From NCBI RefSeq assembly GCF_030687835.1, contig NZ_CP117449.1, positions 5,270,001 to 5,334,000 of the forward strand: DNA of 64,000 nt, read 5' to 3'. The notes under the pieces were generated by a model that ran no database searches, was not told where the DNA came from, and saw only the letters and a program-made list of their open reading frames with translations. The position numbers and the translations under genes were made by a program. Origin of the DNA: Pseudomonas hefeiensis. GTDB lineage: Bacteria; Pseudomonadota; Gammaproteobacteria; Pseudomonadales; Pseudomonadaceae. Position 1 is the stretch's first letter, and every line of letters starts with the position of its first letter. Shown here in pieces: positions 1 through 64,000 of this stretch.

Positions 1-1054
1 ATTTGATTGCTTGTTACGGCGAGCAGATCTGATAATACTCCTTGCAAGACCTAGATCCAGATATTCGTAGGTGATAATTTTTTCTATTGCCGCCAACAAT
101 TTAAACTCCAAAATTAATTCCTCATCGTCAATTTCAACCTCTACCTGCTCCATTTCATTAGTATATGCGTTAAAAATCTCCAAGGTTTCAAGGAGCTGAA
201 CCTTCTCTTCGGCATAATGATTGTGAAGATGTTTCTCAACAAACTCTTTTGAATCCATTAAGAAGGTTTTTTCAGAGGAAACGGTTAGGCGATGATTTTC
301 ATATAGATACATGGTAAGGCTTTCAAGTACACCGGATAGTTCTCTAGTTGAGTTTGAGAAAATTCGAATATCATCAACATACCGAGTGTGATGCACTCCT
401 TGGTCTTTCAAGAAACGATCAATATCTATGAATACCGCCTCGGCCATAATGATACTGGCGGCAGGCCCAACCGGAATTCCTTGGGAAGATTTGCTATTTT
501 GGGTTGAAAGGAAGGTCTCTATATCATCCCCAAGAGGCTTGAGCATCGAGTCAGCGATTTCGATGGCATTGTTTAGACGGTGAAGGTAAATCTGATTATA
601 GAAGTCAGTGATATCGGTAATTAACACCGTACTATACTGATTGGCTAGCTCTTCCGTCTTTTTGGTAAAATCGGCCCATCCAGATCCTGCACCAAAAAAA
701 TTTCCGTCTGAAATTTGTAGACGATACGAACAGGCAATGTGCTCTTCGCTGGGTATGCGTGCTTTTTCGACCGCCTCAGTGACTTCGCAAGCCAAGGCGG
801 TATAAATGACTGAGTCGATAGGTTCAAGTTGATGGACAATTCGAAAACCACCTTTGGGTTTTGCGATGGTCATGGCCCGCGGTTGTGTTACCCACAACTT
901 AGCAATATTTTTTTGACATCAACTCTTTTTTTACATCGTCCCATTGATACCATAGAGCCTCATACTCGATTGGTTTAGGAAAAAAATCCGAGTCATAGTA
1001 CTTGCTTATATGTTCGCGCGCGAAGTCAAGCGATTTTTCGCTAAGTATGGCCAT
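1..1054 (-). pseudogene. Reverse transcriptase of the bacterial defence (UG/Abi-like) type, frameshifted, 3' end beyond window
   Basis: Would make cDNA from an RNA template; RTs of this free-standing kind mostly serve anti-phage defence. Read on the minus strand, a first piece starts at ATG 1054 (51 codons, stop 899-901) and the frame then continues one base off to the window edge. Moving from the first to the second frame needs loss of one A in the A7 run at 908-914; the joined protein reads smoothly through KLWVTQPRAMTIAKPKGG. Motif A is DITDFYNQIY near 615, the stretch before motif C is QGIPVGPAASI, and the catalytic YVDD box is at 370-381. About 350 residues are visible and no integrase or maturase is seen. 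Base composition is clearly more AT-rich than in the rest of the window, which suggests transfer. A sequencing error in the homopolymer, a real indel or transcriptional slippage would all explain the break. The RT family is clear; the subgroup is not. Confidence 0.85.
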
Positions 1055-1198
1055 CGTGTGTATTCTCCATTAACGTTTTAACGTTGTTGTTAATACCTAA
1101 ATCATCCCTCGGTTCGTTGGCTACTATAACTCCTCTTTCCGACTACACTTTTATCTGATCAGTTGTTTCAGTCAGATCACATCCATTTGAAATCTGCC

Positions 1199-1909
1199 TC
1201 ATTGGAAATTTGAAACAATAAACTCAGCTTCATCCACACTTATGAATTCAGCCGCGTGTGTAAGAATCGTTTTGGAGTCTGAAGCAAATGGAAATCCACC
1301 AGCATCAACCCTGATAGCTCTTAGGACTTGGTCTGGTATTTTGGCTGCAACTTTGTATGCTGACCAATATTTAGTATTCATACCTATCGGGCTGTCCCCG
1401 AACGGTAGTTCTTTGTATTCAGCGATATACTTAGAGTACATTTCCTCCGCAAACTTCACGGCCACCCCTTCATCAAGAGAACTCGCAGATATGATTCCAC
1501 CTGTCGGAGCCAGTACAGGGTTCAAGAGATGAATCACCTCGTGAGCAATCTGATAAAATACTCGCTCCCAAGTATTAAATTCAGGGCCTATTTTTATACC
1601 TACATCCAACTCCCCATGGAAAGCAATTATCCGAGAATTAGAGCAAGGGTCTTCAGAACAATATATCGGACGCTTAAAAATTTTCTTTCCGTCGAACTCC
1701 CCATATCTAAATCGAGCGATAGACTTCAAAGCGTCCTGCACGAGGTACATGATGTCAATACTTGGTGAGCTTTCTTGCGTCGGTTGCAAATCACCAACCA
1801 GGTTCAAGGCATTAAGATAACTGACTCTCTTGACTTTCTCGGCGGGAGAATAGTCAGTGTCTTGGATTACTTTTATAAGCGCCGAAATAAATTTCTTAAT
1901 AAGACACAC
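1199..1909 (-). CDS. Hypothetical zincin-like protein (HExxH) upstream of the reverse transcriptase
   Basis: Unrecognised 236-residue protein. It carries HEVIH at residues 123-127 followed 20 residues later by LDEG (Glu147), the usual layout of a zinc metallopeptidase with a downstream glutamate ligand. No signal peptide or membrane segment is seen, so it should be cytoplasmic. The start is GTG 1909; the only nearby ATG upstream (in ATGGGG) is in another frame and soon stops. It lies 144 bp upstream of the reverse transcriptase on the same strand and shares its AT-rich composition, so the two may be one accessory module. Peptidase activity is inferred from the motif only. Confidence 0.6.
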   Translation of the reverse strand: MCLIKKFISALIKVIQDTDYSPAEKVKRVSYLNALNLVGDLQPTQESSPSIDIMYLVQDALKSIARFRYGEFDGKKIFKRPIYCSEDPCSNSRIIAFHGELDVGIKIGPEFNTWERVFYQIAHEVIHLLNPVLAPTGGIISASSLDEGVAVKFAEEMYSKYIAEYKELPFGDSPIGMNTKYWSAYKVAAKIPDQVLRAIRVDAGGFPFASDSKTILTHAAEFISVDEAEFIVSNFQ

Positions 1910-2056
1910 CCCATATTAAATCTACACGTTATTACTTAAAAAAATCAACCAGAAAAAAGTAATTGATCCGTTTACAATGGCAAACCCATTGCAAATAAAT
2001 ACCCAATGTTTCTAATCAGTTTCTACGCAGCACTCATTTCAACCAACTTTTTCACT

Positions 2057-2500
2057 TTAGGAGTTTGGTGGGGCCTGAATATAAATTACTTGTTTATCTC
2101 GGCCGACCAACAAACCGACGATAAGAAAGATCACACCCAAGAAGAAACCAACGAATCCCAAAAAGCCACTCACCAAAGTGCCACCAATCGCGGCACCTGC
2201 GGTTTCCGCCCCTGAATGAGCACCACTAATATTTGTGGCGATATGGCTCCCGGTAAAAACAATACCAGCCAAGGGGAGCATGAATGCAGCGATGCCCGAG
2301 GTAACCAAAAGCCGACGCCATGCTTTGCCGGCAGTGGGGGCAAAAACCGCTATTGCTAGCGCAATAATCCATATTACGAAGAAAACAATCGCGCCAGTCC
2401 CTCCAGCAGCTCTCGGAGATGCCGCACCGGCGATGGCTAAAACCGTCGAAACAAGAATGGCTAATATCAATCCCGCGACCAACCCTGCAAGAATCTTCAT
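2057..2500 (-). CDS. Hypothetical four-helix membrane protein
   Basis: Unrecognised 147-residue protein with four hydrophobic stretches: residues 3-24 (LAGLVAGLILAILVSTVLAI), a second rich in Ile/Val after TGAI, a third around AAFMLPLAGIVF, and a last one near the C-terminus (GFVGFFLGVIFLIVGLLVG). The C-terminal tail RDKQVIYIQAPPNS is polar. The start at ATG 2500 is preferred over the upstream extension because AGGAG sits just before it on the minus strand. Its GC content is intermediate between the AT-rich left end and the chromosome average. Inner-membrane location is inferred; no function can be given. Confidence 0.6.
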   Translation of the reverse strand: MKILAGLVAGLILAILVSTVLAIAGAASPRAAGGTGAIVFFVIWIIALAIAVFAPTAGKAWRRLLVTSGIAAFMLPLAGIVFTGSHIATNISGAHSGAETAGAAIGGTLVSGFLGFVGFFLGVIFLIVGLLVGRDKQVIYIQAPPNS

Positions 2501-2677
2501 CCTGAACTCCTGTTTGCACCGCGACGTATATGCTCGTCTCAGGTATAGCAGCAAAACGCCACTGCTGTCCTGCGAAAATTTCACCACACCTCAGCAGACA
2601 AAAGAAAAGTTCGCATTAATTAAGAATGCGACCTTTGGGTTCTCAGGCTTGCTGGAGCGCTCAGCCTCCCTCGGGCA

Positions 2678-2709
2678 CAAAAAAAGGTCTTGCTGGGCAA
2701 GACCCTTTT
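2678..2709 (-). terminator. Rho-independent terminator (bidirectional form)
   Basis: Perfect 8-bp stem GGTCTTGC / GCAAGACC (2686-2693 and 2697-2704) around a 3-base loop. A7 on one side and T4 on the other let it act in both directions; on the minus strand it follows the DUF6124 gene. Confidence 0.8.
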
Positions 2710-2739
2710 CCAATCCAGACGGCACGTAGCACTGCCGCC

Positions 2740-3099
2740 CTACCTCACCTCAACAATATCCAACGCCCGATTAGCCAACAATTCACTCACCTCAATCACC
2801 TGCAAAATCCCCAGCGCAACATGCCGCCGCGACCCATCCAGATCAAACGCCAAATCACTGATCATGGCATTCGCCGAAGCCAAATTCTCACTCAGATTCG
2901 CCAGCAAACACTCAGAATCCACACTCGGATCAATGCGAAGAATGGAGTCGGTCTTGTCAGACGTTTCGCTCTTGGGCTTGGGTTTCAGGTAATAATCCAA
3001 CGCTCGCGTGGCAGCGTCATCGATTTTTTTGTTGCGGGCAGACTGAGCACGGGATACGTGCTCGCTCGTATCAGGGGGATTCGGAGTATCTTTTGCCAT
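2740..3099 (-). CDS. DUF6124 family protein
   Basis: A 119-residue soluble protein of a family of unknown function that is common in Pseudomonas. Recognisable features are the early TPNPP, the AATRALDYYLKP segment, DPSVDSECLLANLSENLASA and the C-terminal VIEVSELLANRALD, all typical of the family. ATG 3099 is chosen because AGGAA lies about 8 bases upstream on the minus strand; the in-frame extension to 3129 has no such site. It is followed by the hairpin terminator at 2678-2709 and preceded by a long leader with repeated CGACTAA motifs. Confidence 0.8.
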   Translation of the reverse strand: MAKDTPNPPDTSEHVSRAQSARNKKIDDAATRALDYYLKPKPKSETSDKTDSILRIDPSVDSECLLANLSENLASANAMISDLAFDLDGSRRHVALGILQVIEVSELLANRALDIVEVR

Positions 3100-3592
3100 T
3101 ATCTTGTTTCCTGTAGTTGGAGCCATCACCCGCTCGCGACTAAACGATGGGAGGCAGCTGTACGCAGGTTAGTCGACCGGGGAAACAAGAAACCGGCGCG
3201 TCCGAGAACGCCCTGCGCACAGCCACCATCGAGTGCAGGATGGGAATCCCGACTGGATGACGCCTTGCACAACCTGTTTCACCCTGGGCGACTAAACCCG
3301 ATCACTGATGAGCAGTGACAGGACTCAAACTACCGACGCAACCCAAGGCGAACAAGCCGGCGGATTCTGGCGTAGTTGTAGGCAAAGGCGCAAGGCGAGG
3401 TCGGCTGGCGAGTGGCGGGCGCCCGATGACTGACAGCCCGATCTGACACTTCAAATTGTTCCGAGCCTCAAATATCCAGCCCTACCGGTATTGAGGAAAC
3501 CAGAACAACCACTTCAAGAAACCTCCTACATCGCGCCCCTCTCTTCCCGCGTTAGCGTCTGTCCTGCATTTTTTCCGGACGAGACTCACTAC
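3100..3592. other. Intergenic region with possible structured leader of the DUF6124 gene
   Basis: No convincing gene. CGACTAA occurs at 3137-3143 and 3289-3295, and its inverse TTAGTCG at 3169-3175, so the first copy can pair across a 25-base loop. A second hairpin TCACTG-ATGAG-CAGTGA lies at 3302-3318. On the minus strand these fall in the 5' leader of the DUF6124 gene. The right part should hold the bacteriocin promoter; I see no clear LexA box of the CTGT-N8-ACAG type. Confidence 0.4.
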
Positions 3593-4822
3593 GTGGCGAC
3601 ACGCAAAAAAGACATCCCCCAGGTCCGCAACTCGCCCAGCGGCGATGGGCATCACGTCACTTATCGGGACATGACCGCCAGCGAACTGGCCGAGCGCGAA
3701 ACCCGACAGCAGGCTTACCAAGCCATGCTTGCCCGGCAGGCTGCCTATGAACAAGCGCGCTGGGCCACGGTGGATAACAAGCCGTTGTCCACCGCAACCG
3801 GATGCGTGTTTGCCAAGAGCTGCAAGCTCCCCAACGGCATCATCGATTACAGCAACCCCAACGGCTACGTGCCGGCAGATCTGGTCAAGCAGTACGGCGA
3901 CCTCATGTGGCTCGGCGGCCGGAGCGCCGACCCGTCTGGCACGATTCCCCTCAAGCGGATCGGCGCTGGCACGGTTCCGGTTACCTTGGGCAGGCTCGCG
4001 CTGGGCGGTTCGGCAGCGTCCACGGCTGCAGCTGCCGGCGGCACCGTCGGCGCAGCGCTGCTGACCGGCATCGTCGCCCTGCTGTGGCCGTCCAATCTGG
4101 GCGACAGCGCGCTCTACAGCGAAGACCAGTTACGCAACCTCAAACAGGCCCGCAGCCGCGTGCGCTTGAGCATCGAGCAGCAGGTCGACGGCAGCCTCAA
4201 GGGTTACGGTTTCTACACCGGGCAGAACCGCGACTGGGAAATGGTCGACGTTGTCCAGTTCACCCCGCGAGCCGATCAGTTCATCGCCGACCTGGGTGAT
4301 GGCATCGAACTGATCTGGACGCCGGCTATCAATCCGGCTGACACCCTCGGCATTCCCGCCTTGGAAGCGGCGCCCCAGGCACCACCTATTTGGATCTACC
4401 CGCCGACGCCGATGGCCGACAGCATCATCGTCGATCCGATCTATCCGCCGGAGTACAGGGATTTCATCCTGGTGTTTCCGGCGGATTCGGGGGTTCGGCC
4501 GGTTTATGTGGTTTTGAGTGTTCCTCGAAAGGGCATGGCCGAGACCGGCCACGACTATCATCCGGCTCCGAAAACCCATGAAATTGTTGGCTTCCCTGGA
4601 TTGAAAAGAGGCAAGAAAAAAACACCTGTACAAGGAGGTGGCGGCCTAAGGGATCGCTGGCTTGATGCGAAGGGCAGAACCATTTACGAATGGGATTCTT
4701 CACATGGTGAATTGGAAGCCTATCGTTCGAGCGATGGAAGTCATCTAGGGGCCTTCGATCATATTACGGGCGAGCAGACAGACGGCCCGAAAAAAAACCG
4801 TAATATCAAAAAATATTTGTGA
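3593..4822 (+). CDS. Compact S-type bacteriocin with colicin E3-type 16S rRNA endonuclease domain
   Basis: A 409-residue killing protein. The last ~90 residues (from [10 protein letters not shown] at ~319) closely match the cytotoxic domain of colicin E3, which cuts 16S rRNA at the decoding site and stops translation. The E3 catalytic residues all have counterparts: Asp368, His371 and Glu375 in [10 protein letters not shown], and Arg403 in NRNIKKYL. The middle part, with the Ala/Gly-rich TLGRLALGG region and several Pro-rich strands, fits a Pyocin_S translocation domain. GTG 3593 gives the start [11 protein letters not shown] that I recall from related Pseudomonas proteins; a TTG at 3491 would add 34 residues without a better ribosome site. 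It lacks the long N-terminal receptor-binding region of classical S pyocins. The cognate immunity gene follows 7 bp downstream. Confidence 0.9.
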
Positions 4823-4829
4823 GGATCAA

Positions 4830-5084
4830 ATGGGTCTCAAACTACGACTTGAGTGGTATAGCAAGCAAACCGAATCCTGCGAGGGGGAGGAGTATTCCGA
4901 AGACTTGGGTGACGACGGCTCTGTCATTGAAGCCCTAGGGATTCCAATCGAAAACAATGTAAATAACGGAGGGTTTGATGTTCCCCAAGAATGGGTAAAA
5001 ACCCTCCAACCTCACTTTCAACACTCAATTGATTGGAGCAGATACGACTATCAGATTGCTTTCGACTATCGAGACAACTGGTAG
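4830..5084 (+). CDS. Colicin E3/cloacin-type immunity protein
   Basis: An 84-residue acidic protein that should bind and block the rRNase domain of the bacteriocin encoded just upstream, protecting the producer. It matches ImmE3 along its whole length: [15 protein letters not shown] at the start, [28 protein letters not shown], and DYRDNW at the end; the length is also that of ImmE3. GAGGATC before ATG 4830 gives a ribosome site, and the 7-bp gap implies co-transcription. AT content is higher than in the flanking chromosome, in line with horizontal movement of the pair. Confidence 0.95.
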
Positions 5085-5121
5085 CCACGGAGCGAGTGGT
5101 CAATACAAGAGGAACACAGAT

Positions 5122-5355
5122 TCATGCCATATACCGGGCCCGGCTAAAAAACAGTGCCGCTCCAATGCCAATAGCACTGGTTGAGGCGATACCCAGATCA
5201 AAACCGGAGACGAAAGACGGCAGCGTAAAAATACTCACGAATCCCAGGACAACCAGGGCAATGCCTAGCCATTTCCTGAGGCCATAGGATTTCATATAGA
5301 AAAACAACAGCAGGAACACTGCGTATGCCAAGGCGTAAAGGCCAAATTCATTCAT
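5122..5355 (-). CDS. Small hypothetical membrane protein
   Basis: An unrecognised 77-residue protein with three hydrophobic segments: YALAYAVFLLLFFYM (residues 7-21), WLGIALVVLGFVSIFTLP (29-46) and LGIASTSAIGIGAALFF. Short basic linkers (KSYGLRKW, SRARYMA) fit an inner-membrane protein. It lies convergent to the immunity gene with a gap of 37 bp. The ribosome site is weak (GGCGG). It could be a membrane immunity-type or housekeeping peptide; no function can be stated. Confidence 0.5.
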   Translation of the reverse strand: MNEFGLYALAYAVFLLLFFYMKSYGLRKWLGIALVVLGFVSIFTLPSFVSGFDLGIASTSAIGIGAALFFSRARYMA

Positions 5356-5685
5356 AGTCTTAGCCGCCTTGAGCCTTGATGATCATAGAGGGAGAGGAGT
5401 GTTGCGGACCTATTCTGAGACTACCCCGATCATCGGCCGACAGGGAGAAGCGCGATACGCTGAAGATAATTCCATGGCTGCCAGAAAACTGACCGTTTTC
5501 AAACGTCAATGCTCGCATCCTTATCGAGTCTGGGAAGGCGGGATTTTCGCTTAGCTGATGGGCTTTTCGCAAATGATCATGACTAAGCGCCCCGGCTATG
5601 GTCGGTGATGGTGCGCAGCGAAAGACTGTTGGCTAGGCCTCTGAGAAAAGGGGCTTGGCGATCAATCACGATCCGGCGCACACCT
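5356..5685. other. Gene-poor stretch
   Basis: No supported gene. A 70-codon minus-strand frame with a TTG start (5360-5572) ends 4 bp before the start of the small membrane gene, but it has no recognisable motif or good ribosome site. The rest holds no repeat or clear hairpin that I can see. Confidence 0.3.
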
Positions 5686-5916
5686 TCAACGCGCTTTCCC
5701 AAACAACCGCTCGGCAATCTGGCGACCTCGCTCCAACCCTTCTTCCGTCAACCAGATCGATTTGTTCCTGTTTACCGGATCACTGATGAGGCCTTGTTCA
5801 TGCAATCGGTTCATGACCTCGAAGTCGAAACCTTTCCAGGCGTTGCCGGTGTCGGAACTGAAGGCTGCCAGCAAGGCAAGCACAGCTTCTTCTATCAATC
5901 TGTCGTCGTAATCCAT
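5686..5916 (-). CDS. DUF6429 family protein
   Basis: A 76-residue protein matching the DUF6429 pattern: MDYDDRLIEEAVLALL at the start, then AWKGFDFEVMNRLHEQGLISDP, then SIWLTEEGLERGRQIAERLF. The layout looks like a small winged-helix-like fold, since LHEQGLISDP followed by LTEEGL resembles the helix-wing arrangement, but that is an inference. Function in the family is unknown as far as I know. It stands alone on the minus strand. Confidence 0.8.
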   Translation of the reverse strand: MDYDDRLIEEAVLALLAAFSSDTGNAWKGFDFEVMNRLHEQGLISDPVNRNKSIWLTEEGLERGRQIAERLFGKAR

Positions 5917-5979
5917 GGTCGCTACTCCGCACGTGATAGGCAGGTAGCGCCGATTTTATGCCTCAGCGCGCCTTAAATC

Positions 5980-6120
5980 TTATCCAGTCATCACCTTTCC
6001 GGCTTGCTCCAGCGCCAACCGATGCAAGGTAACGGCCGCCAGTTCCCGGTCATCACCCCAGTTCACATCGAAGGCCCATTCGCCCACTTGGACAGTGCCG
6101 AACAACGATAGGCCCTCCAA
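5980..6120 (-). CDS. Short hypothetical protein, probably translationally coupled
   Basis: A 46-codon frame reading EGLSLFGTVQVGEWAFDVNWGDDRELAAVTLHRLALEQ. It opens right after the stop of the TPR lipoprotein gene. The likely start is TTG 6120, placed 6-7 bases after GAGGT, and that ribosome site overlaps the upstream stop codon, which suggests coupling. Amino-acid composition is protein-like (Trp, Asp, charged helix at the end). I do not recognise a family. Confidence 0.45.
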   Translation of the reverse strand: MEGLSLFGTVQVGEWAFDVNWGDDRELAAVTLHRLALEQAGKVMTG

Positions 6121-6129
6121 GGTTTTACC

Positions 6130-6816
6130 TCACGGCATGGAAATCTTGTACTCGGCGAGCTTGGCCTTGTGCTCCTCGCGTACGTACTTCTTGTTGACGA
6201 TCTGCGAGAACTTCATGAAGTCGGCCTTGGCGCCGTCCTTATCTCCCAAATGGTCGTACGCGATCCCACGCGCGTAATAGGCCCAGGCATAGTCCGCCTG
6301 GCGCTCAAGGCCGGTGCTGAATGCTTCAGCGGCCTCTCGGTATTGACCCAGGTCTGTCAGCGCGAGGCCCTGATGATAGTAGGTCGGCATGTGGAAGCCG
6401 GAGCCCTTTCCGGCTTCTCCCAGTCCGTTGTCGAGGTTGTACTGCACAAGTTCAAGCGCTTTTTTCGGGTTGCCAGCGTCGCGATACATGCTGCTCAAAT
6501 CCAGATTGGCGCGCGCATCAGTCTTGGCCTCCAATTGGATGGATTTTTCCTTGGCAGCCACCGCTTCGGGGAAATGCTTGAGGTTGCTGTGGGCGTCGGC
6601 CTGCACCGCGTAAATCAAACTTTCCAGCGAGGCGGGCAGGGTATTTTTCTGCAGACATAGATCACCTTCCTGTAGCGCCAGGGGGTAATTTTCGGCTTTG
6701 GACGCCTTGATCTGATTTGTGCAGTGCGCGAGGTTGGCTTTTTGCGGGTTCTGCATTCCGGCACATCCTGTGAGGATGAAGGAGCAGGCGATCAGTGCGG
6801 GCCAGCGAGCATTCAT
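6130..6816 (-). CDS. TPR-repeat lipoprotein
   Basis: A 228-residue lipoprotein. The N-terminus MNARWPALIACSFILTGC has a signal peptide ending in the lipobox LTGC, so the mature protein is lipid-anchored at Cys18. The body has tandem TPR-like helices: LIYAVQADAHSNLKHFPEAV, LDLSSMYRDAGNPKKALELV, YYHQGLALTDLGQYREAAEAF and YYARGIAYDHLGDKDGAKADF. Such proteins usually scaffold envelope complexes. ATG 6816 is chosen because AAGGA lies 8 bases upstream; a longer frame on the same strand runs into the neighbouring gene. It sits 14 bp after the 6831-7511 gene, so the two are likely one operon. Confidence 0.75.
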   Translation of the reverse strand: MNARWPALIACSFILTGCAGMQNPQKANLAHCTNQIKASKAENYPLALQEGDLCLQKNTLPASLESLIYAVQADAHSNLKHFPEAVAAKEKSIQLEAKTDARANLDLSSMYRDAGNPKKALELVQYNLDNGLGEAGKGSGFHMPTYYHQGLALTDLGQYREAAEAFSTGLERQADYAWAYYARGIAYDHLGDKDGAKADFMKFSQIVNKKYVREEHKAKLAEYKISMP

Positions 6817-6830
6817 GAAAAGCATCCTTG

Positions 6831-7511
6831 TTAGTCGAACAGACGAGCGTTGAGGTCGGGGCGATATACCTGCAAGAGCGGCGCGGTCACGGTGCCTTGT
6901 AGCGAGCAGAACACGGTGGTGTGCCCTGCCAGCGGCGGTGTTGTGCCGCCCGTGTCGACCATCAACACGCGGTCTACGAAACCAAACGGAGTGACGACGC
7001 CGGGGCCGGTCAATCCTTCGGTGCGCCATTGGCCGATCGGGTCACCGACGCGGCGAATTTCGGCGCGGGTAATGGCTTTGCCCTGACCGACAAAACGCGC
7101 GTTATCGACGATCAATGGTTTGAGTTTTGCGGCCACCTCTTGCGGCGAACCATCGGCTACGAAACCCCAGAACAGAAAATTGCCGGCATTCTTGATGGTT
7201 TCGGCCTGGTTGTAATAGCCGACCATACGCACGCCGTTGACGATCAGGGGCGTTTCGAAATGTTGGTATGTGCCACCTTCCTGTAACGGGCTCATGATGG
7301 TCGGTGCCTTGACCGAGCCGTAATCACTCAGGCGCACGGTACCTGCCGGCAGACGGGCGTCGCGCAGGCTCTCGAAGAAATGCGCATCGCAACGGGAAAA
7401 TTCGGTCAGCAGTTGTTCGGGCGTGGTGACGGTCTGAGCCTGGGCAGTGCAGGCAGCGGCGACGGCGAGCAAAGCAACGCCGGAAAAGACAGAGCGGAAC
7501 ATTAGAATCAT
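6831..7511 (-). CDS. Hypothetical exported protein
   Basis: A 226-residue protein with a cleavable signal peptide (FRSVFSGVALLAVAAACTAQAQ), so it is probably periplasmic. The mature part starts with TVTTPEQLLTEFSRCDAHFFESL and contains strand-rich segments such as FETPLIVNGVRMVGYY and RVLMVDTG; two cysteines (SRCD and VFCSL) could form a disulphide. I do not recognise the family. The start is uncertain between ATG 7511 and ATG 7502, as neither has a strong ribosome site; the signal peptide is intact either way. It heads an apparent operon with the TPR lipoprotein. Confidence 0.6.
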   Translation of the reverse strand: MILMFRSVFSGVALLAVAAACTAQAQTVTTPEQLLTEFSRCDAHFFESLRDARLPAGTVRLSDYGSVKAPTIMSPLQEGGTYQHFETPLIVNGVRMVGYYNQAETIKNAGNFLFWGFVADGSPQEVAAKLKPLIVDNARFVGQGKAITRAEIRRVGDPIGQWRTEGLTGPGVVTPFGFVDRVLMVDTGGTTPPLAGHTTVFCSLQGTVTAPLLQVYRPDLNARLFD

Positions 7512-7688
7512 CCGTGAGGTGGAAACGAAGTCTGTCGGCCTATGAATCGCGAACTTTAGCAAGGCGGGCCTGCGGGAGAAGGCCTAAGTGCCGAAGCCTG
7601 CAGATAAAGGCTGCATAGCGAAGGGAACGGGTTTAATTTCAAGCCACTAAATAATCCCGGGGCCGGGTGTATCGGGTTGGCTGGTTTT

Positions 7689-7733
7689 GGGGCTGCTGCG
7701 CAGCCCAGCGGGGATAAATCCCCTCGCCACAAG
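7689..7733. repeat. REP element (GGGGATAAATCCCC type)
   Basis: Hairpin-forming GGGCTGCTGCGCAGCCC next to the GGGGATAAATCCCCTCGCCAC palindrome. The copy at 21166-21209 is near identical, and the match runs on for about 35 bp beyond the palindrome. Confidence 0.85.
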
Positions 7734-7875
7734 TTCGGGTGTCCTTGCGTGGCCGTACGGCGGGATGTCATGTGCCGCTGGGCCCCACTTTGCTGCGATA
7801 TTACCCAACCCAAGCCAGATCAGTTTGGTTTCCGCGTCGTCGGGGCGGGAGCTATCTATTACTTAATGATTGTTA

Positions 7876-8841
7876 TCAAGTCGACGCTTTCAAATCGACG
7901 CCCAATGCCAGGGCAAATGCTTTCACCAGCGGACTGCGCACGGTGTTGTGACGCAGGATCAGATTAAACGGTGTGCTGATGTGAATGAGGTCCGGCCGCA
8001 AGGCTCGCAATTGCCCTTCAGACACCATCGACGCGGCGTAATGCTGCGGTAGAAAACCCACGAAGCGCCCGGTCTTGATCAGCAGCGCCACGGCTTCCAC
8101 CTGGGTCGCGGAGGCGGAAAAACTGTCGTAGCGGGCAAAATTCAGCTTGTCGCGATGGATCGCGTAGCGATGGTTGATGCACTCGTACTCCTTGAGTACG
8201 TTGCTGCCGATTTCTGCGTCCGGCACCGAGAACAACGGGTGACCGATCGCGCAGTAAACCTCTGAGCGTTCTTCATACAACGTGTAATAGTCGAACTCTT
8301 CGCGCTTCTGATAAACCGGCACGATACCGGCCACCAGGCGTCCCTCTACGACCCCTCTTTCAACCTCATCCAGTTGTGAGGTCTGAAGTTGAAACCTTAC
8401 TTTTGGTGACTCTTTATTTATTCGTTCAAGCGCTGCAACTAACGGTGAATTAATGTCGGAAATAGTATTGTCAATAACGCCCACGCCCAGGTCGCCAACA
8501 AGTTCATTCTGTGCGGAACTAAGCCGATCACGAAAGTTATCGACTGAGGCAAATAAATCAATCGACGCCTGATAGACCAATCGGCCTTCTTCGGTCAGAT
8601 GAAAGCCCTCGCGACCGCGGGTGCACAAGCGCATGCCGATACGAATCTCAAGGTCGGAAATTTGTTTGCTGATGGCCGCCAACCCCACGTTCAGCTCGTT
8701 CTGCGCCGCACTGAAACCGCCAGCCTCGACCACGGCCTTGAACACTTTGAGCAGTTTGAAATCCAGCCCGCTGAGGGCCAGCGGCGCCCGATGCGCCGTT
8801 TTCGGCGCCGGGTTTCCGGAATTGGAAAGTGGGGTTTCCAT
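7876..8841 (-). CDS. LysR family transcriptional regulator, divergent from the ArgH-like cluster
   Basis: A 321-residue LTTR. The winged HTH lies at about residues 25-85 (LLKVFKAVVEAGGFSAAQNELNVGLAAISKQISDLE, then RLCTRGREGFHLTEEG). The rest is the periplasmic-binding-protein-like effector domain with PHYAASMVSEGQLRALRPD near the end. It is transcribed away from the ArgH-like gene across a 296-bp gap, the classic position for an LTTR that controls its divergent neighbour in response to a pathway metabolite. The N-terminal 24 residues (METPLSNSGNPAP) are a disordered-looking extension relative to most LTTRs, so a later start is possible. Confidence 0.93.
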   Translation of the reverse strand: METPLSNSGNPAPKTAHRAPLALSGLDFKLLKVFKAVVEAGGFSAAQNELNVGLAAISKQISDLEIRIGMRLCTRGREGFHLTEEGRLVYQASIDLFASVDNFRDRLSSAQNELVGDLGVGVIDNTISDINSPLVAALERINKESPKVRFQLQTSQLDEVERGVVEGRLVAGIVPVYQKREEFDYYTLYEERSEVYCAIGHPLFSVPDAEIGSNVLKEYECINHRYAIHRDKLNFARYDSFSASATQVEAVALLIKTGRFVGFLPQHYAASMVSEGQLRALRPDLIHISTPFNLILRHNTVRSPLVKAFALALGVDLKAST

Positions 8842-9137
8842 AATGCTTATTTACCTCTGGCGCGCTATTCAACAACCTGTGTCCAACAACAAAAATAAAG
8901 CTGGCCAATAATAATGAACACAGAAAACCAGGCTTGGCAACCGCTAATAATCCCCGTACTTCAGTGCCAACTCACTGACTTCGAACTGCTAAAAGCTGAC
9001 ACTTCGATCAGCTCTCGCAACACTGCAACTGCCCTCTTGAAAACTGCTTAGGCCGAACCACGCCCGAATTATTTCCGGCGGGTGTTCCCGGCTCTTCGCA
9101 TCCATTTCAGTTCGCTTTATCGACGAGGAAAACAACA
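8842..9137. promoter_or_regulatory. Divergent control region between LysR gene and ArgH-like gene
   Basis: A 296-bp AT-richer gap holding promoters for both directions. No single LTTR box stands out by eye. The plus-strand end has the ribosome site CGAGGA followed by the A-rich motif at 9131-9138. Confidence 0.5.
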
Positions 9138-9138
9138 A
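9131..9138 (+). promoter_or_regulatory. Hfq/Crc-type catabolite motif at the start of the ArgH-like gene
   Basis: AACAACAA matches the AANAANAA consensus of the Pseudomonas Hfq/Crc translational repression site. It overlaps the spacer between the GAGGA ribosome site and ATG 9138, where binding would block initiation. This would place the cluster under carbon catabolite repression. Confidence 0.5.
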
Positions 9139-10565
9139 TGTCTCAACCCACCCAACGTCTCTGGGGGGCCCGTTTCAAAAGTGGCCCATCCGAAGCCCTG
9201 GCGGCCCTGTCCCGTTGCCCTGAGCGTTACTTTCGCCTGACCCCGTATGACCTCGCCGGTTCCAAGGCCCATACCCGTGAGCTGCAACGCGCCGGACTGT
9301 TGAGCGAGCAGGAAACCCACACCATGCTCGACGCGCTGGAAGGTATCGGCGCTGATTTTAAAGCCGGCAGCATCACGCCAACGCTGGATGACGAAGACGT
9401 CCACACGTTCATCGAACGCCTGCTGACCGAGCGCCTCGGCCCATTGGGCGGCAAGCTGCGCGCCGGCCGTTCGCGCAACGACCAGACCGCCAACGACCTG
9501 CGTCTGTTTCTGCGCGACCACGTGCGCACCCTGGCCGTCGAAGTACTTGCCTTGCAACAGGCGCTGGTCGATCAGGCCGAACAACACATCGAAAGCATCT
9601 GCCCAGGCTTCACTCACCTGCAACAGGCGCAACCGATCGTCTTTGCTCATCACTTGCTCGCTCACGCCCAATCGATGCTGCGTGACGTGCAACGACTGGT
9701 GGACTGGGACATCCGCACCGCGCTGTCGCCACTCGGCGCCGCCGCCATGGCCGGTTCCGCCATCGCGCGCCTGCCGCAGCAGTCGGCCAGGGAAATGGGT
9801 TACAGCGGCGTCTGCGAAAACTCCATCGATGCGGTGGCCAGCCGCGATCACGTCGCCGAATTCCTGTTTATTGCCAGCATGCTCGGGATCAACATTTCCC
9901 GCCTTGCCGAAGAATTCTGTCTGTGGTCATCGCGGCAATTTCGCTGGGTTGCCCTGGACGATGCCTACGCCACCGGCAGCTCGATCATGCCGCAGAAGAA
10001 AAACCCGGACATTGCCGAACTGGCCCGGGGCAAGGCAGGTCGCCTGATCGGCAACCTCACCGGTCTGCTCTCTACCCTGAAATCGCTGCCGCTGTCATAC
10101 AACCGCGACTTGAGCGAAGACAAAAACGGCGTGCTCGACAGCGTCGACACCTTGCTGCTGGTCCTGCCCGCCATGGCCGGGATGGTCGCGACCATGAAGG
10201 TCAACGTTGAAGAGTTGCGCCGCCAGGCACCGCTCGGGTTCACCCTCGCCACCGAAGTGGCCGACTGGCTGGCGGTGCGCGGCGTGCCGTTCAAGGAAGC
10301 CCATGAAATCACCGGCGCGCTGGTTCAGGCCTGTGAGAAACACGACATCGAGTTGTGGGAAGCCTCGCCGGCGCTGTTGGCCGAAATCGATCCGCGCCTG
10401 ACCCCGGAAGTACGCGACAGCCTGACGCTAGAAGCCGCCATCGCGGCGCGTAGCGGTTGGGGTGGTACCGCGCCGCAGCAGGTGCGCGAGCAGATCGGCC
10501 GGTTGAAAACCGCCCTCGCCGCGCAACACGAATGGACCGAGAACTATCAGGGCTTGCGCCTCTGA
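9138..10565 (+). CDS. Argininosuccinate lyase-like C-N lyase (fumarase/aspartase superfamily)
   Basis: A 475-residue lyase that should split a C-N bond and release fumarate. Superfamily hallmarks are present: RSRNDQ (111-116), GFTHLQQAQP (His160) and the mobile signature loop SSIMPQKKNPD (281-291) with the catalytic serine, then YNRDLSEDK. In the segment that in true ArgH reads roughly GALAGTTYPIDR, this protein has AAMAGSAIARLPQQ, so the amino-substrate pocket is changed. It heads a catabolic cluster with an importer rather than standing with arg genes. EDDS lyase is a precedent for an ArgH homologue acting on an aminocarboxylate. The superfamily is certain; true argininosuccinate activity is doubtful. 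Confidence 0.85.
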   Translation: MSQPTQRLWGARFKSGPSEALAALSRCPERYFRLTPYDLAGSKAHTRELQRAGLLSEQETHTMLDALEGIGADFKAGSITPTLDDEDVHTFIERLLTERLGPLGGKLRAGRSRNDQTANDLRLFLRDHVRTLAVEVLALQQALVDQAEQHIESICPGFTHLQQAQPIVFAHHLLAHAQSMLRDVQRLVDWDIRTALSPLGAAAMAGSAIARLPQQSAREMGYSGVCENSIDAVASRDHVAEFLFIASMLGINISRLAEEFCLWSSRQFRWVALDDAYATGSSIMPQKKNPDIAELARGKAGRLIGNLTGLLSTLKSLPLSYNRDLSEDKNGVLDSVDTLLLVLPAMAGMVATMKVNVEELRRQAPLGFTLATEVADWLAVRGVPFKEAHEITGALVQACEKHDIELWEASPALLAEIDPRLTPEVRDSLTLEAAIAARSGWGGTAPQQVREQIGRLKTALAAQHEWTENYQGLRL

Positions 10566-10583
10566 TAGACAACGCAAAACCCG

Positions 10584-10609
10584 GTAGGCGCTGGCAAGCC
10601 GGCGCCTAC
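10584..10609. repeat. Intergenic palindrome within the operon
   Basis: Perfect arms GTAGGCGC and GCGCCTAC (10584-10591, 10602-10609) around TGGCAAGCCG. It is REP-like and lies between the lyase and permease genes, where it could stabilise or attenuate the transcript. Confidence 0.75.
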
Positions 10610-10654
10610 AAGGAAATGTGGTTGACCTGCAATACCCGTGTTTGGAGAAACAAC

Positions 10655-11533
10655 ATGAGTCAGACTCAGGCAGAACGACTTCAGGCGGAGCGCAAACTGG
10701 CGGAAAACCAGTTTGATATCACCCAGTACGATCACGTGCCACGGCGTTATTACGGGCGGATTTTTTTCGCCACCGTGATCCTCATAGCGATCATCGGCCT
10801 GGTGCGTGCCTTTGCCGAAGGCAAGATCGAATGGTCGTACATCGGCCAGTTCCTCACCTCCCAAGCGATCATGTGGGGCTTGCTCAATACCATCGTCATG
10901 GCCGTGCTGGCGATGGGGCTGGGTATTGTGTTCGGGGTGATCACGGCGATCATGCGCATGTCGGCCAACCCGATCCTGCGTTACGTGGCGGTGACCTACA
11001 CCTGGCTGTTTCGCGGCACGCCGCTGATCCTGCAACTGCTGTTGTGGTTCAACCTGGCGCTGATCTTCCCCACCATCGGCATCCCCGGCGTGTTCGAAAT
11101 GGACACCGTGAGCCTGATGACGCCATTCGCGGCCGCCCTCCTGGGCTTGAGCATCAACCAGGGTGCCTACACCGCCGAAGTGGTGCGCGCCGGTCTGTTG
11201 TCGGTGGACACCGGGCAGTACGAAGCCGCCAAGTCGATCGGCATGCCACGCCTGCAAGCGCTGCGGCGGATCATCCTGCCGCAGGCGATGCGGATCATCA
11301 TTCCGCCGGTCGGCAACGAGTTTATCGGCATGGTGAAAATGACCTCGCTGGCGAGCGTCATCCAGTACTCGGAACTGCTCTACAACGCCCAGAACATCTA
11401 CTACGCCAACGCCCGGGTGATGGAGCTGCTGATCGTCGCGGGTATCTGGTACCTGGCCACCGTCACCGTACTGTCCTTTGGTCAAAGCCGTCTGGAGCGT
11501 CGTTTCGCTCGCGGCGCCGGCAAGCGTTCTTGA
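10655..11533 (+). CDS. Polar amino acid ABC transporter permease
   Basis: A 292-residue HisM/GlnP-family inner-membrane permease. A soluble N-terminus of ~35 residues is followed by a hydrophobic helix ([18 protein letters not shown]) and the BPD_transp_1 core, with [20 protein letters not shown], the family segment [18 protein letters not shown] and the EAA loop [29 protein letters not shown] that docks the ATPase. Start ATG 10655 has GGAG 8 bases upstream; longer frames lack support. It is followed within 11 bp by its ATPase, then the binding protein. Confidence 0.93.
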
Positions 11534-11543
11534 GGAGCCCCCC

Positions 11544-12308
11544 ATGAGAAGCATCGTCAAGGCCGTGAGTCTGAACAAGTATTACGACCAGTTCCACGCG
11601 CTCAAAGACATCAATATCGAAGTCGACCAAGGTGAAGTGCTGTGCATCATCGGCCCGTCCGGCTCCGGTAAAAGCACCTTGTTGCGTTGCGTCAACCAAC
11701 TGGAAAAGATCGACAAGGGCGGCCTGTGGGTCGATGGCGAACTGGTGGGTTACCGCATCGTCGGCAACAAACTGCACGAACTCAACGAGTCCCAGATCGC
11801 CCGTCAACGTCTGTCCACCGGCATGGTGTTCCAGCGTTTCAACCTGTTTCCGCACATGACTGTGCTGCAAAACATCATCGAAGGGCCGTGCCAGGTGCTC
11901 AAGCGTTCGCCCAAAGAGGCGAATGAAGAAGCCCTGGAGTTGCTCGCCCGCGTCGGCCTGACCGACAAGCGCAACAGCTACCCGATCGAGCTTTCGGGTG
12001 GCCAGCAGCAACGCGTCGCCATTGCGCGTGCATTGGCCATGCGCCCCAAGCTGATGCTGTTCGATGAACCCACTTCGGCACTCGACCCGGAACTGGTCGG
12101 TGAGGTGCTGTCGGTGATGCGCGATCTAGCGCAGACCGGCATGACCATGATCGTCGTCACCCATGAACTGGGCTTCGCTCGCGAGGTTTCCAACCGCATG
12201 GTGTTCATGGACGGCGGGCAGATCGTGGAGGCTGGAAGCCCCGAAGAAATACTAATAAGTCCGCAAAACCCTCGCACCCAAAGCTTCATTTCTGCCGTTC
12301 GAACCTAA
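11544..12308 (+). CDS. Amino acid ABC transporter ATP-binding protein
   Basis: A 254-residue GlnQ/HisP-type ATPase powering the adjacent permease. Walker A is GPSGSGKST, the Q-loop lies in [18 protein letters not shown], the signature is LSGGQQQR, Walker B is [14 protein letters not shown] and the H-loop is [12 protein letters not shown] 11544 follows GAGGAG at 11532-11537, which overlaps the stop of the permease gene, so the two are translationally linked. Confidence 0.96.
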
Positions 12309-12347
12309 GCGCCCGTTGGCGCTCACAACACTCAAAAGAGAACGACC

Positions 12348-13172
12348 ATGAAGAACTTCGTAATCCCAGCAGTACTCGCAGGCTTGATGGCCTCCAGCTT
12401 CAGCTTCGCCGCCGAACTGCCGGCCAGCATCAAGGAGAAGGGCGAGATCGTCGTCGCGATCATGCCGAACTATCCGCCGATGGATTTCAAGGACCCGGCC
12501 ACCAACCAGTTGACCGGCCTGGACTATGACCTGGGCAACGCCTTGGCCGAACGCTTGGGCATCAAGATCAAATGGCAGGAAACGGGCTTCGAGCAAATGA
12601 TCAACGCGCTCACCACCGACCGCGTCGACATGGTGCTGTCAGGCATGACCGACACCGCCGAACGTCAGGCCAGCGTGACCTTCGTCGACTACTTCACCAG
12701 CGGTCCGCAGTTCTACACCCTGCAAAAGAACAAAGACACCAACGAGATCGTCGACCTGTGCGGCAAGAAAGTCGGCACCAGCCGCCGCACCACCTTCCCA
12801 TCGGAAATCGCCGAGTGGAGCAAGGCCAACTGCGAAGCAGCGGGTAAACCGGCGATCAACGTGGTGGGCACCGAAGGTTCCGCCGACGCCCGTGCGCAAC
12901 TGCGCCAGAGCCGTATTGACGCGGCGATGCAAGGCAGCGAAACCCTGCCGTACCTCAAGACCCAGGAAAAGGACATGTACAAGACCGTGGGCCTGCCGAT
13001 CTCGTCGCAGTTCACCGGCCTGGGCGTCAGCAAGAAAAAACCGGAGCTCAGCGAAGCGGTGAAAGTCGCGCTGCAGAGCATGATCGACGACGGTAGTTAC
13101 CAGACGATCCTGAAGAAATGGGAGCTGGAGCTGGGCGCGATCAAGACGGCGACCATTAACGCCGGGAAGTAA
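12348..13172 (+). CDS. Amino acid ABC transporter substrate-binding protein
   Basis: A 274-residue periplasmic binding protein (SBP_bac_3 type). The signal peptide is MKNFVIPAVLAGLMASSFSFA; the mature protein begins AELPASIKEKGEIVVAIMPNYPPMDF. The family pocket segments LTGLDYDLGNALAERLGIK, TDRVDMVLSGMTDTAERQ and the hinge region VGTSRRTTFPS are present; the Arg-rich SRRTT is where polar amino-acid binders hold the ligand carboxylate. It completes a permease-ATPase-binding protein set and should deliver the substrate of this catabolic cluster. Confidence 0.94.
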   Translation: MKNFVIPAVLAGLMASSFSFAAELPASIKEKGEIVVAIMPNYPPMDFKDPATNQLTGLDYDLGNALAERLGIKIKWQETGFEQMINALTTDRVDMVLSGMTDTAERQASVTFVDYFTSGPQFYTLQKNKDTNEIVDLCGKKVGTSRRTTFPSEIAEWSKANCEAAGKPAINVVGTEGSADARAQLRQSRIDAAMQGSETLPYLKTQEKDMYKTVGLPISSQFTGLGVSKKKPELSEAVKVALQSMIDDGSYQTILKKWELELGAIKTATINAGK

Positions 13173-13195
13173 ACGCGCAGGCAACCTGAGTCCAA

Positions 13196-13286
13196 TGTGG
13201 GAGCGGGCTTGCTCGCGAATGCAGTGTGTCATTCAACGTCAATGTTGCCTGACTTGACGCCTTCGCGAGCAAGCCCGCTCCCACAA
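13196..13286. repeat. REP doublet (GGAGCGGGCTTGCTCGCGA type)
   Basis: Two inverted copies, TGTGGGAGCGGGCTTGCTCGCGA and its reverse, flank a ~45-bp spacer. Located between the binding-protein gene and the first hydrolase gene. Confidence 0.9.
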
Positions 13287-13324
13287 GGGTCTGGTGTTTG
13301 CAGATAAACAATGGAGCACCACCG

Positions 13325-14167
13325 ATGCCCTCCTTACCCACCTGGCCTGACAAATACAAAGCCTGCCTCGCCCTGGCCTTCGACCTCGACGGCCCCACCG
13401 GCGATGCCATGCTCAACGGCTCGATCTGGCACAAGCCCGAGTACTTCGGTTTCGGTGGCTATGGCCCTTACCGGGCGCTGCCGCGACTGCTCGATCTGCT
13501 CGACGCCTTCCGCATCCCGACCACTTTCTTCGTCCCGGCCTGGGTCGTGGAGAACTGGCCGAAGCAGTGCCAGGCGATTGTCGAGCGCGGGCATGAGGTG
13601 GCGTACCACGGCTACAAACATGAATCCTTTTACGCCCTGACGCTGCAACAGCAGAAGGACGTGATGAAGCGCTGCCGCGAGGTGTTCTGGAACCACCTGA
13701 ACATCCGCGCCGAAGGCTTTCGCACCCCCTCCGGCGACTGGCGCGCCGAGACCCCGGCGATGCTGGTCGAGGCCGGCGTGACCTATTCCAGCAGCATGCG
13801 TGGCGATGACCGCCCGTACCTGGTGAAGGTGCCGGGTTTCGACACGCCCCTGGTGGAGATCCCCGGTCGCTGGGAAATGGATGACTACGCCTCACTGGCC
13901 TATACCCGTGCGCCGGATTTTCCGTCAGGGCTGGATCGCACCGCCAGTTATGAGCTGACCCTGGACAACTGGTGTCGCGAATACGACGGCGCCATGAATG
14001 AAGGCCTGTGCCTGACCACCCTGTTCCATCCCAAGATCACCGGCAAGCCGGGACGCATCCTGCTGCTGGAAAAACTCTTCGAACACATGCGCCAGCGCAA
14101 CGACGTGTGGTTTGCCACTTGCCGCGATGTCGCGCAGTGGTGGCTCAAGGAGCATCACCATGGCTGA
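13325..14167 (+). CDS. Polysaccharide-deacetylase-fold hydrolase, PuuE/imidase-like
   Basis: A 280-residue NodB-fold enzyme. Metal-site motif 1 is AFDLDGP, motif 2 is GHEVAYHGYKH, motif 3 is FRTPSGDW, and the late LFHP supplies the catalytic histidine. The GHEVxxHG form and the lack of a signal peptide are typical of the cytoplasmic branch that includes allantoinase PuuE and cyclic-imide hydrolase, which open cyclic amides, rather than of chitin or peptidoglycan deacetylases. ATG 13325 has GGAG 9 bases upstream. Its 3' end overlaps the next gene by 8 bp. The exact substrate is unknown. Confidence 0.85.
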   Translation: MPSLPTWPDKYKACLALAFDLDGPTGDAMLNGSIWHKPEYFGFGGYGPYRALPRLLDLLDAFRIPTTFFVPAWVVENWPKQCQAIVERGHEVAYHGYKHESFYALTLQQQKDVMKRCREVFWNHLNIRAEGFRTPSGDWRAETPAMLVEAGVTYSSSMRGDDRPYLVKVPGFDTPLVEIPGRWEMDDYASLAYTRAPDFPSGLDRTASYELTLDNWCREYDGAMNEGLCLTTLFHPKITGKPGRILLLEKLFEHMRQRNDVWFATCRDVAQWWLKEHHHG

Positions 14168-15047
14168 TTCGGTTTTCTGGCCCCAGGGCTACCGCTGCGC
14201 TGTCGTGTTGACGGTCGACTACAACGACATCCACGGCATTCTCACCCAGGCCCCGGAAGTCGCCGGACGCGACAAGACCCTCTCCGTGTGGCGCTACGGC
14301 ACACAACGGGGTGTCGAGCGCCTGTTGGGGCTGTTCGACGAACTGAAGGTGTGCAGCAGTTGGTTCATTCCCGGCATCGTTGCCGAAGAAAACCCGCAGC
14401 ACATCCAGGCGATTCAAGCAGGCGGGCACGAGATTGCCTGCGCCGGTTATCGCCACTGCAACTACGACACCCTCGATCTGGCGCAGCAGCGTGACGAAGT
14501 CGCCCGAGGGTGTGCAGCGTTGCAGGCGCTGACCGGCCAGCGCCCCAGCGGTTTTCGCATCCCCGCCGGCAATGGCGCACCGGGGTTCATCGAGGCCTTG
14601 GGCGAACACGGTATAAGCTGGTCGTCGTCATGGCGTGGCGATGATTTGCCTTTCGCTCACCCCACGGCACCCGGGATTATCGAACTGCCGTTGCACTATG
14701 AACTGGAGGACGAGCCCTACTTCGCCTTCAACCTGAGCCCGGCGGTGCCGCCTGCGCAATCGCGGATCGCTTCCTACAGTCACACGCTGGGCAATCTGCA
14801 AATGGACTTCGCCGGGTTTCACCGCTTTGGCCTGTGTTACCTGCTGCGCCTGCATCCCGAGATCATCGGCACGCCCGGGCGGATCGGCGTGTTGCGCGAG
14901 CTGCTGCAGGGCATCCAGCAGCACGATGATGTATGGATCGCCCAAGGTTGCGAAGTCGCCCAATGGTGGGCGGACTCGGCGCTGCCAACGGCCAGCGATC
15001 ACCCCGCCTCGGTGTACGAGCGGCACTATCGGGACTACCTGCTATGA
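14160..15047 (+). CDS. Second polysaccharide-deacetylase-fold protein, paralogue with altered motifs
   Basis: A 295-residue relative of the upstream hydrolase. It keeps LTVDYNDIHG (motif 1 Asp), GGHEIACAGYRH, FRIPAGN and LRLHPEIIG, but the usual HG of motif 2 is AG, so one expected metal-site position is not His. It may still be active with other ligands or act as a partner subunit of its neighbour. No signal peptide. ATG 14160 overlaps the upstream stop, and its own stop overlaps the next start as ATGA (15044-15047), so the three genes are translationally coupled. Confidence 0.82.
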   Translation: MADSVFWPQGYRCAVVLTVDYNDIHGILTQAPEVAGRDKTLSVWRYGTQRGVERLLGLFDELKVCSSWFIPGIVAEENPQHIQAIQAGGHEIACAGYRHCNYDTLDLAQQRDEVARGCAALQALTGQRPSGFRIPAGNGAPGFIEALGEHGISWSSSWRGDDLPFAHPTAPGIIELPLHYELEDEPYFAFNLSPAVPPAQSRIASYSHTLGNLQMDFAGFHRFGLCYLLRLHPEIIGTPGRIGVLRELLQGIQQHDDVWIAQGCEVAQWWADSALPTASDHPASVYERHYRDYLL

Positions 15048-16393
15048 CCGAGCGCCTGCAGCGACTGGCGCAGTTCTGCGTCGACACCCGCTTCGAAGAC
15101 TTGCCAGCGGCACTGGTGGCGCAAGCCAAGCGGCACATCCTCGATACGTTCGGGGCGGCATTGGCCGGCGCGGACAGCGACGTCGCACGGCAGGCACGTC
15201 AGGTCTTCGAGGGTGAAACCGGCAGCAACCTGGTCTGGGGCACCAACCTGCGACTCGGCGCCGCCCAGACGGCGATGCTCAACGGTGTCGCCGCGCATGC
15301 GCTGGAACTGGACGACACCGGTGGCTGCGACCACTCCGGGGCGGTGGTCCTGCCGGCGGCGATGGCCGCGGTGTCGATGGCACCCGGAACGGTCAACGGT
15401 CGTGAGCTGATCACGGCCGTGGTGCTTGGCTATGAAGTCGGTCGCCGGGTGCTCGAAGCCTGCGGCGGCTATTCGGCGCACAACGGCGCGGGGTGGCATT
15501 CCACTGCAACCTGCGGGGTGTTCGGCGCGGCAGCCGCCAGTGCGCGCATCCTGCGACTGGACGCCGGGCAAACGCTCGCTGCGCTTGGCATTGCCGGCAG
15601 TTTCAGTGGGGGCCTGTGGGCATTCATCCATGACGGTTCGCAAAGCAAGAAGCTGCACAGCGGCCGTGCGGCTGAAGGAGGATTGCTGGCCGCGCGGTTT
15701 GCCCAGCAGGGCATCACCGGGCCGACCAGGCTGTTCGATGACGTCTGGGGCGGTTTTCTCAAGACCCTGGCCGGGCAGACGGCAGAACCGCAAGCGCTGG
15801 ACGCGGATCTCGGATCGGTGTGGAAACTCGCACGCTGCTCGATCAAGCCCTATGCCTCGTGCCGTGGCACCCATTCGGCCATCGATGCGCTGGGGTTGCT
15901 GCTGGATCAGTTGCAAGTCGGCGCCGATCAGGTAGAAGACATTCAGGTGTCGTTGTGCGGGTTTCTGCAGGACATGTGCGGTGGCCAGGATGTCAGCACG
16001 CTGCCGGCGGCGCAGATGAGCCTGCCTTACGCCTTGGCGGCGCGGCTGGTGCACGGCCATTGCGGACTTGAAGCCTATGATGAGACCGCGCGCCGCGACC
16101 CGCGGATTGACCGCTGGCTGTCGCGCATTCGCCTTGAAGTGGACCCGCTACGGTCAGAGGATGGCGAACCTGTGGTCTGCGTGCGGACCGTGGACGGTCG
16201 GCAGGCGCGGCTGTGCGTCGATCCGCCCTTGGGTGCGCCAGCCAATCCGTTGAGCGATGCGGCGCTGGAGCAGAAATTTTTCAGCCTGGCGGAGCGAGTG
16301 ATGCCGCGGGTGCAGGCTGAGGCGTTGCGGGGGCAATTGGCGCGGCTGGAAACGCTGGAGTCGGTTGGACTGCTCGAGCAGTGGTTGGGTTGA
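15044..16393 (+). CDS. MmgE/PrpD family protein (epimerase/dehydratase-like)
   Basis: A 449-residue MmgE/PrpD member. Family features are HALELDDTGGCDHSGAVVLPAAMAA, the all-alpha N-terminal domain with HSTATCGVFGAAAASARIL, SQSKKLHSGRAAEGGLLAARFAQQGITGP, and KPYASCRGTHSAIDAL. The family covers 2-methylcitrate dehydratase, cis-aconitate decarboxylase and iminodisuccinate epimerase; the HSGAVVLPA form and the absence of prpB/prpC argue against propionate catabolism. Next to an ArgH-like C-N lyase, an epimerase role on an N-succinyl amino acid is an attractive inference. Starts at ATGA overlap with the upstream gene. Confidence 0.88.
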   Translation: MTERLQRLAQFCVDTRFEDLPAALVAQAKRHILDTFGAALAGADSDVARQARQVFEGETGSNLVWGTNLRLGAAQTAMLNGVAAHALELDDTGGCDHSGAVVLPAAMAAVSMAPGTVNGRELITAVVLGYEVGRRVLEACGGYSAHNGAGWHSTATCGVFGAAAASARILRLDAGQTLAALGIAGSFSGGLWAFIHDGSQSKKLHSGRAAEGGLLAARFAQQGITGPTRLFDDVWGGFLKTLAGQTAEPQALDADLGSVWKLARCSIKPYASCRGTHSAIDALGLLLDQLQVGADQVEDIQVSLCGFLQDMCGGQDVSTLPAAQMSLPYALAARLVHGHCGLEAYDETARRDPRIDRWLSRIRLEVDPLRSEDGEPVVCVRTVDGRQARLCVDPPLGAPANPLSDAALEQKFFSLAERVMPRVQAEALRGQLARLETLESVGLLEQWLG

Positions 16394-16472
16394 AACTTTT
16401 ATTGCCTGCTCGCGATGGCAGTACCTCGGCGCAAACACACACTAAAAATGGAATAAGGATATCTGCCCCACC

Positions 16473-17660
16473 GTGGCCACTTACTCGCTCGTCATCCGCC
16501 GCCTGATGATCGCTTCACTGACCATCGTCGTCAGCCGCGCCATTACCAGCCCGTTGCTCACCCTGTTCCTGAGCAACAAACTCGGTCTCAACCAACAGGA
16601 CGTCGGTTTGTTGCTGGGCATCGCGGTGTTCATCGCCACCCTGCTCGCGCTCTACGGCGGCTACATCATCGATCGCCTGGAGAAACGCCGGTTGCTGATC
16701 CTGACCATGCTCTCCAGCGCCATCGGATTCGTACTGCTGACCTTCGCCCAGAACCTCTACCTGACTACCCTGACCCTGGTGATCACCGAAACCGCGTCGG
16801 CCCTGTTCCTGATCGGTTCCAAGGCGATCCTCAGCGAGAACCTGCCCGTGGGCCAGCGGGCCAAGGCGTTTTCCCTGCGCTACACCCTTACCAATATCGG
16901 CTACGCCATCGGCCCGATGCTCGGCGTGGTGATTGCCGGGGTGTACCCGATTGCGCCGTTCCTGATTGCCGGCGCCATCGCTTTCGGCAGCATCTTCCTG
17001 ATGAGCGGCATTCCCAGCGACTCGGCCCCGGCCCCCGCGATCGGCCAGCCACAGAGTTTTCTGAAGACCCTGGTGACCCTGAAAAACGACCGCACGCTGA
17101 TCATGTTCACCTGCGGCTGCCTGCTCAGTACCGTGGTCCATGGGCGTTTTACCCTGTACCTGTCGCAATACCTGCTGGTGGTCGAGGACTCCCAGCGCGC
17201 GCTGCAAACCATGGCCGCCCTGCTCGCCTGCAATGCGATTGCGGTGATCCTGCTGCAATACCAGATAGGCCGCTTTCTCAAGCGCGAACAGCTACGTTAC
17301 TGGATCGCCGGTGGCACCAGCCTTTTCATCCTCGGTTTGATCGGCTTTAGCCTGGCCGACAGCCTGGTGTCCTGGTGCGTGGCGATGTTCATTTTCACCC
17401 TCGGCGAGATGATCATTTACCCTGCCGAGTTCCTCTTCGTTGACACCCTGGCTCCGGAAGAACTGCGCGGCAGCTACTACGGCGCGCAAAACCTCGCGGC
17501 CCTGGGCGGCGCGTTGAGCCCGGTGATCTGCGGCTTCCTGCTCATGCACACCCAAGCGCCAACGATGTTCTATGCCTTGAGCTTGTTGACCGCGCTGGGC
17601 GGCACACTGTGCTTCATGAGTGGTCGGCGAGTGGCGTTAAAGCAAAATAACTCACTTTAG
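16473..17660 (+). CDS. MFS transporter
   Basis: A 395-residue major-facilitator protein with about 12 hydrophobic helices. After the second helix comes YGGYIIDRLEKRRLLIL, the loop 2-3 motif. GTG 16473 is taken as start, though AAGGAT lies rather far upstream; ATG 16506 is an alternative that would cut into helix 1. It follows the MmgE/PrpD gene by 79 bp on the same strand and could export a product or be a second uptake route for the cluster substrate. Confidence 0.85.
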   Translation: MATYSLVIRRLMIASLTIVVSRAITSPLLTLFLSNKLGLNQQDVGLLLGIAVFIATLLALYGGYIIDRLEKRRLLILTMLSSAIGFVLLTFAQNLYLTTLTLVITETASALFLIGSKAILSENLPVGQRAKAFSLRYTLTNIGYAIGPMLGVVIAGVYPIAPFLIAGAIAFGSIFLMSGIPSDSAPAPAIGQPQSFLKTLVTLKNDRTLIMFTCGCLLSTVVHGRFTLYLSQYLLVVEDSQRALQTMAALLACNAIAVILLQYQIGRFLKREQLRYWIAGGTSLFILGLIGFSLADSLVSWCVAMFIFTLGEMIIYPAEFLFVDTLAPEELRGSYYGAQNLAALGGALSPVICGFLLMHTQAPTMFYALSLLTALGGTLCFMSGRRVALKQNNSL

Positions 17661-18359
17661 ATCTGCTTGCCGCGTACAGAACCATCCGTGCATTAACCCC
17701 GCCTGAAAGAACTGCACAGGGGCGTCAAACCCGGCGGCCTTAATAAGGCCCGCGACCTGTTGCACAGGCAGGATCGCAACATTGCTGGCGTAGGCAGTAC
17801 GCGCTCGCTCCAGCACTTCCGGCTGAAGACCATCGGAGGACATCAAGGTCATCCAACTGCGTAACAGCACCTCATAGGCCGGCGATTCGGTATCAGAGGC
17901 GAGGTCGGCGTTCGCCAATATTCCGTGGGGTTTAAGGCGCTGGGCAATCTCGCGAAAGAACGTGGTGCGGGCGCCGCCTTCTAACAAGAATTGGGAGACC
18001 AGAAAACAGGTAGCCGCGTCGTAGCGGGCCTCGGCGGCGAGCGTGTCAAGGTAACCTTCGTGAAAATGGCAGCGCGCGAGAAAGCCCTTCTGAACGGCCC
18101 TCTGTCGACAGACGTCAAGCATTGCGCCCGAAGGGTCGACAGCAGTGAAATGCCAGCCGGGGAAGCGCTCTGCCAGATGGGCAAGTTCCGCCCCCGTGCC
18201 AACGCCGACGCAGAGTATCCGGGCATTTTCCGGCAGACCGCTGAACTGAGATTCGAGCAGCAAATAGAGGGCGGCGCGAATCGGCGCCATCCTTTCCCAT
18301 TGCTTGTCGTAGCTGACAGCTTGCTGGTCGAACACTATCTTGAGTTCTTCATTGCGCAT
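17652..18359 (-). CDS. Class I SAM-dependent methyltransferase
   Basis: A 235-residue Rossmann-fold methyltransferase. SAM-binding motif I is ILCVGVGTGAELAHLA, followed by the acidic motif II FTAVDPSGAMLDVC; LKPHGILANADL is the post-motif region. The target is unknown. ATG 18359 has AAGGTG just upstream. Its 3' end overlaps the MFS gene by 9 bp tail to tail, so it is not part of that operon. Confidence 0.85.
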   Translation of the reverse strand: MRNEELKIVFDQQAVSYDKQWERMAPIRAALYLLLESQFSGLPENARILCVGVGTGAELAHLAERFPGWHFTAVDPSGAMLDVCRQRAVQKGFLARCHFHEGYLDTLAAEARYDAATCFLVSQFLLEGGARTTFFREIAQRLKPHGILANADLASDTESPAYEVLLRSWMTLMSSDGLQPEVLERARTAYASNVAILPVQQVAGLIKAAGFDAPVQFFQAGLMHGWFCTRQADLK

Positions 18360-18761
18360 AGGGCACCTTGAGTCGTGATAGATGCATCGCGTTAACCGCG
18401 GTACTGCTTTGAGTATCCCAGACCTGTCAAGCCCGACACATTTGCGGCCGCGATGCCACGGATCTGACCGACAGGGGCTTTGAACGTAGGATCTGGCCGC
18501 GTAATTGTCGCAAGGACGAACTCCCGATTGCTGAATGGCTGGAGGATGAGGTGGAGAAACGGGCGCAGGGCAGTTCGCCAGTTTGCTATCGATCCGAATT
18601 CCCCGGCCATTGATGTGAGCTGCTCGGCGGCATTTTCCGGGTGCAGTACATCGCGCAGGGAAGCCATTTTTCCGACGCGCGACAGGTTCTATAAGCATTA
18701 CTCGCTCAGCTTTCTCTCATTGCGGCCGATGCCTCTGGCTTAGGGCAAAGGAGCGCTATTG
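18360..18761. other. Intergenic region with a decayed coding fragment
   Basis: No intact gene. A plus-strand frame without a good start runs from ~18415 to a stop at 18612-18614 and ends EWLEDEVEKRAQGSSPVCYR. Its end is the first copy of the 87-bp repeat (18533-18619). The right end holds the aer ribosome site AAAGGAG at 18747-18753. Confidence 0.45.
18533..18619 (+). repeat. 87-bp direct repeat flanking aer, copy 1
   Basis: Matches 20346-20432 with about eight mismatches. In the shared reading frame EWLEDEVEK..QGSSPVCYRSE.PGH-stop, five of them are synonymous, so both copies descend from a protein-coding 3' end. Confidence 0.7.
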
Positions 18762-20327
18762 ATGAGAAACAACCAACCCGTTACGCAGCGCGAGGTGACC
18801 CTCGGACCTCAACAAAAACTTATCTCGACAACCGATGCACGAGGCGTCATCACCTACTGTAACGATGCTTTCGTCGAGATAAGCGGTTTCAACAAGGTGG
18901 ACCTCATCGGCGCGCCGCAAAATATCGTTCGTCACCCCGATGTACCTTCTGCCGTATTCGCCCATATGTGGGGGGCGCTAAAGCAGGGCAAACCGTGGAT
19001 GGGAATCGTCAAGAACCGCTCGAAAAACGGCGATCACTATTGGGTCAATGCCTACGTCACGCCGATTTTCGAAGGCAGTCAGGTCGTTGGCTACGAATCG
19101 GTCAGAGTGAAGCCAACCGCCGAACAGATCCGTCGCGCCGAAATGCTCTACAAGCGCATCAGTCTCGGAAAATCAGCCGTCCCAGGCAGTGACAGATGGC
19201 AACCCGCCCTGCTCGCTTGGCTGCCGGTTTTGGTCATGAGTTTAGTGGGCACGCTGGGTGGTGCGCTGCTGAGTATTCCTGAAGCGATTATTCTCGCTGT
19301 CGCAGCATCGGTTCCAATCGGGCTGTTTGTGTCGCATTGGCAAAACCGAGGCGCGTTGCGCCTGCTGGAATTGGCAGAAGCCTCAACCTCCGACGCGTTG
19401 CTGGCGAAAATGTACAGCGATGAGCGCGGCCCTCAGGCGCGTCTTGAAACGGCATTCGTTAGCCAGACATCCCGGCTCAAGACCTGCCTCACTCGACTGC
19501 AAGATACGGCAGAACAATTGAACCAACTCGCCGGCAGATCCGATAGTCTTGCTGTCGACAGCTCCCGCGGACTTGAACGCCAACGCGTGGAGACCGAGCA
19601 AGTATCGACCGCCGTCAATCAGATGGCAGCCACCACACAAGAAGTCGCCAGCCACGTTCAACGCACCGCTGATGCTACCCAGCAAGCCAACGTGCTTACC
19701 GGGCGTGGACGCGAGGTGGCTCGGGACACCCGCGAAGCTATTGAGCGCCTCTCGGCGGTGGTGGGTGAAACCGGGCTCACAGTCGCGCAATTGGCTAAGG
19801 ACAGCAACGAAATCGGCACAGTGGTGGACGTGATCAAAGGCATTGCCGATCAGACCAACCTGCTGGCACTGAACGCGGCCATTGAAGCCGCTCGCGCAGG
19901 AGACATGGGTCGAGGTTTTGCCGTAGTCGCCGATGAAGTCCGTCAGTTGGCCCAGCGCACGACGGAGTCGACCGCACAAATCCATAGCCTGATTTCAAAG
20001 CTGCAGACTTCGTCCAACAACGCCGTGAAGACCATGGAGAGCGGGCATCGCCAGGCCGAAGAAGGCGTGACGCGGGTGCTTGAAGCGGACAAAGCCTTGG
20101 TGGGCATCAGTGAAGCCGTCGCACACATTACCGACATGACCAGCCAGATTGCCGCTGCGACTGAAGAGCAAACTGCGGTTGCCGAGGAAATCAGCCGCAA
20201 CATCCACACCATCGCGAATCTGGCGGATCAAACGTCGGAGCAAGCAAGGCATTCGGCGGAGCTCAGCAAGGAATTGACCCAGACGGCCAAGACTCAGTAT
20301 TCGTTGGTTGAACGGTTTAATCGATAG
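18762..20327 (+). CDS. aer: Aerotaxis receptor Aer
   Basis: A 521-residue energy/oxygen-sensing chemoreceptor. The N-terminal PAS domain (about 20-115) has [20 protein letters not shown] and the FAD-site segment [22 protein letters not shown] central hydrophobic pair ([22 protein letters not shown] and [16 protein letters not shown]) anchors it in the inner membrane, with no periplasmic domain. The MCP signalling domain contains the hairpin tip [37 protein letters not shown]. Length and sequence fit Pseudomonas Aer. AAAGGAG precedes ATG 18762 by 8 bases. It is flanked by the 87-bp repeat. Confidence 0.95.
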
Positions 20328-20345
20328 TTCGCGGTGGTGTTGGCC

Positions 20346-20432
20346 GAATGGCTTGAGGATGAGGTGGAGAAGCAGGTGCAGGGGAGTTCGCCGGTTTGCT
20401 ATCGATCCGAACTCCCCGGCCACTGATGTGAG
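20346..20432 (+). repeat. 87-bp direct repeat flanking aer, copy 2
   Basis: Second copy of the coding remnant at 18533-18619, in the same orientation, 18 bp after the aer stop and in frame with it. Only ~28 codons remain, ending in GH-stop. Confidence 0.7.
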
Positions 20433-20448
20433 GTGAATTTGATTCCGA

Positions 20449-21072
20449 TCAGTGGAGTGCGGCTCCTTGAAACTCACCGAATTCATCCTCGTGATCAAAC
20501 TCCAACAGGTAGCTTTCGGTCACATGCCCACCGGGAAGGACGTAGCTTGCCAGTAGCGCATGCAGGTCGTTGCACAGGTGGGTCCTCGATTGATAAGCAC
20601 CGACACCGTAGTTGGGGTCAAAGAGTCTGCCCGTCTGGCCCTCATCGAAGGACGCCGCGATGGCGTGAGCACCGCGGCCCTGCGGACCACCGACGAAATA
20701 GAACGAGATAATGAAGTGGCGTGCCCCAGTCCTCTGGAGGACGTCGAGGACGATGTGGCTGGCAACGCCATCAGCGTAAGCCGTCTCTTTGATCGAGTCG
20801 CGTCCGATGACCGCATCGGCGGTGCTGCCCATCGCCACGAGTTCGCCCAACGTCATTGACTCGCTCAGCATCTCCTGCGTCCGGGAGACGTCCTCCTTCC
20901 TGGCCCGCAACGTGGCGAAACAGTCAAAGGGCGCACCGATCTTGGCCCAGAGCGTACTGAAACCGAAGCACACGCCCAGGCCCTCCCCTCCATACCAAGG
21001 AATTCCCCCACCTAATAGGGCTCCTTGCCCTTCCCATCTTCTGCTCTGGTGTGCTCGGGGGAAGGTGAACAT
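20449..21072 (-). CDS. YopT-type (C58-like) cysteine protease domain protein
   Basis: A 207-residue protein with a papain-like triad in C58 order: Cys35 in GVCFGFSTLW, His136 in GAHAIAA and Asp152 in FDPNYG. YopT, AvrPphB and their relatives share this pattern; many are effectors or toxins delivered to other cells. The N-terminus (FPRAHQSRRWEGQGALLGGG) shows no signal peptide, which fits export by a secretion system or action in the cytoplasm. Start ATG 21072 has GGAG upstream. No secretion gene or immunity partner lies next to it. The family is inferred from the motif; the target is unknown. Confidence 0.7.
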   Translation of the reverse strand: MFTFPRAHQSRRWEGQGALLGGGIPWYGGEGLGVCFGFSTLWAKIGAPFDCFATLRARKEDVSRTQEMLSESMTLGELVAMGSTADAVIGRDSIKETAYADGVASHIVLDVLQRTGARHFIISFYFVGGPQGRGAHAIAASFDEGQTGRLFDPNYGVGAYQSRTHLCNDLHALLASYVLPGGHVTESYLLEFDHEDEFGEFQGAALH

Positions 21073-21165
21073 GGGGGCTTTCTCCAGGGGGGTGACGGTT
21101 CCTGTCAACGGTAGACGAGGGCCAACCCGGGCGCCATTTTCCTGGTGCATTGTGTTGGATGGTTT

Positions 21166-21209
21166 GGGGCTGCTGCGCAGCCCAGCGGGGATAAATCCCC
21201 TCGCCACAA
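21166..21209. repeat. REP element, near-twin of the one at 7689
   Basis: Same GGGCTGCTGCGCAGCCC plus GGGGATAAATCCCCTCGCCAC unit. The downstream ~35 bp (GTTCGGGTGT..CCGTACGGCGGGA) also match the copy at 7689-7768. Confidence 0.85.
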
Positions 21210-21338
21210 GTTCGGGTGTTCTCGCGTGCCGTACGGCGGGAGGGTTCGGTGTAGGGCGGGCGAAAAAGCACAACACCGGCGCATGGCCGGTGTCGTGTTC
21301 ATTGGGTTTAGCGGTGGGCAATGGCGCCCATGGGTTGC

Positions 21339-23594
21339 TTAGAAGCGGTACTTCGCCGAAGCGGTGAGGCTGCGCGGTGCGCCGTAGGTCAGGGCTCCGT
21401 AGGCGTCGAAGATATCGAAGTACTTTTCGTCGGTGACGTTGTTGGCATTCACCTGCGCCGAGAGGTTGTCGGTGATTTCGTAACGCGCCATCAGGTTGAC
21501 CAGGGCGTAGGCATCTTGCTGGATCTTCTCGGGGTTGCCGGCCGGATTGGTGGCGTAGGTGTAGATCGAGTCTTGCCAGTTAACGCCGCCGCCGATGGTC
21601 AGTTTATTGAAGGCACCTGGCAGGCGATAGGTGGTGAAGGTACGCAGTAACTTGGTGGGGTACAGCGTGTTCACTTCGTTGCCATCAGCATCTTCGGCGG
21701 TGAATTGGGTGTAGCCCACCGAGGCGTTCCAGTCGGTTGCCAGTTCGCCGGAGACTTCCAGCTCGAAGCCCTTGCTGGTGGCGCCTTCGCTGGCTTCGTA
21801 GGCATAACCGCCGACGGGGTTCGAAGGGTCGATCAACTGGCCGGTGCTCTGGCCCAGGTTGTCCTGTTTGATCTGGAAAATCGCAGCGGAAGCGTTCAAA
21901 CGGCCCTCGAAGAATTCACCTTTGAGCCCCATTTCATTGCTTTCACCCACGATGGGCTCCAGTGTCTGGCCGCTGCTGTCGCGCACCGACTGCGGCAGGA
22001 AAATTTCCGTGTAGCTGGCATAGGCCGAGATATTGTCGGTGAGGTCATAAACAATGCCGGCATAGGGCGTTAGCTCGTTATCAACATCGATCTTGCTGAC
22101 TTCTGAATAGATGTCATCACTGGTCTTTTCGTACCAGCTTTCACGGGCGCCAAGAATCACTTTCAAGTCATCGGTCACGTTCAAGCGGGTGGCGGCGAAG
22201 AGGCCTTTTTGCCGGGTTTCGCTGTAGCCGTAGTCGGACCGTGGCCCCCACACCGGCTCGGGGAAGTTGCCGTTATAAGCATCGAAATTGGCCACGCCGC
22301 CAAAACCGGTTTGCGCATTGAGTGCATCGGCGTCGAACTTCTGTTTGCTGTCCACGTAACCGAAGGCCAACTCGTGCTCACGGCCCAGCAACGAGAACGG
22401 GCCATTGAAACGAATGCTGTAGTCATCCTGGGTGGTTTCAGTCTTGTAGGTCGCCGGGAACGAACTCATCCCGGAGCTGCCATCCCTGCCGGGATTGCCG
22501 GAAAGGTACAGCAGGGAGGAGTCGCCAGTGCGTTCGCCGCGGTTGTAGCTGAGGTTGACTTGCCAGTCGTTGGCAAAGGTGTGGTCGAGGTTGATGAAGT
22601 AGGTTTCGTAAGTGGTGTCCCACTTGCTCCAATCGGCGGAGGTGGTCTTCGAGCGGCTCCAGCGAGTACGGCTGCCGTCGGCGTACCAGACGGGCAGGCC
22701 GCCCCACATCGGCGAATCCTCTTTGGTTTCCTGTCGGCTCAAACCGAACCACAGCGTGGTGTTCGGCGTCAGGTCGATGTCCATGGTGCCGTAGAGGGTT
22801 TGGCGCTGGGTCGAGTTCATGTCCATCCAGCTATCGCCCTCGTTGGTCTCCCCGACCAGACGCGCGCGAATGGTGCCTTCCTCGTTCAACGCGCTCGACA
22901 CATCAGCCTCAACGCCATAGGTGTCCCATGTGCCGGCGCTCAGTTCTACCGAACCCTTGAGCTCAGTGCTGCTGGCGCGCTTGCGCACCATATTGATGGA
23001 CGCGGAGGGATCGCCGGCCCCCGTCATCAAACCGTTAGCACCGCGCACGACTTCAACCCGGTCATACATCGCCAGGCTGCTGAAAATTTCTCCTGAACTC
23101 CATGGCTGCTCGTAGATGGTGGGTACGCCATCAATCATCAACGAGTTGAGTTCAAAACCCCGGGCGTTGAACTGCGCCCGGCTTGTTTCGTAGCGGTTGA
23201 CCGAAACCCCGGTGGCGTTATTGACCACGTCGAGAATGGTTTTCAGGTCCTGGTCTTGAATGCGCTGCTGGGTAACGACACTGACCGACTGTGGGGTTTC
23301 GCGCAAAGACATGCTCAATGGCGTGGCCGTGCGCGCCGCGTCAGTGGTGTACGAGTGGGTGTCTTCGGTGACGGCACTGCGCTCGCGGGGAGCAGTCTCC
23401 GTGATCGAGATAGGGGCCAGGGTGAGAGAATTTTCCGACTCGACCTGCTCGACCTGCTCCGCCGCCTGTACAGAGGGCCCGCAGAAGACGATACCGATCG
23501 CCAGCATGTGCACTGAAAGAGCCAGGGGCCGAAGTGCCAAAGGCGGGCGTGGGGCAGCAGTGTTTTGTGCGCAGGAGAGGTTGGAGGCGGACAT
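21339..23594 (-). CDS. TonB-dependent siderophore receptor, FhuE/FpvA-like
   Basis: A 751-residue outer-membrane receptor for a ferric siderophore. A long signal region ends near SVQAAEQ; LTLAPISITE is the likely TonB box. The plug has RETPQSVSVVTQQRIQDQ, GVSVNRYETSRAQFNARGF and YDRVEVVRGANGLMTGAGDPSASINMVRKR, all typical of the siderophore group. The 22-strand barrel ends in the C-terminal YRF needed for BAM insertion. No extra N-terminal signalling domain is present, so it is not a transducer for surface signalling. Regulation by iron is likely (palindrome at 23669-23685). FhuE-like is my best guess; the ligand cannot be read from sequence. Confidence 0.93.
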   Translation of the reverse strand: MSASNLSCAQNTAAPRPPLALRPLALSVHMLAIGIVFCGPSVQAAEQVEQVESENSLTLAPISITETAPRERSAVTEDTHSYTTDAARTATPLSMSLRETPQSVSVVTQQRIQDQDLKTILDVVNNATGVSVNRYETSRAQFNARGFELNSLMIDGVPTIYEQPWSSGEIFSSLAMYDRVEVVRGANGLMTGAGDPSASINMVRKRASSTELKGSVELSAGTWDTYGVEADVSSALNEEGTIRARLVGETNEGDSWMDMNSTQRQTLYGTMDIDLTPNTTLWFGLSRQETKEDSPMWGGLPVWYADGSRTRWSRSKTTSADWSKWDTTYETYFINLDHTFANDWQVNLSYNRGERTGDSSLLYLSGNPGRDGSSGMSSFPATYKTETTQDDYSIRFNGPFSLLGREHELAFGYVDSKQKFDADALNAQTGFGGVANFDAYNGNFPEPVWGPRSDYGYSETRQKGLFAATRLNVTDDLKVILGARESWYEKTSDDIYSEVSKIDVDNELTPYAGIVYDLTDNISAYASYTEIFLPQSVRDSSGQTLEPIVGESNEMGLKGEFFEGRLNASAAIFQIKQDNLGQSTGQLIDPSNPVGGYAYEASEGATSKGFELEVSGELATDWNASVGYTQFTAEDADGNEVNTLYPTKLLRTFTTYRLPGAFNKLTIGGGVNWQDSIYTYATNPAGNPEKIQQDAYALVNLMARYEITDNLSAQVNANNVTDEKYFDIFDAYGALTYGAPRSLTASAKYRF

Positions 23595-23668
23595 GGGGAC
23601 TCACGTGTGATTGGCGTTATTGAGAATGCCTATCATACGTAAACTCATCCTGAATCCAAATAGGATTA

Positions 23669-23685
23669 ATACTCAATTGAGATTG
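23669..23685 (-). promoter_or_regulatory. Candidate Fur operator of the siderophore receptor
   Basis: AT-rich inverted repeat centred on CTCAATTGAG (23672-23681), 75-90 bp upstream of the receptor start. It resembles a diverged 7-1-7 Fur box; position and gene type support it more than the match does. Confidence 0.4.
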
Positions 23686-23838
23686 AATACCATGTTAGCC
23701 CGCCCCGCGCATTCCACGGCCGGGGGCTCTGAGCGAAACCTTACCGAGCCGCCCTCCCTGAGCTGTCCCATCCGTCATCGCGTCGAACATTGTTCAGGCG
23801 TCTGGAAAGCCTTGGCGTGGGCTTGTCCATATGAACCA

Positions 23839-24384
23839 TCAAACACAAAGCAAACCCCGAAACCCTCGGGCCGCGTAATACGACTGCACGCCATTGTGGT
23901 AGATGAACACTCGCTCATAACGGTAATCACCGAACAGCGCCCCGCCGAGCGTGCGAAGTTCAGGGGGCGTCGCCAGCCAACTGGAAGTCTTGGCATCAAA
24001 CTCACCGAGCGTTTGCAGGGCGCGGTATTGGTCTTCCGTCAGCAGGGCGATGCCCATCGCTTCGGCCATTTCGACGGCGCTGCCCTTGGGTTTGTTTTCC
24101 TTGCGCGCGTCCAGAGCGGCGCGGTCGTAGCAGAGGCTTCGGCGGCCGGTCGGGCTTTCTTTGGCGCAATCGCAGAAAGTGATGAGGCCGGACTCTTTGT
24201 TCTGGTCGATGACGTCGGGTTCGCCGCCGGTGGCTTCCATGGCCTGGAGGGATTTGAGGGCGTTGGGGTTGGCTTCGAGTCGGGTTTGGACGTCGGCCCA
24301 GGGGATGTTGGGATGGCGCTGGGGGTTTTGGTCGAAGCGGGTTTTCAGGGTTCTGAGGAGGTTTTCCTGATCTTGTTTTTTCAT
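23839..24384 (-). CDS. DUF4256 domain-containing protein
   Basis: A 181-residue protein matching DUF4256 along its length: LLRTLKTRFDQNPQRHPNIPWADVQ, MEATGGEPDVI, CAKESPTGRRSLCYDR, DARKENKPKGSAVEMAEAMGIALLTEEQ-like segment and the end YHNGVQSYYAARGFRG. The role of the family is unknown. ATG 24384 places the start where other family members begin; a TTG at 24417 would add an unsupported tail. It stands alone between the receptor and a GNAT gene transcribed away from it. Confidence 0.85.
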   Translation of the reverse strand: MKKQDQENLLRTLKTRFDQNPQRHPNIPWADVQTRLEANPNALKSLQAMEATGGEPDVIDQNKESGLITFCDCAKESPTGRRSLCYDRAALDARKENKPKGSAVEMAEAMGIALLTEDQYRALQTLGEFDAKTSSWLATPPELRTLGGALFGDYRYERVFIYHNGVQSYYAARGFRGLLCV

Positions 24385-24515
24385 GACTCTGACGTCCGCT
24401 AGCAATCGGTTGCTCAATGATAGTTACTTCGGAACGTCCAATTAAGGTGCATAAACTCACGGACCTGCCTGAAGATAGTCGTATTCAGCTCAAGTAAGGC
24501 GCAGAGGCTTACCAA

Positions 24516-25049
24516 ATGGTTATAGAAAATGCGCCAGGCGCTCTGCTGAATTTTCGTCCGGTTAACCTCAGTCAAGACGGCAATGTTTGCGTAGGTTTCT
24601 TTGAAGACATGCTGCTCTGTGCGTTCGGTTCAGCACAACAGATTCAAAGCCCAGATGGCAAGCAGCGTTACCTTCAGTCGTTACGAGAAAAGGCAGCCGA
24701 GGTTCCTGGCAGCATTGTCCATGCCTGGGATGAAACACGAATTGTGGGGCAGATAGAGATGTCGCTGCTGAAGACAGAACCTGCGGTGGGTTACATCCAC
24801 TTTTTCTATCTCACCCCTGAGTGGCGATCACGCGGTGCTGGGAAGTTGCTGCTCGCTTACGCGACCAACTTTCTTGCAGGGCTGGGCTGCGAGCGGATGA
24901 GATTGTCGGTGAGCGAAACGAACCAGAGGGCGGCGCGGTTTTATAGTCACCATGGCTGGACTGATATAGGGCCCAGGCAAGATAGGCCAGAACTGCCCTT
25001 GCGCTTGATGGAAAAGGCTATTGGCTCGACGCAAACGGCAAGCGTTTGA
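24516..25049 (+). CDS. GNAT family N-acetyltransferase
   Basis: A 177-residue acetyltransferase using acetyl-CoA. The GNAT core is IVGQIEMSLLK (strands 2-3), YIHFFYLTPEWRSRGAGKLLLAYA (motif A with the R/Q-x-x-G-x-A/G loop as RSRGAG) and LSVSETNQRAARFYSHHGW (motif B). The first 60 residues vary between members and may set the substrate. Start ATG 24516 follows AGAGG. The substrate is unknown. Confidence 0.88.
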   Translation: MVIENAPGALLNFRPVNLSQDGNVCVGFFEDMLLCAFGSAQQIQSPDGKQRYLQSLREKAAEVPGSIVHAWDETRIVGQIEMSLLKTEPAVGYIHFFYLTPEWRSRGAGKLLLAYATNFLAGLGCERMRLSVSETNQRAARFYSHHGWTDIGPRQDRPELPLRLMEKAIGSTQTASV

Positions 25050-25266
25050 TCGAGATTTTCCAGGAAGCTTCAGCCTCGGTTGAATCATGTTTTTCGCACG
25101 GCATCAGAAGCATTGATAGCGTGCGGTATTCCTGTTCCAAACAGCGCGCGTTCGTGGTGGATGTGCCGGCGTCTTCGCGAGCAAGGCTTCGTGTTGAGAA
25201 GACATTCCAGCATGAATAGCTAAGGTGAAGTAACCCGTAGCGTCCACTGAGCACATGAGGCCTGTT

Positions 25267-25683
25267 ATGAAGAACTTCACGATTCAATGTATTGACCATA
25301 TCGTCCTGCGGGTGAAGGACCTCGATCGCAGTCTCGCGTTCTACACCTCGGTGCTCGGTTGCGAACTCAAGAAGCGCCGGGACGATCTTGGGATGCTCCA
25401 CCTCAGCACCGGTGTTTCGATGATTGATCTGGTTGCCGTCGACGGGCCGCTGGGTCGCGAGGGTGGGCCGGCGGCTGGCAAGCAAGGGCACAATGTCGAC
25501 CACCTCTGCTTGCGCATCGAGCCGTTCGATGAACAAGCCCTCCTCGCTCATTTGGCCTCAGCCGGCCTGAGCGTTGAGAAAGCGCAGATGCGCTATGGCG
25601 CGCAGGGTAATGGTTGGTCGATCTACTGCTTCGATCCGGACGGCAACCAGATCGAGTTGAAGGGCCCGGCGCTGAAGCCCTGA
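25267..25683 (+). CDS. VOC (glyoxalase/dioxygenase fold) family protein
   Basis: A 138-residue two-module metalloprotein of the vicinal-oxygen-chelate superfamily. Module 1 has IDHIVLRVKDLDRSLAFYTSVLG with the metal-site His; module 2 has HNVDHLCLRIE and ends with YCFDPDGNQIEL, the usual terminal Glu ligand. This layout is that of small glyoxalase-like or fosfomycin-resistance-like enzymes, but no diagnostic substrate residues are seen. ATG 25267 is preferred over 25255, as MKNFTIQ begins the conserved fold. Confidence 0.88.
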   Translation: MKNFTIQCIDHIVLRVKDLDRSLAFYTSVLGCELKKRRDDLGMLHLSTGVSMIDLVAVDGPLGREGGPAAGKQGHNVDHLCLRIEPFDEQALLAHLASAGLSVEKAQMRYGAQGNGWSIYCFDPDGNQIELKGPALKP

Positions 25684-25725
25684 ACTTCACGGTCGGTCTG
25701 GGCCAGTGATGCTGAATGTGACGCC

Positions 25726-26286
25726 ATCATCGCGAGCAGGCTCGCTTCCACAGGGGATTGGTGGCGGGCACAAATCCGTGAACACCGCCAATCAAAACTG
25801 TGGGAGCGGGCTTGCTCGCGATAGCGGTGGCTCAGCTTGCATCAATGTTGAATGTACCAACGCCATCGCGAGCAAGCTTTGCTCCCACAGTAGATCTGTG
25901 GTGTTCATGAATAATGTGTTCAACACAAAACCCCTGGTGGGAGCGGGCCACAGGGGAATTGCGGCGGACACAAAATCTGTGCCCCCCAATCAAAACTGTG
26001 GGAGCGAGCCTGCTCGCGAAAGCGGTGGCTCAGCTTGCATCAATGTTGAATGTACCAACGCCATCGCGAGCAAGCTTTGCTCCCACAGTAGATCTGTGGT
26101 GTTCATGAATAATGTGTTCAACACAAAACCCCCGGTGGGAGCGGGCCACAGGGGAATTGCGGCGGGCACAAAATCCGTGAACACCACCGATAAAAACTGT
26201 GGGAGCGAGCCTGCTCGCGATAGCGATCTGTCTGGGCCGGTGATGTTGAATGTGCCGCCGTCTTCGCGAGCAGGCTCGCGCCCTCT
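25726..26286. repeat. REP array with ~198-bp tandem units
   Basis: No gene. Alternating inverted copies of the TGTGGGAGCG..GCTCGCGA palindrome are arranged in a tandem repeat with period 198-200 bp (units starting near 25801, 25999 and 26199). Whole units, including the spacer with AATAATGTGTTCAACACAAAA, are nearly identical, so the array grew by recent tandem duplication. Confidence 0.9.
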
Positions 26287-26290
26287 GGCA

Positions 26291-26662
26291 TCAGGCCAAA
26301 AGGTGCTTGGAGATCAGTCTCGATATTTCGACAATGCCCGTCTTGCCGGTGAATTCGAACTTCACCTTGCCCAGGGATGAAAAGTAGATCTCCAGCTCCG
26401 AATCCAGATCGAAGGTGCCGGAGGTTTCTACCGAGTAGGCTACGATGTTTTTATAAGGCAGAGAGGTGAAGTCTTTTTTGCTGCCGGTGATGCCTTGCAC
26501 GTTCACCGCAATAATGCGTTTGTTGGTGAAGACCACGCCGTCGCGCATGGATTTATAGGCGTCGATGACCTGTTCGCCGTCCAGCAGCAGGGCCGTTACA
26601 CGTTCGGCATACTCGTCGTTTTGCTTGAGCTTGAAGAAGCCTTTGTTGTTGAAATCGATCAT
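26291..26662 (-). CDS. Bacterial PH domain protein
   Basis: A 123-residue cytoplasmic protein of the bacterial pleckstrin-homology type (bPH_1). Key stretches are EQVIDAYKSMRDGVVFTNKRIIAVNVQGITGSKKDFTSLPYKNIVAYSVETSG and FDLDSELEIYFSS, followed by the C-terminal helix IVEISRLISKHLL. AAGGAT precedes ATG 26662. Its stop lies 4 bp from the REP array. Function is unknown. Confidence 0.85.
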   Translation of the reverse strand: MIDFNNKGFFKLKQNDEYAERVTALLLDGEQVIDAYKSMRDGVVFTNKRIIAVNVQGITGSKKDFTSLPYKNIVAYSVETSGTFDLDSELEIYFSSLGKVKFEFTGKTGIVEISRLISKHLLA

Positions 26663-28105
<1,443 letters not shown>

Positions 28106-28171
28106 TGGGTTGGCCGGTGCTGCCACCCTGGCAGCGCCGGCCTGTCGTCCCCCCTGCAGGAGATGTCATCC

Positions 28172-28804
28172 ATGAACGCCCTTCGGCGCATCTGGGAACA
28201 CTTCGAGGAAGGTTTCATTGCCTTTCTTCTGGCCACCATGACGCTGGTTACTTTCGTCTATGTGGTGCTCAACAACCTCTACACCGTTTTTTATAGCCTC
28301 GGTGACAACTGGCCTGCCGCCAGTGAGCCGGCGTTCGCCATTGGCGACAGCATCATGGGCATGGCCCAGGCCATGACCTGGAGCAGCTCGCTGACCAAGG
28401 CACTGTTTGGCTGGCTGATCTTTTTCGGATTGTCCTACGGCGTGCGTACGGCCGGGCATATCGGCGTGGATGCGCTGGTGAAACTGGCGAGCAAACCAGT
28501 ACAACGCTTTATCGGCGTGATCGCCTGCCTGTGCTGCCTGACTTACGCCGGGCTGCTGGCCGTCGCCAGTTTCGAGTGGATCAACACCCTGATGATCGCG
28601 CAGATCGGCGCAGAGGACCTGGGCCACTTCGGCATCATGCAATGGCACATCGGCCTGATCGTGCCGGTGGGTTTTGCGTTGGTGTTTATCCGTTTCGCGG
28701 AAATTCTCGTGCGCATCCTGATGAATCGTCAGACAGGCCTGGGCCTGGCCGATGAAGCGGCGGAAGCCATCAAATTGACTGAACACGAGGAAGACAAGCC
28801 ATGA
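28172..28804 (+). CDS. dctQ: TRAP transporter small permease DctQ
   Basis: A 210-residue inner-membrane protein with four helices (FIAFLLATMTLVTFVYVVLN; LTKALFGWLIFFGLSYG; FIGVIACLCCLTYAGLLAVASF; IGLIVPVGFALVFIRFAEIL). It binds DctM and helps dock the loaded DctP. ATG 28172 is chosen over 28163, because AGGAG lies 9 bases before 28172 but touches 28163. Its stop overlaps the dctM start as ATGA. Confidence 0.92.
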   Translation: MNALRRIWEHFEEGFIAFLLATMTLVTFVYVVLNNLYTVFYSLGDNWPAASEPAFAIGDSIMGMAQAMTWSSSLTKALFGWLIFFGLSYGVRTAGHIGVDALVKLASKPVQRFIGVIACLCCLTYAGLLAVASFEWINTLMIAQIGAEDLGHFGIMQWHIGLIVPVGFALVFIRFAEILVRILMNRQTGLGLADEAAEAIKLTEHEEDKP

Positions 28805-30084
28805 CCATTGCCTTCCTGTTCGTGGCGCTGTTCGTGCTGATGTTTATCGGCGTGCCCATCGCCATTTCGTTGGGGTTGGCCGGTTCGCTGACCATCATTT
28901 TCTTCAGCCCGGACTCAGTGCGGTCCCTGGCGATCAAGCTGTTCGAAACCTCTGAACACTACACGCTGCTGGCGATTCCGTTCTTCCTGCTGGCCGGTGC
29001 GTTCATGACCACCGGTGGCGTGGCGCGACGCCTGATCGACTTTGCCAACGCCTGCGTCGGGCATATCCGTGGCGGTCTGGCGATTGCGGCGGTGCTGGCG
29101 TGCATGCTGTTTGCGGCATTGTCGGGCTCAAGCCCTGCGACCGTAGCGGCGGTCGGTTCCATCGCCATCGCCGGTATGGTGCGCTCGGGTTATCCACAGT
29201 CGTTTGGCGCCGGCATCGTCTGCAACGCCGGCACCCTGGGTATCCTGATTCCGCCGTCGATCGTGATGGTGGTCTACGCCGCTGCGACGGAAACCTCAGT
29301 CGGCAAGCTGTTCATGGCCGGGGTGATTCCCGGTGTGCTGCTGGGGTTATCGTTGATGGTGGCGATTTACATCGTCGCGGTGAAAAAGAACCTGCCCGCC
29401 CTGCCCCGCGCAACATTGCGCGAATGGCTGGCCACAGCGCGTAAGGCGGCCTGGGGCCTGTTGTTGATGGTGATCATCCTCGGCGGGATTTATTCGGGGA
29501 TGTTCACGCCGACCGAAGCGGCTGCGGTGGCGGCGGTGTACTCGGCGTTTATCGCATTGTTCGTCTACAAAGACCTGACAATTCGCGAAACCCCGAAGGT
29601 GCTGCTCGAATCGGCCAAGCTGACCATCATGCTGATGTTCATCATTGCCAACGCCATGCTCTTCGCTCATGTGCTGACCACCGAGCAACTGCCGCAACAA
29701 ATCACCGCGTGGGTGATCGAGGCCGGGCTGACGCCGGTGACCTTCCTGCTGGTGGTCAACATCGTGCTGCTGATTGCCGGTGCGTTCATGGAGCCTTCGG
29801 CGATCATTCTGATCCTGGCGCCGATCCTGTTCCCTATCGCCATGCAACTGGGCATCGACCCGATCCACCTGGGCATCATCATGGTGGTGAACCTGGAGAT
29901 CGGCCTGATCACGCCTCCGGTGGGGCTGAACCTGTTCGTCACCTCAGCGGTGACCGGCATGTCGCTGCCCGCCACCATCCGCGCGGCCATGCCATGGCTG
30001 ATGATCCTGCTGACGTTCCTGATGCTGATTACCTATGTGCCATGGATCTCGCTGGCCTTGCCGAACTGGCTGGGGATGAACTAG
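28801..30084 (+). CDS. dctM: TRAP transporter large permease DctM
   Basis: A 427-residue polytopic permease, the sodium-coupled transport subunit. Family segments include FVALFVLMFIGVPIAISLGLAG, YTLLAIPFFLLAGAFMTTGGVARRLIDFANACVGHIRGGL, SGSSPATVAAVGSI, and NLEIGLITPPVGLNLFVTSA near the end. It starts in the ATGA overlap with dctQ and closes the dctPQM unit; a hairpin follows at 30106-30133. Confidence 0.95.
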   Translation: MTIAFLFVALFVLMFIGVPIAISLGLAGSLTIIFFSPDSVRSLAIKLFETSEHYTLLAIPFFLLAGAFMTTGGVARRLIDFANACVGHIRGGLAIAAVLACMLFAALSGSSPATVAAVGSIAIAGMVRSGYPQSFGAGIVCNAGTLGILIPPSIVMVVYAAATETSVGKLFMAGVIPGVLLGLSLMVAIYIVAVKKNLPALPRATLREWLATARKAAWGLLLMVIILGGIYSGMFTPTEAAAVAAVYSAFIALFVYKDLTIRETPKVLLESAKLTIMLMFIIANAMLFAHVLTTEQLPQQITAWVIEAGLTPVTFLLVVNIVLLIAGAFMEPSAIILILAPILFPIAMQLGIDPIHLGIIMVVNLEIGLITPPVGLNLFVTSAVTGMSLPATIRAAMPWLMILLTFLMLITYVPWISLALPNWLGMN

Positions 30085-30105
30085 CCCCGACTGAAGACAC
30101 ACGCA

Positions 30106-30133
30106 GTGGCGGGGGAGTCTGCTCCCTCGCCAC
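30106..30133. repeat. Hairpin between dctM and the second dctP
   Basis: GTGGCGGGGGAG-TCTG-CTCCCTCGCCAC forms a strong 12-bp stem. There is no T-run, so it looks more like a REP-type or attenuating hairpin than a true terminator; it may separate expression of the two binding proteins. Confidence 0.7.
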
Positions 30134-30175
30134 CGCGCTGTCGGGCTAAGCCTGTGTCGCACCGTCGACCAATAA

Positions 30176-31186
<1,011 letters not shown>

Positions 31187-31195
31187 CGCAACAAA

Positions 31196-31239
31196 GCCCA
31201 GTGCTCCCTCACCACAAAAGCCGGAGCACTAGGCCTTTT
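31196..31239 (+). terminator. Terminator after the second dctP
   Basis: AGTGCTCC / GGAGCACT arms (31200-31207, 31223-31230), extended by GCC/GGC pairs and followed by TTTT. Confidence 0.75.
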
Positions 31240-31311
31240 CACCGAGCCCCAGCTACCCAGCGCATTGCGTTATGATCCCCGGCTCCACCGGAACCAGAGC
31301 TTTACTCGCGA

Positions 31312-33219
31312 ATGTTGCCGTCCTCCTCTGACATCTCCCCTGCCCTGCCCCCTGTCCTGGTCGGCCCGCTGTTGCGGCGGCTGGAGCCCACGCGGCTGGT
31401 GATGTGGCTGGTGGGTACACGCCCCCTCACATTGACGCTGCGTGTGGACGGTGTCGGCGATCTCCCCCTGGATGCCACACGCTGCACCGTCGTGCCCGTG
31501 GGGCAGCAGGCTTTTGTACACCTGATCGATGTACGACTGGACACCGCCCTGCCCCAGGACGTGGCGATTGACTACGACCTGCTGGTGGACGGCGCCTCCA
31601 TTGCCGAATGGGCGCCCCATCTGTTGTATGGCCAGGCGCAGTGCCCGAACTTCGTACTGCATTCGCGTATCGATCAGTTGGTCCATGGCTCCTGCCGCAA
31701 ACCCCACTACCCGACCAACGACGGCTTGCTCTGCGTCGACCGGCTGTTGGCACAAGCCCCGCAGCAGCGTCCGGCGCTGTTGATGATGAGCGGTGATCAG
31801 GTCTATGCCGATGACGTCGCCGGACCGATGCTGCGGGCGATTCATGGGTTGATCGAGCGGCTGGGGTTGTTCGAGGAATGCCTGGACGGCGCGGTGGTGG
31901 AAGACAGCGCCAAGCTCTATGAACACCCGGCCAGTTACTACCACCGCGCCGATTTATTACCGGCGCTGGAAAGCAACGAAACCCTGCGCGAGCGGTTTTT
32001 CGGCGGGGCCCGTAAGCCGATATTCACCAGCAGCAGCGCCGACAACCATCTAGTGACCTTCGCTGAAGTCATGGCGATGTACTTGCTGGTGTGGTCACCC
32101 GTGCCGTGGACGCTGATCGACCCGCAACCGCCGGAACTGACCGCCGAGCGGCGCCAGCGCTACGCTCTGGAACAGCAGCGCATCGATGGCTTCAAGACCG
32201 GTCTTGGGGGCGCGGCGCGGGTGTTTGCGCACCTGTCGTGCCTGATGATTTTCGACGATCACGACATCACCGATGACTGGAATTTATCGGCGCAGTGGGA
32301 AGAAACGGCCTACGGCCACCCGTTCTCCAAGCGCATCATCGGCAACGCGCTGATCGCCTACATGCTCTGCCAGGGCTGGGGCAACAACCCGGACGCGTTT
32401 GATGACGTAGTCCAGCAAACCGTGGCCCTGAGCAACACCGCCCGGGACCGCTACCTCGACAGCGGCCCGCAGGACAAATTGATCGACACGCTGCTGGGTT
32501 TCCAACAATGGCATTACGTATTGCCGACCACCCCGGCCCTGGTGGTGCTCGACACCCGCACCCGCCGCTGGCGCAGCGAGCGCAACCTCAAGCAGCCTTC
32601 GGGATTGCTCGATTGGGAAGCCCTGAGCGAACTTCAGCAGGAACTGCTGGATCACCCCTCGGCGATCATTGTTTCACCGGCGCCGATCTTCGGTGTGAAG
32701 CTGATCGAAACCGTGCAACGGGTGTTCAGTTGGTGCGGTTATCCGTTACTGGTGGACGCGGAAAACTGGATGGCTCATCGCGGTGCGGCGCAAGTGATCC
32801 TGAACATTTTCCGGCACTCGCGCACACCCGGTAATTACGTGGTGCTGTCCGGGGATGTGCATTATTCCTTCGTCTATGAGGTGTTGATCCCACACCGCAA
32901 GGGCGGCCCACGCATCTGGCAGATCACCAGCAGCGGCATCAAGAATGAGTTCCCGCCGGCGCTGCTGGAATGGTTCGATCGCCTGAACCGTTGGCTCTAC
33001 TCGCCCCGCTCACCCCTGAACTGGTTCACCAAGCGCCGCAGCATGCGCATCGTTCCTCACACCCCCGAACATGCCGAAGCTGGAGAGCGGTTGTGGAACT
33101 CGGCGGGGATCGGGCAGGTGTTCTTCAATGAACTGGGGCAGCCGACGCAGATATTCCAGCACAACGCCAACGGCAAACCGCCGACGCGCATGCTGGCGCC
33201 GCAAGAGCCTTCGGCCTGA
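31312..33219 (+). CDS. PhoD-like phosphatase (alkaline phosphatase D family)
   Basis: A 635-residue metallophosphatase of the PhoD superfamily. Metal-site motifs are HGSCRKPHY, LLMMSGDQVYADDVAGP, MIFDDHDITDDWNLS and VLSGDVHYSFVYE. There is no signal peptide or Tat motif, unlike secreted PhoD, so it is probably cytoplasmic, and the long inserts place it in a less studied branch whose substrate is not known. Start ATG 31312 lacks a clear ribosome site; the next in-frame Met is much later. It stands alone after the dctP terminator. Confidence 0.85.
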   Translation: MLPSSSDISPALPPVLVGPLLRRLEPTRLVMWLVGTRPLTLTLRVDGVGDLPLDATRCTVVPVGQQAFVHLIDVRLDTALPQDVAIDYDLLVDGASIAEWAPHLLYGQAQCPNFVLHSRIDQLVHGSCRKPHYPTNDGLLCVDRLLAQAPQQRPALLMMSGDQVYADDVAGPMLRAIHGLIERLGLFEECLDGAVVEDSAKLYEHPASYYHRADLLPALESNETLRERFFGGARKPIFTSSSADNHLVTFAEVMAMYLLVWSPVPWTLIDPQPPELTAERRQRYALEQQRIDGFKTGLGGAARVFAHLSCLMIFDDHDITDDWNLSAQWEETAYGHPFSKRIIGNALIAYMLCQGWGNNPDAFDDVVQQTVALSNTARDRYLDSGPQDKLIDTLLGFQQWHYVLPTTPALVVLDTRTRRWRSERNLKQPSGLLDWEALSELQQELLDHPSAIIVSPAPIFGVKLIETVQRVFSWCGYPLLVDAENWMAHRGAAQVILNIFRHSRTPGNYVVLSGDVHYSFVYEVLIPHRKGGPRIWQITSSGIKNEFPPALLEWFDRLNRWLYSPRSPLNWFTKRRSMRIVPHTPEHAEAGERLWNSAGIGQVFFNELGQPTQIFQHNANGKPPTRMLAPQEPSA

Positions 33220-33256
33220 GCCGAGTGGGAGTGGGCTCGGTGGTGAGCACTCTAAT

Positions 33257-33350
33257 GTGTGGGAGCGGGCTTGCTCGCGAAGGCGGCGGCACCTCCAATA
33301 CTTGCGCAAGCTGACACTGCGCTTTCGCGAGCAAGCCCGCTCCCACAGGG
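33257..33350. repeat. REP doublet
   Basis: Inverted pair of TGTGGGAGCGGGCTTGCTCGCGA with a ~45-bp spacer, between two convergent genes. Confidence 0.9.
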
Positions 33351-33392
33351 TTGATGGTGTCCGTCAGCTGTCGGCCAGACCAACCAGGGCAT

Positions 33393-33893
33393 TCAAAACA
33401 CCAACTGCAGCGTCTGCTGACCTTCCAGGCTCAGGAGGAACTGTTTGGCCGCAAGGCCGCCCGCAAAGCCGGTGAGGCTGCCACCGGTGCCGATGACGCG
33501 GTGGCAGGGGGCGATGATGGAGATGGGGTTGCGGCCGTTGGCGGCGCCTACCGCCCGCACCGCCGTAGGTTGGCCGATCTGGATGGCGATGTCGCGGTAA
33601 CTGCGGGTTTCACCGAACGGAATCGTCAACAGCGCCTGCCAGACCCGGACCTGGAAGTCGGTGCCGGCAAAGTCCAGCTCCAACTCGAACCGGCGGCGCT
33701 GGCCGGCGAAATACTCCATGAGCTGGCGCTCGGTTTCCTTGAGGACCGGGTGCTGGCTGTGCTCTTCCAAAGGCCCCAGGCGCACGCGGTTGAGACGCTC
33801 GTTTTCCCAGAGGATGGCCGCCAGTTTTGTATCCCGGGCAACGAGGATCAGTTGGCCCACGGGGGATGGGATGGTTTTGTACAGGGGTAACAT
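33393..33893 (-). CDS. ogt: Methylated-DNA-[protein]-cysteine S-methyltransferase
   Basis: A 166-residue suicide repair enzyme that removes alkyl groups from O6-alkylguanine. The active-site motif is [10 protein letters not shown] with the acceptor Cys; upstream are the DNA-binding helix [31 protein letters not shown] and the Arg finger within it. A short N-terminal domain ([17 protein letters not shown]) and the lack of an Ada regulatory domain point to the constitutive Ogt type. It is monocistronic and sits between REP elements. Confidence 0.94.
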
Positions 33894-33930
33894 CAGGTAA
33901 TTCCTTTACTGACCTCTGACTGGCTTTTTG

Positions 33931-34065
33931 TGGCGAGGGGTTCATCCCCGCTGGGGTGCGCAGCAGCCCTAAAACCTGAGATATCGATGTGTCAGGCAAA
34001 AATCATGTCTTAAATTTCCAGGGGCTGCTGCGCACCCCAGCGGGGATGAATCCCCTCGCCACAGG
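33931..34065. repeat. REP doublet (GTGGCGAGGGG type)
   Basis: Inverted copies of GTGGCGAGGGGTTCATCCCCGCTGGGG around ~60 bp between ogt and the LuxR gene. The inner symmetric part is GGGCTGCTGCGCACCCC. Confidence 0.9.
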
Positions 34066-34089
34066 GCCTCATGTCATGCCAGCTAGCCT

Positions 34090-36825
34090 CTAGCCCAACA
34101 ACCCCAACACCTTCGCTCGCGCCACAGCCTGGGTGCGGCGCTCCACGCCGAGTTTGCTGTTGATATGGCTGGCGTGGGTCTTGACCGTGTGCAGCGAGAT
34201 GAACAACTGCTCGCTGATTTCCTGGTTCGAACAGCCTTGGGCAATCAATTGCAGCACCGCCCGCTCACGGCTACTGAGGTTTTCTACGGGGACCGACGGT
34301 TCGGCAGTTTGCGCCGTCATCGACGGCAGGCGCTCGAGCAGGTTCTGACGCAAGGTACTGGGTGGTGCGTGCAACAGTTGCTCGCGCAGCCACTCGCGAT
34401 GTTCGCCCAGTAACCATTCGAACGGCTGCAGCACGCCGCCAGCGGCGGCTTCGAGGGCTTGGGCCAGGGTAATGCGGGCTTCGGGCTCGCGACCGAGGCT
34501 CAGCAACAAGGCAACCTTCTGGTTAAGTGCCATCACACTGAGCATCTGTCGGCCGGTTTGCTGGCCGTGTTCAAGCAAGGCATTGAGCCGACCTTCGGCC
34601 AACATGGGCTGGCCCCGGATGGACTCCAGCACCGCCTGTTGCAACTCGACATGCAGCGGCAGTTGCGGGTGAAATTCCGGCGGCGCAGCGGCGCGCTCAC
34701 CCGTGTAGGTCTGCCCCAGTCGCGCCAGCCAGGCTTCGGCCAGGTCCGTACGGCCCTGGGCCAGCCAGAGTTCGCATTTGACCAGGGTGATCATGGCCAG
34801 GTAGTAAATCGGCGGAACGTCCCAGATATGCATCAGGCGCTCGGCTTCGGCCAGTTCGGCAAAGGCCCGGGCGAATTCGCGAGCATGGCCTTCAACCCGC
34901 GCGATCACGCAGTGGCCGATCAACACGCTGATGTCACGGCACGCCCGCGCTTCGGTGAGGCCGGCCTGCAACCGCGCCAACCCGGCCTGGGGTTGCATGC
35001 GCAAGGTCAGCAGGAACCCCTCGTAAAGAATCAACCGCGCCCGCACGGCATACAACCGTTGCGGCGAGAGTGCGTGCAGACGTTGCAGGCCCTGGCGCAC
35101 TTCATCGAGCGCCCGCAGGATCTCCCCTCGCGCTTGCAACACCCGGGCGCGGTCGTAATGGGCCAGGGCCTCGAACAACGGGTTACCGACGCGCTGCGCC
35201 AACTCCAGGGAGTCACGGTTCAAGGCCCGGGCGCGCCACAGGTCACCGTCGGCAATCGCCAGGTTCGACAGCGTGGACAGGCACATCAGACGTTGGCCGT
35301 AACGCTTTTGCGGCAGGCTCTCCAAGGCTTCGGTGCAGTAACGCACAGTGGTCTCGCGATCCCCACGGCCACGGGCAATGATCCCGCTCAGGGCCAGCCA
35401 TTGGGCGAGCATGGATTTTTGCGCGGTGGCCGAAGGCGCCGGCAGGAAGCGACTCAGATGGGCGGCCAGTTCTTCAGCGGCGTCCAGCTGGCAGGCCAGC
35501 CCCAGCGCCCAGCTATACAGCACGATCAACCGCGGAGTGCTGATGAGCAGGCTGTCGGGCAAGTCCATTTTCCAGCGCAGCAACATGCCGACGTTCTGTT
35601 CGGCCAGCAATTGCTCCTCAGAGAGGTTCTGCACCAGGTTCGCCGCCACATCCAGGTGCCCGGCCCGTAGCGCCTGCTCCACGGCCTCGTCGATCAGGCC
35701 CTGGGCATTGAACCAGCGGCAGGCCCGCAGGTGCAGGGTCGCGGCCGGCACCATGGCCGGCGCACTGGGACGGCTGCGCAGCAAGTCGGAAAACAGATGG
35801 TGGTAACGGTACCAGTGGCCATGCTCGTCCAGCGGCACCAGGAACACCTGGTGGGCCGCCAGATACTCGAGGATTTCGGCGCTGTCATGGGCTTCGCGCA
35901 CGGCATCACACAGTTCGCTGCAAAAACGCTCCTGGGACGCGGTGTCGTAGAGAAACGCCTGCACCTCGGCGGGCAAACAATCGATGACTTCCTCAAGCAG
36001 ATAATCGCGAATCAGCCCTTCGCCGCCATGCAGAGCCTGGGGCATGCGGCCCTCAGTACCGGCCTCGGAAGCGGCCAGCAACCAGAAACGCAGCCCGGCC
36101 ACCCAGCCTTCACTGCGCTGGATCAGGCTCTCCAGGGCTTCCCCGCGCAGCGAGCTGCTGTGGTGCTGCAGCAAGGTCAGGGATTCTTCATGGGTCAGGC
36201 GCAGGTCCTGCTCGTTCAGTTCGAGCAATTGGCGCGACAGACGCAGGCGCGCCAGATGCCAGTCCGGGCGCTGTCGACTGGTGACCAGCACCAGCAAACC
36301 CTCTGGCAGGTGATTAAGGAAAAATTGCAGGCAACGGTCCAGCACCGGACTTTGAGCCAAGTGGTAGTCGTCGAGCACCAGAAGCAAGGGTTTATCCGGT
36401 GACAGATGCGCGGACAGCTCATCCAGCAGGCCGTCGAGCCATTCTTCGAAAGCGAAGGGTTGGTGGCGCTGGCGCATTTTCAACAGACCCAACGCCCGGC
36501 CTCCCAACTGCGGGAAGAACGCCTGCAGCCCTTCGAGCAGCCGCTCCAGAAAGCGTCCCGGGTCGTTGTCCCGGGCACTGAGCCCCAGCCAGAGGCTTTG
36601 CCAATGAGGCGGCAGGCTCTGGCAGAACTCCACCGCCAGTGAACTTTTGCCGAACCCCGCCGGGGCGCTCACCAACAGCAACCGACCTCCAAGCCCCGCA
36701 CTCAAACGCTCGCACAACCGCGGCCGCACCACATGGCCGTCAGGCAAGGGCGGGCGGTAGAAGCGCCCGTCCTGTACCGCGACGGCGGTGCGGGCAGAAC
36801 CCGGGAGTGAAGACAGATCAGTCAT
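34090..36825 (-). CDS. MalT-like LuxR family transcriptional regulator (STAND ATPase)
   Basis: A 911-residue activator. The N-terminal NTPase has Walker A SAPAGFGKSSLA (about 53-64) and Walker B LLLVLDDYH; a long TPR-like helical middle probably senses the inducer; the C-terminal LuxR helix-turn-helix is SSRERAVLQLIAQGCSNQEISEQLFISLHTVKTHASHINSKLG. Such proteins turn on adjacent uptake and catabolic genes when a ligand and ATP are bound. It lies directly upstream of the DUF1329/DUF1302/acyl-CoA ligase genes relative to its orientation only in part (same strand, 3' of them), an arrangement I recall from P. putida PP_0763 to PP_0767, so it is their likely regulator. Confidence 0.92.
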   Translation of the reverse strand: MTDLSSLPGSARTAVAVQDGRFYRPPLPDGHVVRPRLCERLSAGLGGRLLLVSAPAGFGKSSLAVEFCQSLPPHWQSLWLGLSARDNDPGRFLERLLEGLQAFFPQLGGRALGLLKMRQRHQPFAFEEWLDGLLDELSAHLSPDKPLLLVLDDYHLAQSPVLDRCLQFFLNHLPEGLLVLVTSRQRPDWHLARLRLSRQLLELNEQDLRLTHEESLTLLQHHSSSLRGEALESLIQRSEGWVAGLRFWLLAASEAGTEGRMPQALHGGEGLIRDYLLEEVIDCLPAEVQAFLYDTASQERFCSELCDAVREAHDSAEILEYLAAHQVFLVPLDEHGHWYRYHHLFSDLLRSRPSAPAMVPAATLHLRACRWFNAQGLIDEAVEQALRAGHLDVAANLVQNLSEEQLLAEQNVGMLLRWKMDLPDSLLISTPRLIVLYSWALGLACQLDAAEELAAHLSRFLPAPSATAQKSMLAQWLALSGIIARGRGDRETTVRYCTEALESLPQKRYGQRLMCLSTLSNLAIADGDLWRARALNRDSLELAQRVGNPLFEALAHYDRARVLQARGEILRALDEVRQGLQRLHALSPQRLYAVRARLILYEGFLLTLRMQPQAGLARLQAGLTEARACRDISVLIGHCVIARVEGHAREFARAFAELAEAERLMHIWDVPPIYYLAMITLVKCELWLAQGRTDLAEAWLARLGQTYTGERAAAPPEFHPQLPLHVELQQAVLESIRGQPMLAEGRLNALLEHGQQTGRQMLSVMALNQKVALLLSLGREPEARITLAQALEAAAGGVLQPFEWLLGEHREWLREQLLHAPPSTLRQNLLERLPSMTAQTAEPSVPVENLSSRERAVLQLIAQGCSNQEISEQLFISLHTVKTHASHINSKLGVERRTQAVARAKVLGLLG

Positions 36826-36974
36826 GGCCGGCTCTTGTTGAAATGCGGGTGGCGGCGTTGCAGATGTCCGCAGACTAGCGGTAAACGAGGAGGTATTGAA
36901 GGGAGTTGCTACAAATGGCTACAAAAAGGCTACAAGCCGACCGACTTGAAAAAAAATTCAGACAGCCACCGCTC

Positions 36975-37007
36975 CTGTGGCGAGGGAGCTTGCTCCCTCA
37001 CCACAGG
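36975..37007. repeat. Short palindrome (GTGGCGAGGGAG type)
   Basis: CTGTGGCGAGGGAGCTTGCTCCCTCACCACAG, a single hairpin of the REP-related class. Confidence 0.8.
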
Positions 37008-37021
37008 GGTTTTGTGTTGGT

Positions 37022-37057
37022 CAAAAAAACGCCCCGAACCAGTCGGGGCGTTTTTTG
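37022..37057. terminator. Bidirectional Rho-independent terminator after DUF1329
   Basis: A7, then CGCCCCGA / TCGGGGCG arms, then T6. On the minus strand it ends the DUF1302-DUF1329 transcript. Confidence 0.9.
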
Positions 37058-37082
37058 AGGATGCGGCCTCGGGTGAAGCTAT

Positions 37083-38447
37083 TTAGCGGATACCCTGCTG
37101 ACGCAGTGCGTTGGGAGTGAACTCGGCGGTGCTGGCGGTGAAGCCGAAGTCGTAGGCCGATTTCTCTTCGTTCTTCATGCCCAGGGCCAGATAGCGGCCG
37201 GACTGCAGGTCGTAGAGGGTTTCCAGGGCGTACCACGGCACTTGCTTGTCGTAGTAGTTCTCGGCATGGGCCTCGGCAACGCGCCACAGTTGACCACGAC
37301 CGTCGTAATGGTCGATCACCGCAGCTTGCCAGGTGTCTTCGTCGATGTAGAAGTCACGCTTGGCATAGATGTGGCGCTGGCCTTCCTTCAGGGTCGCGGT
37401 CACTTGCCAGACACGACGCAGCTCGTAGCGAGCCAGGTCCTGGTTGATATGGCCGGCCTTGATGATGTCGGCATACTTGAGCTGGGGCGAATCGATCTTG
37501 TAGCTGTTGGAGGCTATGTACAGTTCTTTCTTGCCCACCAGTTTCCAGTCATAGCGATCCGGCGCACCGTTGTACATGTCCAGGTTGTCGGAGGTACGCA
37601 GGCCGTCGGCGGCGGTGCCCGGACCGTCGTAGGACACTTGCGGCGCACGACGCACGCGACGCTGACCGGCGTTGTAGACCCACGCAGAACGCGGTTCCTT
37701 AACCTGGTCGAGGGTTTCGTGCACCAGCAGTACACCACCGGCCAGACGCGCCGGCGCGGTGACTTGCTGCTTGAAGTAGAACAGGATGTTGCCAGGGTTG
37801 GCCGGATCGAAATCCTTCATCTTGTCGCGGAACACGAACTGGTCCCTGAAGTACACCAGGCTGTAGGAGCCGTTGGGCTGCGGCGTGGCCTGGGTCACCA
37901 GGCGGGTCACGCTGCCGCCGCGATAACGGGTGATGTGGTTCCAGATCACTTCCACACCGCTCTGGGGAATCGGGAACGGCACAGCCGTCTCGAAGTTCTC
38001 CAGACCGTTACCGCCGGACACCAGCTTGGTGTTGACCGCGTTTTTCTTGATGGAGGCAAACACATCATCCGGCACGGTGGCACCGCGATGGGATGGGTAG
38101 ACCGGCATCTTGAAGGATTCCGGGTAGCGCTTGAACATCGCGTACTGGCCCGGCGCAAGTTTGTCTTTGTACTGGTCGACGTTCTGCGCGGTGATGGTGA
38201 ACAGCGGTTTTTCACTGGCGTACGGGTCGGAAAGGAAACCCTTGCTGTCCACGCTCCCGGCGTTCTGGGCCATGGGTTTCCAGGCCGGAATCGAACCGTC
38301 GGCATTGCCGGCCATTTCGGCGCCCATCGGCGTCAGGCTTTTGCCCAGTTTGTCGGCTTCGGCGGCAGGCACCGCCGCCATGACGCTGGCGGCCAGCAGG
38401 GATAGCCCCAAAACACCGACCTGCAACAGACTCTTTGTTATTTTCAT
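37083..38447 (-). CDS. DUF1329 domain protein (exported, lipid-related)
   Basis: A 454-residue protein with a signal peptide (SLLQVGVLGLSLLAASVMAAVPAAEA). Family marks are the early LGKSLTPMGAEMAGNADGSIPAW, FPIPQSGVEVIWNHITRYRG, and the late FYIDEDTWQAAVIDHYDGRGQLWRVAEAH. DUF1329 proteins have a LolA/LolB-like fold and nearly always travel with DUF1302 proteins near lipid or hydrophobic-substrate genes; transfer of a hydrophobic molecule across the periplasm is the inferred role. It lies 25 bp after the DUF1302 gene, in one operon. Confidence 0.92.
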   Translation of the reverse strand: MKITKSLLQVGVLGLSLLAASVMAAVPAAEADKLGKSLTPMGAEMAGNADGSIPAWKPMAQNAGSVDSKGFLSDPYASEKPLFTITAQNVDQYKDKLAPGQYAMFKRYPESFKMPVYPSHRGATVPDDVFASIKKNAVNTKLVSGGNGLENFETAVPFPIPQSGVEVIWNHITRYRGGSVTRLVTQATPQPNGSYSLVYFRDQFVFRDKMKDFDPANPGNILFYFKQQVTAPARLAGGVLLVHETLDQVKEPRSAWVYNAGQRRVRRAPQVSYDGPGTAADGLRTSDNLDMYNGAPDRYDWKLVGKKELYIASNSYKIDSPQLKYADIIKAGHINQDLARYELRRVWQVTATLKEGQRHIYAKRDFYIDEDTWQAAVIDHYDGRGQLWRVAEAHAENYYDKQVPWYALETLYDLQSGRYLALGMKNEEKSAYDFGFTASTAEFTPNALRQQGIR

Positions 38448-38472
38448 AGTGTGTCGTCCTGAAATACTGTGC

Positions 38473-40338
38473 TTAGAAGGTCACGCCGACGCTGAGCGCC
38501 AGGAAATCGCGATCGTCCACGGTGCTGAAGTCGCCACCAAAGAAGTTGGTGTAGGCCAGGCTCGCGTTGTAGGTGTTCTGGTACTCGGCATCCAGTCCGA
38601 GACTGACGGCTTTGCGGCCTTCTTCGAAGTTGCCGCCCGGGCCTGGCGAGTAGCCTTTGACGTCATGGGACCAGGCCACGTTGGGCTTGAGGTTCACACC
38701 GGCGAATACGTCCGGGTATTCCCAGATGGCACGGGCACGGTAGCCCCAGGAGGTGGAGGTGGTGAAGCCATCGTTGTTGCAGTTGCTGTTCACATCGGCA
38801 CTGGTCTGGCCACCACCGGCTGCGGTCGAGCCATTGAGCACGTTACAGAAACCGCTGGGCAGTTCGCCCGGACCGAACACCGGGTCGCGGCCATAACGAG
38901 CGTCGGATTTGCTTTCCAGCCCGCCCACGTAGGTCACGCCGACTTCGCCTACCAGGGTCAGGCGGCTGGCGCCCATGACCTGATCCAGGAAGTGGGTGAA
39001 CGTGGTCTGGAACTGAGTGATTTCCTTACGGTTATAGCCATGCAGGTCCTGACCCGGCGAGCCAGGGAGTATCGAAGCATTGCCAAGACCGGGAAGTGGC
39101 GTCACACCGGCGAAAAGAATGTCCGTGGTGCTCAGTTGCACCGGGGCGTTCGGGCGATAGCTCAGCTCGCCGCTCCACGCCGTGCCGGTAGGCAAGGTGG
39201 TGGAGAAACTCAAACCGTAGAGACGGATGTCTTCAGGGTATTCGATGAAATAGTTCGAGTTACCCGCAACCAGCAAAGGCGCCAGCGCGGCGAACGCAGG
39301 CGGCAATCCTGCTGCCAGGTCAAAAACGGACTGCGGAGCACCGGTGGCACTGAAAATCGGCGCACGGCTGTGGTAGTTCATGAAGTAAGCACCGAACTCG
39401 GTGTCCAGCGGCTCGAACATGTACTTGAACGACACGCCCCACTGGCCACTGTCGCGAGCATCGCGATCCGCACCGCGACGCACCAGCACGCCCTCTTCGT
39501 TGACGTTGACTCCGAGCGCTTCCGCTGGACCGAGTGCGGCCGCGGGGAGCGTAGAGCGCTTGTTCAGCACTCGCAGGTTGTCGCTGCAACCATCGGCAAC
39601 CACGTCCGGCTGCGAGAAGAACGTACCGCAGTTATCGACGACCGTCTGATCCCATTCCAGCTGGTAGAACGCTTCGGCCGACAGATTGTCGGTCAGGCTC
39701 TGGGACACATAGAACATGTTGACCGGGATCAGGCCTTCCTTGACCTCGGCACCTGGACGGCGGAACGCCGACACGTCGACCGGGTTGATCGAGTTGATCC
39801 CGCCCTGGATGAAGGTGCTTTCACCCCAACTGACCACCTGTTTGCCCAGGCGAACCGAACCCGGCTGATCGTCAATAGCGTAGTTGTGGTAGATGAACGC
39901 ATCGAGGATCTGCCCGCCGGAAGACTTGGCGCCTTCCTTGCGGTTGCTGTCGCTGATGTCCTTGTACAGGCGATGTTCGTCCTTGAGTTCGAAGTCGTAC
40001 CAGTACTTGCCGCGCACAAACACGCCGGTATCGCCGTACTTCAGTTCCAGATCGTGGATACCCTTGAAGATCTTCGAAAAGGTTTCCCCGCGCTTGAAGT
40101 TCAGGTGACCGTCGTCGGAGGTCTGGGACAGGCCCTTGCCGCCGTTGTTGACGCCGATCAGGTCTCTGTTGGCCTTGGCCGTGGACCAGCTTGCGCCTAC
40201 CGACAGGGCCGAGTCGAACTGGCCCTCGATTTCACCGATGTTGAAACTGACGCCGAATGCTGGCCCGGCGAGCGAAGAGGCGAGACTGACCGCCAGAGGC
40301 AGTTTTGCCCGGCGCCAGAACGTGTTTGCTGAGGTCAT
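38473..40338 (-). CDS. DUF1302 domain protein (outer-membrane barrel)
   Basis: A 621-residue exported protein. The signal region is KLPLAVSLASSLAGPAFGVSF; many amphipathic strands follow, and the C-terminus ends ...LALSVGVTF with the terminal Phe of an outer-membrane beta barrel. Family marks are FDSALSVGASWSTAKANRDLIGVNNGGKG, LRLGKQVVSWGESTFIQGGINSINPVD and the long Asn/Tyr-rich strands. Paired with DUF1329 and next to an acyl-CoA ligase, it is probably an entry channel for a fatty or other hydrophobic substrate. First gene of the operon. Confidence 0.92.
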   Translation of the reverse strand: MTSANTFWRRAKLPLAVSLASSLAGPAFGVSFNIGEIEGQFDSALSVGASWSTAKANRDLIGVNNGGKGLSQTSDDGHLNFKRGETFSKIFKGIHDLELKYGDTGVFVRGKYWYDFELKDEHRLYKDISDSNRKEGAKSSGGQILDAFIYHNYAIDDQPGSVRLGKQVVSWGESTFIQGGINSINPVDVSAFRRPGAEVKEGLIPVNMFYVSQSLTDNLSAEAFYQLEWDQTVVDNCGTFFSQPDVVADGCSDNLRVLNKRSTLPAAALGPAEALGVNVNEEGVLVRRGADRDARDSGQWGVSFKYMFEPLDTEFGAYFMNYHSRAPIFSATGAPQSVFDLAAGLPPAFAALAPLLVAGNSNYFIEYPEDIRLYGLSFSTTLPTGTAWSGELSYRPNAPVQLSTTDILFAGVTPLPGLGNASILPGSPGQDLHGYNRKEITQFQTTFTHFLDQVMGASRLTLVGEVGVTYVGGLESKSDARYGRDPVFGPGELPSGFCNVLNGSTAAGGGQTSADVNSNCNNDGFTTSTSWGYRARAIWEYPDVFAGVNLKPNVAWSHDVKGYSPGPGGNFEEGRKAVSLGLDAEYQNTYNASLAYTNFFGGDFSTVDDRDFLALSVGVTF

Positions 40339-40673
40339 CGACGCTACTCCATGTGCTTTTATTTTTATGGCAGTCAGTATTTTTCAAAAACACTTTCAAC
40401 GGCTGGGAATGGCAACGTTCCGCCCCGTTCAAAGTCGCATCGCCCGTTTAGTGCGTGCGCCCCGTTCTTGAAAATCCTTAAACGGACTATAGCCAGCAGG
40501 TAGTACGGCTTGATCCCTCTAAAGTGTGATTTGCAGCCCGCGACCACTCTGGAACAGTCCTTTCGCCAGGCCGACAGATGCCGGCACGGCAAGGATGGCT
40601 GAAATTTTCGGTTTGACAAGGCAAGCGCTTGCTTGGTGGGGCTGCCGTGCCCTTTTGGACACGGCAAAAACGC
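40339..40673. other. Intergenic region: DUF1302 promoter and end of the acyl-CoA ligase gene
   Basis: No gene. The left part should carry the promoter read toward DUF1302. The right part has the palindrome GCAAGCGCTTGC (40623-40634) and the hairpin GCCGTGCCCTTTTGGACACGGC near 40644-40665, which could end transcription of the ligase gene on the minus strand. Confidence 0.45.
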
Positions 40674-42360
40674 TTAAAGCGTCGACAGGAAGGTGCTGTT
40701 ATTGCTCTGCCATTCGGTGACGTCGATGCGGATACGCTTCTTGTCGAGCTTGCCGACGCTGGTCTTGGGAATTTCCGTAACAAGGGCGATCTGGCTCGGG
40801 ATCGCCCATTTGCTCAGGTGCCCCAATTCGACGAACGGCTTGAGATGTTCCTTGAGCTCGCGAGCCCCGATCTGATGCCCTTCGCGGATGACCAGCAAGG
40901 CAAATGGGCGCTCGCCCCACTGCGGATCGGGAATACCCACCACTGCTACTTCGCGTACCGCCACGTGACGGCTGATGAGGTCTTCCAGGTCCAGGGAGGG
41001 ACGAGATCCATTCACCGCCGGTCTTGATCACGTCCTTGATGCGATCGCGAATATCGATCACGCCCATGCCGTCCAGCGTCGCAACGTCGCCGGTGTGCAG
41101 CCAGCCGCCGGCCCAGAGCTCGGCGCCCTTTTGCGGTTCGTTGAAATAACCCTCGGTGAGCCACGGTGCGCGCAGCACCAGCTCGCCCTGGGTCTCGCCG
41201 TCAGCAGGCAGGAAACGCCCCTCGGTGTCGACAATCGCCGCCTCGACCAGCGGCCCCGGTACGCCGGCCTTGATCCGGTAAGTGATGCGTTCGTCTTCGC
41301 TGCCGGCCATCAGTTCGTCGTTGAGGTGGGCGCAGGACACCAGCGGGCCGGTTTCGGACATGCCATAGGCGGCGGTGAGCTGGATGCCCCGGGCCTTGGC
41401 CGCTTCATACAAACTGCGGTTCAGGGCACTGCCGCCGATGACGATTTTCCAGCCAGCGAAATCGGTGTCCTGGGCGCCCTTGGCATTGAGGACCATTTGC
41501 AGGATGGTCGGCACGCAGTGGGAAAAGGTGACTTTCTCCTTGCGCCACAACTGGATCAGGAACTCGGGGTCGTAACGACCGGGGTAGACCTGCTTGAGCC
41601 CGAGCATGGTTGCCACGTACGGCAGACCCCAGGCATGGACATGGAACATCGGCGTAATCGGCATGTACACGTCGTTGGTGCCCAGCAGCCGCACGCTGTC
41701 GATGGCGCCCATGATGGTCGACACGCCCATGGTGTGCAGCACCAGTTGCCGATGGGTGAAATACACGCCCTTCGGGTTGCCGGTGGTGCCGGTGGTATAG
41801 AACGTGGTGGCGACCGAATTTTCGTCGAAATCCTGGAAGTCGTAGGCGGGGCTGGCGGCGGCGAGCAGTTGTTCGTATTCGCCCACCAGGTTCGGCAGGT
41901 CGGCGGTTTTTTCAGGCAGGTCGGTCAGCAGGAGGGTTTTTTCTACGGTCGTCAAATGCCCGGCAATCGCCTGGTACAAACCGACGAACTCGCTGTTGAC
42001 CAGCACGAAGCGGTCTTGCGCGTGGTTCATGGTGTAGAGGATCTGCTCCGGTGACAGGCGCACGTTGATGGTGTGGATCACCGCGCCGATCATCGGGATC
42101 GCAAACATGCATTCCAGATAACGATGGCTGTCCCAGTCCATCACCGCCACGGTGTCACCGGCCTTGACCCCGGCCTCGGTCAGCACATTGGCCAACCGCG
42201 CGACGCGTTCGATCAGGGTCGGATAGCTATAGCGCAGCTGGTCGCGGTAAATGATCTCGCGGGTTTTCTCGTAACGCGCACCGGACATCAGCAGCCGCTT
42301 GATCAGCAGCGGGTATTGATAAGCGCCTTCGGCTGGAGGAATAACGCGAGTCTGCAACAT
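40674..42360 (-). pseudogene. Acyl-CoA ligase (AMP-binding) broken by a 4-bp duplication
   Basis: Would activate medium or long-chain fatty acids to acyl-CoA. The N-terminal frame from ATG 42360 (AAGGGA upstream) is normal, with the AMP signature TTGTTGNPKGVYFTHRQ, AAYGMSETGP and GWLHTGDVATLDGMGVIDIRDRIKDVIKTGGEWISS. At that point the frame is lost because AGGG is doubled at 40993-41000; removing one copy restores SSLDLEDLISRHVAVREVAVVGIPDPQWGERP and the C-terminal domain with the catalytic-lysine segment KTSVGKLDKKRIR to the stop at 40674. As it stands the C-terminal domain is replaced by a Pro/Arg/Ser-rich tail running to ~40699, so the enzyme should be inactive. It is otherwise undecayed, so the break is recent. 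Confidence 0.88.
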
Positions 42361-42513
42361 AAGAGTCCCTTTTCTGACTGCACGGTCTTGGCTGGAAGCA
42401 AGCACTTTAGAACCCTTATGTTTCAATCAAATCAGCCAAAGGAATGATTTGATCGGCCCGCAAATACTAGCCTTGAGCCATATATCCTCGCCTGCAGTCA
42501 GGAGCCGGGGCGA

Positions 42514-43143
42514 TCAACGCATCTCGGTAAACGCCAACTTGATGCCAATGGCGACGAGTACCGCGCCCATGGTCCGGTCGAACCAGTGGCCCATGCGGGC
42601 AAACCCGGCGCGCACTCGCTGCTGGCTGAACAGCATGGCCACCAGGCAGAACCACACTGCCGTCGCCACCGCCAGGTACACGCCGTAGCCGGCCTGGATT
42701 GCCAGGGGCGTATGAGGGTTGATCACCACGGTGAACAGCGACAGGAAAAACAGCGTCGCCTTGGGGTTCAGGCCATTGGTGACGAAGCCCGAAGTGAACG
42801 CGCCACGGGCGGTACGTTCGCCGGCCTCTTTGTGCAGGTTGTCCGCCGTCGGCTTGACCGGTTGCGCCCGCAGCGCCTTGAAGCCGATGTACAGCAGGTA
42901 GGCGGCGGCGGCCCATTTCAGCGCGTTGAACAGCACGATCGATTGCGACACGATCAGGCCAATGCCCAGCAGCGAATAACCCACATGCAGGAAAATCGCC
43001 GTGCCCACGCCCAGCGCTGTCCAGGTTCCGGCGCGGCGGCCATGGGTCACGCTCTCGCGCACCACCACGGCAAAATCCGGCCCGGGGCTGGCCACGGCCA
43101 ACAGGTGGATCAGGGCGACGGTGAGGAATTCGGTGAGGTACAT
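42514..43143 (-). CDS. LysE family translocator
   Basis: A 209-residue inner-membrane exporter of amino acids or similar small solutes. The N-terminal family motif is ASPGPDFAVVVRESVTHGRRAGTWTALGVG; further helices are SLLGIGLIVSQSIVLFNALKWAAAAYLLYIGFKAL and the Asn-containing GFVTNGLNPKATLFFLSLFTVV. Six helices in all. It is divergent from the 2-hydroxyacid dehydrogenase gene and preceded by a REP doublet. The substrate is unknown. Confidence 0.92.
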   Translation of the reverse strand: MYLTEFLTVALIHLLAVASPGPDFAVVVRESVTHGRRAGTWTALGVGTAIFLHVGYSLLGIGLIVSQSIVLFNALKWAAAAYLLYIGFKALRAQPVKPTADNLHKEAGERTARGAFTSGFVTNGLNPKATLFFLSLFTVVINPHTPLAIQAGYGVYLAVATAVWFCLVAMLFSQQRVRAGFARMGHWFDRTMGAVLVAIGIKLAFTEMR

Positions 43144-43202
43144 GGGGGCTCCTTGGCTAGCTCAATCTCAAAACAAACATCAACTGTGTAGTGAGGGGGC
43201 TG

Positions 43203-43290
43203 TGTGGGAGCAAAGCTTGCTCGCGAAACAGGCGACTCGATTCCTGGAAGACCGCATCGTCGGTGTCGCGAGCAAGCTTTGCTCCCACAG
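43203..43290. repeat. REP doublet (GGAGCAAAGCTTGCTCGCGA variant)
   Basis: Inverted pair of TGTGGGAGCAAAGCTTGCTCG around ~45 bp, between divergent genes. Confidence 0.9.
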
Positions 43291-43347
43291 ACATCTGATA
43301 GGCTCGCCACATTACGCCTTCGATTCCTGAGATAAAAGGTACAGCTG

Positions 43348-44313
43348 ATGACGAACAACGGCCGCGCAGTTTTCCTCGATCACCCTTCCCTGGACCTCGG
43401 CGACCTGGACCTGGGACCGCTGCGCAACTGCTTCAGCGAACTGCAACTGTTCGCCCGTACGACCCGGGATGAAGTGAGCGAGCGGCTCAAAGGTGCCACG
43501 GTGGCGATCACTAACAAGGTCGTGATTGATGCGACTGCCATGGCCGCCAACCCCGAACTGAAGCTGATCCTGATCAGCGCCACCGGCACCAATAACGTCG
43601 ACCTGGACGCCGCTCGTCAACACGGCATCACAGTGTGCAATTGTCAGGGCTATGGCACGCCATCGGTGGCACAGCACACGATCATGCTGCTATTGAATCT
43701 GGCGACACGCCTGGGTGATTACCAAAAAGCGGTGGGCGAAGGTCGCTGGCAACAGGCTTCGCAGTTCTGCCTGCTGGACTATCCCATTGTCGAACTGGAA
43801 GGCAAAACCCTCGGACTGCTGGGTCATGGTGAACTGGGCAGCGCCGTCGGGCGACTGGCCGAAGCCTTTGGCATGCGCGTGCTGCTGGGACAGATTCCCG
43901 GACGCCCTGCCCGCCCCAACCGCTTGCCATTGGATCAACTGTTACCGCAAATCGACGCGCTGACCCTGCACTGTCCACTCAACGAACATACCCGCCACTT
44001 CATCGGTGCCCCGCAACTGGCGCAGCTTAAACCCGGCGCCTTTGTGCTCAACACCGCCCGTGGCGGCCTGATTGACGAACAGGCCCTGGCCGATGCCTTG
44101 CGCAGCGGCCATTTGGGCGGCGCGGCCACCGATGTGCTGAGCGTGGAGCCACCGACCCAGGGCAATCCGCTGCTGGCCGCCGACATTCCTCGCCTGATCG
44201 TCACGCCCCACAACGCCTGGGGCAGCCGCGAGGCGCGGCAGCGGATCGTCGGTCAACTGACGGAAAACGCCCAAGGCTTTTTCAGCGGTACAGCGCAGCG
44301 AGTCGTCAGTTGA
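43348..44313 (+). CDS. D-2-hydroxyacid dehydrogenase (glycerate/hydroxypyruvate reductase-like)
   Basis: A 321-residue NAD(P)-dependent enzyme interconverting a 2-oxoacid and a D-2-hydroxyacid. The dinucleotide fold is LGLLGHGELGSAVGRLAEAFGMRV, the substrate Arg sits in LNTARGGLIDEQAL, the Glu in the following VLSVEPP and the catalytic His in TPHNAWGSREARQR. The N-terminal substrate domain is of the HprA type. It is followed 33 bp later by rsmC on the same strand. The specific substrate is not readable from sequence. Confidence 0.92.
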   Translation: MTNNGRAVFLDHPSLDLGDLDLGPLRNCFSELQLFARTTRDEVSERLKGATVAITNKVVIDATAMAANPELKLILISATGTNNVDLDAARQHGITVCNCQGYGTPSVAQHTIMLLLNLATRLGDYQKAVGEGRWQQASQFCLLDYPIVELEGKTLGLLGHGELGSAVGRLAEAFGMRVLLGQIPGRPARPNRLPLDQLLPQIDALTLHCPLNEHTRHFIGAPQLAQLKPGAFVLNTARGGLIDEQALADALRSGHLGGAATDVLSVEPPTQGNPLLAADIPRLIVTPHNAWGSREARQRIVGQLTENAQGFFSGTAQRVVS

Positions 44314-44346
44314 TAAACTGCCGCACTTTTTTTCAAGGAGCAGACC

Positions 44347-45345
44347 ATGGATCCGCGCAGTGAAGTACTGCTTCGTCAGGCCGAGTTATTCCAGGGTTCA
44401 GTCCTGCTGGCCGGCCTGCCCGCCGACGATCTGCTCGGCCGCTTGCCCCAAGCCCATGGCTGGTGCTGGCACGCCGGTGATCAAGCCGCGCTGGAGGCCC
44501 GTTTTCCCGAGCGCAGCCACTTTGGCGTGAACGTGCCGGCCCGTGAGTTCGACACCGCCGTGGTGTTCCTGCCCAAGGCCAAGGACCTGACCGACTACAT
44601 CCTCAACGCCGTGGCCTCGCGCCTGGCCGGTCGCGAGGTGTATCTGGTGGGGGAAAAGCGCAGTGGCATCGAAGGCGCGTCCAAGCAGCTCAATGCCTTC
44701 GGCAAGCCGCGCAAGCTCGACAGCGCGCGCCATTGCCAGTTGTGGCAAGTCACCGTGGCCGATGCGCCCGAAGCCAAGCCTTTGGAAAGCCTGGCCCAGA
44801 CCTACGAGTTGCCCCTGGCCGAAGGCGCGCTGACGGTCATCAGCCTGCCGGGGGTATTCAGTCACGGTCGCCTGGACCGCGGCAGCGCGCTGTTGCTCGA
44901 ACACCTGGATAAACTGCCCAGCGGCCACTTGCTGGACTTCGGTTGCGGCGCCGGTGTGCTGGGGGCAGCAGTCAAGCGTCGCTATCCGCACAACACGGTC
45001 ACGCTGCTGGACGTGGATGCCTTCGCCGCCGCCAGCAGCCGCCTGACCCTGGCCGCCAATGGCCTGGAGGCCGAGGTGCTGACCGGCGACGGTATCGATG
45101 CCGCGCCGATGGGATTAAGCGCGATTCTGAGCAACCCGCCGTTCCATGTCGGCGTGCACACCGACTACCTCACCACGGAAAACCTGCTGCGAAAAGCGGC
45201 AAAACATCTGAAAAACGGCGGCGAACTGCGCTTGGTAGCGAACAGTTTCCTCAAATACCAGCCGCTGATCGAAGAGCATCTGGGCGTGTGCGCGATCAAG
45301 GCCGAAGGCCAGGGTTTTCGCATCTACCGGGCCAAGCGCGGCTGA
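44347..45345 (+). CDS. rsmC: 16S rRNA (guanine1207-N2)-methyltransferase RsmC
   Basis: A 332-residue rRNA methyltransferase acting on G1207 of 16S rRNA in the small subunit. It has the duplicated MTS domain layout: a degenerate N-terminal copy (residues ~1-160) and an active C-terminal copy with the SAM motif [20 protein letters not shown] and the catalytic [12 protein letters not shown]. Length is as in E. coli RsmC. AAGGAGCAGACC gives a strong ribosome site for ATG 44347. Confidence 0.95.
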
Positions 45346-45366
45346 AGCAATTTTAAGAAACAGCAC

Positions 45367-45395
45367 TTGCCCAATCGGATTTGCCTAGGCAGAAT
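45367..45395 (+). promoter_or_regulatory. Promoter of the riboswitch/GDT1 transcript
   Basis: TTGCCC (45367-45372) and CAGAAT (45390-45395) with a 17-bp spacer; transcription would begin just before the riboswitch. Confidence 0.45.
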
Positions 45396-45402
45396 CCGCT
45401 CC

Positions 45403-45600
45403 GTCCTAGGGGAGTAGTCTCCCGCGAGCGCCATGCTCGCCCGGCATACGTCAACATACTTGGTCAGCAGACCATGGCGTATGCGGCCCAAGCGTCCACG
45501 CAGATGGTCGCTGGGTTTGACAAGACCTATGACACGCACACCTTACCCGGGGCGGGAAGGCTGTACGTGTCATAGCCGTGTCGACCCGCCCCTCTAGGAA
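45403..45600 (+). promoter_or_regulatory. yybP-ykoY manganese riboswitch
   Basis: The aptamer hallmark GGGGAGTAG lies at 45409-45417. TCCTAG (45404-45409) pairs with CTAGGA (45594-45599) to close the whole element, and the 3' arm contains AGGA, the ribosome site of the following ATG at 45608. Pairing therefore hides the ribosome site, which suggests control of translation by Mn2+. A second internal pairing involves ACACCTTACCCGGGGCGGGAAGG..GTACGTGT-like arms. This class controls Mn2+ efflux genes, and a GDT1 exporter follows directly. Confidence 0.85.
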
Positions 45601-45607
45601 TCACCTG

Positions 45608-46192
45608 ATGCTGGACTCTTTCCTCGTACCTACCGCTATCGTTGCGCTGGCCGAAATCGGCGACAAGACGCAATTGCTCGCGCTTATTCTCGCGGCTCGC
45701 TTTCGCAAACCCTGGCCGATCATTGCCGGCATCGTTGCCGCAACCTTGGCCAACCATGCGGCGGCCGGAGCAGTGGGAGCCTGGGTCGGTAGTATTTTCT
45801 CGGACGCGATCCTGCACTGGATCCTGGCGGTGAGCTTTGCCGCTACGGCACTGTGGACGCTGGTGCCGGACAAACTGGACGATGACGAAGCCAGTACGGC
45901 CCGCAAGTTCGGGCCTTTCCTGACCACCCTGATCGCGTTCTTCCTGGCGGAAATCGGCGACAAGACACAGATCGCCACGGTGATGCTCGCCGCGCAATAC
46001 CCGGAACTGTGGCTGGTGATCATCGGCACCACCGTGGGCATGTTGATTGCCAACGTGCCGGTGGTATTGGCCGGTAACTTCGCCGCTGAAAAGCTCCCCC
46101 TGACGCTGATCCGCCGACTGGCCGCCTCGGCATTTTTTGTCCTGGCAGCCGTGGCGGTCTATAAGGCGATGCAGAGCAGTGGCTGGGTTTGA
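45608..46192 (+). CDS. TMEM165/GDT1 family cation exporter (probably Mn2+)
   Basis: A 194-residue inner-membrane protein with two inverted copies of the family motif, ALAEIGDKTQLLALILAARF and FLAEIGDKTQIATVMLAAQYP, whose acidic residues line the cation path. About six helices. Members export Mn2+ or Ca2+; the Mn2+ riboswitch in front makes Mn2+ the likely substrate. ATG 45608 is fixed by AGGA at 45596-45599. Confidence 0.93.
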   Translation: MLDSFLVPTAIVALAEIGDKTQLLALILAARFRKPWPIIAGIVAATLANHAAAGAVGAWVGSIFSDAILHWILAVSFAATALWTLVPDKLDDDEASTARKFGPFLTTLIAFFLAEIGDKTQIATVMLAAQYPELWLVIIGTTVGMLIANVPVVLAGNFAAEKLPLTLIRRLAASAFFVLAAVAVYKAMQSSGWV

Positions 46193-46220
46193 TCCTGTGC
46201 CGCACCTTGCAGAGGACCAC

Positions 46221-46309
46221 TGTGGGAGCATAGCTTGCTCGCGATAAACGATGACGCGGTCTGATTGAAGTCTGCGTCGCCTCTGTCGCGAGCAAGCTTT
46301 GCTCCCACA
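46221..46309. repeat. REP doublet
   Basis: Inverted pair of TGTGGGAGCA.AGCTTGCTCGCGA around ~45 bp, between convergent genes. Confidence 0.9.
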
Positions 46310-46316
46310 ACGATGG

Positions 46317-47132
46317 TTACTTGCGGGCCTGCTGATAAAGCGGCATTACCTTCGGAATCGCCGCCTGCAGCGACGCGATCCGGCTGCTGGACGACGGGTG
46401 GGTGCTCATGAACTCCGGTGGCGCGCCTTCCGAAGCCTTGCTCATCTTGTTCCACAAGGTGATCGCAGCATTCGGGTCGTAACCGGCGCGAGCGGCCAGT
46501 TCCAGACCGATCAGGTCGGCTTCGTTCTCATTGCCGCGGCTGTTGGGCAGGGTCATGCCGTAGTTGGCCACGGTATCGGCCAGTGCCAGGCTGTCCTGGC
46601 CCAGGCCGAACAACGCACCGGCGCCCTGCTTGGCCATTTCGATGCCATAGGCCTTGGACATCGCTTCGCGGCCGTGCTCGCGCAAGGCGTGAGCGATTTC
46701 ATGGCCGATGATCGCGGCAATTTCATCGTCAGTGAGCTTGAGCTTGTTGATCAACCCGGTATAGAAAATGATTTTGCCGCCGGGGCCGCAACTGGCGTTG
46801 AGCTCATCGCTTTTGATCAGGTTCACTTCCCAGTTCCATTGCGCCGAATCCGGACGGAACACGGGTGCCTGAGCAATCAGCCGACTGGAAATGGCCTGGA
46901 CGCGCTTGGCATCGCTACTCGTCTTGTCCAATACACCCTTGGCGCTCGCTTCGCCCATGGTCTTTTGGTAGGACTGGGCATACATCTGATTGACCTGGTC
47001 GGTGGACAGCATGCTGAACATGTATTGCTTGCGTTCCACGCCCACGGCTCCGCCGCTGGTGGTGTTGACCGACTGGCAACCGGCAAGCAGCAGACCCGCG
47101 CTCAGTGCACTCACCATCAATATCTTGTTCAT
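46317..47132 (-). CDS. M48 family metalloprotease, lipoprotein
   Basis: A 271-residue periplasmic protease anchored through the lipobox LLAGC (Cys19) after MNKILMVSALSAGLLLAG. The zinc site is IIGHEIAHALREHGRE with the third ligand in NENEADLIGLELAARAGYDP, as in LoiP/YggG and BepA. It probably degrades misfolded outer-membrane proteins. The C-terminal MSTHPSSSSRIASLQ is typical of the M48 lipoproteins. Confidence 0.94.
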   Translation of the reverse strand: MNKILMVSALSAGLLLAGCQSVNTTSGGAVGVERKQYMFSMLSTDQVNQMYAQSYQKTMGEASAKGVLDKTSSDAKRVQAISSRLIAQAPVFRPDSAQWNWEVNLIKSDELNASCGPGGKIIFYTGLINKLKLTDDEIAAIIGHEIAHALREHGREAMSKAYGIEMAKQGAGALFGLGQDSLALADTVANYGMTLPNSRGNENEADLIGLELAARAGYDPNAAITLWNKMSKASEGAPPEFMSTHPSSSSRIASLQAAIPKVMPLYQQARK

Positions 47133-47349
47133 GTAAGAAGCTCCCTGGAAACGTGGGCGTATCCTAGGCGCTGATTTGTATCAGCGCCAGATACATAGCG
47201 TGGGACTACAGCTTTTTCAGACAGACCCTACTCCAGTCCATTTACGACACCCATAAAGCCAAAACAGTCATCCGACGAATAGCGCCTCATGCCGAGCTGA
47301 AGAAACGCCGATACAAGCTTCAGACGTCATTCCCGCGTCCGGAGCCCTT

Positions 47350-49488
47350 ATGAAATTCAAATCGATCCAGTTTTCCGTGGCCGCGCTGGCCGGCACCATC
47401 ATCCTCATTGTGGTCGGTGCCCTGGTGCTGTACGCGCTGTTTGCCGGTGCCCGCACCCAGGAAATGGTGCAACAGCGGACCAAGGCGCAGTTCGAGCATC
47501 TGATCGAACAACGCCTCGACGCGCTGGCCCGCACCCAGGCCAGTCTGATCCAGCGGGAACTGGAGGCGCCGCTACTGCTTGCCCGGGGCCTTGCGACTAC
47601 CAACGCCTTGATGGGCATGAATGGCACGGACGGCAACGCGCAACTGAAGGTGCCCCGCGAGCAGATGATCAGCCTGCTGCGCGAAACGGTGGTGCGTAAC
47701 CCGAAGATTCTCGGCGCCTACATCGCCTGGGAACCGAATGCCATTGACCACGACGACGCCAATTACGTGAACAGCCCGGTGCTGGGCATGGAAACCGACG
47801 GGCGCTTCCTGCCCTGGTGGTTTCGCAACCAGGACGGCACCCTGGGTCTGGAAAAGCTCGCCGATGTGACGGACCAGAAACTGCTGTCCACCGGCATTCG
47901 TGCCAGTGAGTATTACCTGTGTTCCCGGGACAGCAAGAAAGCCTGCGTGATCGACCCGGCGCCCTATCGCGTGGGCGATACCATGACCATGCTCGCCTCG
48001 TTCATCGAGCCGATCATGGTCGATGGCAAGTTCCAGGGCATCGTCGGCGCCGACCTGTCGGTGAACTTCATCCAGGACATGCTCGTCGCCGCCGACCGCA
48101 AGTTGTATGAGGGCGCCGGGGAAATGGCCTTGCTCTCCAGCAACAACCGCTTGGTGGCCTTCACAAAGGACCCGTCCAAACTGGGAGAGAAGGCCAGCGA
48201 CCTGCTGGACGCCAATGAACTGGACAATCTGTCCAAGCTCAGCGTCGGCCAGGTGCGTTACGACGTCGATGAAACCCATGGGCATATCGAGGTGTACATG
48301 CCGTTCGGCATCGGTGAAACCGAGGCCCGCTGGACGCTGATGCTGCAACTGCCACTGGATGCGGTGATGGCCGAACTGCAAGCGTTGCAGAAAGACCTGG
48401 ACGCGCAGCGCCAGACCGACATCTTCGGCATGACCATGGTGGGCCTGCTGATTGCAGGCATCGGCTTGCTGGTGATCTGGCTGGTGGGCCACGGCATTGC
48501 CCGGCCGCTCAAGCAAATGGTGGCGATGCTCGATGACATTGCCCAAGGCGAAGGCGACCTGACCCGTCGCCTGGTGAGCGACCGCGCTGATGAACTGGGT
48601 GCGATCGCCAAGGGCTTCAATACCTTCCTGAGCAAGTTGCAAGGAATGATCACCCAAGTCGTCACCTCGGTGCAGAGCGTCAGCGATTCCTCGGAGCACA
48701 CGGCCGACATCGCCATCCGCACCAATCAGGGCGTACACAAGCAATTGGTGGAGATCGATCAGGTTGCCACCGCCGTACACGAGATGACCGCCACCGCCCA
48801 GGACGTAGCCCGCAACGCGACCCAGGCTGCCCAAGCCGCCGGCCACGCAGATCAGGCCGCCAGCCAGGGCATGCAGATCGTGCGGGACACGTCCACCTCC
48901 ATCGGCGCCCTGGCGGTGGAAATTGGCAAGGCCGTGGGCGTGGTGCAAGCTCTGGCCAAGGACAGCGAGAATATTAATGCGATTCTCACCGCCATCCGCG
49001 GGATCGCCGAGCAGACCAACCTGCTGGCCCTCAACGCGGCCATCGAAGCGGCTCGCGCCGGTGAGCAAGGGCGCGGGTTTGCGGTGGTAGCCGATGAGGT
49101 GCGCAACCTGGCGCAGAAAACGCAGCAGGCCACTGAAGAAATCCAGACGATGATCCAACAGTTGCAGCAAGGCACCCGGGACGTGGTGCGGGTGATGGAA
49201 GACAGCCAGCACCGCACTGACGAAAGCGTGCAACACGCGGCAAAAGCGGCCCAGGCCCTGGAGACCATCACCCAGGCCGTGTCGGTGATCAACGACATGA
49301 ACACCCAGATCGCCAGCGCCGCCGAGGAACAAAGCGCCGTGGCCGATGACATCAACCGTAACGTGATCAACATCGGGCAAGTGGCAAACGAAGTGGCCGG
49401 TGGCGCGGACGAGTCCAGCGCGGCCAGTGCGGATCTGACCAAACTGGCGGAGCAGCAGCGGCGGTTGATCAATCAGTTCAAGGTTTGA
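47350..49488 (+). CDS. Methyl-accepting chemotaxis protein with dCache sensor
   Basis: A 712-residue chemoreceptor. TM1 is at ~10-32 ([23 protein letters not shown]); a ~320-residue periplasmic domain of dCache size contains [18 protein letters not shown] and [25 protein letters not shown]2 is ~[22 protein letters not shown]; then HAMP, and the MCP domain with [37 protein letters not shown]. The C-terminus has no CheR-binding pentapeptide. dCache receptors usually sense amino acids, polyamines or organic acids; the ligand is not known. The gene is monocistronic. Confidence 0.94.
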
Positions 49489-49498
49489 TCCAAGGGCC

Positions 49499-49850
49499 CC
49501 ATCGCGAGCAGGCTCGCTCCCACACGGGTTTAGTGGTGAACACAACTTCTGTGTATACCCCAGCCCAATGTGTGGGGTTGCTCGCGATGAGGGCGTGTCA
49601 GGCAATACTACTTTGTCTGATAGACCGCTTTCGCGAGCAAGCCCGCTCCCACACGGGTTTAGTGGTGAACACAACTTCTGTGTATACCCCAGCCCAATGT
49701 GTGGGGTTGCTCGCGATGAGGGCGTGTCAGGCAATACTACTTTGTCTGATAGACCGCTTTCGCGAGCAAGCCCGCTCCCACACGGGTTTAGTGGTGAACA
49801 CAACTTCTGTGTATACCCCAGCCCAATGTGGGAGCGAGCCTGCTCGCGAT
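49499..49850. repeat. REP array with 129-bp tandem units
   Basis: Two and a half nearly identical units with period 129 bp (CGGGTTTAGTGG at 49525, 49654 and 49783). Each unit holds the TCGCGAGCAAGCCCGCTCCCA palindrome half, GTGTATACCCCAGCCCAATGTG and GCAATACTACTTTGTCTGATAG. No gene is present. Confidence 0.9.
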
Positions 49851-49875
49851 GAGGCCGGCACAGGCGCCTCAACAC

Positions 49876-50499
49876 TCAAGCCGGGGTCAGGCACTCCGGC
49901 CCGTTGAGCTTAGGATCATTGACCATGTTGGCCAGTACCCGCTCGCGCAGTTGCGCCGGTTCACTGGCCAGCAAACCTTGCAGGGTATGCAACGGCGTCT
50001 CGGGATCGAGCCACAGGCGCTGGCCCTCTTCATCCAGAATCAACGGCCGGCGCTGCCCCGCCGCCGGCTGGGTGATGACCGCGGTGCTCAGCCACACCTG
50101 CTCCTGCACTGGATAAGCTTCCCAAATCGCAGCGAAAAACAACGACGAGCCCTCCCCCGGCGTCAGCCAGTACGGACGCTTGCGCGTGCCGCCGCGCCAT
50201 TCATAGAAGCCGTTGGCCGGCAGCAGGCAACGGCGCAGGCGCAGGGCTTCACGGAACATGGGTTGTTCGGCCACGGTTTCGGCCCGGGCGTGGGCAGGCG
50301 TACGGGACAGATCAGTCAGCCACGGCGGCGTGAGGCCCCAGCGGGCCCGGGCCAGTTCGCGCTGCCCCTCAGCACCGGCGCGTAGCATCAACACCGAATC
50401 GTTGGGCGAAATATTCCATTGGGCCTTCTGGTCGGCGGGGAAGCCGGACAAGGCCGCAAAGGCGGGGTTCCAGCGAAACAGGGCATAACGTCCACACAT
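49876..50499 (-). CDS. SOS response-associated peptidase family protein (YedK/HMCES)
   Basis: A 207-residue SRAP protein that crosslinks through its N-terminal Cys2 to abasic sites in single-stranded DNA, shielding them. MCGRYALFRW gives the nucleophile after Met removal; AHARAETVAEQPMFREAL is the conserved DNA-binding segment, RRCLLPANGFYEW carries the catalytic Glu, and VITQPAAGQ stands where the family has its Thr-rich strand. Monocistronic; no LexA box noted. Confidence 0.93.
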   Translation of the reverse strand: MCGRYALFRWNPAFAALSGFPADQKAQWNISPNDSVLMLRAGAEGQRELARARWGLTPPWLTDLSRTPAHARAETVAEQPMFREALRLRRCLLPANGFYEWRGGTRKRPYWLTPGEGSSLFFAAIWEAYPVQEQVWLSTAVITQPAAGQRRPLILDEEGQRLWLDPETPLHTLQGLLASEPAQLRERVLANMVNDPKLNGPECLTPA

Positions 50500-50534
50500 G
50501 GGGCAACACGACTCTTGATCAAACGGTCGTCAGC

Positions 50535-50795
50535 CTAACAGACCAATGTGCCGGGGTAACTGTCCGGCTCATCGCCGGGCAATGGCAGCGCGGCATTGTA
50601 GGCGGCGATCAGCTCCCGGGCGTATTGCGCCTGGTCGTCCTCCACCGCCAGCCCCAGCAGGCCGTACATCGGCAACTCGCCGGCACCGCCCACCAGATCC
50701 CGGCCCACCAGGTGCGCCGTGATGCCTTCGCTGGCGAGCATGCCCTGGAGCAGTTCACCTTCCATCAGGTTTTCCAGCTCGTAGATTCGCTGCAT
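50535..50795 (-). CDS. DUF2007 family protein
   Basis: An 86-residue protein with the DUF2007 (putative signal-transducing) pattern: QRIYELENLMEGELLQGMLASEGITAHLVGRDLVGGAGELPMYGLLGLAVEDDQAQYARELIAAY. It resembles a ferredoxin-like fold. ATG 50795 is chosen because GGGGG ends 7 bases before it, whereas it abuts the ATG at 50801. It lies 12 bp after the CPXCG gene, so the two are co-transcribed. Confidence 0.82.
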   Translation of the reverse strand: MQRIYELENLMEGELLQGMLASEGITAHLVGRDLVGGAGELPMYGLLGLAVEDDQAQYARELIAAYNAALPLPGDEPDSYPGTLVC

Positions 50796-50807
50796 GGACA
50801 TCCCCCA

Positions 50808-50990
50808 TCATTCGTTTTCACTGAAGACTTCCAGATGCCATTCTTCATCGTGGACCTGCAGGACAAATGTTATCGGTCGGCAACAGACCTGACAGTCCTC
50901 GATATAGGTCTGATCGCCGCCGGACAGGTCCACCAACGTTTCCACTTCCTCACCACAATACGGACATTCATACGGAGCGGTTTCCAGCAT
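50808..50990 (-). CDS. CPXCG motif-containing cysteine-rich protein
   Basis: A 60-residue protein with two metal-binding knuckles, ECPYCGEEVETLVD and DCQVCCRPI, which give a likely zinc ribbon. The end is strongly acidic (DEEWHLEVFSENE). The family is widespread in gammaproteobacteria with unknown function. First gene of a pair with the DUF2007 gene. Confidence 0.88.
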   Translation of the reverse strand: MLETAPYECPYCGEEVETLVDLSGGDQTYIEDCQVCCRPITFVLQVHDEEWHLEVFSENE

Positions 50991-51015
50991 CGCGGTCTCC
51001 CAGGTGACTTGTGCG

Positions 51016-51021
51016 TATAAT
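51016..51021 (+). promoter_or_regulatory. -10 element TATAAT upstream of the acyltransferase
   Basis: Perfect TATAAT 112 bp before the start codon, which implies a leader of about 100 nt. No good -35 is evident. Confidence 0.45.
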
Positions 51022-51132
51022 CGCCGGTCTGTTTGCAGGGCTATTTTTGTCTGGCTTATCTTCCAGACCGTGCCTTGTCGGTTTTTCGATCGAACCTTTA
51101 CTTACCCTAGCCGTTTCCTACAAGAGAGCATG

Positions 51133-52296
51133 ATGGGCGAATTCGATGCCATCCGACCTTACGACGACAGCGAAGTCCCAGCGGTGCTGGCGCGGCTGCT
51201 CGGCGACAAGGCGTTTCTAGATATCCTCACCCACTTCCGCTTCCCACGCCTGGCCGGGGCTTTCGGCTGGATGCTCAAGCCTCTTATAGCGCAAAGGTTG
51301 CGTCGTGAGTTTGCCGGCGTGACATCGGTCGCCACATTGCAGGACAAAGTGGAGTTCTATGTCGACCACACGATCGAGCGCGCCACCGATGGCGTGACCT
51401 ACACCGGGGTGGAGCAATTCAAATCCGGCAGCGCGTACCTGTTCATCGCCAACCACCGCGACATCGTGATGGATCCGGCCTTCGTCAACTACGCCGTGTA
51501 CCACGCCGGCTTGCCGACGCCACGCATCGCCATTGGCGACAATCTGTTGCAGAAGCCCTTTGTCAGTGACCTGATGCGCCTGAACAAAAGCTTCATCGTG
51601 CACCGCTCCATCACTGGGCGACGGGAAAAAATGGCCGCGTACCAGTTGCTCTCGGCGTACATCAATCACTCGATCCGCAACGACTGCGCTTCGATCTGGA
51701 TTGCCCAGGCCGAGGGCCGGGCCAAGGACGGTGACGACCGTACCGAATCGGCGATCCTCAAGATGTTCCACATGAGCCGCAAGGACGAACCGTTCGGCGA
51801 GGTCATCCAGTCGCTGAACCTCACACCAGTGTCCATCAGCTACGAATACGACCCGTGCGACCAGGCCAAGGCCCGTGAGCTGTACATCCGCGCCACCACC
51901 GGCACCTACACCAAGGTACCGGGCGAGGACGACGTGAGCATCGCCAAGGGCATAACCGGCTACAAGGGCCGGGTCCACGTGAACTTCGCCGCGCCGATCA
52001 CCGAGCTGTTCGAGGACACCAAGCAACTGGCCCAGGAAATGGACCGGCAGATTCTCGGCGGCTACCGCCTGTTCCCGGTGCATTACCTGGCTTACGCCCA
52101 ATGGGCCGACGCCGACCCGCAGTTGCAGGTGCCGACAGCGGCCCAGGTATTCGGCGCCGACGAACTGGCCAAGGCCCAGGAAGAATGGCAACGCCGGCTG
52201 GACGCTTGCCCGCCTGAGCACCGGCCGTTCCTGGTGCTGCAATATGCGACGCCGGTGCGCAATCAGTATCGGGTCAAGGCGGGATTGGCGCTTTAA
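51133..52296 (+). CDS. 1-acyl-sn-glycerol-3-phosphate acyltransferase (PlsC-like)
   Basis: A 387-residue PlsC-superfamily acyltransferase for phospholipid synthesis or remodelling at the inner membrane. The HX4D-type catalytic motif is IANHRDIVMDPAF, with downstream FIVHRSITGRREKMAAYQ and the substrate-site segment WIAQAEGRAKDGDDRTE. It is longer than housekeeping PlsC (~245) because of extra N- and C-terminal parts. ATG 51133 (or 51130, one codon earlier) follows AAGAGAGC; a longer upstream frame overlaps the promoter and is not supported. Confidence 0.85.
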   Translation: MGEFDAIRPYDDSEVPAVLARLLGDKAFLDILTHFRFPRLAGAFGWMLKPLIAQRLRREFAGVTSVATLQDKVEFYVDHTIERATDGVTYTGVEQFKSGSAYLFIANHRDIVMDPAFVNYAVYHAGLPTPRIAIGDNLLQKPFVSDLMRLNKSFIVHRSITGRREKMAAYQLLSAYINHSIRNDCASIWIAQAEGRAKDGDDRTESAILKMFHMSRKDEPFGEVIQSLNLTPVSISYEYDPCDQAKARELYIRATTGTYTKVPGEDDVSIAKGITGYKGRVHVNFAAPITELFEDTKQLAQEMDRQILGGYRLFPVHYLAYAQWADADPQLQVPTAAQVFGADELAKAQEEWQRRLDACPPEHRPFLVLQYATPVRNQYRVKAGLAL

Positions 52297-52307
52297 ACGG
52301 CGCCTGT

Positions 52308-52388
52308 CAAAAAGATCGCAGCCTTCGGCAGCGCCTACAGGATGAATATCGATCCATGTGGAGCTGCCGAAGGCGGCGATCTTTTTTT
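52308..52388. terminator. Bidirectional terminator / long hairpin
   Basis: AAAAAGATCGC..CCTTCGGCAGC pairs with GCTGCCGAAGG..GCGATCTTTTTTT across a ~30-base loop. A-run and T-run on the two sides end both convergent genes. The element is common between Pseudomonas genes. Confidence 0.85.
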
Positions 52389-52393
52389 AGCCA

Positions 52394-52675
52394 TCAGAAC
52401 TGTGTGCTGACCCACGACACCAGCAGTGCCAGTCCCAGGCAGGCAAAACCGAAACGGTAGAAAAACCGGTTCATGCGCTGGGTCGCCAGGTCCAGCAAGG
52501 CTTCGAATCGCTCCTCACCGTCGCCTTTGCGCGCCTCAAGACAGGCACGCGCCCGCTGTTCACGGCGGCGCGTGGCATGCAGCACCCAGCCGCCCGGACA
52601 GGCAAACAACAATGCGAGCAGGTTGATCAGTTTGGCGGGGTGAGCAGCGAACAACGAAAACAAATGCAGCGACAT
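52394..52675 (-). CDS. Small hypothetical membrane protein
   Basis: An unrecognised 93-residue protein with a hydrophobic helix at each end (LINLLALLFACPGGWVLHA and FYRFGFACLGLALLVSWVS) joined by a charged stretch (RRREQRARACLEARKGDGEERFEALLD). This hairpin topology puts the charged loop on one side of the inner membrane. ATG 52675 follows GAGGTTTGTG. Function is unknown. Confidence 0.65.
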   Translation of the reverse strand: MSLHLFSLFAAHPAKLINLLALLFACPGGWVLHATRRREQRARACLEARKGDGEERFEALLDLATQRMNRFFYRFGFACLGLALLVSWVSTQF

Positions 52676-52809
52676 CACAAACCTCAAGCAATAGACGGAC
52701 AGGACGCGCCCGAAACCTACGAACGGTGTGAATTCTACCGAAAGCTCCCTCGCCTACTGCACTTTTTCCGACCAATAACGATCAATTGGGACGATGGCGC
52801 GCAGACTTT

Positions 52810-52921
52810 GTGGCGAGGGGATTTATCCCCGCTCGAGTGCTCAGAGCTCGCAAACGCTTAAGCAAGACAGACGTCCCAGGGGCCGCTTCGCGACCCAGCG
52901 GGGATAAATCCCCTCGCCACA
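52810..52921. repeat. REP doublet (GTGGCGAGGGG type)
   Basis: Inverted GTGGCGAGGGGATTTATCCCC pair around ~65 bp. It fills most of the 332-bp gap between 52675 and 53008; nothing else is seen there. Confidence 0.9.
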
Positions 52922-53007
52922 GGTTCAATCCTGCTAATTCCAGTCGTCACGGTTTCGTCATCTGGATAGGCCACCCTGTCGCCCTTCAAACCCGCCCGGA
53001 ACCCGCC

Positions 53008-53214
53008 ATGCTCCACGCCGAAAACCAGGACCGTCTCTATCTCATCAGCCCGAGCGACGAGCAACAGAACCTCGTCGGCAGCCTGTCTTTCAACGTGCAG
53101 GACCGGCATTGGCTGGTGTATTGCGCCCTCGGCGGCCATCAACACGCCGACCTGCCCGAGGCAGACCTGCTGACCGGAATCAGTGTGCTGGAGTTGTATT
53201 CAGAGGCTGCATGA
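53008..53214 (+). CDS. Short hypothetical protein
   Basis: An unrecognised 68-residue protein (LHAENQDRLYLISPSDEQQNLVGSLSFNVQ, then HWLVYCALGGHQHADLPEADLL). Composition is soluble and acidic. ATG 53008 follows CGGAACC; the frame also extends upstream through the REP element, which is not coding. Moderately supported by codon use only. Confidence 0.5.
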   Translation: MLHAENQDRLYLISPSDEQQNLVGSLSFNVQDRHWLVYCALGGHQHADLPEADLLTGISVLELYSEAA

Positions 53215-53225
53215 AGGTTTCACTC

Positions 53226-53383
53226 TGTGGGAGCAAGGCTTGCCCGCGATGAGGACGGCACCTTCGATAATGCGGTGAAGCACAGATCGCTATCGCGGGC
53301 AAGCCTTGCTCCCACAGGTCTTGTTCCCACAGGTCTTGCTTTCACAAGTTTTGCTTTCACAGGTCTTGCTTTCACACATCTGA
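53226..53383. repeat. REP doublet followed by a degenerate 15-bp tandem repeat
   Basis: Inverted TGTGGGAGCAAGGCTTGCCCGCGAT pair (53226-53317), then about five degenerate copies of TCACAGGTCTTGCTT up to 53383. The short repeats look like slippage copies of the REP tail CCCACAGGTCTTG. Confidence 0.85.
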
Positions 53384-53429
53384 TCGCAACCACTGGGCCA
53401 TTGCAGCCCAGGGTCATGTGGTCGATACC

Positions 53430-54014
53430 TTACTCAGCCAGCACCTGACCGATGCTCGGGTCCTTGAACAGACGTGTCAGAGCGTCACTCAACACGTCGC
53501 TGACCAGCTTGGTGTTGGTGTCCTGGTTAGGCGCCATACCGAAGCGCTGGTCCAACGAAGCACCATAACGACCGCTGTAGCGGCGATTGGCGTTCTGCAC
53601 CTCGGAACGGAAGGTCGCGCCGATGGTGGCTTCGGTCACATACATGCCTTCCTTGGGCGACTGGTACTTGAGCTCGGCCAGGGTGACGGTCAGTTGCGGT
53701 GCATTCATCGCGTTGGCGGTGGGGGTGAAGCCCAGCAAACGCACCGCCGCTTCGGCCTGGGCCTGCAGCTTGGGCAGGATCTGCGCGCCCTGCACCGTGA
53801 TCACGCTGGTTTCCGGGTACAGGCCACCGCGGGTGCCGAGGGTCGGTGACGGACGACCGTCCACTACCCGCACCACCACCGGCTGACCGCGCCCTACAGG
53901 CGCCAGCTGGGCGTTGAGCTTGGGCTCCGGGTTAAGTTGTTGCGGGCTGTGGGCGCAGCCGACGAGGGCCAGACTGGTCACAGCGATCAAACCGAACAAC
54001 AGGCGTTGCAACAT
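53430..54014 (-). CDS. YajG-like lipoprotein
   Basis: A 194-residue lipoprotein with the signal MLQRLLFGLIAVTSLALVGC (lipobox LVGC, Cys20). The mature domain matches the YajG family: VVVRVVDGRPSPTLGTRGGLYPETSVITVQ, LGFTPTANAMNAPQLTVTLAELKYQ and a C-terminal LVSDVLSDALTRLFKDPSI. YajG is often encoded near peptidoglycan-recycling genes in other bacteria; the function is unknown. ATG 54014 follows GGAGAGAAGAGC. Monocistronic. Confidence 0.88.
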   Translation of the reverse strand: MLQRLLFGLIAVTSLALVGCAHSPQQLNPEPKLNAQLAPVGRGQPVVVRVVDGRPSPTLGTRGGLYPETSVITVQGAQILPKLQAQAEAAVRLLGFTPTANAMNAPQLTVTLAELKYQSPKEGMYVTEATIGATFRSEVQNANRRYSGRYGASLDQRFGMAPNQDTNTKLVSDVLSDALTRLFKDPSIGQVLAE

Positions 54015-54220
54015 GCTCTTCTCTCCAGAATCGGGCACAAAACAGGCCCGCAGTATAGCGGTGCGCCATGGCGGTGAACTAGCGCTGCACGATGAATACT
54101 CAAATGCCTGACACGGCGTGGGAAAACCGGCTCGTGTCATGGCATTGTCATGATCCTTACACCGGTGTGTCATGGCCCCCTGTCAGCCTTGTCACAAGCT
54201 CTCCGACACGGTGTCCGACC

Positions 54221-54454
54221 ATGCGTTTTCTCATTTCCCTGTTCACCCCGCGCCCACAGCACCGCTGCTTCGCCCTGCTGGACCGCGACGGCCGTTGCCA
54301 GGCCTTCAAGCAATGCAGCCTGCAGCCCATGGGCGAAGGTTGGGTGGAAATCGAAGAGATCCGTCTGAACTGGCTGCACCAGCCATTGCCCGCCAGCGCC
54401 CGCGTGCGAACCCTTGGCACTCGCCCACGCAACCGTCAACTGTTGGCCGTCTGA
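54221..54454 (+). CDS. Short hypothetical protein
   Basis: A 77-residue basic protein, RFLISLFTPRPQHRCFALLDRDGRCQAFKQC, then GWVEIEEIRLNWLHQPLPASARVRTLGTRPRNRQLL. It looks like a small strand-rich domain. I recall similar short proteins upstream of mqo in other Pseudomonas but know no function. The ribosome site before ATG 54221 is weak. Confidence 0.55.
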   Translation: MRFLISLFTPRPQHRCFALLDRDGRCQAFKQCSLQPMGEGWVEIEEIRLNWLHQPLPASARVRTLGTRPRNRQLLAV

Positions 54455-54507
54455 CCGGAAGGCTAATAAAAGTCATTAAACACGACCATTTCCCTGCGTT
54501 TCTTCGA

Positions 54508-54784
54508 TACAATCTGCCCCCGATTATAAGGACGTCTCCTGATCGGGCCTCGCAACACCGCTAATGCACTGGTATTGGCACCTCGCACCGCCCACAGAGA
54601 GCCGCCCACACAGATCGAGTGAAGCTGGCGCGCTTGCTGTTCTTCAAGCAAATCACCGCTTTTCGCGAATCTGCAGAGCTGTCATTACGCTCGGTCACTG
54701 AGCTGTCTGCCCGTTTTGCCTGTCATGTATTACATGGGGGCAAACCAAACCGGGCGCGGTGCCAGGCTGGGACAGCCCTTTTTT
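54508..54784 (+). ncRNA. Possible small RNA or attenuated leader upstream of mqo
   Basis: No protein is supported in 54455-55191 (737 bp). TACAAT (54508-54513) could be a -10 box, and GGCTG-GGA-CAGCC followed by T6 (54765-54784) is a short terminator-like hairpin, which would give a transcript of about 260 nt. A second hairpin GTGAAAA/TTTTCAC follows near 54807-54828. The rest of the gap to 55191 should hold the mqo promoter; GGAG at 55178-55181 is its ribosome site. Confidence 0.35.
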
Positions 54785-55191
54785 GAGGTTCACGTCTTCA
54801 AAAGAGCGTGAAAAAACGGGTTTTCACAACTTCACGAGAGTGTGGCGAGCAAATGAATAGTTTTGCGTCTGAACAAGCACCATTAGCGTCTGAAACAGCC
54901 CAACGACACAGGACCGCCTATCGCTCAAGAACCGGCGCCTGAAGCCTGTCCGCTACGGATTTGGTTGCACGAACGGATGTCTCGGCCATAAGTCGAATTG
55001 CCTGCCCGGCGCTTAAATGAGTTCATGGGACTCTGAGGCCAGGCTGCATGCATCCGCAGTAGTTGCAAAAAATTGCGAAGATTCGGACATGGCGATCCTG
55101 GCCATGGATACCTGGGGCGCAACTGACCTGCCCCGCCACTCCTGGCCGCCATGCCGACAATTTGGTGCTGCAGATTTTGGAGACGCGTTAA

Positions 55192-56700
55192 ATGGCGCAT
55201 AACGAAGCAGTCGATGTAGTTCTGGTAGGGGCCGGCATCATGAGTGCCACCCTGGCCGTGCTGCTCAAGGAACTCGACCCCGCGATCTCGCTGGAAGTCG
55301 TCGAGTTGATGGATTCCGGTGCCGCGGAGAGTTCCAACCCGTGGAACAACGCCGGCACCGGCCACGCCGGGCTGTGTGAGCTGAACTACACGCCCCAGGC
55401 AGCCGATGGCAGTGTCGACATCAAGAAAGCCGTGCACATCAACACCCAGTTCGAGGTGTCGAAGCAGTTCTGGACGTACCTGACCAAAAAAGGCACGTTC
55501 GGCTCATCCAAATCCTTCATTGCCCCCGTCCCGCACCTGAGCTTCGTGCAGGGTGAAAAAGGCGTGTCGTTCCTGAAAAAGCGCTTTGAACTGATGCATC
55601 AGCATCATGCCTTCGCTGACATGGAATACACCGAGGACAAGGCCCTGATGGCCGAGTGGATGCCGCTGATGATGCCGGGCCGGCCAACTGACGAAGTCAT
55701 CGCCGCCACCCGTGTAATGAATGGCACCGACGTCAACTTCGGCGCCCTGACCAATCAGTTGCTCAAGCACCTGACCAGCGCCCCGGACACCCAGGTCAAG
55801 TATTGCAAGCGCGTCACCGACCTCAAGCGCAATGGTGCTGGCTGGACCGTCAGCATCAAGGACGTCAATTCCGGCAGCAGCCGCGAAGTCGATGCCAAAT
55901 TCGTCTTCCTGGGCGCCGGTGGTGCTGCATTGCCGCTGCTGCAAGCCTCGGGCATCGAAGAAAGCAAAGGCTTCGGTGGCTTCCCGGTCAGCGGCCAGTG
56001 GCTGCGTTGCGACAACCCGGAAGTGGTCAAGCACCACCAGGCCAAGGTCTACAGCCAGGCCGCCGTGGGCTCGCCACCGATGTCCGTGCCGCACCTGGAC
56101 ACCCGCGTGGTCGATGGCAAGAAATCCCTGCTGTTCGGACCATACGCCGGCTTCACCACCAAGTTCCTCAAGCACGGCTCGATCATGGACCTGCCGCTGT
56201 CGGTACGCGCCGGCAACATCGGCCCGATGCTGGCCGTGGCTCGGGACAACATGGACCTGACCAAGTACCTGATCAGCGAAGTGATGCAGTCCATGGACCA
56301 GCGCCTGGAATCCCTGCGCCGCTTCTACCCCGAGGCGAAAGCCGAGGACTGGCGCCTGGAAGTGGCCGGCCAACGGGTTCAGATCATCAAGAAAGACCCG
56401 AAGAAAGGCGGCGTCCTGCAGTTTGGCACCGAACTGGTGGCGGCCAAGGACGGCACCCTCGCCGCCTTGCTCGGCGCATCGCCCGGTGCTTCGGTGACCG
56501 TCTCGATCATGCTGGACCTGATCGAGCGCTGCTTCCCGGACAAAACCAAGGGAGAGTGGGCGAGCAAACTCGCGGAGATCTTCCCGGCGCGGGAAAAAGT
56601 GCTGGAAACCGACGCGGCGCTGTATCGCAAGGTCAATGCGCAAAACAACGTCGCCCTGGAACTGGTTGAAGAAAGCAGCGAGACACCCAGCTTCGCTTGA
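55192..56700 (+). CDS. mqo: Malate:quinone oxidoreductase
   Basis: A 502-residue FAD enzyme at the inner face of the membrane that oxidises malate to oxaloacetate and reduces quinone, replacing NAD malate dehydrogenase in the TCA cycle. The FAD motif is [20 protein letters not shown]; next come the MQO signature [23 protein letters not shown] and the C-terminal [24 protein letters not shown]. Length is as expected. It ends at a strong terminator. The C4-dicarboxylate importers in this window would supply its pathway. Confidence 0.97.
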
Positions 56701-56711
56701 TCCAACCGCAT

Positions 56712-56749
56712 AAAAAACGCCCCGTTCTTTCTGAGAGCGGGGCGTTTTT
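56712..56749. terminator. Bidirectional terminator after mqo
   Basis: A6, CGCCCCG, loop, CGGGGCG, T5. It serves mqo and the convergent PA4642-like gene. Confidence 0.92.
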
Positions 56750-56760
56750 GTTTAAAAGGT

Positions 56761-57048
56761 TTAACCGCGAGCCTTGTTGATCAACTCGACGTACTCCTCG
56801 GCATGGCGCTGATCCTGGATCAGCGCGACGAAATCGTTGCCGTGCTCATCCTTGCCATTGAGGTCGTAACCGGCCTCGACGAAAAACGCCAGGAACCGCT
56901 CGAAGTCGTCGACCCGCAAGCCACGGTAGGCCTTGATCAGTTTGTGCAGCGACGGCGAAGTGGCATCGACCGGATCGAAATTGAGGAACAGCTTGATCTG
57001 CTCATCGCCAATCTCGTCACCAATCACTTGTTTCTTGTCTTTACGCAT
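56761..57048 (-). CDS. PA4642 family protein
   Basis: A 95-residue acidic protein: MRKDKKQVIGDEIGDEQIKLFLNFDPVDATSPSLHKLIKAYRGL, then DDFERFLAFFVEAGYDLNGKDEHGNDFVALI. It matches the PA4642 family and lies next to mqo, as in P. aeruginosa. The helical repeats look somewhat ankyrin-like. ATG 57048 is the conserved start; upstream codons are not. Function is unknown. Confidence 0.88.
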   Translation of the reverse strand: MRKDKKQVIGDEIGDEQIKLFLNFDPVDATSPSLHKLIKAYRGLRVDDFERFLAFFVEAGYDLNGKDEHGNDFVALIQDQRHAEEYVELINKARG

Positions 57049-57110
57049 TGCCGGGCTCCAGCTCGCACAGTTCACGGGGCGGGCAGTTTACCCCCGGCAG
57101 GCCTCGGGGC

Positions 57111-57596
57111 TCAACGCGGGCGTACAGCGCCAGTGTGCAGATCGGCCCAGATATGGCCGTTGGCGTAGCTGAGGAACTGCACGTACACCGTGTCGCTGCG
57201 CAGCAGATCGATCACCACCTGATACTGGGCCTGTGGATAAGACAGGGTCAGGGTCCTGCTCGCTTCGTCGAAGGCAGGTTTCTTCAGGCTTTTGCTTTCG
57301 CCGTCGAAGTTCAGGATCACCTGGTTGAGGGTGGCGCCTTTATTCAAGGGCTTGCCTTTCAGGCGTACCAGCAATGGCGATGTGACCGGTATCGGCTGCT
57401 GGTTGGACTGACGCTGATTGCCCAGCACCACCGAATACTCAGTGACTTGGAGTAATTGCTGGTGTTCGGGTTGTTCCTGACGCACCGCCAGATCATCGGG
57501 AGGCAGAAATTGACTGTGCATCGGCGCGCCCACGGCCGCCCACGACAGGCTGGACATCAGCAACAGAGCGGCGCAGCGGCGGGTCAGGACACTCAT
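57111..57596 (-). CDS. Hypothetical exported protein
   Basis: A 161-residue protein with the signal peptide SVLTRRCAALLLMSSLSWAAVGA, so it is periplasmic. The mature domain is strand-rich (LLQVTEYSVVLGNQRQSNQQPIPVTSPLLVRLKGKPL, SRTLTLSYPQAQYQVVIDLL). I recall a similar gene beside PA4642 in P. aeruginosa but no function. ATG 57596 is the first Met before the signal peptide. Confidence 0.68.
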   Translation of the reverse strand: MSVLTRRCAALLLMSSLSWAAVGAPMHSQFLPPDDLAVRQEQPEHQQLLQVTEYSVVLGNQRQSNQQPIPVTSPLLVRLKGKPLNKGATLNQVILNFDGESKSLKKPAFDEASRTLTLSYPQAQYQVVIDLLRSDTVYVQFLSYANGHIWADLHTGAVRPR

Positions 57597-57732
57597 GACA
57601 GGCTCCAGGGTCTTGGCCGGGCACTCTAGCATGAGCCCAGGTGGTAAAAATAACGATCCAGGTCAATACATCCGCGCGACGAGCACGGCATACTCAAGGA
57701 GCCATCAGCCCTCGCATCACATGATGCCCCTT

Positions 57733-57860
57733 GTGGCGAGGGGATTTATCCCCGCTGGGCTGCGAAGCAGACCTAAACCGGATACTCGGTGATTCAGACA
57801 GATCACCCCACCCGACGGGAGCTGCTATGCAGCCCAACGGGGATAAATCCCCTCGCCACT
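57733..57860. repeat. REP doublet (GTGGCGAGGGG type)
   Basis: GTGGCGAGGGGATTTATCCCCGCTGGG and its inverse around ~70 bp, 56 bp upstream of the SulP gene. Confidence 0.9.
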
Positions 57861-57915
57861 GGTTAGGTGTTTGCCGGGAATTCGGTATTTGCCCCGCTCA
57901 TTTCGTGGAGTGCCC

Positions 57916-59655
57916 ATGTCTTTCTCCGCCCCACCCTTATTCGCCGCTTGGCGCCAAACCTGGCGCGCCGGTTACACCCTTGAGCGCCTGCGTGGCGATC
58001 TTGTGGCCGGCCTGACCGTTGGCATTATTGCCATCCCCTTGGCCATGGCCCTGGCAATCGCCGTCGGCGTCCCACCGCAACACGGCTTGTACACGGTGCT
58101 GGTGGCCGCCCCCCTGATTGCCCTCACCGGCGGCTCGCGTTTCAACGTGAGCGGGCCGACAGCGGCGTTTGTGGTGATCCTGCTGCCCATCACCCAGCAA
58201 TACGGCCTGGGCGGCCTGCTGCTGTGCACGATGCTGGCGGGCATGATTCTGATCGCGCTCGGCCTGATGCGAGCCGGACGGCTGATCCAGTACATTCCTT
58301 ATCCGGTCATTCTCGGCTTTACCGCGGGAATCGGCGTGGTCATTGCCACTTTGCAGCTCAAAGACTTGCTGGGCCTGAGCACTGTCGGCAACGCCGAGCA
58401 TTACATCGAGCAACTGGGCGCCTTGATCACGGCGCTGCCCAGCGCCCGGCTCGGCGACGGCCTTATCGGCGTCATCTGCCTGGCGGTATTGATTGTCTGG
58501 CCACGCTGGGTGCCCCGTATTCCAGGACATCTGGTAGCCCTGTTGGTGGGTGCCCTGTTGGGGCTGGCGCTGGAAAGCGGCGGATGGCAGATCGCGACAC
58601 TGGGCGAACGTTTCAGCTACGTGGTCGACGGCATCAGTTACCCCGGCATCCCGCCATTTTTGCCGAGTTTCGACTGGCCTTGGAATCTGGCGGACGGTCA
58701 GGGCCAGCCCTTGGGACTGTCCTACGAGCTGATCCGCCAATTGCTGGCGCCTGCCTTCGCCATCGCCATGCTCGGTGCCATTGAGTCGCTGTTGTGCGCG
58801 GTGGTGGCCGACGGCATGACCGGCAGCAAACACGATCCCAACGCCGAACTGATCGGCCAAGGGCTGGGCAATCTGGTTGCGCCACTGTTCGGCGGCATTA
58901 CTGCCACGGCGGCGATTGCCCGCAGCGCCACCAATGTGCGCAGCGGTGCGTCGTCACCACTGGCGGCGATCATTCACAGCCTCGTGGTGCTGGTGGCGAT
59001 TGTGCTGTTGGCGCCGTTGTTCAGCTATCTGCCCATGGCGGCGCTGGCGGCGTTGCTGGTGATGGTGGCCTGGAACATGAGCGAAGCCGGACACGTGCTG
59101 CACACTTTGCGTATCGCCCCACGCAGTGACGTGCTGGTGCTACTGACCTGCCTGAGCCTGACTGTCCTGTTCGACATGGTCCTGGCCGTCGCCGTCGGCC
59201 TGCTGATGGCCGCCGGGCTGTTCATCAAACGCATGAGCGAGCTGACGGACACCGCCGAACTGCCGCGCCATTTCCATCAGGCCCTGCTGGAGATGCCCGA
59301 GCACGTTCGCTGCTACGCAATCCGCGGACCGCTGTTCTTCGGCGCGGCAGAAAAGGCCCTGGATGTGCTGCGCAAATTCGATCCGGGCGTTCGAGTGGTG
59401 GTGGTGGAAATGAGCGCCGTGCCGATGCTGGACATGACTGCGCTGGCGGCTTTTGAAAGTATCCTCAAGGACTACCGCAAGCAGGGCATCGGCCTGATTC
59501 TGGTGGCGACCGCGCCACGGGTACGCCTGAAGTTGCGCCGCGCCGGCATCCATCGCGAGCAGCGCCAACTGGCGTATGTGCAAACCCTGGAGCAGGCACG
59601 GGTCAAAAGCGCGCAGTGGCTGGCCGGTAGCACGGCTCACTCGAAGCTGGCCTGA
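57916..59655 (+). CDS. SulP family anion transporter with STAS domain (DauA-like)
   Basis: A 579-residue inner-membrane transporter. The transport core starts DLVAGLTVGIIAIPLAMALAIAVGVPPQHGLYT, with GGSRFNVSGPTAAFVVIL and PYPVILGFTAGIGVVIATLQL; NVRSGASSPLAAIIHSL lies late in the core. The C-terminal STAS domain has VVVVEMSAVPMLDMTALAAFESI. The family carries sulfate, bicarbonate or C4-dicarboxylates; similarity in length and STAS to E. coli DauA makes a succinate-type acid possible. ATG 57916 follows GGAG. Confidence 0.92.
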   Translation: MSFSAPPLFAAWRQTWRAGYTLERLRGDLVAGLTVGIIAIPLAMALAIAVGVPPQHGLYTVLVAAPLIALTGGSRFNVSGPTAAFVVILLPITQQYGLGGLLLCTMLAGMILIALGLMRAGRLIQYIPYPVILGFTAGIGVVIATLQLKDLLGLSTVGNAEHYIEQLGALITALPSARLGDGLIGVICLAVLIVWPRWVPRIPGHLVALLVGALLGLALESGGWQIATLGERFSYVVDGISYPGIPPFLPSFDWPWNLADGQGQPLGLSYELIRQLLAPAFAIAMLGAIESLLCAVVADGMTGSKHDPNAELIGQGLGNLVAPLFGGITATAAIARSATNVRSGASSPLAAIIHSLVVLVAIVLLAPLFSYLPMAALAALLVMVAWNMSEAGHVLHTLRIAPRSDVLVLLTCLSLTVLFDMVLAVAVGLLMAAGLFIKRMSELTDTAELPRHFHQALLEMPEHVRCYAIRGPLFFGAAEKALDVLRKFDPGVRVVVVEMSAVPMLDMTALAAFESILKDYRKQGIGLILVATAPRVRLKLRRAGIHREQRQLAYVQTLEQARVKSAQWLAGSTAHSKLA

Positions 59656-59690
59656 TCTGTGACGAGGGTGTAGCTGTGCAGCGGATTCAT

Positions 59691-59822
59691 GTGGCGAGGG
59701 GATTTATCCCCGTTGGGCTGCGAAGCAGCCCTGAAATCAGGCGACTCAGTGTGTCAGGCTGATCGGGGTCGATCGGTTTAGGGTCGCTTCGCAACCCAAC
59801 GGGGATAAATCCCCTCGCCGCA
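59691..59822. repeat. REP doublet (GTGGCGAGGGG type)
   Basis: Inverted GTGGCGAGGGGATTTATCCCCGTTGGG pair around ~80 bp between convergent genes. Confidence 0.9.
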
Positions 59823-59850
59823 GAAGCTTCACTGCCAGCCTGACGCAACG

Positions 59851-60324
59851 TCAGTCGAACTGAGCGCGCATCCAGGCCTGGTACTGCGCCACCCCCGCCT
59901 CGCCTTCGCGGGGCGCCCAGAGGGCCAGTTCACCGTCGCCTACCGGGCGGTAAGGCCCGGCCTTGCACTCGAACATCATGCTGTCGGCTTCCAGCACCAC
60001 TAAACCGTGGTACACGCCGGCCGGCAGGTCGACACCCAGGCAATCGCCACCGGCCTGCAGGATGCGCTTGTCCACCACCGTCCCGGCTTCATCAAAGATC
60101 AACACACCGAGCCGGCCCTTGAGTACCAGCAAGGTTTCAGCCTTGTCGGCGCTCAAGTGGCGATGCGGCGCAATGTAAGTGGACGGTTGCAAGCCCACCG
60201 CCATGCGATGGCAAGGCTCGTCCATCTGATGAAAATTATGGTGCTGGCGCCCGCGAGGACTGGCCGCGGCTTTCTCGGCCAATTCAGCGAACAGCACTTG
60301 ATCCAGAAAGCCCGGCCGAGTCAT
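59851..60324 (-). CDS. WbuC family cupin metalloprotein
   Basis: A 157-residue cupin. The WbuC marks are GRQHHNFHQMDEPCHRMAVGLQPSTYIAPHRHLSADKAETLLVLKGRLGVLIFDEAG, which includes the metal-site His pair of IAPHRH and the Glu of KAETL, and the late VYHGLVVLE. WbuC in other bacteria lies in polysaccharide gene clusters and its reaction is unknown. Here it starts 3 bp after hpt, so it is expressed with purine salvage. Confidence 0.9.
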   Translation of the reverse strand: MTRPGFLDQVLFAELAEKAAASPRGRQHHNFHQMDEPCHRMAVGLQPSTYIAPHRHLSADKAETLLVLKGRLGVLIFDEAGTVVDKRILQAGGDCLGVDLPAGVYHGLVVLEADSMMFECKAGPYRPVGDGELALWAPREGEAGVAQYQAWMRAQFD

Positions 60325-60327
60325 CGA

Positions 60328-60885
60328 TTACATTCCCTTGACGGCAAAAATACCATTGGCGTTGCGCCAGTAACCTTTGTAGTCCATGCCATAGCCGAAG
60401 ATGTAGCGGTCAATGCACGGCAGGCCAACGAAATCGGCTTTCAGGTCTGGACGAGCCTTGCGGTCGTGGTCCTTGTCGATCAGCACGGCGGTGTGCACGG
60501 CGCGGGCACCGGCATGTTTGCAGAAGTCGATGATGGCGCCCAGGGTGTGACCTTCGTCGAGGATGTCGTCGATGATCAGCACGTCGCGGTCGATGAACGA
60601 AACTTCCGGCTTGGCTTTCCAGAACAGGTCACCGCCACTGGTTTCGTTGCGGTAACGGGTGGCATGCAGGTAGGACGCTTCCAGCGGGAAGTTCAGGTAG
60701 GTCAGCAGCTTGCCGGAGAAAATCAGCCCACCGTTCATGACGCAGAACACCACCGGGTTGGAATCGGCCAATTGATCGTTGATTTGCGCACCGACACGGG
60801 CGATGGCCGCTTCGACTTCAGCTTCGGTGTACAGGCAGTCAGCCTCTCGCATGATTTGACGGATATGCTCGAGATCAGCGGACAT
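60328..60885 (-). CDS. hpt: Hypoxanthine-guanine phosphoribosyltransferase
   Basis: A 185-residue purine salvage enzyme making IMP or GMP from base and PRPP. The PRPP loop is VLIIDDILDEGHTLGAIIDFC; the flexible loop has RYRNETSGGDLFWKAKP; the base-site segment is KADFVGLPCIDRYIFGYGMDYKGYWRN. GGAGAG precedes ATG 60885. Divergent from upp, so purine and pyrimidine salvage genes share a 176-bp control region. Confidence 0.94.
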   Translation of the reverse strand: MSADLEHIRQIMREADCLYTEAEVEAAIARVGAQINDQLADSNPVVFCVMNGGLIFSGKLLTYLNFPLEASYLHATRYRNETSGGDLFWKAKPEVSFIDRDVLIIDDILDEGHTLGAIIDFCKHAGARAVHTAVLIDKDHDRKARPDLKADFVGLPCIDRYIFGYGMDYKGYWRNANGIFAVKGM

Positions 60886-61061
60886 GGCGCTCTCCAGGGG
60901 AGGTTGAGGGGAGGGACGGTTTCGGAAAAGCGGGCAAAGGTACGCATCCCGCCCGGCCAGATCAAGCGTTTGTGGACTAACGTTCTGTATTGTCTATAGG
61001 ACAACACCCTCGGATAGATTAATCTAGGCCGGTTTTTTTGCCCGCCGCCGGAGCTTTCCCC

Positions 61062-61700
61062 ATGCCCATCCTCGAGATCCGCCACCCGCTGATCAGACAT
61101 AAACTCGGCCTGATGCGCCGCGCCGACATTAGCACGAAGAACTTCCGCGAACTTGCCCAGGAAGTCGGTGCACTGCTCACCTACGAAGCCACCAAGGACC
61201 TGCCGCTGGAGTCCTATGAAATCGACGGCTGGGCTGGCACGGTCCAGGTGGAAAAAATCGCCGGCAAGAAGATCACCGTAGTGCCGATCCTGCGTGCCGG
61301 TATCGGCATGCTCGAAGGCGTGCTGAGCCTGATCCCGGGCGCCAAGGTCAGCGCCGTGGGCGTGGCCCGCAACGAACAGACCCTGCAGGCTCACACCTAC
61401 CTGGAAAAACTGGTGCCGGAAATCGACGAGCGCCTGGCAATGATCATCGATCCGATGCTCGCCACCGGCAGTTCCATGGTCGCCACCATCGACCTGCTGA
61501 AAAAAGCCGGTTGCCGGGACATCCGCGCCATGGTGCTGGTCGCCGCCCCCGAAGGTATCAAGGCAGTGCAGGACGCGCACCCCGACGTCACCATCTACAC
61601 CGCTTCCATCGACCAGAAACTCAACGAACATGGCTACATCATCCCGGGCCTGGGCGATGCCGGCGACAAGATCTTCGGCACCAAGCAGAAGGACGCTTGA
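61062..61700 (+). CDS. upp: Uracil phosphoribosyltransferase
   Basis: A 212-residue enzyme converting uracil and PRPP to UMP. It has [30 protein letters not shown] at the start, the PRPP motif [25 protein letters not shown], and the uracil-site [17 protein letters not shown] at the end. Length equals that of other Upp. ATG 61062 is fixed by the conserved [10 protein letters not shown]. It is followed 2 bp later by the uracil permease gene. Confidence 0.97.
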
Positions 61701-61702
61701 GC

Positions 61703-62977
61703 ATGCAGGATGAGTTCAACGATCCGCTCTGGCGCCAGGTATTATCCGGCGCGCAGATGCTGTTCGTCGCCTTCGGCGCGCTGGTACTGATGCCATTGAT
61801 CACCGGGCTGGACCCGAACGTAGCGCTGTTCACCGCAGGCCTGGGAACAATCCTGTTCCAGATCATCACCGGGGGTCAGGTGCCGGTGTTCCTGGCATCG
61901 AGCTTTGCCTTCATCACCCCGATCATTCTCGCCAAGGGCCAGTTCGGCCTGGCGGCGACCATGGGCGGGGTGATGGCGGCCGGTTTCGTCTACACCTTTC
62001 TGGGCCTGGCGGTGAAGGTCAAGGGCACCGGATTTATTGACCGTTTGCTGCCGCCGGTGGTGATTGGGCCGGTGATCATTTCCATCGGCCTGGCCATGGC
62101 ACCGATTGCCGCCAACATGGCCATGGGCAAGGCCGGCGACGGCACTGAACTGATTGCCTACCAGACGGCGATGCTGATCTCGATGCCAGCGCTGCTCACT
62201 ACCCTGATCGTCGCGGTGTTCGGCAAAGGCATTTTCCGCCTGGTGCCGATCATCTCCGGCGTGCTGGTGGGCTTTGCCATGGCGTTTTATTTTGGTGTGG
62301 TGGACACCGCCAAAATCGCCGCCGCACCGTGGTTCGCCTTGCCGAACTTCACCGCGCCGGAGTTCAACTGGCAGGCGATCCTGTTCATCGTGCCGGTGGC
62401 CCTGGCGCCGGCCATCGAGCACATCGGCGGGGTCATCGCCGTGGGTAGCGTGACCGGTCGCGACTACCTGAAAAAACCCGGCCTGCACCGCACCCTGCTC
62501 GGCGATGGCATCGCCACCACCGCAGCCGGCCTGTTCGGCGGCCCGCCCAACACCACCTACGCCGAGGTCACTGGCGCGGTGATGCTGACCAAGAACTACA
62601 ATCCGAAAATCATGACCTGGGCGGCGATCTTCGCCATCAGCCTGGCGTTCATCGGCAAGTTCGGCGCGCTCCTGCAAAGCATCCCAGTGCCCGTAATGGG
62701 CGGGATCCTGTGCCTGTTGTTCGGCTCGATCGCGGCGGTGGGCATGAACACGCTGATCCGCCACCAGATCGACCTTGGCGAAGCGCGCAACCTGGTGATC
62801 GTTTCGGTGACGCTGGTGTTTGGTATCGGCGGTGTGCTGGTAGGCACCGGCACTGGCCCGGACGACTTCGGCCTCAAAGGCATCGCGCTGTGCGCGGTGG
62901 TGGCAATCGCCCTGAACCTGATCCTGCCGGGCAATGACAGCTGGAAGCACAAGAAGGCGGAGGAGCCGCTCCAGTAA
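61703..62977 (+). CDS. uraA: Uracil permease (NCS2 family)
   Basis: A 424-residue proton symporter for uracil with 14 helical segments. The NCS2 family marks are GAQMLFVAFGALVLMPLITGLDPNVALFTAGLGT, the short-helix VPVFLASSFAFI, APAIEHIGGVIAVGSVTGRDYLKKPGLHRTLLGDGIATTAAGLFGGPPNTTYAEVTGA, and PVPVMGGILCLLFGSIAAVGM. AAGGA in the upp 3' end serves its ATG 61703; upp and uraA form one salvage operon. Confidence 0.95.
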   Translation: MQDEFNDPLWRQVLSGAQMLFVAFGALVLMPLITGLDPNVALFTAGLGTILFQIITGGQVPVFLASSFAFITPIILAKGQFGLAATMGGVMAAGFVYTFLGLAVKVKGTGFIDRLLPPVVIGPVIISIGLAMAPIAANMAMGKAGDGTELIAYQTAMLISMPALLTTLIVAVFGKGIFRLVPIISGVLVGFAMAFYFGVVDTAKIAAAPWFALPNFTAPEFNWQAILFIVPVALAPAIEHIGGVIAVGSVTGRDYLKKPGLHRTLLGDGIATTAAGLFGGPPNTTYAEVTGAVMLTKNYNPKIMTWAAIFAISLAFIGKFGALLQSIPVPVMGGILCLLFGSIAAVGMNTLIRHQIDLGEARNLVIVSVTLVFGIGGVLVGTGTGPDDFGLKGIALCAVVAIALNLILPGNDSWKHKKAEEPLQ

Positions 62978-63011
62978 AAACGCATAACTTTCATCGCCTG
63001 CACTGCCGTCA

Positions 63012-63100
63012 TCGCGGGCAAGCCTTGCTCCCACAGATTTTGTCTTGGCCCCTTAAGTATGGACCACTCGAAACCTGTGGGAGCAAGGCTTGCCCGCGAT
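63012..63100. repeat. REP doublet (reverse order)
   Basis: ATCGCGGGCAAGCCTTGCTCCCACAG first, then its inverse after ~45 bp; the palindrome halves point outward compared with the other doublets of this type. Confidence 0.88.
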
Positions 63101-63112
63101 GCTTTTCGAGGT

Positions 63113-64000
63113 TTACAGAGCTATGGGCGCCCGCTCGCACAGGGTGCTCAACGCCTGCGCCCACTGCGCATCATCATTGAGACACGGCACCAGCACTAAC
63201 TCCTCCCCGCCCGCCTCACGAAACTGCTCGCGTCCGCGATCACCGATTTCTTCCAGGGTTTCGATGCAGTCGGCCACGAACGCCGGGCACATCACCAGCA
63301 CTTTTTTCACGCCGCTTTTGGCCAGTTCATCCAGGCGCGCTTCGGTGTAGGGTTCAATCCACTTGGCGCGCCCCAGTCGCGACTGGAACGACACTGACCA
63401 TTGGCCATCCTTGAGCCCCATGCGCTGGGCGAACAGGTCGGCGGTGCGAATGCATTGCGCGCGGTAACACGTAGCCATGACTTCAGGCGGCGCGTTTTTG
63501 CAGCAATCAGCGTCCTTGAAGCAATGAAAACCCGTGGGATCGAGCTTGGTCAGGTGCCGCTCCGGCAAACCATGGAAGCTCAACAGCAAATGGTCGTAGT
63601 CCTGCATCAGATACGGCTTGGCGCTGGCAACCAGGGCGTCGAGGTATTCCGGCTGATCGTAAAACGGCTGGAGAATCGAAAACTGCACATTGAGCTTCTT
63701 CTCGCGCACCACCCGCTTGGCTTCTTCGATCACCGTGGTAACCGTGCTGTCAGCAAATTGCGGATACAGAGGCGCCAACGTGATCTTCTTGTGGCCCTGG
63801 CTTGCCAGGCGCACCAGCGTCGATTCAATGGACGGTTCGCCATAACGCATCGCCAGTTCAACCGGCCCCTGGGTCCATTGCGCAGTCATGGCTTGCTGCA
63901 AGCGACGGCTGAGCACCACCAGCGGCGAGCCGTCCTCCCACCAGATCGACGCATAGGCGTGGGCCGATTGCTCGGGGCGCTTGATCAGGATCAGCGACAC
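63113..64000 (-). CDS. hemH: Ferrochelatase HemH, N-terminal part beyond window
   Basis: Inserts Fe2+ into protoporphyrin IX, the last step of haem synthesis. About 295 residues are visible and the frame is open to the edge; by comparison with other HemH some 45 N-terminal residues lie outside. [37 protein letters not shown] (the conserved catalytic His) and [17 protein letters not shown] with the C-terminal acidic helix are diagnostic. The cysteines in [12 protein letters not shown] and MCPAF may mark an Fe-S-type HemH. The first Met seen at the edge is internal, not the true start. Confidence 0.95.

Follow-up and report, generated by a model that had tools for sequence, protein, structure and literature searches.

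A recurrent bacterial operon with an ArgH-derived lyase, an MmgE/PrpD protein and two NodB-fold hydrolases as a candidate route for N-substituted aspartate catabolism

The nearest known pathways to the operon described here are the yxe/2SL pathway and the catabolism of iminodisuccinate (IDS). The yxe cluster encodes an ABC importer and YxeQ together with, nearly always, either a fumarate-releasing lyase or the monooxygenase YxeK (PMC9706529), and YxeQ is listed among the relatives of an MmgE/PrpD-type protein (PMC8752978). The yxe operons of B. subtilis, E. italicus and D. dadantii resemble our locus in the importer, in the MmgE/PrpD-like protein and in a fumarate-releasing lyase, there exchangeable with YxeK. 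They differ in that the two lyases we scanned at yxe-like loci belong to the PurB type (ADSL_C domain) and ours to the ArgH type (ASL_C2), and in that acetyltransferase and deacetylase genes (PMC9706529) are found where our cluster has two NodB proteins. None of the YxeL acetyltransferase, YxeP deacetylase and 2SL/YxeK families was detected in the ten window genes scanned. Iminodisuccinate catabolism in Agrobacterium BY6 reportedly relies on IDS epimerase (2hp0/2hp3) plus a C-N lyase, a pairing of an MmgE/PrpD epimerase with a C-N lyase that our locus would share, while adding an importer and two amidohydrolases.

Individual enzymes also have characterized relatives. The lyase resembles argininosuccinate lyase, ArgH (PDB 6iem, 2e9f), in sequence, domain layout and fumarate-side motifs, and is set apart from it by altered residues, by gene context and by the presence of a separate ArgH in the genome. 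EDDS lyase (6g3d) is likewise an ArgH homologue and cleaves N-succinyl amines. The hydrolases share a fold branch, and their nearest solved structures, with PuuE allantoinase and the NodB-fold cyclic imide hydrolases (HxnM, P. putida YZ-26 imidase and HP0310), but identities are only 21-31%, and our cluster encodes two neighboring paralogues, of which one has an incomplete metal site. HxnM/AAY98498 is itself related to HP0310 and PuuE (PMC9304392). Among the titles listed from open-access PMC for this gene set, none was relevant.

The locus lies in a stretch of 64,000 nucleotides from Pseudomonas hefeiensis (the window), with gene starts picked by upstream sequence (Table 1). The eight genes that the initial annotation had placed in one cluster are all present on the forward strand in the order it gave, their families agree with the Pfam and NCBIfam assignments, and both overlaps that it reported were found (8 bp between NodB1 and NodB2; 4 bp, ATGA, between NodB2 and MmgE). 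Its description of the whole as tightly packed holds only for permease-ATPase-SBP and NodB1-NodB2-MmgE, as the intergenic gaps from the lyase to the MFS gene are 89, 10, 39, 152, −8, −4 and 79 bp. Most of the gap between SBP and NodB1 is occupied by an inverted repeat with 49-nt arms, which we take to be REP-like.

Table 1. Features of the locus (positions within the window)
Feature	Position	Strand	Domains and remarks
LysR-type regulator	7876..8841	-	PF00126 + PF03466; divergent from operon
Inverted repeat TCAGTG-N6-CACTGA, candidate LysR site	8961..8978	.	LysR/lyase intergenic region
ArgH-type lyase, 475 aa	9138..10565	+	Lyase_1 + ASL_C2 / TIGR00838
ABC importer permease, amino-acid-type (PAAT)	10655..11533	+	PF00528 (BPD_transp_1); HEQRo_perm_3TM over cut-off
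ABC importer ATPase	11544..12308	+	PF00005 (ABC_tran); GlnQ/EhuA-like, under both models' cut-offs
Periplasmic binding protein (SBP), family 3	12348..13172	+	PF00497 (SBP_bac_3)
Inverted repeat, 49-nt arms	13189..13292	.	Between importer and hydrolase genes; outside core
NodB1, NodB-fold hydrolase	13325..14167	+	PF01522 (Polysacc_deac_1)
NodB2, NodB-fold paralogue	14160..15047	+	PF01522 (Polysacc_deac_1)
MmgE/PrpD-family protein, predicted epimerase	15044..16393	+	PF03972 + PF19305 (MmgE_PrpD_N/C)
MFS transporter, YdeE-like	16473..17660	+	MFS_1; NF007472 224 bits vs cut-off 582

The core of the operon consists of seven genes, lyase through MmgE (9138-16393), and the divergent LysR gene, absent from the initial annotation, belongs to the unit. 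A LysR relative adjoins the lyase in 17 of the 19 same-genus clusters (15 at 80-93% identity, two at 51-52%), and an alignment of 16 sequences of the LysR/lyase intergenic region shows at least 80% conservation at 221 of 296 positions. The TCAGTG-N6-CACTGA repeat sits inside this conserved region and is a possible LysR site. The MFS gene, counted as a cluster member in the initial annotation, is found in 16 of the 19 same-genus clusters but was not detected in three diverged Pseudomonas clusters or in any of the five clusters outside the genus; we therefore rejected it as a core gene.

Co-occurrence of the enzyme families, on which the initial annotation had staked its cluster, is widespread. 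Gene order is identical in 18 of the 19 same-genus clusters (in one, L056, MmgE is broken), and the 19th ends at a contig end. A phylum scan recovered all seven genes in five of five non-genus clusters, the alphaproteobacterial one with the lyase at the end. Across 80 named genome loci selected through their NodB1 (the best 80 of 358 by similarity, hence a non-random sample), NodB2 adjoins NodB1 in 79, and MmgE then follows in 73 of the 75 assessable loci. Where there was room on both sides (67 of these best 80 of 358), an ArgH-type lyase is present in 63 loci and a binding-protein-dependent importer is associated in 65. By comparison, none of 21 paralogous MmgE loci used as a control has NodB1 or NodB2, and no lyase match there exceeds 150 bits (a single weak one, 134 bits, at L212). 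With relatives in other species, families and phyla at protein identities of about 36-98%, the gene set is a real unit, beyond chance. Its carriers include Pseudomonas, Burkholderia, Caballeronia, Rhizobium, Mesorhizobium, Pantoea and relatives, of which many are associated with plants or soil. A class-wide scan returned the P. hefeiensis genome alone (1 of 369), which points to a patchy distribution.

Some loci depart from this arrangement, and those without a lyase count against the pathway proposed below. No nearby lyase was found at L114, L116, L146 and L159, and Paracoccus seriniphilus has the importer, NodB1, NodB2 and MmgE but no lyase in 20.8 kb; its cluster lies beside arginase and ornithine cyclodeaminase genes, both divergent and with an Lrp gene between. 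At four Chloroflexota-labelled MAG loci, a DAO-family amine-oxidase flavoprotein follows the hydrolases, which suggests an oxidisable C-N bond. Three of these loci (L109-L111) start no more than 1.3 kb upstream of NodB1, where an upstream lyase is possible, and the fourth (L117), with 10 kb of upstream sequence, has neither a lyase nor an importer there.

The window lyase scores 528 bits against TIGR00838, above the cut-off of 279.5. The case raised in the initial annotation, that the genome might hold no other argH, does not apply: a separate, higher-scoring ArgH homologue was found in all ten cluster genomes examined, and the window lyase is 43% identical to the ArgH of its own genome. On these grounds, and given the catabolic context, we rejected an ordinary second argH for arginine synthesis. 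The kinship with EDDS lyase that had been suggested was also not borne out, as the protein is much nearer to argininosuccinate lyases (505.7 bits to Mtb ASL, 6iem, vs 200.7 to EDDS lyase, 6g3d), and EDDS lyase proper was rejected on this similarity.

The cluster lyases are of two types, window-type (36) and alpha-type (27) across the 63 loci, never both together. Both retain the fumarate-side motifs SRNDQ, THLQ and GSSIMPQK. Relative to 12 ArgH rows, invariant residues are altered at, among others, 30, 31, 326 and 330 in the window type and at, among others, 12, 27, 30, 321, 328 and 330 in the alpha type. The presumed amine-side positions are 27, 30, 31, 321, 326, 328 and 330, and after the delta-crystallin work we assume the altered residues to lie on the arginine side. 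The window lyase itself retains 321 and 328 and has S to C at 27, a position that is S in 17 of 20 window-type sequences. A single clade for both cluster types was rejected (delta lnL 92.9, p-AU 3e-88) on a tree that left out two outlying rows, L181 and L182, both of which were in the first tree. This tree indicates that two ArgH lineages were recruited independently into the cluster. The two reached the same pathway slot by different changes, and so present a natural experiment in enzyme evolution. Database listings give the lyases of these loci the name argininosuccinate lyase and the hydrolases that of polysaccharide deacetylase. The window lyase probably does a different job from the one that its label states, and the comparison would correct a database naming error.

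The closest solved relative of the cluster MmgE protein is IDS epimerase 2hp3 (E 3e-37). Equivalents of H102, H151, K266 and C271, among them the acid-base histidines of IDS epimerase, are present in all ten cluster MmgE proteins aligned, as is the MKPLH-segment Lys (bsIRG1 numbering; given as K200 in the paper, 199 by count). Two substrate residues are gone: in all ten, the R100 equivalent falls in a two-residue gap and Y146 is replaced by N. As R100 and Y146 are common to IDS epimerase and bsIRG1, we rejected IDS epimerase proper, the MmgE/PrpD protein cited in the initial annotation, and IDS itself is unlikely as substrate. In a scan of plasmids for IDS epimerase, no match exceeded 38.5% identity. 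Dehydration and decarboxylation are other reactions of MmgE/PrpD proteins, and the D91 equivalent is Glu in all ten, a conservative change; both points count against reading the cluster protein as an epimerase.

NodB1 has a complete metal-ligand pattern (D/HxxxH), with D20, D22, H95, H99, R133 and H235 invariant in nine orthologues. In NodB2 the pattern is incomplete: the first motif-2 His is missing in 25 of 25 orthologues, and the second is retained in 21 of 25, the window protein included. The nearest folds are 3rxz, HP0310 and PuuE for NodB1 and 3rxz and PuuE for NodB2, in agreement with their initial placement in the imidase/PuuE branch. Structural relatives in the 3rxz/HP0310/PuuE/3s6o group have E below 1e-15, and carbohydrate enzymes have E of 1e-9 or weaker; carbohydrate deacetylases are thus not the nearest structural relatives in this CE4 test. 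The best NCBIfam model for both proteins is PuuE (TIGR03212), at 78.5 and 94.4 bits against a cut-off of 424.6. Membership of this branch favours ring opening, the choice between a cyclic and an acyl substrate being drawn from the fold kinship of the two hydrolases, and CE4-type N-deacetylation may still apply. In the binding protein, the Asp of the AncQR 'vvtD' segment, which we take to hold the ligand amino group in SBP relatives, falls in an alignment gap. We counted this loss in favor of a substrate without a free alpha-ammonium group. The SBP orthologues shown have QG-x-ET in 8 of 8 and SRRT in 7 of 8.

We propose, with our confidence evenly balanced, that the operon imports an N-substituted aspartate (an N-(2-succinyl) amine) and catabolizes it to fumarate plus an amine; the original suggestion of an N-succinyl amino compound or its cyclic form yielding these products remains the best explanation overall. 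The substrate would most likely be ring-closed (lactam, imide or hydantoin-like) or N-acylated, and would be sensed, probably, by the LysR protein. After uptake by the ABC importer, NodB1, as a metal-dependent amidohydrolase, would open a C-N amide bond, with NodB2 as its partner or as a second hydrolase. The MmgE/PrpD protein would then epimerize the succinyl carbon, and the ArgH-derived lyase would beta-eliminate fumarate and free an amine, probably other than arginine. If true, this would add a new branch to the salvage of nitrogen and carbon. A fuller version, to which we give somewhat less than an even chance, is a widespread, hitherto undescribed pathway that degrades ring-closed N-succinyl amines. 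Here NodB1 and NodB2 would form a two-subunit cyclic-amide hydrolase, the epimerase would represent a new MmgE/PrpD subfamily, a new C-N lyase would have arisen from ArgH on two or more independent occasions, and an amine oxidase would serve instead in a third lineage. Were it true, both 'argininosuccinate lyase' and 'polysaccharide deacetylase' would be misnomers at these loci. Together with yxe and IDS catabolism, the window operon suggests a general module of an importer, an MmgE/PrpD protein and an exchangeable C-N or C-S cleaving enzyme.

Other readings are less probable. In one, the substrates are aminopolycarboxylate chelators themselves, such as iminodisuccinate, EDDS or members of the fungal toxin A/aspergillomarasmine group, degraded by an EDDS-lyase-like step and an IDS-type epimerase, as the closest solved relative of the MmgE protein and the ArgH homology of EDDS lyase would allow. 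We consider this unlikely: R100 and Y146 equivalents are lost, the lyase is far nearer to ASL, it has THLQ at the site of EDDS lyase Gln159 (matched by constant offset, not alignment), and an amidohydrolase would be superfluous for IDS. Of these compounds, the toxin A/aspergillomarasmine group has the least against it; EDDS lyase has been used for making toxin A (PMC10792612). Scavenging of argininosuccinate or its cyclic anhydrides is, in our estimate, about as unlikely. These anhydrides are imidazolone or pyrimidinone rings; NodB1 and NodB2 would open the two ring forms, MmgE would correct the stereochemistry, and the lyase would release arginine and fumarate. The descent of both lyase types from ArgH fits, and the double recruitment may alternatively point to a substrate with a guanidino group. 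Against the Lys/Arg/Orn model the SBP reaches 134.5 bits (cut-off 256), the lyase-less Paracoccus cluster neighbors arginase and ornithine cyclodeaminase, and a gene named agmatinase-like by sequence lies near the G492 cluster. However, the presumed arginine-side residues are altered in both recruited types, each of the ten genomes already has ArgH, and the Paracoccus genes are divergent beyond an Lrp gene, with no such group among the 45 recurrent groups listed from an all-against-all comparison of flanking ORFs at 110 loci.

A yxe-like pathway for S-(2-succino) adducts, e.g., N-acetylated S-(2-succino)cysteine, which a NodB protein would deacetylate, would follow the same module logic (importer, MmgE/PrpD-like protein, fumarate-releasing lyase, N-acyl hydrolase and an exchangeable cleaving enzyme), but we regard it as improbable: Pfam and NCBIfam scans of ten genes found no acetyltransferase in the window cluster, the lyases scanned at yxe-like loci L190 and L194 belong to a different branch, and an amine oxidase is unsuited as a substitute at a C-S bond. 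That PuuE is the best, if far under cut-off, model for both NodB proteins would suit a ureide or hydantoin route, with hydantoin-5-acetate or dihydroorotate-like rings opened to N-carbamoyl-aspartate and the lyase releasing urea and fumarate; this is similarly improbable, as such a lyase step would hardly be replaced by an amine oxidase and no urease or carbamoylase group was recognized by eye among the 45 flank groups. Least probable by our reckoning, and hardly to be expected, is a biosynthetic cluster, with the lyase joining an amine to fumarate and the remaining enzymes fashioning a chelator or signal. The lyase class I enzyme 2SL is reversible and kinetically favors synthesis (PMC9706529), but the importer in 65 of 67 loci (best 80 of 358), the divergent LysR arrangement and the lack of an exporter common to clusters beyond the near clade argue against such a role.

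As to extra pathway genes, the listed flank groups other than LysR consist for the most part of ORFs that are antisense or limited to particular clades. Two groups, one of aldehyde dehydrogenases and one of MFS proteins, each occur at 10 of the 110 loci compared.

The window comprises bases 5270001-5334000 of a 6.45-Mb single-contig genome and carries an operon in which the genes of two adjacent NodB-fold hydrolases (NodB1 and NodB2) and of an MmgE/PrpD-family protein (MmgE) are joined by overlaps of 8 bp and then 4 bp. Between the LysR and lyase genes, 221 of the 296 intergenic positions are conserved across 16 sequences.

Features of the operon and its flanks (window positions)
Feature	Position	Setting	Remarks
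LysR gene		upstream of operon, divergent	
Inverted repeat	8961-8978	LysR/lyase intergenic region	
Operon		+ strand	lyase, permease, ATPase, binding protein, NodB1, NodB2, MmgE, in that order
Inverted repeat, large	13189-13292	between importer and hydrolase genes	49-nt arms, 78% complementary; presumably REP-like
MFS gene	16473-17660	downstream of operon	akin to YdeE efflux transporters (224 bits vs. cut-off of 582)

The cluster is real and conserved. Within the genus, MmgE matches with an E value of 1e-40 or better were found in 49 of 119 genomes, 20 of which, the window's own included, have an orthologue of at least 57% identity (split in two pieces in one genome). Among the 19 loci with an MmgE orthologue outside the window's genome, the order of lyase, importer, NodB1, NodB2, and MmgE is identical in 18, counting one with a broken MmgE (L056); the 19th cluster (L042) starts at a contig end, within the cluster. 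The same cluster is present in P. maioricensis S25. As a control, we examined 21 loci from the same genus that hold MmgE paralogues (31-36% identity). NodB1 and NodB2 are absent from all 21, as is any lyase match above 150 bits (a weak match of 134 bits lies about 7 kb off in locus L212), and an importer surrounds MmgE in 3 of them. The MFS gene accompanies 16 of the 19 same-genus clusters; it was not detected in the other three, which are the most diverged. In the loci examined, only the near Pseudomonas clade keeps this gene next to the operon, and it may be an independent gene.

In L056 (genome G087, 9099-9803), MmgE matches the window protein only at residues 1-138 and 325-436; the middle of the protein is absent, yet the remaining cluster genes are in place. 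The cluster of Pseudomonas viridiflava p23.C6 (L153) has the lyase, importer, NodB1, and NodB2, with no MmgE detected downstream. Near three diverged Pseudomonas clusters (L053-L055) lie genes that, named from sequence, resemble an MFS transporter, methylmalonate-semialdehyde dehydrogenase, and 3-hydroxyisobutyrate dehydrogenase. In L210, L211, and L214, distant MmgE paralogues sit inside other amino-acid ABC importer operons (binding protein, MmgE, two permeases, ATPase); these loci have no NodB or lyase matches and may represent another epimerase-plus-importer system.

Because NodB1 was matched in 7 of 398 genomes of the phylum, own included, and in 1 of 369 genomes of the class (the window's own), the gene set is rare and patchy in its distribution. 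All seven genes are present in the five non-genus clusters of the phylum scan, none of which shows the MFS gene; one of them (L070) has a lyase of another type at the end of the cluster. Among named genomes, one for each species, 358 NodB1 relatives were found, and we analysed the 80 that scored best for similarity to a Mesorhizobium sequence. Among these 80, NodB2 adjoins NodB1 in 79 (the exception, L102, stops at a contig edge), and MmgE then follows in 73 of the 75 loci that extend far enough, all but L111 and L153. The 67 loci with room on both sides comprise 36 with the window-type lyase, 27 with a second, alpha-type lyase, none with both, and 4 with neither; a complete importer is present in 65. 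These best 80 loci range over Hyphomicrobiales, Burkholderiales, Pseudomonas, Salinicola, Halotalea, Marinomonas, Pantoea, and one Micromonospora contig (GC content, 70.6%). A second family-3 binding protein gene, whose product is 38-49% identical to the window's binding protein, follows MmgE in Burkholderiales clusters (L121, L124, L136, L137, L143, L144, L148, L150, L154, L155, and L159).

In Hyphomicrobiales and some others, the lyase sits 3′ of MmgE and is a different protein: that of L070 shares 52% identity with the genuine ArgH of the window's genome and 40% with the window lyase. A 42-row tree (20 window-type, 10 alpha-type; two outlying rows excluded) groups window-type lyases with M. 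tuberculosis ArgH (100/100) and alpha-type lyases with the ArgH proteins of Pseudomonas and other broadly defined Gammaproteobacteria (99/96). Constraining both types to one clade costs 92.9 log units (p-AU 3e-88), which points to two separate recruitments of ArgH into the cluster. Given the excluded rows and flagged long branches, the rejection of one clade is firmer than the exact placement of the sister groups. An additional, higher-scoring ArgH homologue is encoded elsewhere in all 10 cluster genomes examined. The genome that carries the L067 cluster has a second window-type lyase elsewhere (L180, G364:C66).

Both lyase types retain the SRNDQ, THLQ, and GSSIMPQK motifs; in 9 of 10 alpha-type rows, Arg replaces the Lys next after GSSIMPQK. 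Of the positions that never vary across all 12 ArgH rows, 18 are altered in one or both types; eight of these fall within the stretches at about 27-31 and 321-330 or close to the N terminus, and the other ten are scattered. Window-type changes affect positions 30, 31 (Asp to Tyr or Phe, once His), 326 (Gln to Ser, Ala, or Gly), and 330, and alpha-type changes affect 12, 27, 30, 321 (Tyr to Phe), 328, and 330. From delta-crystallin/ASL structures, we take positions 27, 321, 326, and 329 to touch the substrate and 31 to lie nearby. Motif retention and these contact positions together suggest that the fumarate half of the site is intact while the amine half has been remodelled, differently in each type, and the residue changes would speak against arginine as the amine.

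The best alignment of MmgE is to iminodisuccinate (IDS) epimerase (E = 3e-37), followed by bsIRG1. Of the residues named for these two enzymes in PMC7347537 (H102, H151, K266, C271, K200, D91, R100, and Y146), equivalents of H102, H151, K266, and C271 are aligned in all 10 cluster MmgE proteins, as is the Lys of the MKPLH segment (K200 in that source, 199 by our count). In the same 10 proteins, D91 is replaced by Glu and Y146 by Asn, and the R100 equivalent falls in a two-residue gap. Judged from these residues, chemistry at the carbon beside a carboxylate is likely kept, with a changed substrate. NodB1 retains its Asp and HxxxH. In NodB2, the first motif-2 His is missing from all 25 of 25 orthologues and the second from 4 of these 25; the window's NodB2 has the second. 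Structure models of NodB1 and NodB2 (mean pLDDT, 80.9 and 80.2) match 3rxz, HP0310, PuuE, and 3s6o at E < 1e-15, all else being at 1e-9 or worse. HxnM and the P. putida YZ-26 imidase, both cyclic imidases, are linked to HP0310 and PuuE in PMC9304392. Because of these nearest folds and their link to cyclic imidases, we tentatively prefer ring opening over polysaccharide deacetylation as the predicted activity.

We propose, with about even confidence in the general route, that the operon serves to break down an N-substituted aspartate, taken up in masked form, into fumarate and an amine; no single rival reading rises above improbable. Comparison data for EDDS lyase came from PMC12363623. No description of the gene set was found among the open-access papers that the literature searches listed. 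The yxe loci share the module plan: according to PMC9706529, they combine an importer, an acetyltransferase, a deacetylase, YxeQ (function unknown), and either the monooxygenase YxeK or the fumarate-releasing S-(2-succino) lyase 2SL, and YxeQ appears among the listed relatives of an MmgE/PrpD-type protein in PMC8752978. With the B. subtilis 7bra sequence as the query, 7 of 148 genomes in the order of G492 matched, and in 3 of 5 loci examined (L190, L193, and L194) importer genes and an MmgE-type gene occur together with a GNAT-like gene (so called from its sequence) and a Lyase_1-type lyase. The window cluster differs by its NodB pair and by its own lyase lineage, since the two yxe-like lyases scanned (L190 and L194) have a C terminus of PurB rather than ArgH type.

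Other candidate cleaving enzymes occur at some loci. In L109, L110, L111, and L117, from metagenome-assembled genomes (MAGs) labelled Chloroflexota, the NodB1-NodB2 pair has downstream of it a DAO-family flavoprotein that resembles glycine/sarcosine oxidases; the flavoproteins of L109 and L117 were family-scanned. No MmgE was detected in L111, and L117 has neither lyase nor importer in the 10 kb upstream. In L109, L110, and L111, no more than 1.3 kb of sequence precedes NodB1, and a lyase may lie further upstream. If an amine oxidase does stand in for the lyase, this would hint that the last target of the pathway is an amine C-N bond. Paracoccus seriniphilus has neither lyase nor DAO-type oxidase within 20.8 kb; arginase and ornithine cyclodeaminase genes are found in that interval. 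In two alphaproteobacterial MAG loci (L114 and L116), a RidA-family gene and an aldehyde dehydrogenase gene lie nearby.
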